Shown: positions 1-33,290 of the stretch, piece after piece
How positions within the stretch are numbered: the stretch's first letter is position 1
How the letters are laid out: every line of letters begins with the position of its first letter
From: an uncultured Pelagibacteraceae bacterium
GTDB taxonomy: Bacteria > Pseudomonadota > Alphaproteobacteria > Pelagibacterales > Pelagibacteraceae
Assembly (NCBI GenBank): GCA_902622805.1
Contig: CACNRG010000010.1
Span: 1 to 33,290 of the forward strand
Length of the DNA: 33,290 bases
Direction of reading: 5' to 3'
Made by a program: the position numbers and the translations under genes
Notes under the pieces: model-generated
The model's database searches: none
Told to the model about the DNA's origin: nothing
The model's input: the letters and a program-made list of their open reading frames with translations, nothing else

Positions 1-1
1 G

Positions 2-124
2 CAAAAAGCTAGAATCTCAAGAAACCCAAAAACTGGTGAAAAAGTTCACACCCCTGAAAAGAAAACAATTCACTTTAAAATGTCAAAAGACTTGTTTAAA
101 AAATTAAACAATGAAGAAGAATAA
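2..124 (+). CDS. ihfB: Integration host factor beta subunit, C-terminal end (partial)
   Basis: This is the last 40 codons of a gene that begins before the window; it reads in frame from base 2 and stops with TAA at 122-124. The visible protein contains RISRNPKTGEKV followed by a basic tail with HFKMSKDLFKKLN. That matches the C-terminal arm and final helix of IHF/HU-type DNA-bending proteins, where R-N-P-x-T-G is the family signature. IhfB rather than HU is inferred from the C-terminal extension and from the alphaproteobacterial order ihfB then trpF-trpB-trpA. Its stop overlaps the pyrF start by 14 bases in another frame. The N-terminus is not visible, so IhfB versus HU cannot be settled here. 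Confidence 0.8.
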   Translation, partial: QKARISRNPKTGEKVHTPEKKTIHFKMSKDLFKKLNNEEE

Positions 125-782
125 AATATTTATAGCTTGTGACAGTACAAATATTTCAAGAATTAAAGAGATAATAAAAAAATCAAAAACTTCTAAATTA
201 AAAATAGGTTATAAGTTTGGGTTAGAATTTTTAAATTCAAAAAATGGTAGAAAGTTTGTCTCAAAATTAAAAAATCAAATAACTTTTGGAGATTACAAGT
301 TTTCAGATATACCAAATACCTGTTCATCTGCTATAAAGGCAATTAAAGATCTTAATTTTAATTATTGCACTATGCATATTAGTTCAGGATTAGAGGCATT
401 AAAAGCAGCAAAGCAAGCTTCTGGTAGAACTAAATTAGTAGGAGTTACAATTCTAACATCTTTAGATAATAAAGCTCTGAAAGAAATTGGTTTTAATAAA
501 GATGTTAAAAAGTTGGTTTATCATCAAGCTGGGTTGGCAAATAAAGCAAAACTAGATGCCATTGTTTGTAGTGCAAAAGAAGTGCAAATAGTTAGAAAAG
601 TATTCAGGAAAGAAATTATAACTCCTGGAATAAGATTTAATTCGAAATTAAATGACCAAAAAAGAGTCTTAACTCCTAAACAGGCATATGAAAATGGAAG
701 TGATTGGTTAGTTATAGGAAGACCAATCACCAAAGGTAACATTAAAAAAAATATTCAAACATTAATCAATCATTTAAACTAA
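111..782 (+). CDS. pyrF: Orotidine 5'-phosphate decarboxylase
   Basis: Converts OMP to UMP, the last step of de novo pyrimidine synthesis, in the cytoplasm. The 223-aa length fits the bacterial family. Visible features are an early Asp (D11), the KIGYKFG strand near 31-37, the catalytic D-x-K-x-x-D signature as DYKFSDIPNT (D61, K63, D66), and a C-terminal phosphate-binding segment with TPGIR and VIGRPIT. The ATG at 111 lies inside the ihfB reading frame, which suggests translational coupling, and the stop overlaps the trpF start as TAATG. Placing pyrF within the trp cluster, between ihfB and trpF, looks like the compact arrangement of small alphaproteobacterial genomes. Confidence 0.93.
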   Translation: MKKNKIFIACDSTNISRIKEIIKKSKTSKLKIGYKFGLEFLNSKNGRKFVSKLKNQITFGDYKFSDIPNTCSSAIKAIKDLNFNYCTMHISSGLEALKAAKQASGRTKLVGVTILTSLDNKALKEIGFNKDVKKLVYHQAGLANKAKLDAIVCSAKEVQIVRKVFRKEIITPGIRFNSKLNDQKRVLTPKQAYENGSDWLVIGRPITKGNIKKNIQTLINHLN

Positions 783-1408
783 TGAAAGGTTGTAAGATTT
801 GCGGGATCTCAGATCTTGATACTCTTAATTATATAATTAACCATCAATATCCACCACAATTTATTGGATTTATTTGCAATTATAAAAAAAGCTCAAGGTA
901 TGTTGAGGCAAAAAAATTAAATGAACTTTTAACTTTAGATAAAAAAAAATCTAATTTTGTAGCAGTACTGGTTAAACCTGATGAAGAAATTTTAGACAAA
1001 ATTAAAAATCTCCCCTTTGATTATTACCAAATATATGACTGTTCACCTGAAGAAATCAAAAAAATTAAAGAAAGATATAATAAGAAGATTATTACTGCTT
1101 TAACTGTAATAGAAGAAAGTGATGTTCAAAAATATCATTTGTATTCTGAGGTAACTGACATTTACCTATTTGATAGTAAAGGCTATGAAAAAAGTATGGC
1201 TTTTGATCATGAACTTATTAAAAAAATAAAGATTAACAAACCATTAATGATAGCGGGCGACATACAAATAAATGATCATCTTGAAAATTATAAAAAAATA
1301 GCAGATATTATAGATATATCTGGGGGTCTAGAGACTTCTGGGGTAAAAGATAAATCCAAAATAGATATATTTTTAAATAAGATAAAACAGGTATACAATG
1401 AAGCTTAA
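782..1408 (+). CDS. trpF: Phosphoribosylanthranilate isomerase (divergent)
   Basis: Amadori rearrangement of PRA to CdRP in tryptophan synthesis. A TIM-barrel protein of 208 aa. The start MKGCKICGIS carries the catalytic Cys of the K-I-C-G signature (C7). The NYKKSSRYV segment at 33-41 matches the family's P-x-S-x-R-x-V loop, and FDSKGYEKSMAFD around 130-142 carries the Asp and FD pair. The usual G-G-T-G phosphate loop between those two is absent (EKSM in its place). The C-terminal IDISGGLETSGVKD at 177-190 corresponds to the family's second phosphate loop. It overlaps pyrF by one base (TAATG) and trpB by 11 bases. TrpF is assigned with good confidence because C7 and the operon partners agree, but the sequence is a distant family member. 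Confidence 0.85.
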   Translation: MKGCKICGISDLDTLNYIINHQYPPQFIGFICNYKKSSRYVEAKKLNELLTLDKKKSNFVAVLVKPDEEILDKIKNLPFDYYQIYDCSPEEIKKIKERYNKKIITALTVIEESDVQKYHLYSEVTDIYLFDSKGYEKSMAFDHELIKKIKINKPLMIAGDIQINDHLENYKKIADIIDISGGLETSGVKDKSKIDIFLNKIKQVYNEA

Positions 1409-2642
1409 AAGAGGAATTCCATTAATTGATCAGCATGATCAGAATGGCTTTTGGGGTGGTAAATTTGGAGGAAGTTTTATTCCTGAGACTTTAAAAAAAC
1501 CTGTAGAGGATTTAACAAATGAATTTAAAAAACTAAGAAAAGATAAAAAATTTCTTAAAAAAAGGGATTTTTATTTCAAAAATTATATTGGAGCTCCTAC
1601 CTCATTTGTAAAACTTGATAATTTAACAAAAAAACTGGGCGGTGCCCAAATTTGGGCAAAAGTTGTATCTGAAGCAAATGGAGGTGCGCACAAAATATAT
1701 AATGCAACCGTTCATGCTCTTATTTGTAAGGCAATGGGTAAAAAATATATAGTTGGAGACACTGGAGCTGGTTATGCGGGAAAAATGTTAAGTATGGCAG
1801 CTAAAAAATTTGACCTAAAATGTAAAATATTTATGGGTGCAAAGGATATTAAAAGACAAAAACCTAATTGTGATTCAATGAGAAAAAATGGGGCTGAAAT
1901 AGTTCCTGTTTACTCTGGAAGTCAAACGTTAGTTGATGCTGTAAGTGAATGTATGAGATATTGGGTATCAAATTGTGATAACACTCATATGTGTGTTGGA
2001 AGCACTGTTGGTCCAAATATATTTGTTAAAATTTGTGGCTGGAGTACAGCACAAATTTCAAGAGAATTAAAGATGCAATTAAAATCAAAATTTAAAAAAA
2101 TACCAAATAAAATAAAATTAATTAATTGTGTCGGTGGTGGAAGTTCGGCATATGGATTTTGGAGTGAGTTCATTGACTACGATAAAAAAAATATTGAATT
2201 AATCGGTGTTGAAGCTGGTGGTCCTAAAAAGTCAAAACTTCATGCAGCTCCACTAAGCCGTAAAGCTAAAATTGGAATATTGCATGGAGCTGCTTCTTAT
2301 GTATGTCAAAATAGAGAAGGGCAAATAAATGAGACAAAGTCAATAAGCGCTGGACTAGACTATCCTGGTGTAAGTCCTATACACTGTTTTTTAAAAGATA
2401 CTAAAAGAGCAAGATATACTTATGCAACAGATGAAGAAGCATTGAATGCTTATCAAATTGTTACCAAATATGAAAATTTAAATCCTAGCTTAGAACCAAG
2501 TCACGCATTTGCTGAAGCAATCAAAATTGCACCCAAATTAAGCAAAGATACAATTATAATTGTAAATTCATGTGGTGATGCAAAAAAAGATAGAGATATT
2601 TTAAGAGAAAGATTAGGTATAAAAAATGAGTTCTTTAATTAA
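1398..2642 (+). CDS. trpB: Tryptophan synthase beta chain, divergent active site
   Basis: PLP enzyme joining serine and indole to make tryptophan; the usual partner is TrpA, encoded next. The 414-aa length is normal. Family marks seen are the N-terminal GFWGGKFGGSFIPETL (17-32), the PLP lysine in GGAHK (K99), GGGS glycine loop (246-249), SISAGLDYPGVSPIH (315-329) and LEPSHA (365-370). Several near-invariant positions differ: the segment before GAHK lacks the usual R-E-D-L; the catalytic Glu of ETGAGQHG is Asp in DTGAGYAG (D121), with the following QH replaced by YA; and the C-terminal SGRGDKD is SCGDAKKD (391-398). The reading frame is intact and coupled to its neighbours (11-base overlap upstream, 17-base downstream), so this is a maintained gene rather than a decaying one. 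Confidence 0.88.
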   Translation: MKLKRGIPLIDQHDQNGFWGGKFGGSFIPETLKKPVEDLTNEFKKLRKDKKFLKKRDFYFKNYIGAPTSFVKLDNLTKKLGGAQIWAKVVSEANGGAHKIYNATVHALICKAMGKKYIVGDTGAGYAGKMLSMAAKKFDLKCKIFMGAKDIKRQKPNCDSMRKNGAEIVPVYSGSQTLVDAVSECMRYWVSNCDNTHMCVGSTVGPNIFVKICGWSTAQISRELKMQLKSKFKKIPNKIKLINCVGGGSSAYGFWSEFIDYDKKNIELIGVEAGGPKKSKLHAAPLSRKAKIGILHGAASYVCQNREGQINETKSISAGLDYPGVSPIHCFLKDTKRARYTYATDEEALNAYQIVTKYENLNPSLEPSHAFAEAIKIAPKLSKDTIIIVNSCGDAKKDRDILRERLGIKNEFFN

Positions 2643-3426
2643 CAAAGCATTTCAAAATGCTAAGAGCGAAAATAGACCAGCATTGCTCACTTACATTGTA
2701 GCTGGTGACAATACTAAAAAAAAATCCTTAGAAATATTAAAATCAATTTCTAATCATGCTGACATTTGTGAATTAGGATTTCCACACAATACACCCATTG
2801 CAGATGGTGGTCAGATACAAACTAGTGCTTATCGTGCCATTAAAAATGGTATAAAAATAAATGATGTATTTTCAATAGTGAAAAATTTTAAAAAAATAAA
2901 AAAAAATAAGCCTATTATCCTAATGGGTTACTACAATATGGTTTTTCAATACAATGAAAATAAATTTTTAAAGAAATGTAAAAAATCAAATGTTGATGGA
3001 TTAATTATCGTGGATTTGCCTTATCCTGAAAATAAAAGATTTGCTAATAAATGTATAAAAAAAGGAATTAATTTTATTCAATTAATTTCCCCTACTACAT
3101 CTAAAATAAGGCAAAAAAAAATAATTAGAGATTCTCATGATATGATTTATTATATAAGTATGCTTTCAACCACAGGGGGCAAATTAAAAATTTCTTCTAA
3201 AAAAATATTGGAAAGATATAGTAAAATTAAAAAACAAGATAAATCTAAGAATGTTGTAATTGGATTTGGAATTACTGAAAAAACAATAAAATCACTCAAA
3301 AAAGCTGATGGTTTAGTTGTTGGAAGTGAAATTTGCAAAGAAATAACTAATTCTATTAACAGAGGACAAAATGCTGTCACAAATGTTACTAGTATTGTCA
3401 AAAAACTTAAAAATAAAATTAAATGA
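2626..3426 (+). CDS. trpA: Tryptophan synthase alpha chain
   Basis: Cleaves indole-3-glycerol phosphate to indole and glyceraldehyde-3-phosphate and passes indole to TrpB. The 266-aa TIM barrel keeps both catalytic acids: E49 in CELGFP and D60 in IADGGQIQ. The usual E-L-G-x-P-F-S-D-P loop is changed to ELGFPHNTP, and loop 6 reads YISMLSTTGGK (176-186) rather than the common S-x-x-G-V-T-G pattern. GFGI (213-216) and VVGSEI (231-236), the phosphate-binding strands, are present. The ATG lies 17 bases inside trpB; the stop overlaps accD as ATGA. Function is assigned on catalytic residues plus context. Confidence 0.92.
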   Translation: MSSLINKAFQNAKSENRPALLTYIVAGDNTKKKSLEILKSISNHADICELGFPHNTPIADGGQIQTSAYRAIKNGIKINDVFSIVKNFKKIKKNKPIILMGYYNMVFQYNENKFLKKCKKSNVDGLIIVDLPYPENKRFANKCIKKGINFIQLISPTTSKIRQKKIIRDSHDMIYYISMLSTTGGKLKISSKKILERYSKIKKQDKSKNVVIGFGITEKTIKSLKKADGLVVGSEICKEITNSINRGQNAVTNVTSIVKKLKNKIK

Positions 3427-4352
3427 ATTGGATTACGAAAATAATTAAAGCAGGTGAAAAAATCAAAACTGCTATTCACAAAAGAGCATCGAAAGAAGAA
3501 ATAGCAAAAAGCGATTGGACTTCATGCTGCAAAGGTCCAATTTTAAAAAAAGATATGGAAAAAAATTTATGGGTTTGTCCAGATTGTAATAAACATCATA
3601 GGATTAAACCTCATCAAAGATTTGATGTGCTTTTTGGAAAAGATAATTATGAAATTTTTAAAACACCAATTCCTAAAGATGACCCTTTGATATGGACTGA
3701 CTCAAAATCTTATAAAGAAAGATTGAAAAGTGCTCGAAAAAGAACAGGTCTTGATTGTGGGATGATGGTTGTGTGCGGAAATATTAACAATATTAAAGTG
3801 ACTGCAGTTGCATCTGACTTTGATTTTCTGGGTGCTTCTATGGCCTCCGCAGAAGGTGAAGCTTTTTTATATGGAATTCAACATGCAATTGAAAATCAAA
3901 CTCCTTTTATTTGCGTAAGTGCTGGTGGAGGAATGAGGATGATGGAAAGCTTAATATCATTGTCTCAAATGACAAGAACAACATTAGCTATTAATGAGTT
4001 AAAAAATAATAATCTTCCATATCTTGTATTGATAACTGATCCAACTGCTGGGGGGATTACAGCTTCATATGCAATGTTAGGTGATTTTCATATTGCTGAA
4101 CCTGGATCGTTAATTGCATTTGCTGGAAAAAGAGTAATTCAAGGAACGGTAAAAGAAGAATTACCTGAAAATTTTCAAACAAGTGAATATGTTCAAAAAA
4201 CAGGATTTGTAGACTTAATTGTCGAGAGAAAAGATTTAGCAGAAAAAATAGGAACTTTATTATCGATATTGTTAAATAAAAATTCTGCTATAAGCACTGA
4301 AGAAAATGAAACTTCAGAAGATAGTCAATCGCTTACAAAAGCTGCATCCTAA
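3423..4352 (+). CDS. accD: Acetyl-CoA carboxylase carboxyltransferase subunit beta
   Basis: Together with AccA it transfers CO2 from biotin on AccB to acetyl-CoA, giving malonyl-CoA for fatty-acid synthesis. The 309-aa protein has the N-terminal zinc-ribbon region, here SCCKGPILKKD then CPDC (C35, C36, C52, C55). The first pair is adjacent (CC) instead of the usual C-x2-C. The crotonase-like core follows with GASMASAEGEAF, SAGGGMRMMESLISL (162-176) and TDPTAGGITASYAMLGD, all typical of AccD. The last residues (about 285-309) are a variable Glu/Ser-rich tail that overlaps folC by 47 bases. It shares the operon with trpA upstream and folC downstream, the standard alphaproteobacterial order. Confidence 0.95.
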   Translation: MNWITKIIKAGEKIKTAIHKRASKEEIAKSDWTSCCKGPILKKDMEKNLWVCPDCNKHHRIKPHQRFDVLFGKDNYEIFKTPIPKDDPLIWTDSKSYKERLKSARKRTGLDCGMMVVCGNINNIKVTAVASDFDFLGASMASAEGEAFLYGIQHAIENQTPFICVSAGGGMRMMESLISLSQMTRTTLAINELKNNNLPYLVLITDPTAGGITASYAMLGDFHIAEPGSLIAFAGKRVIQGTVKEELPENFQTSEYVQKTGFVDLIVERKDLAEKIGTLLSILLNKNSAISTEENETSEDSQSLTKAAS

Positions 4353-5571
4353 AGAGATTGATCTTAGCTTAGATCGAATATTAAATCTTTGTAGAAAATT
4401 AGATAATCCTCAAAATAAAATCAAAGCAATTTCTGTAGTTGGCACAAATGGAAAATATTCCACAATTCAAGCAATGTATGCAATCTTAAAAGAAGCTAAA
4501 ATAAATTGTAATATTTATACCAGTCCACATATAAAAAAAATTAATGAAAGATTTGTATTTAATAATAAGGAGCTTACTGATAATGAATTGTCAGATCTGT
4601 TAAAAAAAGTTGAAATAGTTAATGATAATAAAGCAATTACATTTTTTGAAATTTTAACAGCAGCTTATTTTTACAAAGCCGCTGAATATCCTGAAAACAT
4701 TAATTTAATTGAGACTGGATTGTTTCATAGATTTGATGCAACTAATATTTTAAATCAAAACCTAGCAAGTGTAGTAACATCTATTGGTTTAGATCATCTA
4801 GATTGGCTTCCAAAAAATGAGCGAACTATTGAAAAAATTATTTTTGAGAAAACGTCTGATTTATTAAATTCTAATATCATTGTTGCAAAACAGAGTGAGG
4901 AAATTTCAAAACATATTAAAGAAAAAATAAAAGATAATAAATCTAGTAAATTTTTTTTTAATGAAGATTATAATTTTTCTTCGGATGAAAAAAATTTTTT
5001 TCATTATGAAGATAAATTTGGTCGAATGAAACTACCAATGCCTAATGTTAATGGAAAATTTCAACTTGAAAACATTTCAACTGCTATAGCCACTTTAAAG
5101 ATTGTAAAACAAATTAAAGTTAATGATCATCATATAAAATCAGGAATAACTAAAATTCATAATATTGCAAGATTACAGGAAATTACTGAAGGAAAATTAA
5201 AAAATTTAGTCAAAGGTAATAGGCTATTAGTTGATGGATCTCATAATCCTTTGGGTGCAAAAGTTTTAAATGATTATTTAGAAAGTTTAAATTGTGAAAA
5301 GCATGTTATTGTTGGGATGATGGCTAATAAAAATCATCAAGAATATATGAGTTATTTTAAGAATATAAAAAGTTTGACTATAATAGATATTCCAAACCAG
5401 TCTAACTCAATTAAAGGAAAAGATTTAAAAAACAAACTGAATAATCACACAAATATTCAATATAAAGAAAATATTTTTGAAGCAATAAAATCAATTCCCG
5501 TTAATAAAAACGATTTAATTTTAATAACAGGTTCTTTGTACCTAGCTGGTGAAGTATTAAATCTAAATTAA
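4306..5571 (+). CDS. folC: Folylpolyglutamate synthase / dihydrofolate synthase
   Basis: Mur-ligase-family enzyme that adds glutamate to dihydropteroate and to folates. The 421-aa protein shows the P-loop GTNGKYST (46-53; the family usually has G-K-G-S), YTSPHIKKINERF (family S-P-H-L), FEILTAAYF, and SIGLDHLDWLP. The C-terminal domain has DGSHNPLGAKVL, close to the family D-G-A-H-N-P. The Mur-type G-L-G-G-R-x-D-A-T-N is present as GLFHRFDATN, so the second and third Gly are lost. The ATG at 4306 lies inside the accD tail; this start is kept because the N-terminal helix before the P-loop has the normal length. The 3' end overlaps convergent trxA by four bases. Confidence 0.9.
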   Translation: MKLQKIVNRLQKLHPKEIDLSLDRILNLCRKLDNPQNKIKAISVVGTNGKYSTIQAMYAILKEAKINCNIYTSPHIKKINERFVFNNKELTDNELSDLLKKVEIVNDNKAITFFEILTAAYFYKAAEYPENINLIETGLFHRFDATNILNQNLASVVTSIGLDHLDWLPKNERTIEKIIFEKTSDLLNSNIIVAKQSEEISKHIKEKIKDNKSSKFFFNEDYNFSSDEKNFFHYEDKFGRMKLPMPNVNGKFQLENISTAIATLKIVKQIKVNDHHIKSGITKIHNIARLQEITEGKLKNLVKGNRLLVDGSHNPLGAKVLNDYLESLNCEKHVIVGMMANKNHQEYMSYFKNIKSLTIIDIPNQSNSIKGKDLKNKLNNHTNIQYKENIFEAIKSIPVNKNDLILITGSLYLAGEVLNLN

Positions 5572-5885
5572 ATATTATTTTCTAAAAACTCTTTCATTTG
5601 GCTTTCAGGAACACCACCAACTTTTCTATCTACTTCAACACCTTTTTTATAGACAATAACAGTAGGTACTCCTCTAATGCCCGCGGCACTCCCGGTATTA
5701 ATTCCACCATCCTCTATATCTGCATAATAAAAACCAGCTTTGTCTTTGTATTCATCTGATAATTTATCCATTACAGGTTTTAGAGCCTTGCAAGGACCAC
5801 ACCACGCAGCAGAAAATTGAATAACTGAAATTTCCTCATTTTTGATTTTGTTTTCAAAATCTTCATCTTTAAAATCTATAAGCAT
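5568..5885 (-). CDS. trxA: Thioredoxin
   Basis: Small dithiol reductase of the cytoplasm. The 105-aa length is normal, with the active site AAWCGPCK near 26-33, the cis-proline turn GVPTVIVYKKG, and the C-terminal helix of the thioredoxin fold. It faces folC tail-to-tail with a four-base overlap, so neither gene has room for a separate terminator. Trx beside folC is a known alphaproteobacterial neighbourhood. The upstream 66 bases (5886-5951) hold a plausible promoter, TTGAAT then TATATC about 16 bases apart on the minus strand, seen by eye only. Confidence 0.93.
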   Translation of the reverse strand: MLIDFKDEDFENKIKNEEISVIQFSAAWCGPCKALKPVMDKLSDEYKDKAGFYYADIEDGGINTGSAAGIRGVPTVIVYKKGVEVDRKVGGVPESQMKEFLENNI

Positions 5886-5951
5886 AGAGTGGATATAATT
5901 GATTCAGATTAATATTCAATGATCAAAAACAATCTTTTTTAGATTTATTAA

Positions 5952-7400
5952 CTAAGCATCAGAATATTTTTGCTCTAAATTCATGACATAATCATTAATT
6001 CCATCAAGAAATTTAAGTTTTTCGTCTACTGTTTTAAATGAGAACATTTTGTCATCATTTTCTCTAATTTCATCACACTCTGAATAAAAAGCTGAAACTG
6101 TCCACCATTTCTCTTTGTTCGTACTAAGTATTCTGGATGCAATTCTTCTTTTAATCTTTGTATGAATTTCTTTTGGTAAAATTTCTGGAGCTTCATTATA
6201 TATCAGACTATGACCAAAAGTTACCAGTCTGTCATCCTTAAACTTATCTAATAAAGCCAATCGCTCTTTCCACTCTGAAGAGTGAAATTTTTCAAATAAT
6301 GGGACGTCTTTATTAAATGTATCAAAACCTCCAGAATAGATTGTCTCCTCTGGTTCAGCATCCTCTTGTGATGCTGTTTCCATTTTTTCTTCTGCTGCTT
6401 CTTTTAAGATATTACATATATCTTGAGAAAATTTTTCATTTGATTTCATTAATTCTGCTCTTTTGTTTAGCAAATTAATTCCTATTTTTTTGTAGGGATC
6501 TACTTTCAAACCTAAACTTTTATCTAAAATTATAGGGGCTTTATTTGATTTAATTGTTTTATAAAAACGAGGTGATTTTTTCATTTCTTTTTTTAAATCT
6601 TGATAATTAAGTTTTTGAAGTTCCTCAATATTTGCAGATAAATTTACGACTTGCCCCCATTTATAGACTGGATGCATGCACGAATTGGGGTGTAGAGGGG
6701 CAACTAAAAATAAATAGTTTTTACCAAAGAAATTCTCATTAATTGTAAACATTTTTTCTTGTTTGATTAGATTTTCAACTACAACTTTACTTTTAGTTTT
6801 TAAATATTCATGCCACAAATCTGGTTGCTTATTTTTTAATAAACCCAGAACCTTTACAGTTAATTCAGTGTCAAAAAGAGCTCCGTGGGCTCCTGAAGAA
6901 TCAAAGCCATTAAGTCTTGCTAAGGACTCTAATTTCATAGATTTATTTCCTTTAGGATTAAGCTCAGTTTTAAGAACATTTTCATCAATAGCAAATGCTG
7001 CTTTGATTATGTTTAATGCATCATGCCTTGAATTACCCTCAGTGTTAATCAAATATGGTTTTCTCAATGATTTGAAAAACTCTCGCCTAAGAATTTCATC
7101 ATCAAAACCGACCGAACTAAATCCCATAAACGTTGCAGGTGACCATTCACGGAATTTTTTCTCTACTTGAGCAATCATTTGGTAATGACTCAAGTTACCT
7201 TTTGTAATTAAATCAACATTTGATTTGTTTATACATAAAGCAGTTGCAGACGGAACTCGATCTTGTGGCATTCTACATCTTGCAGAAAATTTCTCTTTTT
7301 CTTTAAAATTTTCATCCAAGAGAATTGCACCTACCTCTATCATAGTAGCCCAATCTAATTGGGCTGAATCCGTCTCTATGTCCCAGACTACATAATTCAA
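5952..7400 (-). CDS. sbcB: Exodeoxyribonuclease I (SbcB family)
   Basis: 3'-to-5' single-strand DNA exonuclease used in recombination and mismatch repair. The 482-aa length matches ExoI. The DEDDh nuclease residues are visible: D7 and E9 in WDIETD, FDDEIL (D100/D101; the family has R-F-D-D-E), and GAHGALFDTELT with H172 and D177. A C-terminal helical region follows, ending in an Asp/Lys-rich segment, as in ExoI's SH3-like and helical domains. The start is a TTG at 7400; no ATG precedes the DIET motif, and TTG overlaps the stop of the upstream nuclease gene (TTGA), arguing for translational coupling. It is the last gene of the rmuC / PD-(D/E)XK / sbcB block. Confidence 0.9.
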   Translation of the reverse strand: MNYVVWDIETDSAQLDWATMIEVGAILLDENFKEKEKFSARCRMPQDRVPSATALCINKSNVDLITKGNLSHYQMIAQVEKKFREWSPATFMGFSSVGFDDEILRREFFKSLRKPYLINTEGNSRHDALNIIKAAFAIDENVLKTELNPKGNKSMKLESLARLNGFDSSGAHGALFDTELTVKVLGLLKNKQPDLWHEYLKTKSKVVVENLIKQEKMFTINENFFGKNYLFLVAPLHPNSCMHPVYKWGQVVNLSANIEELQKLNYQDLKKEMKKSPRFYKTIKSNKAPIILDKSLGLKVDPYKKIGINLLNKRAELMKSNEKFSQDICNILKEAAEEKMETASQEDAEPEETIYSGGFDTFNKDVPLFEKFHSSEWKERLALLDKFKDDRLVTFGHSLIYNEAPEILPKEIHTKIKRRIASRILSTNKEKWWTVSAFYSECDEIRENDDKMFSFKTVDEKLKFLDGINDYVMNLEQKYSDA

Positions 7401-8083
7401 TTTGCCATCCTTTGTGAATAATACTGTTCTACTTTTTCCATAAATTGATTTTGATATTTTTTAAAACGCTCACCATCAATTATAAATCTTTGAAAAATAT
7501 TTTCTTTAGTACACAAGAGAATTACACCTTGAGAAATCTGGGTTCCATAGACAGCGTTATGCGCCATTGCATAGGCCGCACATTGTAAATAATAATCATC
7601 TATCCACTCATCCTTCTTCGGCTTATTGGCATTTTTAAAATCTATTAGACTTTCTTTGTTTTCATAAATACCAATGCAATCCGCCGTACCTGAAAATTTA
7701 GACGGATAATAAATTGTAGCTTCGCAGCCCCATATCTCGTCTAATTTATTCCTAAGACCATTTTCAATAATTTGATCTGCCATCATTTTTTCTCTGGTAT
7801 TATCTCCTAATAATTCCAAATTTAATTTTCCAAGTAAAAACTTTTCAAGATAATCATGCATAGAACTTCCGCGACTGGTTGCTTCTCTTGAAATAATTTC
7901 GGCTTGCTTGTGACCAATTCTATTTTTCCATTCTGCTAATTTTGCTTTTTTTTCCTCAGACTCAGTTGCTTTTAAAATTGTAGTTACTGAAGGTAATAGT
8001 TCATCATTAACAGAATAATGCCTTGAACCTTGTACAATTGATCTTGTAGATTTAGGATAAACAAATTTATTATTCCACTGCAT
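7397..8083 (-). CDS. PD-(D/E)XK exonuclease, RecB/Cas4/MGME1-like
   Basis: A 228-aa protein with the motifs of the RecB-like PD-(D/E)XK nuclease superfamily: RGSSMHDYLEKF (motif with H76), an acidic strand CEATIYYP, SGTADCIGIY (D135), LIDFKNA (D148, K150, the D-x-K core) and YYLQCAAYAMA (Q167, Y171, the Q-x3-Y motif). These suggest a metal-dependent DNA exonuclease like mitochondrial MGME1 or phage/Cas4 relatives; no helicase domain is attached. The ATG at 8083 is chosen; an in-frame TTG at 8152 would add 23 hydrophobic residues and overlap rmuC by 32 bases, and those residues do not look like the family. It sits between rmuC and sbcB, all DNA-processing genes. The substrate cannot be told from sequence. 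Confidence 0.82.
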   Translation of the reverse strand: MQWNNKFVYPKSTRSIVQGSRHYSVNDELLPSVTTILKATESEEKKAKLAEWKNRIGHKQAEIISREATSRGSSMHDYLEKFLLGKLNLELLGDNTREKMMADQIIENGLRNKLDEIWGCEATIYYPSKFSGTADCIGIYENKESLIDFKNANKPKKDEWIDDYYLQCAAYAMAHNAVYGTQISQGVILLCTKENIFQRFIIDGERFKKYQNQFMEKVEQYYSQRMAN

Positions 8084-8120
8084 TGAATTTCTTATAATCG
8101 GTATTAATTGAAAAAAGAAA

Positions 8121-9218
8121 TTAATTTTTAACTTGCTTATTTCTTTCAACAAATTTCTCTACATTCTCTGTCAATACAGCTTTTTCAACTTGTTCGGGAT
8201 CTTTTATGTTTTCTAAAGTTCTAGTAATTGATCTTGCATCTTTTCCAAAATTATCAACAACCGTCATGGCCTCTTCAAGTTTTTTTCTTAATTTATAAAT
8301 ATTATCAAAATGGCTAGAAAATCTTGTGCTTATTGCTTTTAGATGATCATAAATCTCTGTAGCATTTTTAGATATTTTGATACTTTGAAATCCCATATGT
8401 AAAGATTGTAAATAAGCTGAAAGAGTATTGGGGCCGCAAATTACTATTTTATATTTCTTCATTAATTCTTGAGTTAACAACTCTTTAGTGCTTGGGTCTT
8501 GATATTCAGTTAATTCTTTGTAAAGACTTTCAGTAGGCGCATAAACTATTGCAAAATTTGAAGTTTTTGGTGGAACAATGTATTTTTCCATGACACTTTT
8601 TGCTTTGGCCTTAAATGCACTTGCTAATTTTGTTCTAGCATCAGCAACCGCTTTTTTATCATCTGCATCATACGCATCAGTGATAGCTTTGAATTTTTCT
8701 ACTGGAAAATGAGAATCTACTGGAACCAAGACATCTCCTTGGAGCTTGATTGCAAATTCTACGTTCTCGCTGGTATCTTCTTTCATTTTGACATTTGTCA
8801 TGAATTGAGACGCGGGTAACAAATCTTTAATTAAAGCATCCAAAGAATATTCAGCTAAAGTTCCATACTTTTTAACTCCCGCTAAAATTTTAGTAATGCC
8901 CTCTTGGCTTTGATTTAATAATTTTACTTGTTCGTTAAAATTCCCAACTTTCTCATCTACTTTGGTTAAGGCCTCAGTCATATCTTTTGTAACCCCAGTT
9001 GATAAAGAGTTAAATGAGGTAGACATTGAACTTAGTGATGTATTGATTGTAGAATTAAGGCTGTCTTTTAACCTCACTATTTCAGTATTTAAATTGGCTA
9101 ATTCCTCAACTTCTTTATTCTCATTTTCATCTTTAGGTTTTGATCTTAAATTTAAGTATAAAATACCTAAAGTTGCACCAAGCAATATAGTTAGAATTAT
9201 CAATAGAATCGTGTCCAT
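8121..9218 (-). CDS. rmuC: DNA recombination protein RmuC
   Basis: 365-aa protein with one N-terminal membrane helix (about residues 3-21), a coiled-coil region to about residue 105, and then the RmuC domain. The domain shows LPASQFMTNVKMKED, FAIKLQGDVLVPVDSHFPVE, AIVYAPTESLYKEL and CGPNTLSAYLQSLHMGF, all characteristic of the family. RmuC limits inversion at inverted repeats in E. coli and contains an endonuclease-like fold; the exact activity is not established. It is transcribed ahead of the PD-(D/E)XK nuclease and sbcB, making a three-gene DNA-end-processing block. The start ATG at 9218 is 51 bases after the hisG stop. Confidence 0.93.
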   Translation of the reverse strand: MDTILLIILTILLGATLGILYLNLRSKPKDENENKEVEELANLNTEIVRLKDSLNSTINTSLSSMSTSFNSLSTGVTKDMTEALTKVDEKVGNFNEQVKLLNQSQEGITKILAGVKKYGTLAEYSLDALIKDLLPASQFMTNVKMKEDTSENVEFAIKLQGDVLVPVDSHFPVEKFKAITDAYDADDKKAVADARTKLASAFKAKAKSVMEKYIVPPKTSNFAIVYAPTESLYKELTEYQDPSTKELLTQELMKKYKIVICGPNTLSAYLQSLHMGFQSIKISKNATEIYDHLKAISTRFSSHFDNIYKLRKKLEEAMTVVDNFGKDARSITRTLENIKDPEQVEKAVLTENVEKFVERNKQVKN

Positions 9219-9269
9219 TTATTCAAAGATATACGTGATTATTTAAATATCAATATTTATTAGAAAGAT

Positions 9270-9962
9270 CTAATTCTTAGAAAGAAATTTAATCAAACTT
9301 TTCAAAGCTTTTTTTTTAGCAGATGACCTGGAAACCATCATACAGGCTTCGGATTTTAATATTTCTCCATCTTTCAATATTCTTAAGTTATTAGCTTTTA
9401 ATGTTTCTCCAGTTGAAGTTATGTCTGTAATTAACTCACTAGACTTTGTGAAAGGATAAGCTTCTGTTGCACCCAAGCTGCTTACTAGCTTAAATTGAGT
9501 TACTCCTTTAGAGAACAAAAATTCTCTTGTTAAATTTGGATATTTTGTTGCCACTCTTAATCTTTTCTTTTTTTTATCTTTAAAATCAAATCCTATTTCT
9601 TCTAAATCAGCAATCGTTTGTACATCAATCCATTCATCCGGGATGGCAACAACTAATTTTGCTTTACCGAAATTATATTTTTTACTGACACTAATTTTAT
9701 TTTGAATATTAATTTCACTTTCTTTTAATAAATCAATTCCAGAAAATCCCAAATCTAAAGAACCCTCTCCTAATCTTTGAATAATTTCTCGTGCATGTAA
9801 ATAAATTATCTTAATATTCTTTTTACCTTTAATTGATGCAAGTAAATCCCTTTCTCCTCTTTCAGAAAAAAGTCTTAATTTCTTCTTTTTAAAAATATTT
9901 AAAACATCTTTTCTTAGTCTGCCTTTGCTGGGAATTCCAACATTTATTATATCGTTAATCAT
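9270..9962 (-). CDS. hisG: ATP phosphoribosyltransferase, short-form catalytic subunit
   Basis: First step of histidine synthesis: ATP plus PRPP to phosphoribosyl-ATP. At 230 aa it lacks the C-terminal ACT-like regulatory domain, so it is the short HisG(S) type that needs HisZ. Motifs include the N-terminal NVGIPSKGRL, LGEGSLDLGFSGIDLL, RVATKYPNLTREF (periplasmic-binding-protein fold hinge) and DITSTGETLKANNL, the PRPP-binding loop. Its ATG overlaps the hisZ stop as ATGA, so catalytic and regulatory subunits should be made together. It ends the histidine unit; rmuC follows 51 bases later on the same strand. Confidence 0.93.
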   Translation of the reverse strand: MINDIINVGIPSKGRLRKDVLNIFKKKKLRLFSERGERDLLASIKGKKNIKIIYLHAREIIQRLGEGSLDLGFSGIDLLKESEINIQNKISVSKKYNFGKAKLVVAIPDEWIDVQTIADLEEIGFDFKDKKKKRLRVATKYPNLTREFLFSKGVTQFKLVSSLGATEAYPFTKSSELITDITSTGETLKANNLRILKDGEILKSEACMMVSRSSAKKKALKSLIKFLSKN

Positions 9963-11005
9963 ATATTTATAGCAGCCCCAACTGCTGGAACTTCTTTTTT
10001 TGATCCAAGATCGGAGATTAAGTGATCATACCTTCCACCATTAATAACATTTTTATTTTTTAAATTTGATTTGATATCAATTCTAAAAACCATTCCTGTA
10101 TAATACTCAAGTTGTCTTCCAAATGAGGCGGAAAAAATAACATTTAATTTTGAAACTTTATTTTGAGATAACGGGAAATATCTTTGGTCTACAGCAAGAT
10201 TAATCTTATATTTCTTAAAAAATTTGTTTAATTCACTAGCTGCTTTATTTATTGGACATTTTATTCTTAAAAAATCTTTAATTATTTTTGAAACATTTTT
10301 ACCTTTATTTGTTCTTCTTGGGTCTTTAATTTTATGATCAAATCTTTTTAAAATTTCTTTTATTGATCTTCCTGCAACAACTTTAGATTGATCATCTTTC
10401 AACATCTTTAAGTAACGTCTTTTATCAACTTCAACAATAGTTGGATCAACATCAGAGTTGGTTTCCAGTCTTTTTAAAAGATCATTAAAATAATTTTCTC
10501 TCCAAAAGTGTCTTGATAATCTTAATTTCCATCTTTTTGGAATATCTAATTTTGAAATAAGAAGATTAAAAATTTCAATATTGCCAATTGTTAAAGTACC
10601 GGAAGTATATTTTAGATTTTGTAAAGATTTAATAGAGGTATTAATTATTTCTTTGTCATCATTTTTTTCATTTTTAGAACCAATAATCTCAAATCCAATT
10701 TGATTTCTAATAATAGAGTCTTTTTTATTTTGTGATTTTCTATAAGCCTGACCACTATAAAATATTTTTTCTTTGCCTTTTAGATTGTCCTCTAAATACC
10801 TTAGACACGATACAATCGTTAAATCTGGTCTTAAACATAATTCGCTGCCATTTTGATCAATAAATGAAAATATGAATTTCCTAAAGTTTTCACCTGATCT
10901 TTGAACAATGTGATTGGCTTCTATTACTGAAGGTAAATTGATAAACTTAAATCCTTTTGACTTTACTGATTTAAGGATATTTTCAGATAAGTTTTTTGAT
11001 TTCAT
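9959..11005 (-). CDS. hisZ: ATP phosphoribosyltransferase regulatory subunit (HisRS paralogue)
   Basis: 348-aa class II aminoacyl-tRNA-synthetase-like protein without the anticodon-binding domain. It shows ELCLRPDLTIVSCLRYL (class II motif 2 region, R-P-D-x-T), FYSGQAYRKSQ, a degenerate FEIIG strand, and C-terminal RQLEYYTGMVFRID plus NGGRYDHLISDLG, which resemble the histidine-binding motifs of HisRS. In families of this type HisZ binds the feedback inhibitor histidine and activates short HisG. It lies between hisS (its catalytic relative, 23-base overlap) and hisG (ATGA overlap), a layout that fits gene duplication of a HisRS ancestor followed by specialisation. Confidence 0.9.
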   Translation of the reverse strand: MKSKNLSENILKSVKSKGFKFINLPSVIEANHIVQRSGENFRKFIFSFIDQNGSELCLRPDLTIVSCLRYLEDNLKGKEKIFYSGQAYRKSQNKKDSIIRNQIGFEIIGSKNEKNDDKEIINTSIKSLQNLKYTSGTLTIGNIEIFNLLISKLDIPKRWKLRLSRHFWRENYFNDLLKRLETNSDVDPTIVEVDKRRYLKMLKDDQSKVVAGRSIKEILKRFDHKIKDPRRTNKGKNVSKIIKDFLRIKCPINKAASELNKFFKKYKINLAVDQRYFPLSQNKVSKLNVIFSASFGRQLEYYTGMVFRIDIKSNLKNKNVINGGRYDHLISDLGSKKEVPAVGAAINI

Positions 11006-12377
11006 TAACTAAATTTTCTTTTGAAATAGTTTGATTATTTTCACCCTTAACGCCTTTAAGGTTTTTAACTGTAACTGTGTTTTTATCAAATTCATTTTCA
11101 CCACAAATTATAGCAAGATCAAGTTTACGTTTATTTGCGTAAGTAAGTTGTTTTCCTAAATTTTTTTTTGTATCTAAAAATATCTCGGCATTGATATTGT
11201 TAGCTTTTAATTGCTCTAAAATTTCATAGTAATTTTTCAAATATTTTTCATCCATAACACAAACTAGAACTGGCTTTTGTTCATTAATTTTTATTTGTTC
11301 TAGTTGCATTAATGCAAACAATAATCGATCAACTCCAAATGATATTCCTGTACCTGGTATATCTACACCCTTGAATCTTGATATAAGTTTTGCATAAGCA
11401 CCTCCTGAGCAAATACTACCTATATCAATTACTTTTTTTTTATTATTTTTTACTTCGAAATTTATATTTGTCTCTACGATAAACCCATCATAATAAGCAA
11501 GGCCTCTTACGATTGTAAAATTTGTTTTAACTTGGTTTTTATATTTTCCAAATCCAAGTATTTGGAATACGTCTTCTATTTCTTTTATCCCCTCTTGAGA
11601 TAGTGGATTTTTTAAATTATCTTTTAATTTTTTAAGATCTTTTATTTTTAGAAAATCTAAAATTCTTTCCACTTGAACGTTATTTAAATCTGCGCCTTTT
11701 GTGATTGCACCCGAGCTATCTTTTCTCTCTTTTTTAAGTAAAGCCTCAACCCCTGATAAACCAAATCCAGGTTTATCTAATTTATCAATTGCTCTAATTA
11801 CTTTTGTTTGTTTTTCAGAAGAAATATTAAGCTCATCAATCAAACCTTGAACAATTTTTCTATTACTAACATTAATCGTAAACTGATCTTTTTTAAGACC
11901 ACATTCTAATAAAGTAGCTGAAATTAAGTTGCAAAGTTCAGCGTTTGATTGTGCGGGATTGGTATTGCCAATTATATCAAAGTCAGCTTGAAGAAATTCT
12001 CTATACCTTCCATTGCCAGGTTTTTCATTTCTAAAAACATTTTGAATAGCATATCTTTTGTAAATTGTTGGAAGTTCCTGATTATTCTGAGCTACAAACC
12101 TAGCGAGTGGACTAGATAAATCGTATCTTAAAGTAATATTTTTATCTCCATCCTGAAATGAAAAAATATCAGACATAGGATTAGCTTCATCTTCTGCTAG
12201 AAAAGATCCTATATTTTCACTTATCTCAAAAGATGGGGTTTCTAAAGGTTCGGCCCCAAATTTTATAAAATTTTTTTCAATCACTTGTAAAAGCTGTTTT
12301 TTTAAAACTAGCTTTTTTCCCCAACGATCTTCAAATCCAGATGGTAAGGATGGATTGAGTTTTTTTTCTTTGTTCAT
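10983..12377 (-). CDS. hisS: Histidyl-tRNA synthetase
   Basis: Charges tRNA-His with histidine. Visible are LPSGFEDRWG near the N-terminus, ITLRYDLSSPLARFVA (motif 2 start), FRNEKPGNGRYREFLQADFD (motif 2), GLAYYDGFIVET (histidine loop), and GTGISFGVDRL (motif 3), followed by the C-terminal anticodon-binding domain. The form matches the alphaproteobacterial HisRS type associated with tRNA-His that lacks G-1. The start chosen is ATG at 12377 (MNKEKKLNPS). A longer reading from a TTG at 12425 would translate the tRNA-His gene itself and is rejected. The start codon is only four bases past the CCA end of tRNA-His (12382), so there is no room for an ordinary ribosome-binding site outside the tRNA. 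Confidence 0.94.
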   Translation of the reverse strand: MNKEKKLNPSLPSGFEDRWGKKLVLKKQLLQVIEKNFIKFGAEPLETPSFEISENIGSFLAEDEANPMSDIFSFQDGDKNITLRYDLSSPLARFVAQNNQELPTIYKRYAIQNVFRNEKPGNGRYREFLQADFDIIGNTNPAQSNAELCNLISATLLECGLKKDQFTINVSNRKIVQGLIDELNISSEKQTKVIRAIDKLDKPGFGLSGVEALLKKERKDSSGAITKGADLNNVQVERILDFLKIKDLKKLKDNLKNPLSQEGIKEIEDVFQILGFGKYKNQVKTNFTIVRGLAYYDGFIVETNINFEVKNNKKKVIDIGSICSGGAYAKLISRFKGVDIPGTGISFGVDRLLFALMQLEQIKINEQKPVLVCVMDEKYLKNYYEILEQLKANNINAEIFLDTKKNLGKQLTYANKRKLDLAIICGENEFDKNTVTVKNLKGVKGENNQTISKENLVNEIKKLI

Positions 12378-12381
12378 TTTT

Positions 12382-12455
12382 TGGTACCTTGGGTAGGTTA
12401 CGCTCCTACGACTTCGGATCCACAAACCGACGTGATGCTATTTCACCACCAAGGC
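12382..12455 (-). tRNA. tRNA-His (GTG)
   Basis: 74 bases including an encoded CCA. Acceptor stem GCCTTGG pairs with CCAAGGT (one G-T at 1-72), D stem GTGA/TCAC, anticodon loop TTGTGGA (anticodon GTG) on a TCGGT/TCCGA stem with a T-T mismatch at 31-39, and T stem GTAGG/CCTAC. Discriminator base is A73 and the base before G1 is T, so no G-1 is encoded; this matches the altered His identity known in many alphaproteobacteria. The D loop AATAGCA lacks the G18-G19 pair and the T loop AGCGTAA lacks the T-T-C core. The stems are sound, so I take it as functional. It is first in the unit tRNA-His, hisS, hisZ, hisG. Confidence 0.88.
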
Positions 12456-12494
12456 ATATCCCTTTATGTTTATCTTATTTTGAATGGATTTAAA

Positions 12495-12505
12495 ATTATA
12501 TTATA
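12495..12505 (-). promoter_or_regulatory. Candidate -10 element for tRNA-His / hisS
   Basis: Two overlapping perfect TATAAT hexamers lie on the minus strand at 12505-12500 and 12500-12495, about 40 to 45 bases before the tRNA 5' end. No good -35 hexamer is seen at normal spacing, so this may be a weak promoter or simply A+T-rich sequence after the upstream hairpin. Confidence 0.3.
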
Positions 12506-12515
12506 AAAGTTAATT

Positions 12516-12551
12516 GCTAGCTTTAGCCAGCGTGGAAATGATTATGCACAC
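12516..12551 (-). promoter_or_regulatory. Candidate histidine attenuator: two alternative hairpins
   Basis: Read on the minus strand, GTGTG (12551-12547) can pair with CACGC (12534-12530), with His codons of the small upstream ORF in the loop and stem. GCTGGC (12531-12526) can pair with GCTAGC (12521-12516) around a TAAA loop that contains the ORF's stop codon; an A+T-rich stretch with a T4 run follows. The two stems share bases 12530-12531, so they cannot form fully together. This is the geometry expected for ribosome-controlled attenuation ahead of tRNA-His-hisS-hisZ-hisG, but the second stem is short and its T tract is not immediate, so terminator activity is inferred only. Confidence 0.35.
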
Positions 12552-12624
12552 CTCTATTAGTTCCTCGAAGAGTAGATCTTTGAGTACATATAGTTATTTT
12601 TATTATGCTTTTATTTTTAATCAT
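12523..12624 (-). CDS. Possible histidine leader peptide, 33 aa
   Basis: Short ORF, ATG at 12624-12622, TAA at 12525-12523. It encodes a basic peptide (many Lys/Arg and Thr) that ends GVHNHFHAG: three His codons (12546-12544, 12540-12538, 12534-12532) within the last seven residues. It lies after the cspA terminator and upstream of tRNA-His and hisS on the same strand, and its final codons overlap the two candidate alternative hairpins. No strong Shine-Dalgarno sequence is seen (AAAAGAACC precedes the start). The 3' half is clearly less A+T-rich than flanking non-coding DNA, which suggests constraint. It could be a hisL-type leader, a small protein, or chance; only comparison between relatives can tell. 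Confidence 0.35.
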   Translation of the reverse strand: MIKNKSIIKITICTQRSTLRGTNRGVHNHFHAG

Positions 12625-12662
12625 GGCGGTTCTTTTAGACAAAAAAAATATTTAATCAACCC

Positions 12663-12710
12663 TTAAAAATTAAAAAGGATGTTCATCTAATTTAATAGAT
12701 GAAACACCCT
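12663..12710 (-). terminator. Rho-independent terminator after cspA
   Basis: On the minus strand AGGGTG-T-TTCATCTA pairs with TAGATGAA-CATCCT around a TTAAAT loop: 14 pairs with one bulged base and one G-T. TTTTTAATTTTTAA follows directly. It starts 19 bases after the cspA stop and separates cspA from the histidine unit. The 8-bp inner arm is a perfect inverted repeat (12682-12689 with 12696-12703). Confidence 0.8.
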
Positions 12711-12728
12711 CTAAAATTTTTAAATTAT

Positions 12729-12941
12729 TTAGTCTATTTTTTTTAGATTTACTGCAGAAGGACCTTTAGGGCCATCTTCTAAAGAAAATTCAAGCTTATC
12801 ACCTTCATTTAAATATCTCATTCCAGCTGCTTTTACAGCTGAAGCATGCACAAACGCATCTTTTTCTTTGTCATCTCTTTCGATAAAACCGTAGCCTTTT
12901 TTACCGTTAAACCATTTTACTTTGCCTTGTAATGTACTCAT
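12729..12941 (-). CDS. cspA: Cold-shock-domain protein
   Basis: 70-aa single cold-shock domain that binds single-stranded nucleic acid and melts RNA secondary structure. The start [16 protein letters not shown] includes RNP1 (KGYGFIE), DAFVHAS is RNP2, and [16 protein letters not shown] closes the barrel. Length and motifs are standard. The gene is preceded by tRNA-Phe on the same strand with 79 bases between, and is followed by a strong terminator. An AAGGA lies about 13 bases before the ATG. Confidence 0.95.
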
Positions 12942-13020
12942 CTTATTTTTTTGTCCTTTTTATTAATTTTTAATGGTCTAAAGTTAATTTCTTTTTTAAA
13001 TATTTCAAGTTGAAAAGTGG

Positions 13021-13095
13021 TGGTGGCTGAGGAAGGATTCGCACCTCCGACACAAGCCTTTTCAGGGCTCTGCTCTACTCCTGAGCTACTCAGCC
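13021..13095 (-). tRNA. tRNA-Phe (GAA)
   Basis: 75 bases including encoded CCA. Acceptor GGCTGAG/CTCAGCC is perfect, D stem GCTC/GAGC, anticodon stem GAGCC/GGCTT with loop CTGAAAA (anticodon GAA), T stem GGAGG/CCTTC, A73. The T loop reads TGCGAAT, with G where U55 is almost universal. The 5' end is six bases after the infA stop, so it is probably cut from an infA transcript. Confidence 0.95.
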
Positions 13096-13101
13096 TTAAG
13101 A

Positions 13102-13317
13102 TTATCCTCTAAAGATTATTCTACCTTTAGTAAGATCGTAAGGTGTCATCTCTACTGTCACGTTATCGCCTTGTAGAACTCTAATTCTATTTTTTCTGAG
13201 TTTACCTGCAGTGTGAGCTGTAACAGTGTGACCATTTTCTAATTGAACTCTAAACATTGCATTAGGCAACAAGTCAGTTACTTTACCTTTAAATTCAAGT
13301 AGATCTTGTTTTGACAA
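13102..13317 (-). CDS. infA: Translation initiation factor IF-1
   Basis: 71-aa OB-fold protein that occupies the A site during initiation. It reads as a typical IF-1 throughout, with [38 protein letters not shown] and [13 protein letters not shown]. The start codon is TTG at 13317: the frame is closed upstream by a TAG with no ATG before it, and AGGAGA lies about eight bases ahead, so initiation at TTG is well supported. hisD ends two bases upstream. murA-DUF2948-hisD-infA is a familiar alphaproteobacterial gene order. Confidence 0.96.
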
Positions 13318-13319
13318 AT

Positions 13320-14606
13320 TTATTTTCTCCTAATTCTTTTTTTTATAGAGTTAGCATGTCCCACTAACCCTTCATAATTTGCAAGAGTTATAACCGATGG
13401 TCCAAGACTTTCAATACCCTTTTTTGATAATTTAACATAAGAGATTCTTTTATAAAATTCATTCACGCTTATTCCTGAAGAGTATTTTGCAGATCCATTA
13501 GTTGGTAATATATGATTTGATCCAATATTATAATCTGTCATTGCCATTACTGCATATTTGCCTAAACAAATTGAACCAGCGTTATAAATTTTAGGAACAA
13601 GAGATTTATAATTCTTAATGTTTAATTCTAAATGTTCTGGTGCAATTCTATTTACAGTTTCAATAATTTTTTTATCTGAAGCAATATACATTAAAATTCC
13701 ATGACTCATTAAACTTTTTCTTGCAATGTATTTTCTTGGAATTTCTTTAAGTTGTTTAAATATTTCTAATTTAACTTTAGATATCAAATTTTTATTTTTA
13801 GATATTAAAATACATTGTGCTAAAGGATCATGTTCTGCCTGACCAATTAAATCGCTAGCAACCCAAACAGGATCTGAGTATTTATCGCAAACAATAGTTA
13901 CTTCAGATGGTCCCGCTATCATTCCCTCAATTCCAACTTCTCCAAAAACTTCTTTTTTAGCTGCAGCAACATAAATATTTCCTGGTCCGACAATTTTATT
14001 TACTGGTCTGATTTTTTTAGTTCCGTAAGCAGCAGCCGCAATAGCTGAAGGTCCTCCAATTGAATAAATTTCTTTAATTTTACATTTCTTAGCAGCATAT
14101 AAAACTGCTGGATTTTGTTTTCCCTTAAAACCTGGATTTATCATTATTATTCTTTTTACTCCTGCAACAATTGCAGGAATAGCATTCATCAAAACACTTG
14201 AAGGATAAGAGGCCGTAGAACCAGGCACATATATTGCTACAGAATTAATTGGTAAATATTTATATTCAAGTTTATTTTTAAATTTGTCTAAGTATGAAAT
14301 ATTTTTAAATTTCTGAAATGAATGAAATTTAAAAATACGATCATATGCAATATCAATTGCTTGTTTTACTTTTTTGTCTAAACTTTTAATTGATTTAGAA
14401 ATTTGTTTTGTGGTTGGAGCTATAATTGAATTTTTATTAAATTTTTTTTCATATTTTAATAAAGCCTTATCTCCATTTTTTTTTACATCTTTAATAATAT
14501 TAGTCACCGATATTGAACTAGACTGAACTTTGGTTTTTCTAACAAGTAAAAACTTATTTAATTCACGAGTAAAATTTCTATTATTACTATTTAATATTTT
14601 AACCAT
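13320..14606 (-). CDS. hisD: Histidinol dehydrogenase
   Basis: Zinc enzyme that oxidises histidinol to histidine in two NAD-linked steps, the end of histidine synthesis. The 428-aa length is standard. Family motifs are [49 protein letters not shown] (zinc ligands Gln and His), RIAPEHLEL (catalytic Glu-His) and the SNHILPT loop with another zinc ligand. Its start overlaps the DUF2948 stop as TAATG and its stop lies two bases before infA. It is separate from the tRNA-His/hisS/hisZ/hisG unit about 0.9 kb further on, although on the same strand. Confidence 0.96.
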
Positions 14607-15001
14607 TATTTAATTTCATTTTGATCTTCCAGTCTTACTTCAATCGTTTCTGACTTCAATGAAATATGACCATTATTATTGAATATTAGATTTATCTCAT
14701 AATCATTTTTGTTTTTTAGGTAATCAATACCAATTAATTGGATTGTCAAATCCTTATTTTTTTGATCAATATTTTTTGACTTTACTTGATCAATAAAGTC
14801 AAATTTGCAAATACTATTAATCTTTTTATCTTCTCGACCAACCTCTAATTTCGTTCTTACAATTGAAAGTAAAAATATTTTATTAGCTTGTAAGAATTTC
14901 ATATCTGAAATCTTAACTTTTGCACCCGCACAACAAGCTGATATCATCTGAAGGCCCTCATTATCTGTTGCAATAATTTTTGCTAAATATTTTTTATCCA
15001 T
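14606..15001 (-). CDS. DUF2948 family protein
   Basis: 131-aa protein of unknown function. The call rests on its place between murA and hisD, where alphaproteobacteria carry a DUF2948 gene, and on the family-like pattern: an N-terminal acidic segment ending in a helix (GLQMISACCAGAKVKISDM), then alternating strands and a C-terminal strand rich in acidic residues. No catalytic motif, signal peptide or membrane helix is seen. The start overlaps the murA stop and the stop overlaps the hisD start, both as TAATG, so its expression is tied to both. Confidence 0.75.
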   Translation of the reverse strand: MDKKYLAKIIATDNEGLQMISACCAGAKVKISDMKFLQANKIFLLSIVRTKLEVGREDKKINSICKFDFIDQVKSKNIDQKNKDLTIQLIGIDYLKNKNDYEINLIFNNNGHISLKSETIEVRLEDQNEIK

Positions 15002-16254
15002 TAATTTATTCTTCTAATTTTTGCACCAACCTTTTTTAATTTTTTTTCAATATTTTCATAACCTCTATCCAAGTGATAGATTCTGTTAATAATTGATTTT
15101 CCTTTTGCTGTTAATGCTGCCAAAATTAATGAAACAGAAGCTCTCAAATCAGTTGCCATTAATTCTGCAGGATTAAAATTTATGTTTCCTTCAATGACTG
15201 CTTGATTACCATTAGTTGAAATTTTGGCACCCATTCTATTTAGTTCAGCTACATGCATAAATCTATTTTCAAAAATATCCTCTTTGATAATTGAGCTTTT
15301 ATTTGCCTTACATAACAATACCATAATTTGTGCCTGTAAATCAGTTGGAAATCCAGGATAAGGAGCTGTTTTTATTTTCATACTTTTAATTTTTTTATTT
15401 CCAATGATCTGCACTTCATTTTTTCTGATAATTATTTTTGAACCTAACTTTTTAAGGATATTAATTTCAGTTTTTATAATTTCTGGAATAATATTAATAA
15501 TTTTCAAATTTCCTCTGGTTACCGCAGCTGCAACCAAATATGTTCCAGCCTCTATCCGATCAAACATAACGGAATAAGAAATTTCTTTAATTTTAGTAAC
15601 TCCGATAATCTTTATAACTCTTTTTGATATCCATTTTATATTACATCCTGTTTCATTTAAAAAACTTACTAAATCTTTAATTTCAGGCTCAATAGCGCAA
15701 TTTGATAATATAGTAGTACCTTTTGCAAAACTTGCCGCAATAATTAAATTTTCTGTAGCTCCTACAGAAATTTTTGAAAATTTAATTTTGTTTCCCTTTA
15801 ATCCTTTTGGAGCATTAGCAATTACATATCCTTGATCAATTTTATATTTAACTCCTAGTTTTGATAGTGCCTTAAGATGTATATCTATCGGACGAGTTCC
15901 AATAGCACATCCTCCAGGCAAAGATACTTTAGCTGAATTATGTTTTGCAAGTAATGGCCCCAAAACTAAAATTCCTGCTCTCATAGTTTTTACTAAACTA
16001 TAAGAGGCAAATTTTTTTTTTTGTTTTGAATTGTCTATTATGATTTTATTTTTATCAAATTTAATTTTTGACCCTAGTGACTTTAACAATGTTAGCATTG
16101 TTTTGATATCATGAACTTTTGGAAGATTTTTAAGGGTAATTTTTTTATTTGATAAAAGGGTTGAGGCAAGAATTGGTAATGAAGCATTCTTAGAACCCGA
16201 AATTTTTATTTGGCCTTTGAGCTTATTTGCTCCAAAGACTTCTAACTTTTGCAT
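15001..16254 (-). CDS. murA: UDP-N-acetylglucosamine 1-carboxyvinyltransferase
   Basis: First committed step of peptidoglycan synthesis: transfer of enolpyruvate from PEP to UDP-GlcNAc. The 417-aa two-domain enzyme has the N-terminal ISGSKNASLPILA, the active-site loop LPGGCAIGTRPID with catalytic Cys116 (the fosfomycin target position), SVGATENLIIAA, PGFPTDLQAQ and the C-terminal ATDLRASVSLILAAL. All key positions look intact. It follows dcd by two bases on the same strand and is coupled to the DUF2948 gene. Confidence 0.97.
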   Translation of the reverse strand: MQKLEVFGANKLKGQIKISGSKNASLPILASTLLSNKKITLKNLPKVHDIKTMLTLLKSLGSKIKFDKNKIIIDNSKQKKKFASYSLVKTMRAGILVLGPLLAKHNSAKVSLPGGCAIGTRPIDIHLKALSKLGVKYKIDQGYVIANAPKGLKGNKIKFSKISVGATENLIIAASFAKGTTILSNCAIEPEIKDLVSFLNETGCNIKWISKRVIKIIGVTKIKEISYSVMFDRIEAGTYLVAAAVTRGNLKIINIIPEIIKTEINILKKLGSKIIIRKNEVQIIGNKKIKSMKIKTAPYPGFPTDLQAQIMVLLCKANKSSIIKEDIFENRFMHVAELNRMGAKISTNGNQAVIEGNINFNPAELMATDLRASVSLILAALTAKGKSIINRIYHLDRGYENIEKKLKKVGAKIRRIN

Positions 16255-16256
16255 AA

Positions 16257-16811
16257 TTAAACTTTAGGTAATGTTACTCCAGTTTGCCCCATATACTTAC
16301 CATTTCTATCTGCATAGGTTACCTCTGGTTTTTGATTACCTTTTAAGAAGATAAATTGAGCAACTCCTTCATTAGCATAAATTTTTGCAGGCAAAGGAGT
16401 TGTATTTGAAAATTCTAAAGTGACATAACCTTCCCAGCCTGGCTCGAGTGGTGTAACATTAACAATAATACCACATCTTGCATAAGTAGATTTTCCAAGA
16501 CAAATAACGAGTACATCGTTTGGAATTTTAAATTTTTCAACTGTTCTTGCTAGTACAAATGAATTAGGTGGAATAATACATTCTGAAACTTGCTTGGTCA
16601 CAAAGTTAGTTGGTTTAAAATTTTTAGGATCAACAATTTCAGAGTTTACATTAGTAAAAATCTTGAATTCATCTGAAACTCTTGCATCATAACCAAAGGA
16701 TGATAATCCATAAGAAATGCTATCACCTCTAACTTGTTTTTCCTCAAAAGGTGAAATCATTTCTTTTTCTTGAGACATTTTTCTAATCCATTTATCTGAA
16801 AGAACTGACAT
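16257..16811 (-). CDS. dcd: dCTP deaminase
   Basis: Makes dUTP from dCTP for thymidylate supply. The 184-aa trimeric dUTPase-like fold shows [48 protein letters not shown] (R and S/T of the nucleotide site) and [10 protein letters not shown] with the catalytic Glu. The form with the final QTGVTLP is the mono-functional type. Its ATG overlaps the stop of a 33-aa peptide gene as TAATG. Confidence 0.95.
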
Positions 16812-16912
16812 TACTTACTTTTCTTTTTAAATTTTTTTTGAAAAAGCTTTCTTTTTTTTAAATTTTTTCTAAGTGCCAAGCTTAAACGCTCATTTTTTTC
16901 TTTTTTACTCAT
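16811..16912 (-). CDS. Small basic protein, 33 aa
   Basis: Short ORF with ATG at 16912 and TAA at 16813-16811. Composition is extreme: a Lys/Arg-rich peptide with the helix-like segment [16 protein letters not shown] (7-22). Both ends are coupled: its ATG overlaps the stop of the upstream 66-aa gene (ATGA) and its stop overlaps the dcd start (TAATG), strong evidence that it is translated. I recall similar short L-R-x-N-L-x-x-R-K proteins beside murA/dcd in other alphaproteobacteria, but cannot check. RNA or ribosome binding would suit the charge; that is a guess. Confidence 0.7.
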
Positions 16913-17109
16913 TCTTTATTTGGATTAGTTAAAAAATCCAGTGTAATTGGTTTTGAAGCATCTAAGGTTGATGTTTTATCTTTTTCTTTTTTAGGACCTT
17001 CTTTAGCTAATCTTTTTGCTTTTTTTTCTGCAAGTTTTTTCTCTCTTTTAGCTTGCTTTTCCATAAGCTTTGCACTTTTAGTAGATTTATAATCGTAATG
17101 AATGCCCAT
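16909..17109 (-). CDS. Lys-rich small protein, 66 aa, function unknown
   Basis: The start is ATG at 17109, with a good AAAGGA site about six bases ahead; a longer frame from a TTG at 17187 is possible but has no such site. The protein begins MGIHYDYKSTKSAKLMEKQ, then a Lys/Glu-rich helix of roughly 35 residues (about 16-50), likely a single long coil, and a less charged end (ITLDFLTNP). No enzyme motif, signal or membrane helix. It leads the run 66-aa / 33-aa / dcd / murA, in which each gene overlaps or abuts the next. Confidence 0.65.
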   Translation of the reverse strand: MGIHYDYKSTKSAKLMEKQAKREKKLAEKKAKRLAKEGPKKEKDKTSTLDASKPITLDFLTNPNKE

Positions 17110-17170
17110 AAAAAATCCTTTAATGTGTATAATCCATATTGATAAAAAAATTAAGGCAATAATTTGAAAA

Positions 17171-17198
17171 AAATGCTTTATTATCAATTAAAGCATTT
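17171..17198 (-). terminator. Terminator-like hairpin for the VTT protein gene
   Basis: Perfect 10-bp inverted repeat: AAATGCTTTA and TAAAGCATTT with an 8-base loop. On the minus strand the arm runs into seven T (17173-17167), giving a Rho-independent terminator about 85 bases after the VTT gene stop. On the plus strand no T run follows. It sits just before tRNA-Thr, so an effect on that gene's promoter is also possible. Confidence 0.6.
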
Positions 17199-17208
17199 GT
17201 TTAGATGA

Positions 17209-17279
17209 GCTCCTGTAGTTAAATGGCATAACAAGTCATTGGTAATGACTAATTCCCTGGTCAGTACAGGGTGGGAGCA
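17209..17279 (+). tRNA. tRNA-Thr (GGT)
   Basis: 71 bases to the discriminator A73; CC follows but then G, so the final A of CCA must be added by enzyme. Acceptor GCTCCTG pairs with TGGGAGC (two G-T pairs), D stem GTTA/TAAC with GG in the loop, anticodon stem AGTCA/TGACT with loop TTGGTAA (anticodon GGT), T stem CCCTG/CAGGG. The T loop GTCAGTA has G at both 54 and 58 instead of the usual T and A. It is the only plus-strand gene between accD-folC and rpmH and lies head-on against the VTT protein gene. Confidence 0.9.
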
Positions 17280-17282
17280 CCG

Positions 17283-18002
17283 CTAATTTTTATAAAATAT
17301 TTTCCTTAAAAAGATTGTAATTCCAATTAAACCAAAAAAAGCAATCATTGGAATATAGATAGATGGAGATTTAATCAAATCTAAAATACTCGGTGCCTTG
17401 AGATTTTGGTCAATTATTTCTTCAAGTCCACTACCAATAGAGATCACTAAAAATAATGAAGGAAGAATGCCCAAAAAAGTGGACCAAAAAAAATTAGATA
17501 CTTTTACATCAAAAATACATGGCAAAACATTTTGAATTTGAAATGGAATTCCTCCAACAAATCTAAAAATCAATAAATAAATAAATTCAGATTTTCTAAA
17601 TTTTTCCTCAAGTTCTTTAAAACGACTCAAAAATTTATCCCTTATCATGTCTTTTAAAAAATAATTTGCAAAAATATAAAGGAAAGTTGCGCCAAAAGTC
17701 ATTCCAATTGAAGCAAATAACAAACCAAACCATTTACCAAAAATAAATCCAGCAAACAATGCTAATGGTGAACCAAACCCTGCTGCAAAAACCCATAAAG
17801 TTGAAAATATAATAAATAGTGCACCTAAAAAAAATAAGTTCGATTGTCTAAGTTGATAAAAATAATCTCGATTATTTTTAATAAATTCGTAACTAGTTAT
17901 TTCATCAAAACTAAATTTAGTGAATATCAAATATAAAATTAAACCAACAGCTGAAATATAAAATAGACCAATAAATAATTTAATTTTTTTAGTTTTTGTC
18001 AT
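17283..18002 (-). CDS. TVP38/TMEM64-family (VTT domain) membrane protein
   Basis: 239-aa inner-membrane protein of the DedA/VTT superfamily. Hydrophobic helices are seen near 8-26, 56-88, 90-116, 140-160, 170-195 and 213-231. The VTT core reads FGSPLALFAGFIFGKWFGL, then GATFLYIFANYF, and the re-entrant motif FRFVGGIPFQIQNVLP. Relatives act in lipid scrambling or undecaprenyl-phosphate transport in some bacteria and archaea; substrate here is unknown. ATG at 18002. Its stop is four bases after the tRNA-Thr discriminator base on the other strand, so its transcript reads antisense through the tRNA before the 17198-17171 hairpin. Confidence 0.87.
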   Translation of the reverse strand: MTKTKKIKLFIGLFYISAVGLILYLIFTKFSFDEITSYEFIKNNRDYFYQLRQSNLFFLGALFIIFSTLWVFAAGFGSPLALFAGFIFGKWFGLLFASIGMTFGATFLYIFANYFLKDMIRDKFLSRFKELEEKFRKSEFIYLLIFRFVGGIPFQIQNVLPCIFDVKVSNFFWSTFLGILPSLFLVISIGSGLEEIIDQNLKAPSILDLIKSPSIYIPMIAFFGLIGITIFLRKIFYKN

Positions 18003-18033
18003 TGATTTAGATGTTTATTATAAAATCTTATAT

Positions 18034-18062
18034 TTGCTATTTATATATTTAATTACTATAAA
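18034..18062 (+). promoter_or_regulatory. Candidate sigma-70-type promoter of the rpmH operon
   Basis: TTGCTA at 18034-18039 and TATAAA at 18057-18062, exactly 17 bases apart, about 33 bases before the rpmH start. It lies in the 93-base gap between the divergent VTT gene and rpmH, the natural start of the rpmH-rnpA-yidD-yidC unit. Confidence 0.5.
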
Positions 18063-18095
18063 GGGCGAAATTTAGGAAAAATTAAACAATATTTT

Positions 18096-18251
18096 ATGAA
18101 AAGAACTTACCAACCCAAAAAAGGCAAAAGATTAAAAAAGCATGGATTTCGATCTAAGATGAAGACAAAAGGTGGTCGAAAACTTCTGAAAAGAAGACGT
18201 GCTAGAGGAAGAAAAAATTTAACTGTTTCATCAACTGTAAAAAAAAAATAA
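18096..18251 (+). CDS. rpmH: 50S ribosomal protein L34
   Basis: 51-aa highly basic ribosomal protein. The sequence begins [20 protein letters not shown] and has [20 protein letters not shown], the L34 signature; only the C-terminal tail is variable. ATG at 18096, TAA at 18249-18251. It stands first in rpmH-rnpA-yidD-yidC, the classic bacterial order, 10 bases before rnpA. Confidence 0.97.
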
Positions 18252-18261
18252 TCATATCAAA

Positions 18262-18603
18262 ATGAAAAGCAAAATTCTTGCTCTTTCAAAAAATGAAGAA
18301 TTCAAAAACCTTCTTCAACAAAAAAAAATCTCAAATAAATATGTAACTATTTTTTATGGAAAACTGGTCAATAAAAGTAAAAGCAAACTTAATATTAGCT
18401 TTGTGACTAAGAAAAAAATTGGTAATGCAGTTAAAAGAAACAAAATAAAAAGACGTCTTAGAAATATAGTAAATGAGGCAATTAAAACTATTACTATAGA
18501 ATTAGATTATTCATACCTTGTTATTGCTAAGCCAACTATGCTAAATAACGATTATACAATTATAAAAGAAACCTTGTTTAAAGACTTAGAAAGAATAAGC
18601 TAA
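18262..18603 (+). CDS. rnpA: Ribonuclease P protein component
   Basis: Protein subunit of RNase P, which trims 5' leaders from tRNA precursors such as the three tRNAs of this window. The 113-aa basic protein has the family RNR motif as NAVKRNKIKRRLRNIVNEA (54-72). The preceding strand NISFVTKKKIG and the later YLVIAKPT are also typical. The stop overlaps the yidD start as TAATG. Confidence 0.93.
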   Translation: MKSKILALSKNEEFKNLLQQKKISNKYVTIFYGKLVNKSKSKLNISFVTKKKIGNAVKRNKIKRRLRNIVNEAIKTITIELDYSYLVIAKPTMLNNDYTIIKETLFKDLERIS

Positions 18604-18854
18604 TGGAATTTTTAACTATAATACTCATAAAATTTATTAAAGGATACCAATATTTAATAAGTCCTCTACTAGGACATACATGTCGTTATCTCCCAACTTG
18701 TTCTGAATATAGTATTGACGCATTGAGAACTTATGGTTTTTTCAAAGGTCTATATATGAGTATTAAGAGAATTCTGTCTTGCCATCCAATTAAATTTCTT
18801 GGTGGAGGGGAAGGGTTTAACCCAGTAAATAAAAAAATAAAAATTAAAAAGTAA
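18603..18854 (+). CDS. yidD: Membrane protein insertion efficiency factor YidD
   Basis: 83-aa membrane-associated protein with the family pattern GYQYLISPLLGHTCRYLPTC then SEYSIDALRTYGFFKG and SCHPIKFLGGGEGFNPV; the conserved Cys residues are present. It assists YidC in membrane-protein insertion. It overlaps both rnpA and yidC by one base (TAATG). Confidence 0.95.
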   Translation: MEFLTIILIKFIKGYQYLISPLLGHTCRYLPTCSEYSIDALRTYGFFKGLYMSIKRILSCHPIKFLGGGEGFNPVNKKIKIKK

Positions 18855-20536
18855 TGGATACAAAAAATGTAGTTGCAGCAATATCTCTGTCGGCGGCAGT
18901 AATAGTTTTATATTCACTATTTTTTTTACCAGAGCCTATTCAAAAATCAGAAAATTTATCGGAAAAAGAAAAAATTGAAAATAACTCTGATACACCTAGT
19001 TTAAATCAAAAAAAAGAAATTGTTAAAATTTCTCGTAATGATGCAATAAACCAAAATAATAGAGTTAATTTTGAAAATGAAAATATTCGAGGTTCTATAT
19101 CTCTTAATGGAGCTGTTATAGATGATTTAACATTTAAACAATACAATACAGAATTAGAAAGTAATAAAAACGTTGTTCTTTTAAATCCAAGAAATGTAGA
19201 GGAAGGGTATTTTATCGAGAGTGGGTTTGTGACCTCCGACAAGAATATTGATATTCCAAGCTCAGATACTGTCTGGTCACTTGATGGAAACAATAAGTTA
19301 ACTGAACAAAATCCAATTAAAATTTCTTGGACTAATGATCAAGGTATTACTTTTATAAAAGAGATTTCATTAGATAATCAATTTTTATTCACAATTAATC
19401 AAAGAGTAATCAATTCTACGGATAAGAAATTTGATTTTTATTCTTATGGTCAAATTATAAGAAATAAAATCCCTGAGGGTCTTTCAAATTTTTATATTCT
19501 ACATGAAGGTTTACTGGCTGCACTTGATGGAGATTTAATTGAGGAAGATTATGATGATATTAAAGATCAAAAATTTACCAAAAGTGCAAAGAAAGGGTGG
19601 TTTGGTATTGGAGATAAATATTGGATAAGTTCTATTATTCCTCCAAGAGACAAGGAATTTAAAATTACTTTTGACTATAAAGATAAATTTAGAGCAAACT
19701 ATATTTCAACCGAACCTATTGAGCTTGCAAGTAACTCATCAATTGAGGATGAAATGCAAATTATTATTGCAGCAAAAAGAGTTGACGTTGTAGATGGTTA
19801 TGCTGAACAATTAAATATAGACAAATTCGATCTAGTTATCGATTGGGGATTTTTATATTTTATAACGAAACCTCTTTTTTATGGAATTGATTATTTTTTC
19901 AAATTATTAGGAAATTATGGATTGGCAATTATAGCTATAACAATTTGTATTAGATTAGCCTTTTTTCCATTAGCTAATTTTTCATTTAGAAGCATGGCAA
20001 AAATGAAAGCACTCCAGCCTGAAATGGTAAGACTAAAAGAACTTCATAAGAACGATAAAATGAAGCTTCAACAAGAAATGATGGCGCTTTACAAAAAAGA
20101 AAAAGTTAATCCCATGTCAGGATGTTTGCCCATTTTGGTTCAAATACCTGTTTTTTTTGCTTTATATAAAGTTTTATTTGTAACTATTGAAATGAGACAA
20201 ATGCCATTTTATGGATGGATACATGATTTGAGTGAGCGAGATCCTACAAGTTTATTTAATCTATTTGGTTTATTGCCTTACGACGTTCCATCTTTCTTAG
20301 TTATTGGTGCGTGGCCCGTTGCAATGGGTGTATCAATGTGGGTTCAACAAAAACTTAACCCAGCACCTACAGATGCTATGCAGGCACGGATTTTTCAATT
20401 TTTTCCGCTTTTCCTTACTGTAATCCTTGCCCCATTCCCAAGCGGACTAGTAATTTATTGGACAGTAAATAATATTTTAACAATGGCCCAACAAATATTT
20501 ATAATGAAAAGAACAACAGTTAAAACTGTAACTTAA
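18854..20536 (+). CDS. yidC: Membrane protein insertase YidC
   Basis: 560-aa inner-membrane insertase (Oxa1/Alb3 family, Gram-negative form). TM1 lies at about 6-24, followed by a low-complexity linker and a large periplasmic beta-domain to roughly residue 325. The five-helix conserved core follows, with ICIRLAFFPLANFSFRSMAK (conserved Arg), a cytoplasmic hairpin KMKALQPEMVRLKELHKNDK, GCLPILVQIPVFFALYKVLF and a C-terminal VIYWTVNNILTMAQQ. Length and order match alphaproteobacterial YidC. Its stop overlaps argB as TAATG, linking membrane biogenesis and arginine synthesis in one transcript. Confidence 0.96.
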   Translation: MDTKNVVAAISLSAAVIVLYSLFFLPEPIQKSENLSEKEKIENNSDTPSLNQKKEIVKISRNDAINQNNRVNFENENIRGSISLNGAVIDDLTFKQYNTELESNKNVVLLNPRNVEEGYFIESGFVTSDKNIDIPSSDTVWSLDGNNKLTEQNPIKISWTNDQGITFIKEISLDNQFLFTINQRVINSTDKKFDFYSYGQIIRNKIPEGLSNFYILHEGLLAALDGDLIEEDYDDIKDQKFTKSAKKGWFGIGDKYWISSIIPPRDKEFKITFDYKDKFRANYISTEPIELASNSSIEDEMQIIIAAKRVDVVDGYAEQLNIDKFDLVIDWGFLYFITKPLFYGIDYFFKLLGNYGLAIIAITICIRLAFFPLANFSFRSMAKMKALQPEMVRLKELHKNDKMKLQQEMMALYKKEKVNPMSGCLPILVQIPVFFALYKVLFVTIEMRQMPFYGWIHDLSERDPTSLFNLFGLLPYDVPSFLVIGAWPVAMGVSMWVQQKLNPAPTDAMQARIFQFFPLFLTVILAPFPSGLVIYWTVNNILTMAQQIFIMKRTTVKTVT

Positions 20537-21402
20537 TGTCAAAGATTACAGAGGAAGAAATAAAAAAAATTCTACCAGTAAAAGGCCCTTCTTTTGAAGA
20601 GGTAAAAGATTATTTAGAAAAATATAGTGGTGAATATATTGTTATTAAATGTGGTGGAAGTGTTTTGGTTAATCAGGATTTGTTTAACAATTTTATCAAT
20701 GATATTTCAATATTAAATAAGTTAGGTTTTATTCCTATTATAGTTCATGGGGGAGGAAAAAGAATATCAACCAAATTAAATGAGTCGGGAATTAAAAGCA
20801 ATTTTGTAGATGGGTTAAGAGTCACAGATGAAAAATCTATAAACATAGTTGAGGAAGTTTTAAATACTTTTAATGAAGAAATAACAGATGCGCTCAAAAA
20901 CAACAATTGTAATAGCCAAGGAATAACTAATAAAAAAAATAATATTTTAAGAGTTGAGCAAGAAAACAAAAATCTCGGTTTTGTGGGCACTCCTAAAGAA
21001 ATTGACCAATCAATTATTGATAAAATAGTAAAAGAAAAAAAAGTTCCCGTGATAGCTCCTTTAGGGTTAGATAAAAATAATCAAGTTTTTAATATTAATG
21101 CTGACACAGCTGCTGGTACTATTGCGAAAAAACTGAACGCAAGAAGATTAATAATAATGAGTGATATTGAGGGTGTTTTGGATGATAATAAAAATTTAAT
21201 AAATGAAATCAATACCCATAAAATTGATGAGTTAATAAAAAATGAAACAATATTTGGAGGAATGATACCAAAAATTAAAAATTGTTTAGATGTTGCAAGT
21301 AATGGGGTCAGAGGAGTAGTAATTATTGATGGAAGAAAAAAACATTCAATATTATTTGAATTACTTTCCAAAAAAGGGTCAGGTACACTAATAAGAAAAT
21401 GA
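20536..21402 (+). CDS. argB: Acetylglutamate kinase
   Basis: Phosphorylates N-acetylglutamate in arginine synthesis. The 288-aa amino-acid-kinase fold has IVIKCGGSVL (ATP site), IIVHGGGKRIS and DGLRVTDE (acetylglutamate site), NINADTAAGTIAKKL and FGGMIPKIKNCLDVASNGV, the region of the Lys and Met typical of the family. The N-terminal helix of about 30 residues is the feature found in arginine-sensitive, hexameric forms, so feedback control by arginine is likely. It shares ATGA with the next gene. Confidence 0.94.
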   Translation: MSKITEEEIKKILPVKGPSFEEVKDYLEKYSGEYIVIKCGGSVLVNQDLFNNFINDISILNKLGFIPIIVHGGGKRISTKLNESGIKSNFVDGLRVTDEKSINIVEEVLNTFNEEITDALKNNNCNSQGITNKKNNILRVEQENKNLGFVGTPKEIDQSIIDKIVKEKKVPVIAPLGLDKNNQVFNINADTAAGTIAKKLNARRLIIMSDIEGVLDDNKNLINEINTHKIDELIKNETIFGGMIPKIKNCLDVASNGVRGVVIIDGRKKHSILFELLSKKGSGTLIRK

Positions 21403-22088
21403 ATTTAAAAGGAAAAAAATATCTTTTATTAGATCTTGATGGTGTCTGTTATGGAAAACATAACAACTACTCATTAGAAAAAGTATTTGGTCAAGTATCT
21501 AGAAAAATGACGCAGTTTATCTCAGAGAGACTTAAAATAAATATGAAAGAAGCAAAAGAACTTCAAACAAATTATTTTTATAAATATAATACAAGTCTAA
21601 ATGGTTTGATGATTCATCATGATATACCTCCACAAGAATTCTTGAAATATGTTCATAATATTGATCTTTCTTTTATGAAAGAGGATAAAATTATGAGAAA
21701 TGAACTTGAGAAATTAGATATGAAAAAATTTATTTTTACAAATGGTAGTGCTGACCATGCAAAAAATATTTTAACACACCTTGGTGTTTACGATTTATTT
21801 GGAAGGGATAAAGTGTTTGATATACAAGATGCTGGATATGTTCCAAAACCTGAAGCAAAAACTTTTGACTTAATGGTAAAAAAATTCGGTATTGATCCAA
21901 AAGAAACTATCTATATTGAGGATATTGCAAAAAATCTAAGTATAGGGCATGAAAGGGGATGTACAACTGTTTGGTTAATCAATGATGATCATTTTGGAGA
22001 GATGGATTCAGATAAAGATTATATTTCTCATAAAATTGAAAATCTGTCTTTATTTCTAAAAGAAATAAGGTTATTAAAAAGCCAGTAA
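21399..22088 (+). CDS. HAD-family hydrolase, probable pyrimidine 5'-nucleotidase
   Basis: 229-aa HAD phosphatase. Motif I is LLDLDGVCYG (Asp-x-Asp; the pyrimidine nucleotidase group often has D-L-D-N-T-L-Y), motif II is FIFTNGSADHA, motif III has Lys in YVPKPEAKTF and motif IV is YIEDIAKNL. The helical cap between motifs I and II carries NYFYKYNTSLNGLM, like the Y-x-x-Y-G-x-x-L-x-G pattern of yeast SDT1 / pyrimidine 5'-nucleotidases. It lies between argB and dapD, where alphaproteobacteria often have this gene. Substrate is inferred from family only. Confidence 0.85.
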   Translation: MNLKGKKYLLLDLDGVCYGKHNNYSLEKVFGQVSRKMTQFISERLKINMKEAKELQTNYFYKYNTSLNGLMIHHDIPPQEFLKYVHNIDLSFMKEDKIMRNELEKLDMKKFIFTNGSADHAKNILTHLGVYDLFGRDKVFDIQDAGYVPKPEAKTFDLMVKKFGIDPKETIYIEDIAKNLSIGHERGCTTVWLINDDHFGEMDSDKDYISHKIENLSLFLKEIRLLKSQ

Positions 22089-22091
22089 AAT

Positions 22092-22919
22092 ATGTCTATA
22101 GAAAAAATTATTAATGATGCTTGGGAAAATAAAGATCAAGTAAATCAAAATTCAGAAAAATCACTTAAAGATGCAATCAATCAAGTCATTGATGATTTAG
22201 ATAGCGGTAAATCTCGTGTTGCTGAAAAAATTAATGACAAATGGATTACACACCAACATTTAAAGAAAGCAATTATGTTAAGTTTCCGAATTTATCCAAT
22301 GGAAAATTTAAATGGCCCATATAGCAGTTGGTATGACAAATCACATTTGTTAAAAGGTAAAACAGCTGGATGGTCAAAAGAAGATCATGAAAAAGCTGGG
22401 TTCCGAATGGTTCCTAACTCACCTGTAAGAAAAGGATCTTTCGTTGGAAAAAATGCTGTACTTATGCCATGTTATGTAAATATTGGTGCATACATTGATG
22501 AGGGTACAATGATTGATACTTTTGCAAGAGCAGGAAGTTGTTGTCAAATAGGAAAGAATTGCCACATATCAGCTGGTTCAGGGGTCGGGGGTGTTTTAGA
22601 ACCTGCTCAAGCATTACCAACCATAATTGAAGATAATGTTTTTTTAGGAGCCATGTCTGAAGTAGTAGAAGGAGTAATTGTGGGTGAAGGATCTGTTTTA
22701 AGTATGGGAATGTATATTGGTCAATCAACTAAAATAGTTGATAGAAAAACTGGTGAAATCTCTTATGGAAAAATTCCACCTTATTCTGTTGTGGTTCCTG
22801 GCTCATTACCAGATAAAAATGATCCTTCAAGACCATCTTTATATTGTGCAGTAATAATTAAACAAGTTGATGAAAAAACAAGATCAAAAACATCAGTTAA
22901 TGATCTTTTAAGAGAATAA
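22092..22919 (+). CDS. dapD: Tetrahydrodipicolinate N-succinyltransferase
   Basis: Succinylates tetrahydrodipicolinate in the lysine/diaminopimelate pathway. The 275-aa protein has an N-terminal helical domain, then a left-handed beta-helix of hexapeptide repeats from about residue 105 to 225 (VLMPCYVNIGAYIDEGTMID, GKNCHISAGSGVGGVLEP, EDNVFLGAMSEVVEGVIVGE), and a C-terminal strand region. All match DapD. It is followed after one base by dapE, the enzyme two steps later, so the succinylase branch is complete apart from DapC. Confidence 0.96.
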   Translation: MSIEKIINDAWENKDQVNQNSEKSLKDAINQVIDDLDSGKSRVAEKINDKWITHQHLKKAIMLSFRIYPMENLNGPYSSWYDKSHLLKGKTAGWSKEDHEKAGFRMVPNSPVRKGSFVGKNAVLMPCYVNIGAYIDEGTMIDTFARAGSCCQIGKNCHISAGSGVGGVLEPAQALPTIIEDNVFLGAMSEVVEGVIVGEGSVLSMGMYIGQSTKIVDRKTGEISYGKIPPYSVVVPGSLPDKNDPSRPSLYCAVIIKQVDEKTRSKTSVNDLLRE

Positions 22920-22920
22920 A

Positions 22921-24078
22921 ATGCAAAAAATTAATGAACTTCAATTAGCTAAAGAGCTAATTAGGTTTCCATCTATCACCCCAGTTGATGCGGGTGCAAT
23001 GAAATTTTTAGAAAAAAAATTAAAAAAACTAGGTTTCAAAACTAAAATACTAGAATTTAAAGAAAAAGGTTTTCAACCTGTAAAAAATTTATATGCACGA
23101 TTAGGAACTAAAAAACCAAATTTTATGTTTGCAGGTCACGTCGATATTGTTCCTCCAGGAAATATTAAAAACTGGACAATTAATCCATTTAGACCTTCTG
23201 TTAAAAAAGGATATTTGATTGGTAGAGGCGCAAATGATATGAAAGGTTCTATTGCAGCTTTTGTTTCTGCCTTAAGCCTTTTTTTATCGAAAAATAAAAA
23301 ATTTAATGGGTCAGTTAGTTTGTTAATTACTGGAGATGAAGAAGGTGATGCAGTAAATGGAACAAAAAAAGTAGTTGAATATTTAAAAAAAAAAAAAGAA
23401 AAAATTAATTTCTGTTTAGTGGGTGAGCCGACAAATCCAAATAAATTAGGTGAGATGATAAAAATTGGTCGCAGAGGTAGTTTAACCGGCAATTTAGCTG
23501 TGTTTGGATTACAAGGACATGTAGCTTATCCTCAACGAGCAATAAATCCTTCAACAATAATTATTAAAATTTTGAAAGAATTAAAAGATATTAAATTTGA
23601 TAATGGCACAAAAAACTTTCAGCCCACAAATTTAGAAGTGACCAAAATTAATATTAATAACACTGCTGATAATATTATTCCAGCGACTGCTGAAGCAACT
23701 TTTAACATAAGATTTAATAACAAGCATTCGTCTACTTCTATTAAAAAAAAACTAAATAAAATTTTTATTAAAATTAATAATAATAATAAATCAAAATTTA
23801 AAATTAATTATAGAGTTTCTGGAGAAGCTTTTTTAACGAAACCAAACAAAACTACATTTATGATCCAAAATATTATAAAAAAAGTTACAGGAATAAAACC
23901 GAAATTATCTACTACTGGTGGAACGTCAGATTTAAGATTTATAAGAAAAATATCACCTGGATTAGAATTCGGTTTAGTGGGAAAGACTATGCATAAAATT
24001 GATGAGGCTGTATCTTTAAAAGACCTAAAGAATTTAACAAAAATTTATACAATAATTTTACAAAATTATTTTAAATGA
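22921..24078 (+). CDS. dapE: Succinyl-diaminopimelate desuccinylase
   Basis: M20-family zinc hydrolase giving LL-diaminopimelate. The 385-aa length is standard. Metal ligands and catalytic residues appear in FAGHVDIVPPG (His, Asp), GRGANDMKGSIAAF (Asp), TGDEEGDA (Glu-Glu), VGEPTN (Glu), GGTSDLRF and the C-terminal MHKIDE His. The Lys-rich stretch near residue 156 is encoded by a run of 13 A (23385-23397). It shares ATGA with the next gene. Confidence 0.95.
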   Translation: MQKINELQLAKELIRFPSITPVDAGAMKFLEKKLKKLGFKTKILEFKEKGFQPVKNLYARLGTKKPNFMFAGHVDIVPPGNIKNWTINPFRPSVKKGYLIGRGANDMKGSIAAFVSALSLFLSKNKKFNGSVSLLITGDEEGDAVNGTKKVVEYLKKKKEKINFCLVGEPTNPNKLGEMIKIGRRGSLTGNLAVFGLQGHVAYPQRAINPSTIIIKILKELKDIKFDNGTKNFQPTNLEVTKININNTADNIIPATAEATFNIRFNNKHSSTSIKKKLNKIFIKINNNNKSKFKINYRVSGEAFLTKPNKTTFMIQNIIKKVTGIKPKLSTTGGTSDLRFIRKISPGLEFGLVGKTMHKIDEAVSLKDLKNLTKIYTIILQNYFK

Positions 24079-24998
24079 AAACTGCAATCATAAATTCTGA
24101 CTCTTTTGAAAAACATAACACTGGAGATGGTCACCCTGAACAACCTAAAAGAGTAATAGCAATAAAAGAAAAATTAAAAAAAAGAAAAGACTTAATTTGG
24201 GAAAAGCCTAGTAATTTACCCGAAGACATACTGTCTATGACGCATTCAAAAGATTATATAGAAAAATTAAAAAATTCCTTTCCTCAAAAAGGTCTAAAGT
24301 TTTTAGATGGTGATACTGTTGTGTCTCCTGAAAGTAAAAAAGCAATCTTTGAAGCAGCAGGTTCAACAATAAAAGCAATAGATGGAATAGAAAATAATCA
24401 ATTTCAAAATGCATTTTGTTTAGCTAGGCCCCCAGGACATCATGCAGAAAAAGATAAAGCAATGGGATTTTGTTGCATCTCAAACGCTGGAGTTGCTACA
24501 AACTATTTAATTAGCAAATACAAATATAAAAAAATTGCCTGTGTAGATTTTGATGTTCATTGGGGTAACGGTAATTATGATGTAATGCGGAATAATAAAA
24601 ATTCATTATATATTTCTACACATCAGTATCCTTTTTATCCTGGAGGGGGGACTGACAAAGATAAAGGTGATTTTAATAATTCACTAAATATACCTCTACC
24701 AGCAGGCACAAACTCAGAACAGTACTTCAATGCATTTGATAGAGTTTTAGACAGACTAATTGAATATAAACCTGATTTTCTATTGTTCTCAGCTGGTTTT
24801 GATGCACATAAAGATGATCCATTAGCTCAATTTCAACTTAACTCAAAAGATTTCTATGAGATAACCAAAAGAACTTTGTCAGCTACTAATGAATTTACCA
24901 AAGGTAAAGTTGTTTCTATACTTGAAGGTGGATATGATTTAAATGCTTTAGCTGAAAGTGCCAATGAACACGTTAACGCACTAATAGAATTCAATTGA
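24075..24998 (+). CDS. Histone-deacetylase-family hydrolase
   Basis: 307-aa arginase/deacetylase-fold protein of the class II-like HDAC / acetoin utilisation family. Zinc and catalytic residues are all present: HPEQPKRV near the start, PPGHHAEKD with the His pair H122-H123, VDFDVHWGNGNYD with D160 and H162, SAGFDAHKDDPLAQF with D243, and LEGGYDLNAL with Y287. It should be able to remove acyl groups from lysine or polyamines; the substrate is unknown. The start overlaps the dapE stop (ATGA), and a SET-domain methyltransferase gene follows 30 bases later. Confidence 0.92.
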   Translation: MKTAIINSDSFEKHNTGDGHPEQPKRVIAIKEKLKKRKDLIWEKPSNLPEDILSMTHSKDYIEKLKNSFPQKGLKFLDGDTVVSPESKKAIFEAAGSTIKAIDGIENNQFQNAFCLARPPGHHAEKDKAMGFCCISNAGVATNYLISKYKYKKIACVDFDVHWGNGNYDVMRNNKNSLYISTHQYPFYPGGGTDKDKGDFNNSLNIPLPAGTNSEQYFNAFDRVLDRLIEYKPDFLLFSAGFDAHKDDPLAQFQLNSKDFYEITKRTLSATNEFTKGKVVSILEGGYDLNALAESANEHVNALIEFN

Positions 24999-25028
24999 TA
25001 AGTATATAGTTCATTGTAAATCCATTCT

Positions 25029-25520
25029 ATGAAGTTATATAAAATAAAAAAATCCTCTATTGATAAAGAAGGTAGGGGGCTTTATGCAACTCGTGATATC
25101 AAAGAAGGAACTAAAATAATAGATTACGTAGGTAAACTTATTACTAAGAAACAAACTGAAGAGTCTGATAAATACGATAATGGAAAACCAATTTACTTAT
25201 TCACAATTAACAAAAAATATGACCTTGATGGAGACTTTCCATGGAATACTGCAGGTTTGATTAATCATTCATGTGATAATAATTGTGATTATGATGGCAA
25301 AGGACTAAAAATTTGGGTTAAAGCAATAAAAGATATTAAAAAAGGAGAGGAATTTACTTGCGATTATGGTTTTGGTTTTGATAAAGATTACAAACAATTT
25401 CCTTGTAAATGTAAATCTAAAATCTGTTGTGGTTATATTGTTAGAGCAGAATCTAGATGGCGAATTAATAAGAAATTTGCAATGAGCAATAAAAAAAAAT
25501 TAATAAATAATTCTCGCTAA
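25029..25520 (+). CDS. SET-domain protein-lysine methyltransferase
   Basis: 163-aa protein that is little more than a SET domain. GRGLYATRDIKEGTKI (15-30) is the SET-N strand pair, AGLINHSCDNNCDY (75-88) holds the N-H-S-C of the SAM-binding knot, and GEEFTCDYGFG (106-116) carries the catalytic Tyr (Y113); the residue two before it is Cys where family members have Phe or Tyr. A post-SET zinc cluster follows as CKCKSKICCGY (C126, C128, C133/C134). It would methylate lysine in some protein; no target can be named. It follows the deacetylase gene on the same strand and overlaps convergent truA by 21 bases. Confidence 0.9.
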   Translation: MKLYKIKKSSIDKEGRGLYATRDIKEGTKIIDYVGKLITKKQTEESDKYDNGKPIYLFTINKKYDLDGDFPWNTAGLINHSCDNNCDYDGKGLKIWVKAIKDIKKGEEFTCDYGFGFDKDYKQFPCKCKSKICCGYIVRAESRWRINKKFAMSNKKKLINNSR

Positions 25521-26240
25521 ATAAAGACCCTCTGGAGGTGCCGGGGGTGCACATAAAATTCTTTTTTTTGAAGTCATTACGCTTGTAAACTTTTTTAAAG
25601 TCCACTTCTTTTCACCTACGCATTTTAAACAACCTACCATTGAGCGAACTTGTTGTTGTAAGAAAGATTGAGATTGAAATTCTATTTCAATTTTAGAATT
25701 TCTAGATTTTATTTTAACAGATTTCATAGTCTTAATTGGACTTTTAGCTCTGCAGCTTGAGGCTCTGAAAGTAGAAAAATCTTTTGTGCCAACTAATTTT
25801 TTTGCCGCTTTTTTCATAATTTTTAAATCTAACTGATTTATAACATGCCACCCTCTATTTTTATCTAATACTGGTCTGCTCAAACGATTAATAATGACAT
25901 ACTTATATATTCTATTTTTTGCAGAAAACCTCGAATGGAAATTCTGATTTTTTTTTTTTATTTTAATAATAGTAACCAAATCTTTATTTAAAAAATAATT
26001 CATAGATTTTAAAAATTTATCATAATTTATAATTCTCTTTTTACACTCAAAATGAGCTGATTGCTCTAACGCATGAACACCTGTATCAGTTCTTCCAGAC
26101 CCAAATAAAATAATTTTTTCTTTTAAAATTTTAGAAATTTTTTCTTGAATAAGGCCCTGAATGGTTTTTCCTTTTTTTTGAACTTGCCATCCTCTAAAAT
26201 TTGTGCCTACGTATTCTATCAGCAACTGGTACCTAATCAT
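25500..26240 (-). CDS. truA: tRNA pseudouridine(38-40) synthase
   Basis: Modifies uridines 38-40 in the anticodon arm. The 246-aa length is normal. It shows YVGTNFRGWQVQKKGKTIQG, GSGRTDTGVHALEQSAHF (with the catalytic Asp), KNRIYKYVIINR and QQVRSMVGCL, all family signatures. It follows fmt without a gap (fmt stop 26241, truA start 26240), as in the common def-fmt-truA order, and its 3' end overlaps the SET gene. Confidence 0.95.
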   Translation of the reverse strand: MIRYQLLIEYVGTNFRGWQVQKKGKTIQGLIQEKISKILKEKIILFGSGRTDTGVHALEQSAHFECKKRIINYDKFLKSMNYFLNKDLVTIIKIKKKNQNFHSRFSAKNRIYKYVIINRLSRPVLDKNRGWHVINQLDLKIMKKAAKKLVGTKDFSTFRASSCRAKSPIKTMKSVKIKSRNSKIEIEFQSQSFLQQQVRSMVGCLKCVGEKKWTLKKFTSVMTSKKRILCAPPAPPEGLYLARIIY

Positions 26241-27164
26241 TTAAATAACTACCCCTTGTTTTATCTGTGATCCAAGCATAAATTCACTTATATTCTGAGG
26301 TTTTTTTCCCTGTCTTTGTATTTCTTTAATTTTAATTGTTTTTTTATCACCACAAGCAACTTCTAAATAATCTGAAACTACCTCACCAGGTTTCCCATTT
26401 CCATTTCCAACTTCTGCTTTTAATATTTTATATCTTTCACCTTTGTATATAAAAAAAGCTCCTGGCACAGGATATAAACCATTTATCTTTCCAATAATAA
26501 TTTTTGCGTCATCATTCCAATTAATTTCACCCTCTGCTTTTTGAATTTTAGGTGCGTAAGTTGCTTTTGAATGATCTTGTTTAATAAAATTTGCTTTATC
26601 TTCCAATATGTCGTCAATATTATCTAATATTTTTTCAGCTGCCATTAAAGACAATTTATCAGCAACATCACTTGCGTTTAAATTATTTGTTAAATCCATT
26701 TTATAAGTATTACACACTGGACCTGTATCTAATTTTTCAGCTATTTTCATAACACTAATACCTATCTCTTTATCAAGATTCATTATAGATCTTTGTATAG
26801 GTGCTGCTCCTCTCCATTTTGGTAGTAAAGAAGCATGAATATTTATGAATCCTTTTTTTGATAAATTTAAAAATTCATTTGGGATGATTTGACCATAAGC
26901 AACTACAACAACTAGATCAGCTTCTATACCTTTAAAATATTCAAACTCGTTCTTATTATCTTTTAAATTATTTGGCGTTCTAAATTCTAAATTTAAAGTT
27001 TCAGCAATACCTTGAACAGGAGATTTATTTATTTTTTGTCCTCTTTGAGATTTTTGGGGAGGTTGAGTGTAAACATGTGAAATTGGATATCCATTTTGAT
27101 ATAACGATTTTAAAATAGGCACTGCAAACATTGGCGTACCCATAAAGATAATTTTTTTTGCCAT
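26241..27164 (-). CDS. fmt: Methionyl-tRNA formyltransferase
   Basis: Formylates initiator Met-tRNA using 10-formyl-THF. The 307-aa protein has FMGTPMFAVPIL, VVAYGQIIP, INIHASLLPKWRGAAPIQRS (catalytic Asn-His, SLLP folate loop) and AEKLDTGPV (catalytic Asp), then the C-terminal OB domain. It lies between def and truA with a one-base gap from def, so formylation and deformylation enzymes are made together. Confidence 0.96.
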   Translation of the reverse strand: MAKKIIFMGTPMFAVPILKSLYQNGYPISHVYTQPPQKSQRGQKINKSPVQGIAETLNLEFRTPNNLKDNKNEFEYFKGIEADLVVVVAYGQIIPNEFLNLSKKGFINIHASLLPKWRGAAPIQRSIMNLDKEIGISVMKIAEKLDTGPVCNTYKMDLTNNLNASDVADKLSLMAAEKILDNIDDILEDKANFIKQDHSKATYAPKIQKAEGEINWNDDAKIIIGKINGLYPVPGAFFIYKGERYKILKAEVGNGNGKPGEVVSDYLEVACGDKKTIKIKEIQRQGKKPQNISEFMLGSQIKQGVVI

Positions 27165-27165
27165 T

Positions 27166-27690
27166 TTAAACTATTATTCTATCTGGATTTTTTTTAATTT
27201 TTGAAATTTTTTTAATAATCATATCTTTTTTTAACTTTGACAAATGATCTATTATAAGCTTTCCATCTAAATGATTTATTTCATGTTGAAGACAAGTTGA
27301 TAAAAGACCATCAAATTCTTGGGTTTTAATTTTTCCGTTAATATCCACATACTCAACTCTACAGATTTTCGGCCTTTCGATTTCAATAAAAGTATCTGGA
27401 ATAGATAAACACCCCTCCTCATATACTGACATTTCATCACTAACTTTTTTTATAATAGGATTTACAAAACAAATTGGTTTTTTTTCCTCATCTTTTGATG
27501 AAACATCAACAACGACAACTCTTTTTAATATACCTACTTGTACAGCCGCAAGACCGATTCCTTTTGAGGCATACATAGTTTCGAATAAGTCATTAATTAA
27601 TTTTTTTTCATTTACTCCAACATTTTCTATGGGTGCTGAAATTTTTTTTAATATCTTATCTGGTACCGTGATTATCTCCCTTATGCTCAT
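27166..27690 (-). CDS. def: Peptide deformylase
   Basis: Removes the formyl group from nascent proteins. The 174-aa metalloenzyme shows the three family motifs: GIGLAAVQVG (motif 1), EEGCLSIPD (motif 2, metal Cys) and LQHEINHLDGKL (motif 3, metal His pair and catalytic Glu). The N-terminal REIITVPDKILKKIS is also typical. It is 23 bases after the 590-aa exported protein gene and starts the def-fmt-truA run. Confidence 0.96.
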   Translation of the reverse strand: MSIREIITVPDKILKKISAPIENVGVNEKKLINDLFETMYASKGIGLAAVQVGILKRVVVVDVSSKDEEKKPICFVNPIIKKVSDEMSVYEEGCLSIPDTFIEIERPKICRVEYVDINGKIKTQEFDGLLSTCLQHEINHLDGKLIIDHLSKLKKDMIIKKISKIKKNPDRIIV

Positions 27691-27713
27691 GATTTAAATA
27701 GATAAACTAATTT

Positions 27714-29486
27714 CTAAACTTTTAAAGGTAGAACTTTTAATAAAATCTTATTTCTAATGAAATCAATATCTAGCTGATTTAATGCGCTAATAATAAAATA
27801 TAATGTATCTTCATCTAAAGCCTCGAGGTTGTCTTGTCCGATTACCTCAATTATTCTTAAAAGCACTGAGCCAACTTCATTATTATTAATCATCACTTGA
27901 ATATCAGTAGGCATCTCGGACTCATTAATTTCATACAGGTTAGTATATTTTTTTGAAATTTCAATTCCATCAGATTTGATCGACTCCAAAAAAATTACAT
28001 CTTTTTTAGATAAAAAATATTTTTTATTTTTTTTTATTTTTTTTAAAAAATTATTCAAATCTTTTTCAATTTTAGATTTTGCATAATCTCCATTAAAATA
28101 GTTGACCAGCCTAGATTGATGCAAAATATCTTTATTAAATTTTATATCATTAAATTCTTCACTTTCTCCTTTCAAATATTTTGAATAAAATGTGGTAAAA
28201 TTAGATGGTACATCTTCTGGTTTGATATCTTCTAAGAATTCTGTTAATTGAATATCAAACGCATTTGAATATCCATCTTCTATAAATAAATCCTTTAAAA
28301 GTTTGATTAATTCAAATTTTTTATTCAAATTAGATTCAAGTAAAATTCTTTGGTAGATTAGCGCTCTTGCTTGAATATTTGATACTGATTTATAAGAGTC
28401 TAACGCATTTAAAAGTTGGTTTATATTAAATTGAAATCTTTTATATAATGAAAACAAATCTTTCTCTGAATAATTTTTTTCATGTGTTGCTTGTTCAATT
28501 AAAGAAATTTTTTCCTCTTCTACAACATCAATATCCTCTATATCATACAATAAATTTGATGCAGATAAGTATTTCCAAATTTTAGGATTAGTATTCTTAT
28601 TTGGCTCAAAAACAAAATCTGGATTAGTTCTGTGTGCAAGATGAAAATCTAAGATTGAGTCCTCAGAGATTGTCAAATCAGCCTCTTTAGTATATCCAAA
28701 TAGGTAATTTAATTTTTTTATGAAATAATCATCCTTAAACCCCAACTCTTTCTTTAGATCTAAAATTAATTGTGCCTCTTCATTTCTTCCAGAGTTTATT
28801 AAACAGTAAAGATTAAATTTTGATAGATACTCATCATTAATTACTCCTGAATTTTGTAAAAAAATTTCACAAGCTTTTTCAATATTTGATTCTGATAAAT
28901 ATTTATCAACTAGATATCTGCCTAACTCTGGATGTATGTTTAAAATTTGATTTTTTATTAAATATTCTTCAATTAATTCTCTATCTTCATTTTTGATAAG
29001 CCAATTTGATTTAATCTCTAAAAATTCATCCTCAGTAATATTTTCTTCGGGATTATAAGAATTTGTTAATAAAACAATATTCATTAACTCTGCTGCATCT
29101 TTAGAAAGTTTTTTTTTAGCCAGATTTGAAAAAAGATATTTTAGCTGATCCCCGTTTGAATTGGACCATAAATCTATTTTAAGATCATAATCTTCAGGAT
29201 CATAAAGGCCTATTATTTTTATCTCTTGTGAGTTTAAAGACGAAGTTACTTCAACTTTTTCAAATTCTTTATTAGTTTGTTTTTCAAAAATACTTGATTT
29301 GGAAGTTTTTTCATTACTATTTTCTAAACTAATTTGATTATCGTTTGATTGAGTTTCTTCAGTATTGTTTTTATCGATATTCCATATATCGATTGGCTCA
29401 TCTTCGGCTAAGGCATTAACAGAAATCAAAAAAATAATTATTAGAATTGATAAATAATTATTATTTAACAATTTTAAAATTCTCAT
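27714..29486 (-). CDS. Exported alpha-helical protein of unknown function, 590 aa
   Basis: I do not recognise the family. The N-terminus is a clear Sec signal (basic MRILK, hydrophobic core about 11-24, NALA before the acidic mature start). Residues 28 to about 85 are Asn/Ser/Glu-rich and low in complexity, probably unstructured; from about 90 to the end the sequence looks all-helical with repeated pairs of amphipathic helices, like TPR or other alpha-solenoid proteins. No catalytic motif or further membrane helix is seen. Its start lies 26 bases inside the preceding 59-aa membrane protein gene, so the two are coupled. Both precede def-fmt-truA. A periplasmic scaffold working with the small membrane protein is a reasonable guess only. 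Confidence 0.7.
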   Translation of the reverse strand: MRILKLLNNNYLSILIIIFLISVNALAEDEPIDIWNIDKNNTEETQSNDNQISLENSNEKTSKSSIFEKQTNKEFEKVEVTSSLNSQEIKIIGLYDPEDYDLKIDLWSNSNGDQLKYLFSNLAKKKLSKDAAELMNIVLLTNSYNPEENITEDEFLEIKSNWLIKNEDRELIEEYLIKNQILNIHPELGRYLVDKYLSESNIEKACEIFLQNSGVINDEYLSKFNLYCLINSGRNEEAQLILDLKKELGFKDDYFIKKLNYLFGYTKEADLTISEDSILDFHLAHRTNPDFVFEPNKNTNPKIWKYLSASNLLYDIEDIDVVEEEKISLIEQATHEKNYSEKDLFSLYKRFQFNINQLLNALDSYKSVSNIQARALIYQRILLESNLNKKFELIKLLKDLFIEDGYSNAFDIQLTEFLEDIKPEDVPSNFTTFYSKYLKGESEEFNDIKFNKDILHQSRLVNYFNGDYAKSKIEKDLNNFLKKIKKNKKYFLSKKDVIFLESIKSDGIEISKKYTNLYEINESEMPTDIQVMINNNEVGSVLLRIIEVIGQDNLEALDEDTLYFIISALNQLDIDFIRNKILLKVLPLKV

Positions 29487-29640
29487 TAGGGATAATTTTT
29501 TCTATTTCTTTTTTTGGCTCTGGAAAGTCTACTTTACTTAAAATAAAAATTGCTCCAAACAATAAAATTAAAATTAAGCCTAACTTTATAATTAATCTAA
29601 AGGCTCTCTTGCTTGAACTTGTATTTCTAGTAAATTGCAT
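29461..29640 (-). CDS. Single-span membrane protein, 59 aa
   Basis: ATG at 29640-29638, TAA at 29463-29461. The protein has a basic N-terminus with SSSKRAFR, one membrane helix (about residues 17-34, rich in Leu/Ile), and a periplasmic tail DFPEPKKEIEKIIPNENF, so N-in/C-out by the positive-inside rule. Its 3' end overlaps the start of the exported 590-aa gene by 26 bases in another frame. It is divergent from aroK across 57 bases. I recall similar short F-P-x-P-K-K-x-I-E-K proteins upstream of aroK in other alphaproteobacteria, which cannot be checked here. Confidence 0.7.
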   Translation of the reverse strand: MQFTRNTSSSKRAFRLIIKLGLILILLFGAIFILSKVDFPEPKKEIEKIIPNENFKIVK

Positions 29641-29697
29641 ATAACGTTGGTTAAAATCAAATTAAGACATAATTGTGTTTTTTCAATACAGAAATTT

Positions 29698-30210
29698 ATG
29701 AATTCAAAAGAAAATTTAGTTTTTTTAGGAATGATGGGATCGGGTAAGTCATCAATTGGCTTATTAGTATCAAAAAAACTAAATATTAATTTTATTGATG
29801 TAGATGAGGAAATTGAAAAAAAAATTGGTTTAAAAATTTCAGAAATATTTGAAAACCAAGGAGAGAAATATTTTAGAGAAATTGAGGAGATTGAAACACT
29901 AAAATTATTAAAAAGTAAAAAAACAGTAATTTCACTTGGAGGTGGCGCCTTCTTAAATAATAAGATTAAAAAAGAGGTCCTCGATAATCATATTTCATTT
30001 TGGCTTAACTGGGATATTAAAACATTGGTCAATAGGATTAAAGGTAATAAAAAAAGACCTATTGTACATAAATCTTCTAAGACTGAAATCGAGGAATTAA
30101 TTAAAAATCGATCTATGATTTACTCAAAAGCTATGTATAAAATTAATTGTGAAAAGCTCACGCAAAATGAGATAGCTAAAAAAGTAATAAAAATTTATGA
30201 AGCCCATTAA
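29698..30210 (+). CDS. aroK: Shikimate kinase
   Basis: Phosphorylates shikimate at C3 in the chorismate pathway, feeding Trp, Tyr, Phe and folate. A 170-aa P-loop kinase from the ATG at 29698: FLGMMGSGKSSIG (Walker A), FIDVDEEIE (shikimate-binding D-x-D), YFREIEEIE (R of F-R-x-x-E), SLGGGAF (the GGG motif) and KRPIV in the lid. A longer frame from a TTG at 29635 adds 21 residues with no family likeness and is not used. It overlaps aroB by 14 bases. Confidence 0.93.
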   Translation: MNSKENLVFLGMMGSGKSSIGLLVSKKLNINFIDVDEEIEKKIGLKISEIFENQGEKYFREIEEIETLKLLKSKKTVISLGGGAFLNNKIKKEVLDNHISFWLNWDIKTLVNRIKGNKKRPIVHKSSKTEIEELIKNRSMIYSKAMYKINCEKLTQNEIAKKVIKIYEAH

Positions 30211-31300
30211 ATTAAAGATAAGAACAAAAACAGAAAGTTATCCAGTAATAATTGGTTCAAGTTTAGTCAATAATTTAAATTTTTACTTAAATAAAAATTC
30301 AATTATTTTTAATCAATGCCTTCTGATTATTGATAATAATGTTCCAAATAAAATAATTTCAAAAATTACAAAATCTTTAAAAAAAAAAATTTTTAAATTT
30401 AAGTTTAATGCTAGTGAAAAAAATAAAAACTTAAGTTACGTAAATAAAATTTTACAAGTTTTACTTAATAAGAATTTTTCAAGACAGGATTGTGTAATTA
30501 CGATAGGAGGAGGTATTACTGGTGATGTTGGAGGTTTTGCAGCAAGTTTACACAAAAGAGGTCTTAACTTCGTCAACATCCCAACGACTTTATTGTCTCA
30601 AGTTGACTCCTCTATTGGTGGTAAAACCGGAGTGAATACAAAAGAGGGAAAAAATCTTATAGGAAGTTTTTATCAACCAAAAATTGTTATAATCGATACA
30701 GAATTTTTAAAATCACTACCTAAAAGAGAGATAACTTGTGGTTATGGAGAAATTTTCAAACATTCATTAATTTTAAACAAAAAATTTTTTAAATATCTGA
30801 ATGCTAACTTTTCAAAAATTTTGAATTTAAAAAGTCCGTACATTGAAAAGGCTATATATGAAAGTTGCAAAATCAAAAAGGCTATAATTGAAAAAGACGA
30901 AAAAGAAAAAAATCTTAGAAAAATATTAAATTTTGGTCATACATTTGCTCATGCCTTTGAAGCAACACTTGGATACTCAAAAAAACTAAATCATGGTGAA
31001 GCGGTGGTCCTTGGAGTCGTCACAGCACTTAGATTTAGTCTTAATACAAAAATAATTTCTTTGAAAGATTTTAAATCAATATTAAGGCATGTATTCAATG
31101 CCAAACTACCATCAGATATAAAAAATTATTTTTCAAAAAAAGATTTAAATAAAATTTTAAAATTTATGTTAAAAGATAAAAAAAATGTTTCAAAAAAAAT
31201 TAACTTAATACTACTCAAAAAAATTGGTTTAGCTGAAATAAATAATGAATACAGTGATCTAAAAATTAGAGATTTTCTGAAAAAGGAACTAATCAATTAA
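30197..31300 (+). CDS. aroB: 3-dehydroquinate synthase
   Basis: Second step of the shikimate pathway, NAD- and metal-dependent. The 367-aa protein has GGGITGDVGGFAASLHKRG (NAD site), VNIPTTLLSQVDSSIGGKTG, NLIGSFYQP, CGYGEIFKHSLI (metal Glu), LNFGHTFAHAFEA and NHGEAVVLGVV (metal His pair). All key motifs are intact. aroK-aroB is the usual pair; the 3' end overlaps convergent bolA by 12 bases. Confidence 0.95.
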   Translation: MKPIKLKIRTKTESYPVIIGSSLVNNLNFYLNKNSIIFNQCLLIIDNNVPNKIISKITKSLKKKIFKFKFNASEKNKNLSYVNKILQVLLNKNFSRQDCVITIGGGITGDVGGFAASLHKRGLNFVNIPTTLLSQVDSSIGGKTGVNTKEGKNLIGSFYQPKIVIIDTEFLKSLPKREITCGYGEIFKHSLILNKKFFKYLNANFSKILNLKSPYIEKAIYESCKIKKAIIEKDEKEKNLRKILNFGHTFAHAFEATLGYSKKLNHGEAVVLGVVTALRFSLNTKIISLKDFKSILRHVFNAKLPSDIKNYFSKKDLNKILKFMLKDKKNVSKKINLILLKKIGLAEINNEYSDLKIRDFLKKELIN

Positions 31301-31549
31301 AATTTGTAAAGAATGAATGTACTCCTTCATTTCTTGATCTAAAGCTTTATAAATTTTTTTATTACTTTCAATCTTATTAAGATTTTTTAATTCTTTTGAC
31401 TTAATTATAAGTTTTAAATGAAACATCCCCTCTTGGTGTCCAGTATGATTTTTGTGTAAAAAAGATTTATCTTGAATATCGATTTTTTCAATTACAATTT
31501 CATTAATTAATTTTTTTTTTACGATTGCAATTAAATCATTTATATTCAT
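31289..31549 (-). CDS. bolA: BolA-family protein
   Basis: 86-aa KH-like small protein. It shows IDIQDKSFLHKNHTGHQEGM with the family H-x-x-H region, FHLKLIIKSKELKNLN, and the terminal helix ALDQEMKEYIHSLQILI, close to the BolA A-L-x-x-x-I-H-A-L pattern. Members bind monothiol glutaredoxins and Fe-S clusters or act on stress regulation; which applies here is unknown. It lies with aroK-aroB and the DnaJ-cobS-cobT genes as in many alphaproteobacteria. Only 17 bases separate its start from the divergent J-domain gene. Confidence 0.88.
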   Translation of the reverse strand: MNINDLIAIVKKKLINEIVIEKIDIQDKSFLHKNHTGHQEGMFHLKLIIKSKELKNLNKIESNKKIYKALDQEMKEYIHSLQILID

Positions 31550-31566
31550 ATATTGTTTACTATATC

Positions 31567-32094
31567 ATGAAAAATATTTGTGACTGGAATAATTGTAATA
31601 AAATTGGTGAATATAAAGCGCCTGTTGAAAAAGATAACAGCAAAAAATATCGTATGCTGTGTCTAGAACACATAAAAGAATTTAATAAAAATTGGAATTA
31701 TTTTTCTGGAATGAATGATGAACAGGTTATGGATTTTTTAAAATCAGATATGGTTTGGCATAAACCAACTCAAAGTTTTAGTTCTTCTGATAATTTTTTT
31801 AAAGTTTTATGGAGCAACACGCTTAGAGATGAATTGGATAAAGACAAATTTAAAGGAGATTATGATCATATGCGTCAATTTAAATTTGACCATAAAGATA
31901 TCAAAGCCTTTAGTATTTTGGGAGTTTCTGTAGGTCTAAAATGGCAAAAAATTCACGATAAATTCAAAATCCTTGTCAAAAAATTTCATCCCGATATAAA
32001 TGCTGGAAATAAAAAATACGAAGAAAAACTTAAACAGATAACATTGGCTTATACTCAACTTAAAAATACTTATAGAGAAAAAATTGACACCTAA
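31567..32094 (+). CDS. J-domain protein with N-terminal Cys cluster
   Basis: 175-aa protein from the ATG at 31567 (an upstream TTG at 31525 lies inside bolA and is not used). The C-terminal 60 residues form a J domain: FSILGVSVGLKWQKIHDKFK, the HPD tripeptide at 141-143 and a following KQITLAYTQLK helix. The N-terminal part has C5, C10, C32 and H35 (CDWNNC and LCLEH), a possible zinc site, then a linker of aromatic and acidic residues. As J proteins recruit Hsp70, it may deliver a client to DnaK. It sits directly upstream of cobS with an 11-base overlap. Confidence 0.88.
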   Translation: MKNICDWNNCNKIGEYKAPVEKDNSKKYRMLCLEHIKEFNKNWNYFSGMNDEQVMDFLKSDMVWHKPTQSFSSSDNFFKVLWSNTLRDELDKDKFKGDYDHMRQFKFDHKDIKAFSILGVSVGLKWQKIHDKFKILVKKFHPDINAGNKKYEEKLKQITLAYTQLKNTYREKIDT

Positions 32095-33058
32095 TATTAA
32101 TTCACAACCAGATATTAAAATATCTATTAAACAAACTTTTGGTATTGACTCTGACATGGAGATTAATGCGTTTTCAAAAAAAAGCGAATACGTACCTGAA
32201 ATTGATAAAACTTATAAATTTGACAGAGACACTACTCTTGCAATTATCTCAGGTTTTGCATTTAATAAAAGGGTTCTGGTGCAAGGTTATCATGGAACAG
32301 GAAAATCCACACACATAGAACAAATAGCAGCAAGATTAAATTGGCCATGCATCAGAGTGAATTTAGATAGTCATATAAGCCGAATTGATCTAATAGGAAA
32401 AGATGCAATCGTTTTGAAAGATGGGAAACAAGTAACACAATTTAATGAAGGTATTTTACCCTGGTCAATTCAAAACCCTGTGGCATTAGTTTTCGATGAA
32501 TATGATGCTGGAAGACCAGATGTTATGTTTGTTATTCAAAGAGTATTAGAGGCAGAAGGAAGTTTTACACTGTTAGACAAAAACAAAGTTATTAAACAAA
32601 ACAAATATTTTAGACTGTTTGCAACATCAAACACTGTTGGTCTAGGTGATACAACTGGACTTTATCATGGTACTCAACAGATTAACCAAGGTCAAATGGA
32701 TAGATGGAATATAGTAACGACTCTTAATTATTTAACTCTAGAAAGAGAAATGGAAATTATTTTAGCCAAAAATAAAAATTTAAATAATCCAAAGGGTAAA
32801 GAAAAAGTTGCTAACATGATTAAAGTGGCCTCACTAACCAGAAAAGGATTTATAGCGGGAGATATATCTACAGTTATGAGTCCAAGAACTGTTATGCACT
32901 GGGCAGATAATACAGAAATATTCAAAGATACAGGCTATGCTTTTAGAGTTACTTTTTTAAATAAGTGTGATGAGATGGAAAAAAACACAATTGCAGAATA
33001 TTACCAAAGATGTTTTGGGGAGGATTTACCAGAATCTTTGCTTAATATTCAAATTTGA
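32084..33058 (+). CDS. cobS: Cobaltochelatase subunit CobS (MoxR-like AAA+ ATPase)
   Basis: 324-aa AAA+ ATPase. Walker A is GYHGTGKS (68-75), Walker B is LVFDEYDAG (135-143), and RLNWPCIRVNLDSHISRIDL between them is highly typical of CobS. The later FATSNTVGLGDTTGLYHGTQ and SPRTVMHWADN (sensor 2 area) agree. The start is the TTG at 32084, as the N-terminal PDIKISIKQTFGIDSDMEI is part of the known family sequence and no ATG precedes it. In aerobic B12 synthesis CobS, CobT and CobN insert cobalt; here only the CobS/CobT pair is visible. The stop overlaps the cobT start as TGATG. Confidence 0.93.
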   Translation: MTPNINSQPDIKISIKQTFGIDSDMEINAFSKKSEYVPEIDKTYKFDRDTTLAIISGFAFNKRVLVQGYHGTGKSTHIEQIAARLNWPCIRVNLDSHISRIDLIGKDAIVLKDGKQVTQFNEGILPWSIQNPVALVFDEYDAGRPDVMFVIQRVLEAEGSFTLLDKNKVIKQNKYFRLFATSNTVGLGDTTGLYHGTQQINQGQMDRWNIVTTLNYLTLEREMEIILAKNKNLNNPKGKEKVANMIKVASLTRKGFIAGDISTVMSPRTVMHWADNTEIFKDTGYAFRVTFLNKCDEMEKNTIAEYYQRCFGEDLPESLLNIQI

Positions 33059-33290
33059 TGAGTGATAAAGAAATAAATCTCAAAGAAAAACTAAGACAAG
33101 CTCTAGCATCTACAATAAGAGTAATTTCTGACGATTTCAAAACAAAACAAAGTAGTGAGGACAATAAGAGCTCAAATAAATTTGATTTTTTTGAACTAGA
33201 TAACTTAAATAATAAAATTGATTTTATAAAAGCAAGAGCAGAAGCAGACTCATCAGCATTAAAAAAAAAATTTTCTAGTGAGGAAATCTA
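33058..33290 (+). CDS. cobT: Cobaltochelatase subunit CobT, N-terminal part (partial)
   Basis: The gene begins with ATG at 33058 and runs off the window after 77 codons. The visible part has LRQALASTIRVIS, like the family's A-T-A-G-A-L-R-A-I-A start, a low-complexity acidic linker and then KARAEADSSALKKKF, resembling the family R-G-E-A-D-A-A-A-L-R. CobT carries an acidic linker and C-terminal VWA domain in relatives; that part lies outside. Identification relies mostly on coupling to cobS. Confidence 0.8.
   Translation, partial: MSDKEINLKEKLRQALASTIRVISDDFKTKQSSEDNKSSNKFDFFELDNLNNKIDFIKARAEADSSALKKKFSSEEI

Follow-up and report, generated by a model that had tools for sequence, protein, structure and literature searches.

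Sequence comparison points to a histidine leader peptide and a probable attenuator before tRNA-His, hisS, hisZ and hisG in SAR11 bacteria

A short open reading frame (ORF) rich in His codons precedes the genes for tRNA-His and histidyl-tRNA synthetase in a 33,290-nucleotide stretch of DNA (the window) from an uncultured Pelagibacteraceae bacterium, raising the question of whether it encodes a leader peptide through which the supply of charged tRNA-His controls the genes that follow. The source assembly comprises 942 kb in 33 contigs, and relatives with HisS identities of up to 97% are recorded as Pelagibacteraceae, i.e. SAR11. A preliminary description of the locus had proposed a layout of the amino-acid attenuation type. 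The present analysis indicates that a ribosome-mediated histidine attenuator probably does precede tRNA-His-hisS-hisZ-hisG, in a form that departs in part from that layout. The features of the locus are the following.

12654–12659, minus strand: TTGATT, −35 element of the putative leader promoter (from TTG spacing in relatives)
12632–12637, minus strand: TAAAAG, predicted −10 position of the leader promoter, 7 nt before the ATG (from geometry)
12523–12624, minus strand: leader peptide ORF of 33 codons with an ATG start and His codons 27, 29 and 31 (from the ORF list and translation)
12608–12614, minus strand: ATAAAAG, possible 5' strand of a closing helix, P1 (pairs with 12509–12503)
12516–12531, minus strand: hairpin P2, GCTGGC-TAAA-GCTAGC, terminator-like, with the stop codon at its loop (from folding, a terminator scan and relatives)
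12503–12509, minus strand: CTTTTAT tail after P2, possible 3' strand of P1 (pairs with 12608–12614)
12469–12497, minus strand: AATTTT-N17-GATAAA, conserved promoter-like block ending 13 nt before tRNA-His (from relatives; putative function)
12385–12455, minus strand: tRNA-His, anticodon GTG (Rfam RF00005, 48.3 bits)
10983–12368, minus strand: hisS, histidyl-tRNA synthetase (TIGR00442, 343 bits, cutoff 287; searched as 12392–10983, which includes eight codons ahead of the ATG)
9959–11005, minus strand: hisZ (NF008953, PRK12295.1-6, 395 bits, cutoff 384)
9270–9962, minus strand: hisG (TIGR00070, 180 bits, cutoff 76)

The order on the minus strand is cspE, the cspE terminator (12712–12668, folding at −18.4 kcal/mol), the leader ORF with P2, tRNA-His, hisS, hisZ and hisG. 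The Rfam and profile matches bear out the earlier claim that the downstream genes all concern histidine, and in each of the 80 named loci the hisZ match begins no earlier than the end of hisS. Just upstream and in the same direction (14606–12729) lie hisD (14606–13320), a 71-residue ORF, tRNA-Phe and the cspE-like gene. A second stretch with 76% identity to the cspE part of the query is found at G000:C1:129281–129502 (L002).

Of 297 genomes of the order, 271 gave a HisS match at an E value of 1e-60. The comparison used 181 regions upstream of hisS, taken from 100 of these 271 genomes (hand-picked for spread), the window and the 80 named loci; at least seven of the named loci probably belong to the same genomes as sampled ones (e.g. 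L143/G199, L145/G209 and L151/G141), and the 181 regions, as cut, comprise 162 distinct sequences. His columns, pN/pS, P1, P2, consensus folds and the promoter-like block were assessed after identical sequences had been collapsed. A class-wide HisS search at an E value of 1e-25 gave a match in 47 of 153 genomes, two of them SAR11; 40 of the 46 other places, from 39 of the matching genomes, served as non-SAR11 controls. A search with a DNA pattern across the class was uninformative, matching 23 of 58 genomes and missing the window's own genome. A similar pattern search within that genome found a single place, which is not this leader.

The leader peptide of the window is MIKNKSIIKITICTQRSTLRGTNRGVHNHFHAG, ending in GVHNHFHAG, and its three His codons (27, 29 and 31) do fall among the last seven, as the preliminary description had stated. 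An ATG-initiated ORF of 8–60 codons with at least three His in eight codons is present in 109 of the 181 SAR11 regions (110 in a second count of short ORFs); among the 160 distinct leader-bearing regions the count is 107. The same test gives 0 of 181 on the reverse strands, 1.0 in dinucleotide shuffles (range 0–3 over 20 rounds) and 2.6 in mononucleotide shuffles. Among the other alphaproteobacterial regions it gives 1 of 40 (0 of 40 for ORFs of 8–50 codons), the sole non-SAR11 case being a 59-residue ORF in G394. A looser test for at least two His codons detects a leader in 179 of the 181 SAR11 regions, yet it is unspecific (26.6 of 181 in shuffled sequences, 17 on reverse strands and 10 of 40 outside SAR11); the two regions that it misses are G107, with one His, and L174, which is truncated. 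When any stop-to-stop frame within 540–701 nt with three His in eight was accepted outside SAR11, 10 of 40 regions matched, none resembling the SAR11 leaders by eye. It is the comparison with relatives, rather than any single sequence, that excludes a chance origin of the leader.

The peptides fall into types that differ among clades. Type A, that of the clade containing the window, ends in GVHNHFHAG; type B in STHRNCFHS, with two or three His; type C reads HRHHFHAG...LAI, type D HSHRVHARLLLS, and the sister family F2 ends in HHHYHI. The core His codons drift between CAT and CAC and rarely change their meaning. In type A the CAT/CAC/other counts for the three His columns are 11/10/0, 14/4/3 and 17/4/0. 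The first His column of type B gives 19/34/1, and its last is CAT in 54 of 54 sequences, which its place in P2 could explain. The last three columns of type C give 29/6/2, 36/0/2 and 36/2/0; its first two are poorly kept (His in only 16 of 38 and 19 of 38). A search for peptide-level selection by pN/pS gave no signal beyond the His codons, with values outside them of 0.88 (A), 0.58 (B) and 1.17 (C) against 0.47–1.67 in other frames, which overlap. Weak constraint on the rest of the peptide is expected if the codons matter and not the product. Retention of the ORF and its core His codons across the sampled SAR11 regions, with synonymous CAT/CAC drift, is among the outcomes that the preliminary description had named as supporting its proposal.

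The second hairpin that had been drawn around the stop codon is confirmed as P2 (GCTGGC-TAAA-GCTAGC). It is the only terminator-like site within 12300–13200, where 0.6 are expected from shuffles. P2 alone folds at −8.9 kcal/mol (z = −2.63); longer pieces, with z of −1.2 to −1.75, are not unusually stable. P2 is present in all 128 distinct sequences of the window's family, against a rate of 1.8% for such a hairpin in shuffled sequences, and its arms vary by clade (GCTGGC/GCTAGC, GCAAGC/GCTTGC, ATAGCC/GGCTAT and GCTAAGC/GCTTAGC). In 126 of the 128 the last His codon touches or overlaps P2 (gap of −2 to 0 nt); of the two exceptions one lies at +5 and one was not measured. Comparison thus supports the ORF, its His codons, P2 and the geometry that joins them as conserved elements. 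The clustered His codons kept across the sampled order, their synonymous drift and the hairpin abutting the last of them together strongly support a histidine leader peptide that would be translated.

Whether P2 acts as an intrinsic terminator is less uniform among the types. With a T-tail defined as at least five T in eight, one follows P2 in 50 of 50 sequences of type B, 18 of 29 of type C, 8 of 20 of type A, 9 of 20 others, 0 of 9 of type D and 0 of 7 of F2, so that hairpin and T-tail occur together in 85 of 135 sequences. The cspE terminator had been intended as a control for a simple hairpin rule; this rule, which needs three G-C pairs in an unbroken stem, detected it in only 7 of 135 sequences and the control was not used. 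In F2 the hairpin stands directly after the stop codon and is followed by a C-run; an ACCCC(C)T run within about 15 nt past the hairpin was seen in seven sequences (e.g. L095, L096 and L097). The weak or absent T-tails of type D, of the sister family and of 12 of the 20 type A sequences, together with this ACCCC run, would suit a hairpin that acts after transcription, on the processing or stability of a leader-tRNA-hisS RNA, or that accompanies Rho-dependent termination, with the ORF still sensing histidine. Given the full T-tail throughout type B, this alternative is considered rather unlikely.

A second alternative concerns the stem GTGTG/CACGC (12551–12530), which the preliminary description had placed around the His codons. 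In a classical two-state attenuator a stalled ribosome would let this stem form as an antiterminator that excludes the terminator hairpin. The stem can be drawn and does share two bases with P2, and 92 of 105 cells are paired in 21 type A sequences. However, the minimum-energy fold prefers GAGGTG/CATTTC, the fourth pair is broken in 8 of the 21 sequences, and the compensatory change looked for within the clade is two-sided at no pair. Nothing equivalent appears in the consensus folds of the other types, and with an assumed footprint a ribosome stalling at His 29 or 31 would itself cover the segment. No conserved antiterminator was found in these folds, and the classical mechanism is improbable; of the attenuation layout first proposed, the leader peptide and P2 stand, whereas the two-hairpin arrangement is unsupported. 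A consensus-fold pairing of AUG with CAU was discounted because both triplets are fixed for other reasons. Type A has an additional covarying hairpin (P3) upstream of the His codons, one pair being C-G in 13 of 21 sequences and U-A in 6 of 21, which is a possible pause site.

A third alternative takes the hairpin for an inverted repeat in the DNA to which a regulator binds ahead of a tRNA-His promoter, the ORF being incidental. It draws on the 18 bp that separate the hairpin from the promoter-like block in the window but is very improbable: a G-T pair, which suits an RNA helix but not a palindromic DNA site, is commonly retained in the stem (GCTGGC/GCTAGC, 39 of 39 type C sequences), the arms differ among clades and synonymous change keeps the core His codons.

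Since the last His codon abuts P2, a stalled ribosome could itself block the hairpin of the proposed ribosome-mediated attenuator. In fold simulations of the window with an assumed ribosome footprint, a ribosome on His 29 or 31 lowers P2 pairing from 0.99–1.0 to 0–0.04, so that read-through should be favoured when charged tRNA-His is short, and P2 when it is plentiful. The logic of the switch is not simple, because P2 is likewise blocked by a ribosome that has reached the stop codon and a stall at His 27 leaves P2 intact.

A second helix, P1, probably joins the start-codon end of the RNA to the tail of the hairpin, a reading with moderate support. Over 148 distinct sequences, pairing between the 22 nt at the 5' end and the 40 nt that follow P2 averages −5.74 kcal/mol, compared with −4.47 kcal/mol when partners are swapped (0 of 200 swaps as low), −3.8 when the 5' part is shuffled, and −2.1 and −3.2 kcal/mol for the segments after and before the 5' part. 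Dereplication, in a test that left out 10 of the 148 (G168, G284 and G222, with a misplaced hairpin, and seven sister-family sequences), gave permutations as good in 0 of 5000 for 41 sequences, 45 of 5000 for 27 and 27 of 5000 for 17; under looser dereplication the values are 33 of 5000 for 45 sequences and 137 of 5000 for 29. The pairing excess persists but weakens after dereplication. In type B, where covariation was assessed on 48 of 51 sequences, sliding the partner by 1–3 columns reduces pairing from 99% to at most 49%, and one pair is A-U in 28 of 48 and U-A in 19 of 48, an exchange that was probably inherited from few events. Neither the pairs with two-sided change (one) nor the pair types (four) in type B exceed those in shuffles. 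In the window P1 is a mere seven-pair match, and it is poor in several type A relatives.

The position of the leader promoter bears on where the RNA begins. In 173 of 179 relatives an in-frame ATG is preceded by a TTG at a distance of 34–36 nt, against a background of 2.4% per trial, a count favoured by choosing the best-fitting ATG where several are in frame; the six leaders without it are G046, G158, G054, G032, G009 and G097. With the −10 position 6–7 nt before the ATG, as read from the leader listing, this spacing places the expected +1 on the ATG itself. The promoter geometry gives moderate support to a leaderless leader mRNA. The −10 hexamer of the window, TAAAAG, is a poor match to TATAAT, and a consensus promoter scan of 12300–13200 found no site, with 2.9 expected. 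No clear Shine-Dalgarno sequence was seen by eye before the leader ATGs (uncounted), and other short SAR11 genes may be leaderless too.

A further block, AATTT[T/A]-N17 followed by a TATAAA-like hexamer, lies between the hairpin and tRNA-His, and its TA[AG]NATAA core is present in 100 of 107 unique regions compared with about six in shuffles, suggesting that tRNA-His may have its own promoter. The sequences upstream of 25 tRNA genes in the genome, among them tRNA-His, showed no motif to the eye, and the assignment is therefore kept putative. The view that the controlled unit includes the tRNA whose charging is sensed agrees with the position of the gene, although the block makes independent transcription possible as well. 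If the block is a promoter, the attenuator would add to a basal supply of tRNA-His rather than control all of it.

The tRNA-His itself is unusual. ARAGORN misses it in the window (12455–12385) and Rfam detects it. As we read it, the usual GG of the D-loop and TTC of the T-loop are missing from this tRNA in the window's clade (D-loop AATAGCA, T-loop AGCGTAA), which makes it reminiscent of mitochondrial tRNAs. The same 79-nt tRNA-His stretch is found in 9 of the 181 regions, duplicates included, and the gene is highly variable across SAR11. In G230, G103 and G159 (L053, L058 and L061) no Rfam tRNA is detected up to an E value of 0.5, although they contain the TGTGG anticodon pattern. In F2, neither ARAGORN nor the anticodon pattern detected tRNA-His between leader and hisS in any of seven sequences, nor did Rfam in the one searched. 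Seven of eight SAR11 genomes have been described as carrying a tRNA-His of the A73, no-G-1 type (PMC3937112), the consulted parts of that paper making no mention of the D-loop or T-loop.

The following course of events is inferred from these elements, and it is a prediction that the leader is translated, that the response runs in this direction, that transcription ends at P2 and that P1 plays the part given to it. RNA polymerase would start at or very near the leader ATG, and a ribosome would load on the 5' end. When charged tRNA-His is scarce, the ribosome would stall once a late His codon has entered its A site, covering the 5' arm of P2; with P2 blocked, transcription would run on into tRNA-His-hisS-hisZ-hisG. 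When charged tRNA-His is plentiful, the ribosome would finish and leave, P2 would form and transcription would end before the tRNA. For termination the ribosome must leave or lag, as one at the stop codon would also block P2. Pairing of the tail with the RNA 5' end in P1 probably helps P2 to form, and might draw the tail out and shut the start codon to later ribosomes. Tentatively, the whole can be read as a one-shot attenuator without an antiterminator, starting at the AUG, in which the stalled ribosome is the block and the hairpin tail pairs with the 5' end, shutting the start codon and aiding release. Such a switch would precede the tRNA that it senses and would join tRNA, synthetase and the first pathway enzymes in one feedback unit in much of SAR11.

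SAR11 bacteria have been ranked first in abundance among marine planktonic heterotrophs, and few transcriptional regulators are said to occur in bacteria whose genomes are reduced (PMC13198564). An order-wide amino-acid attenuator could be a main control of the SAR11 histidine supply, and would serve as a model in which to examine leaderless leader peptides and the regulation of a tRNA by the switch that reads it. No description of this leader was found among the open-licence papers searched, and one may exist elsewhere; the terms hisS and leader peptide are absent from a 2009 survey of SAR11 RNAs (PMC2704228), as is hisS from PMC8632094.

The system works like ribosome-mediated attenuation and is called a variant here because the evidence on terminator and antiterminator, two defining features, is mixed. 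An ORF, probably translated, with clustered codons for the amino acid of the pathway and downstream genes for the same amino acid are both found. An Rfam scan of 12200–13200 gave only tRNAs above threshold, with no match to the His leader, another leader or a T-box up to an E value of 5. The leader (hisL) of the enteric his operon, the Rfam His_leader, is likewise a short ORF that precedes his genes and has its His codons in a cluster, on which the ribosome would here too be expected to stall. It has a run of seven His codons, whereas the SAR11 leader has about two to six, precedes tRNA-His and hisS as well as hisZG, is probably leaderless, and has neither a conserved antiterminator that could be found nor an Rfam leader match. 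In pyrBI-type attenuation the leader ORF also runs into or through the hairpin and the ribosome itself decides, but UTP is sensed there through pausing of RNA polymerase. The leader peptides of Bacillus hisS*/hisZ resemble the present one in placing His codons upstream of a gene of the hisS family, and differ in that no tRNA-His between leader and hisS is mentioned in the parts consulted of PMC2965389, which report no sequence similarity between the leaders of Firmicutes and Proteobacteria. The trpL leader of Sinorhizobium meliloti (rnTrpL/peTrpL) differs in its amino acid, Trp, in its two mutually exclusive structures and in its unit, trpLE(G), for which the consulted parts of PMC7298713 mention no tRNA; it is nevertheless an alphaproteobacterial leader whose RNA begins at the ATG of the leader ORF (PMC7298713), as is predicted for the SAR11 leader.
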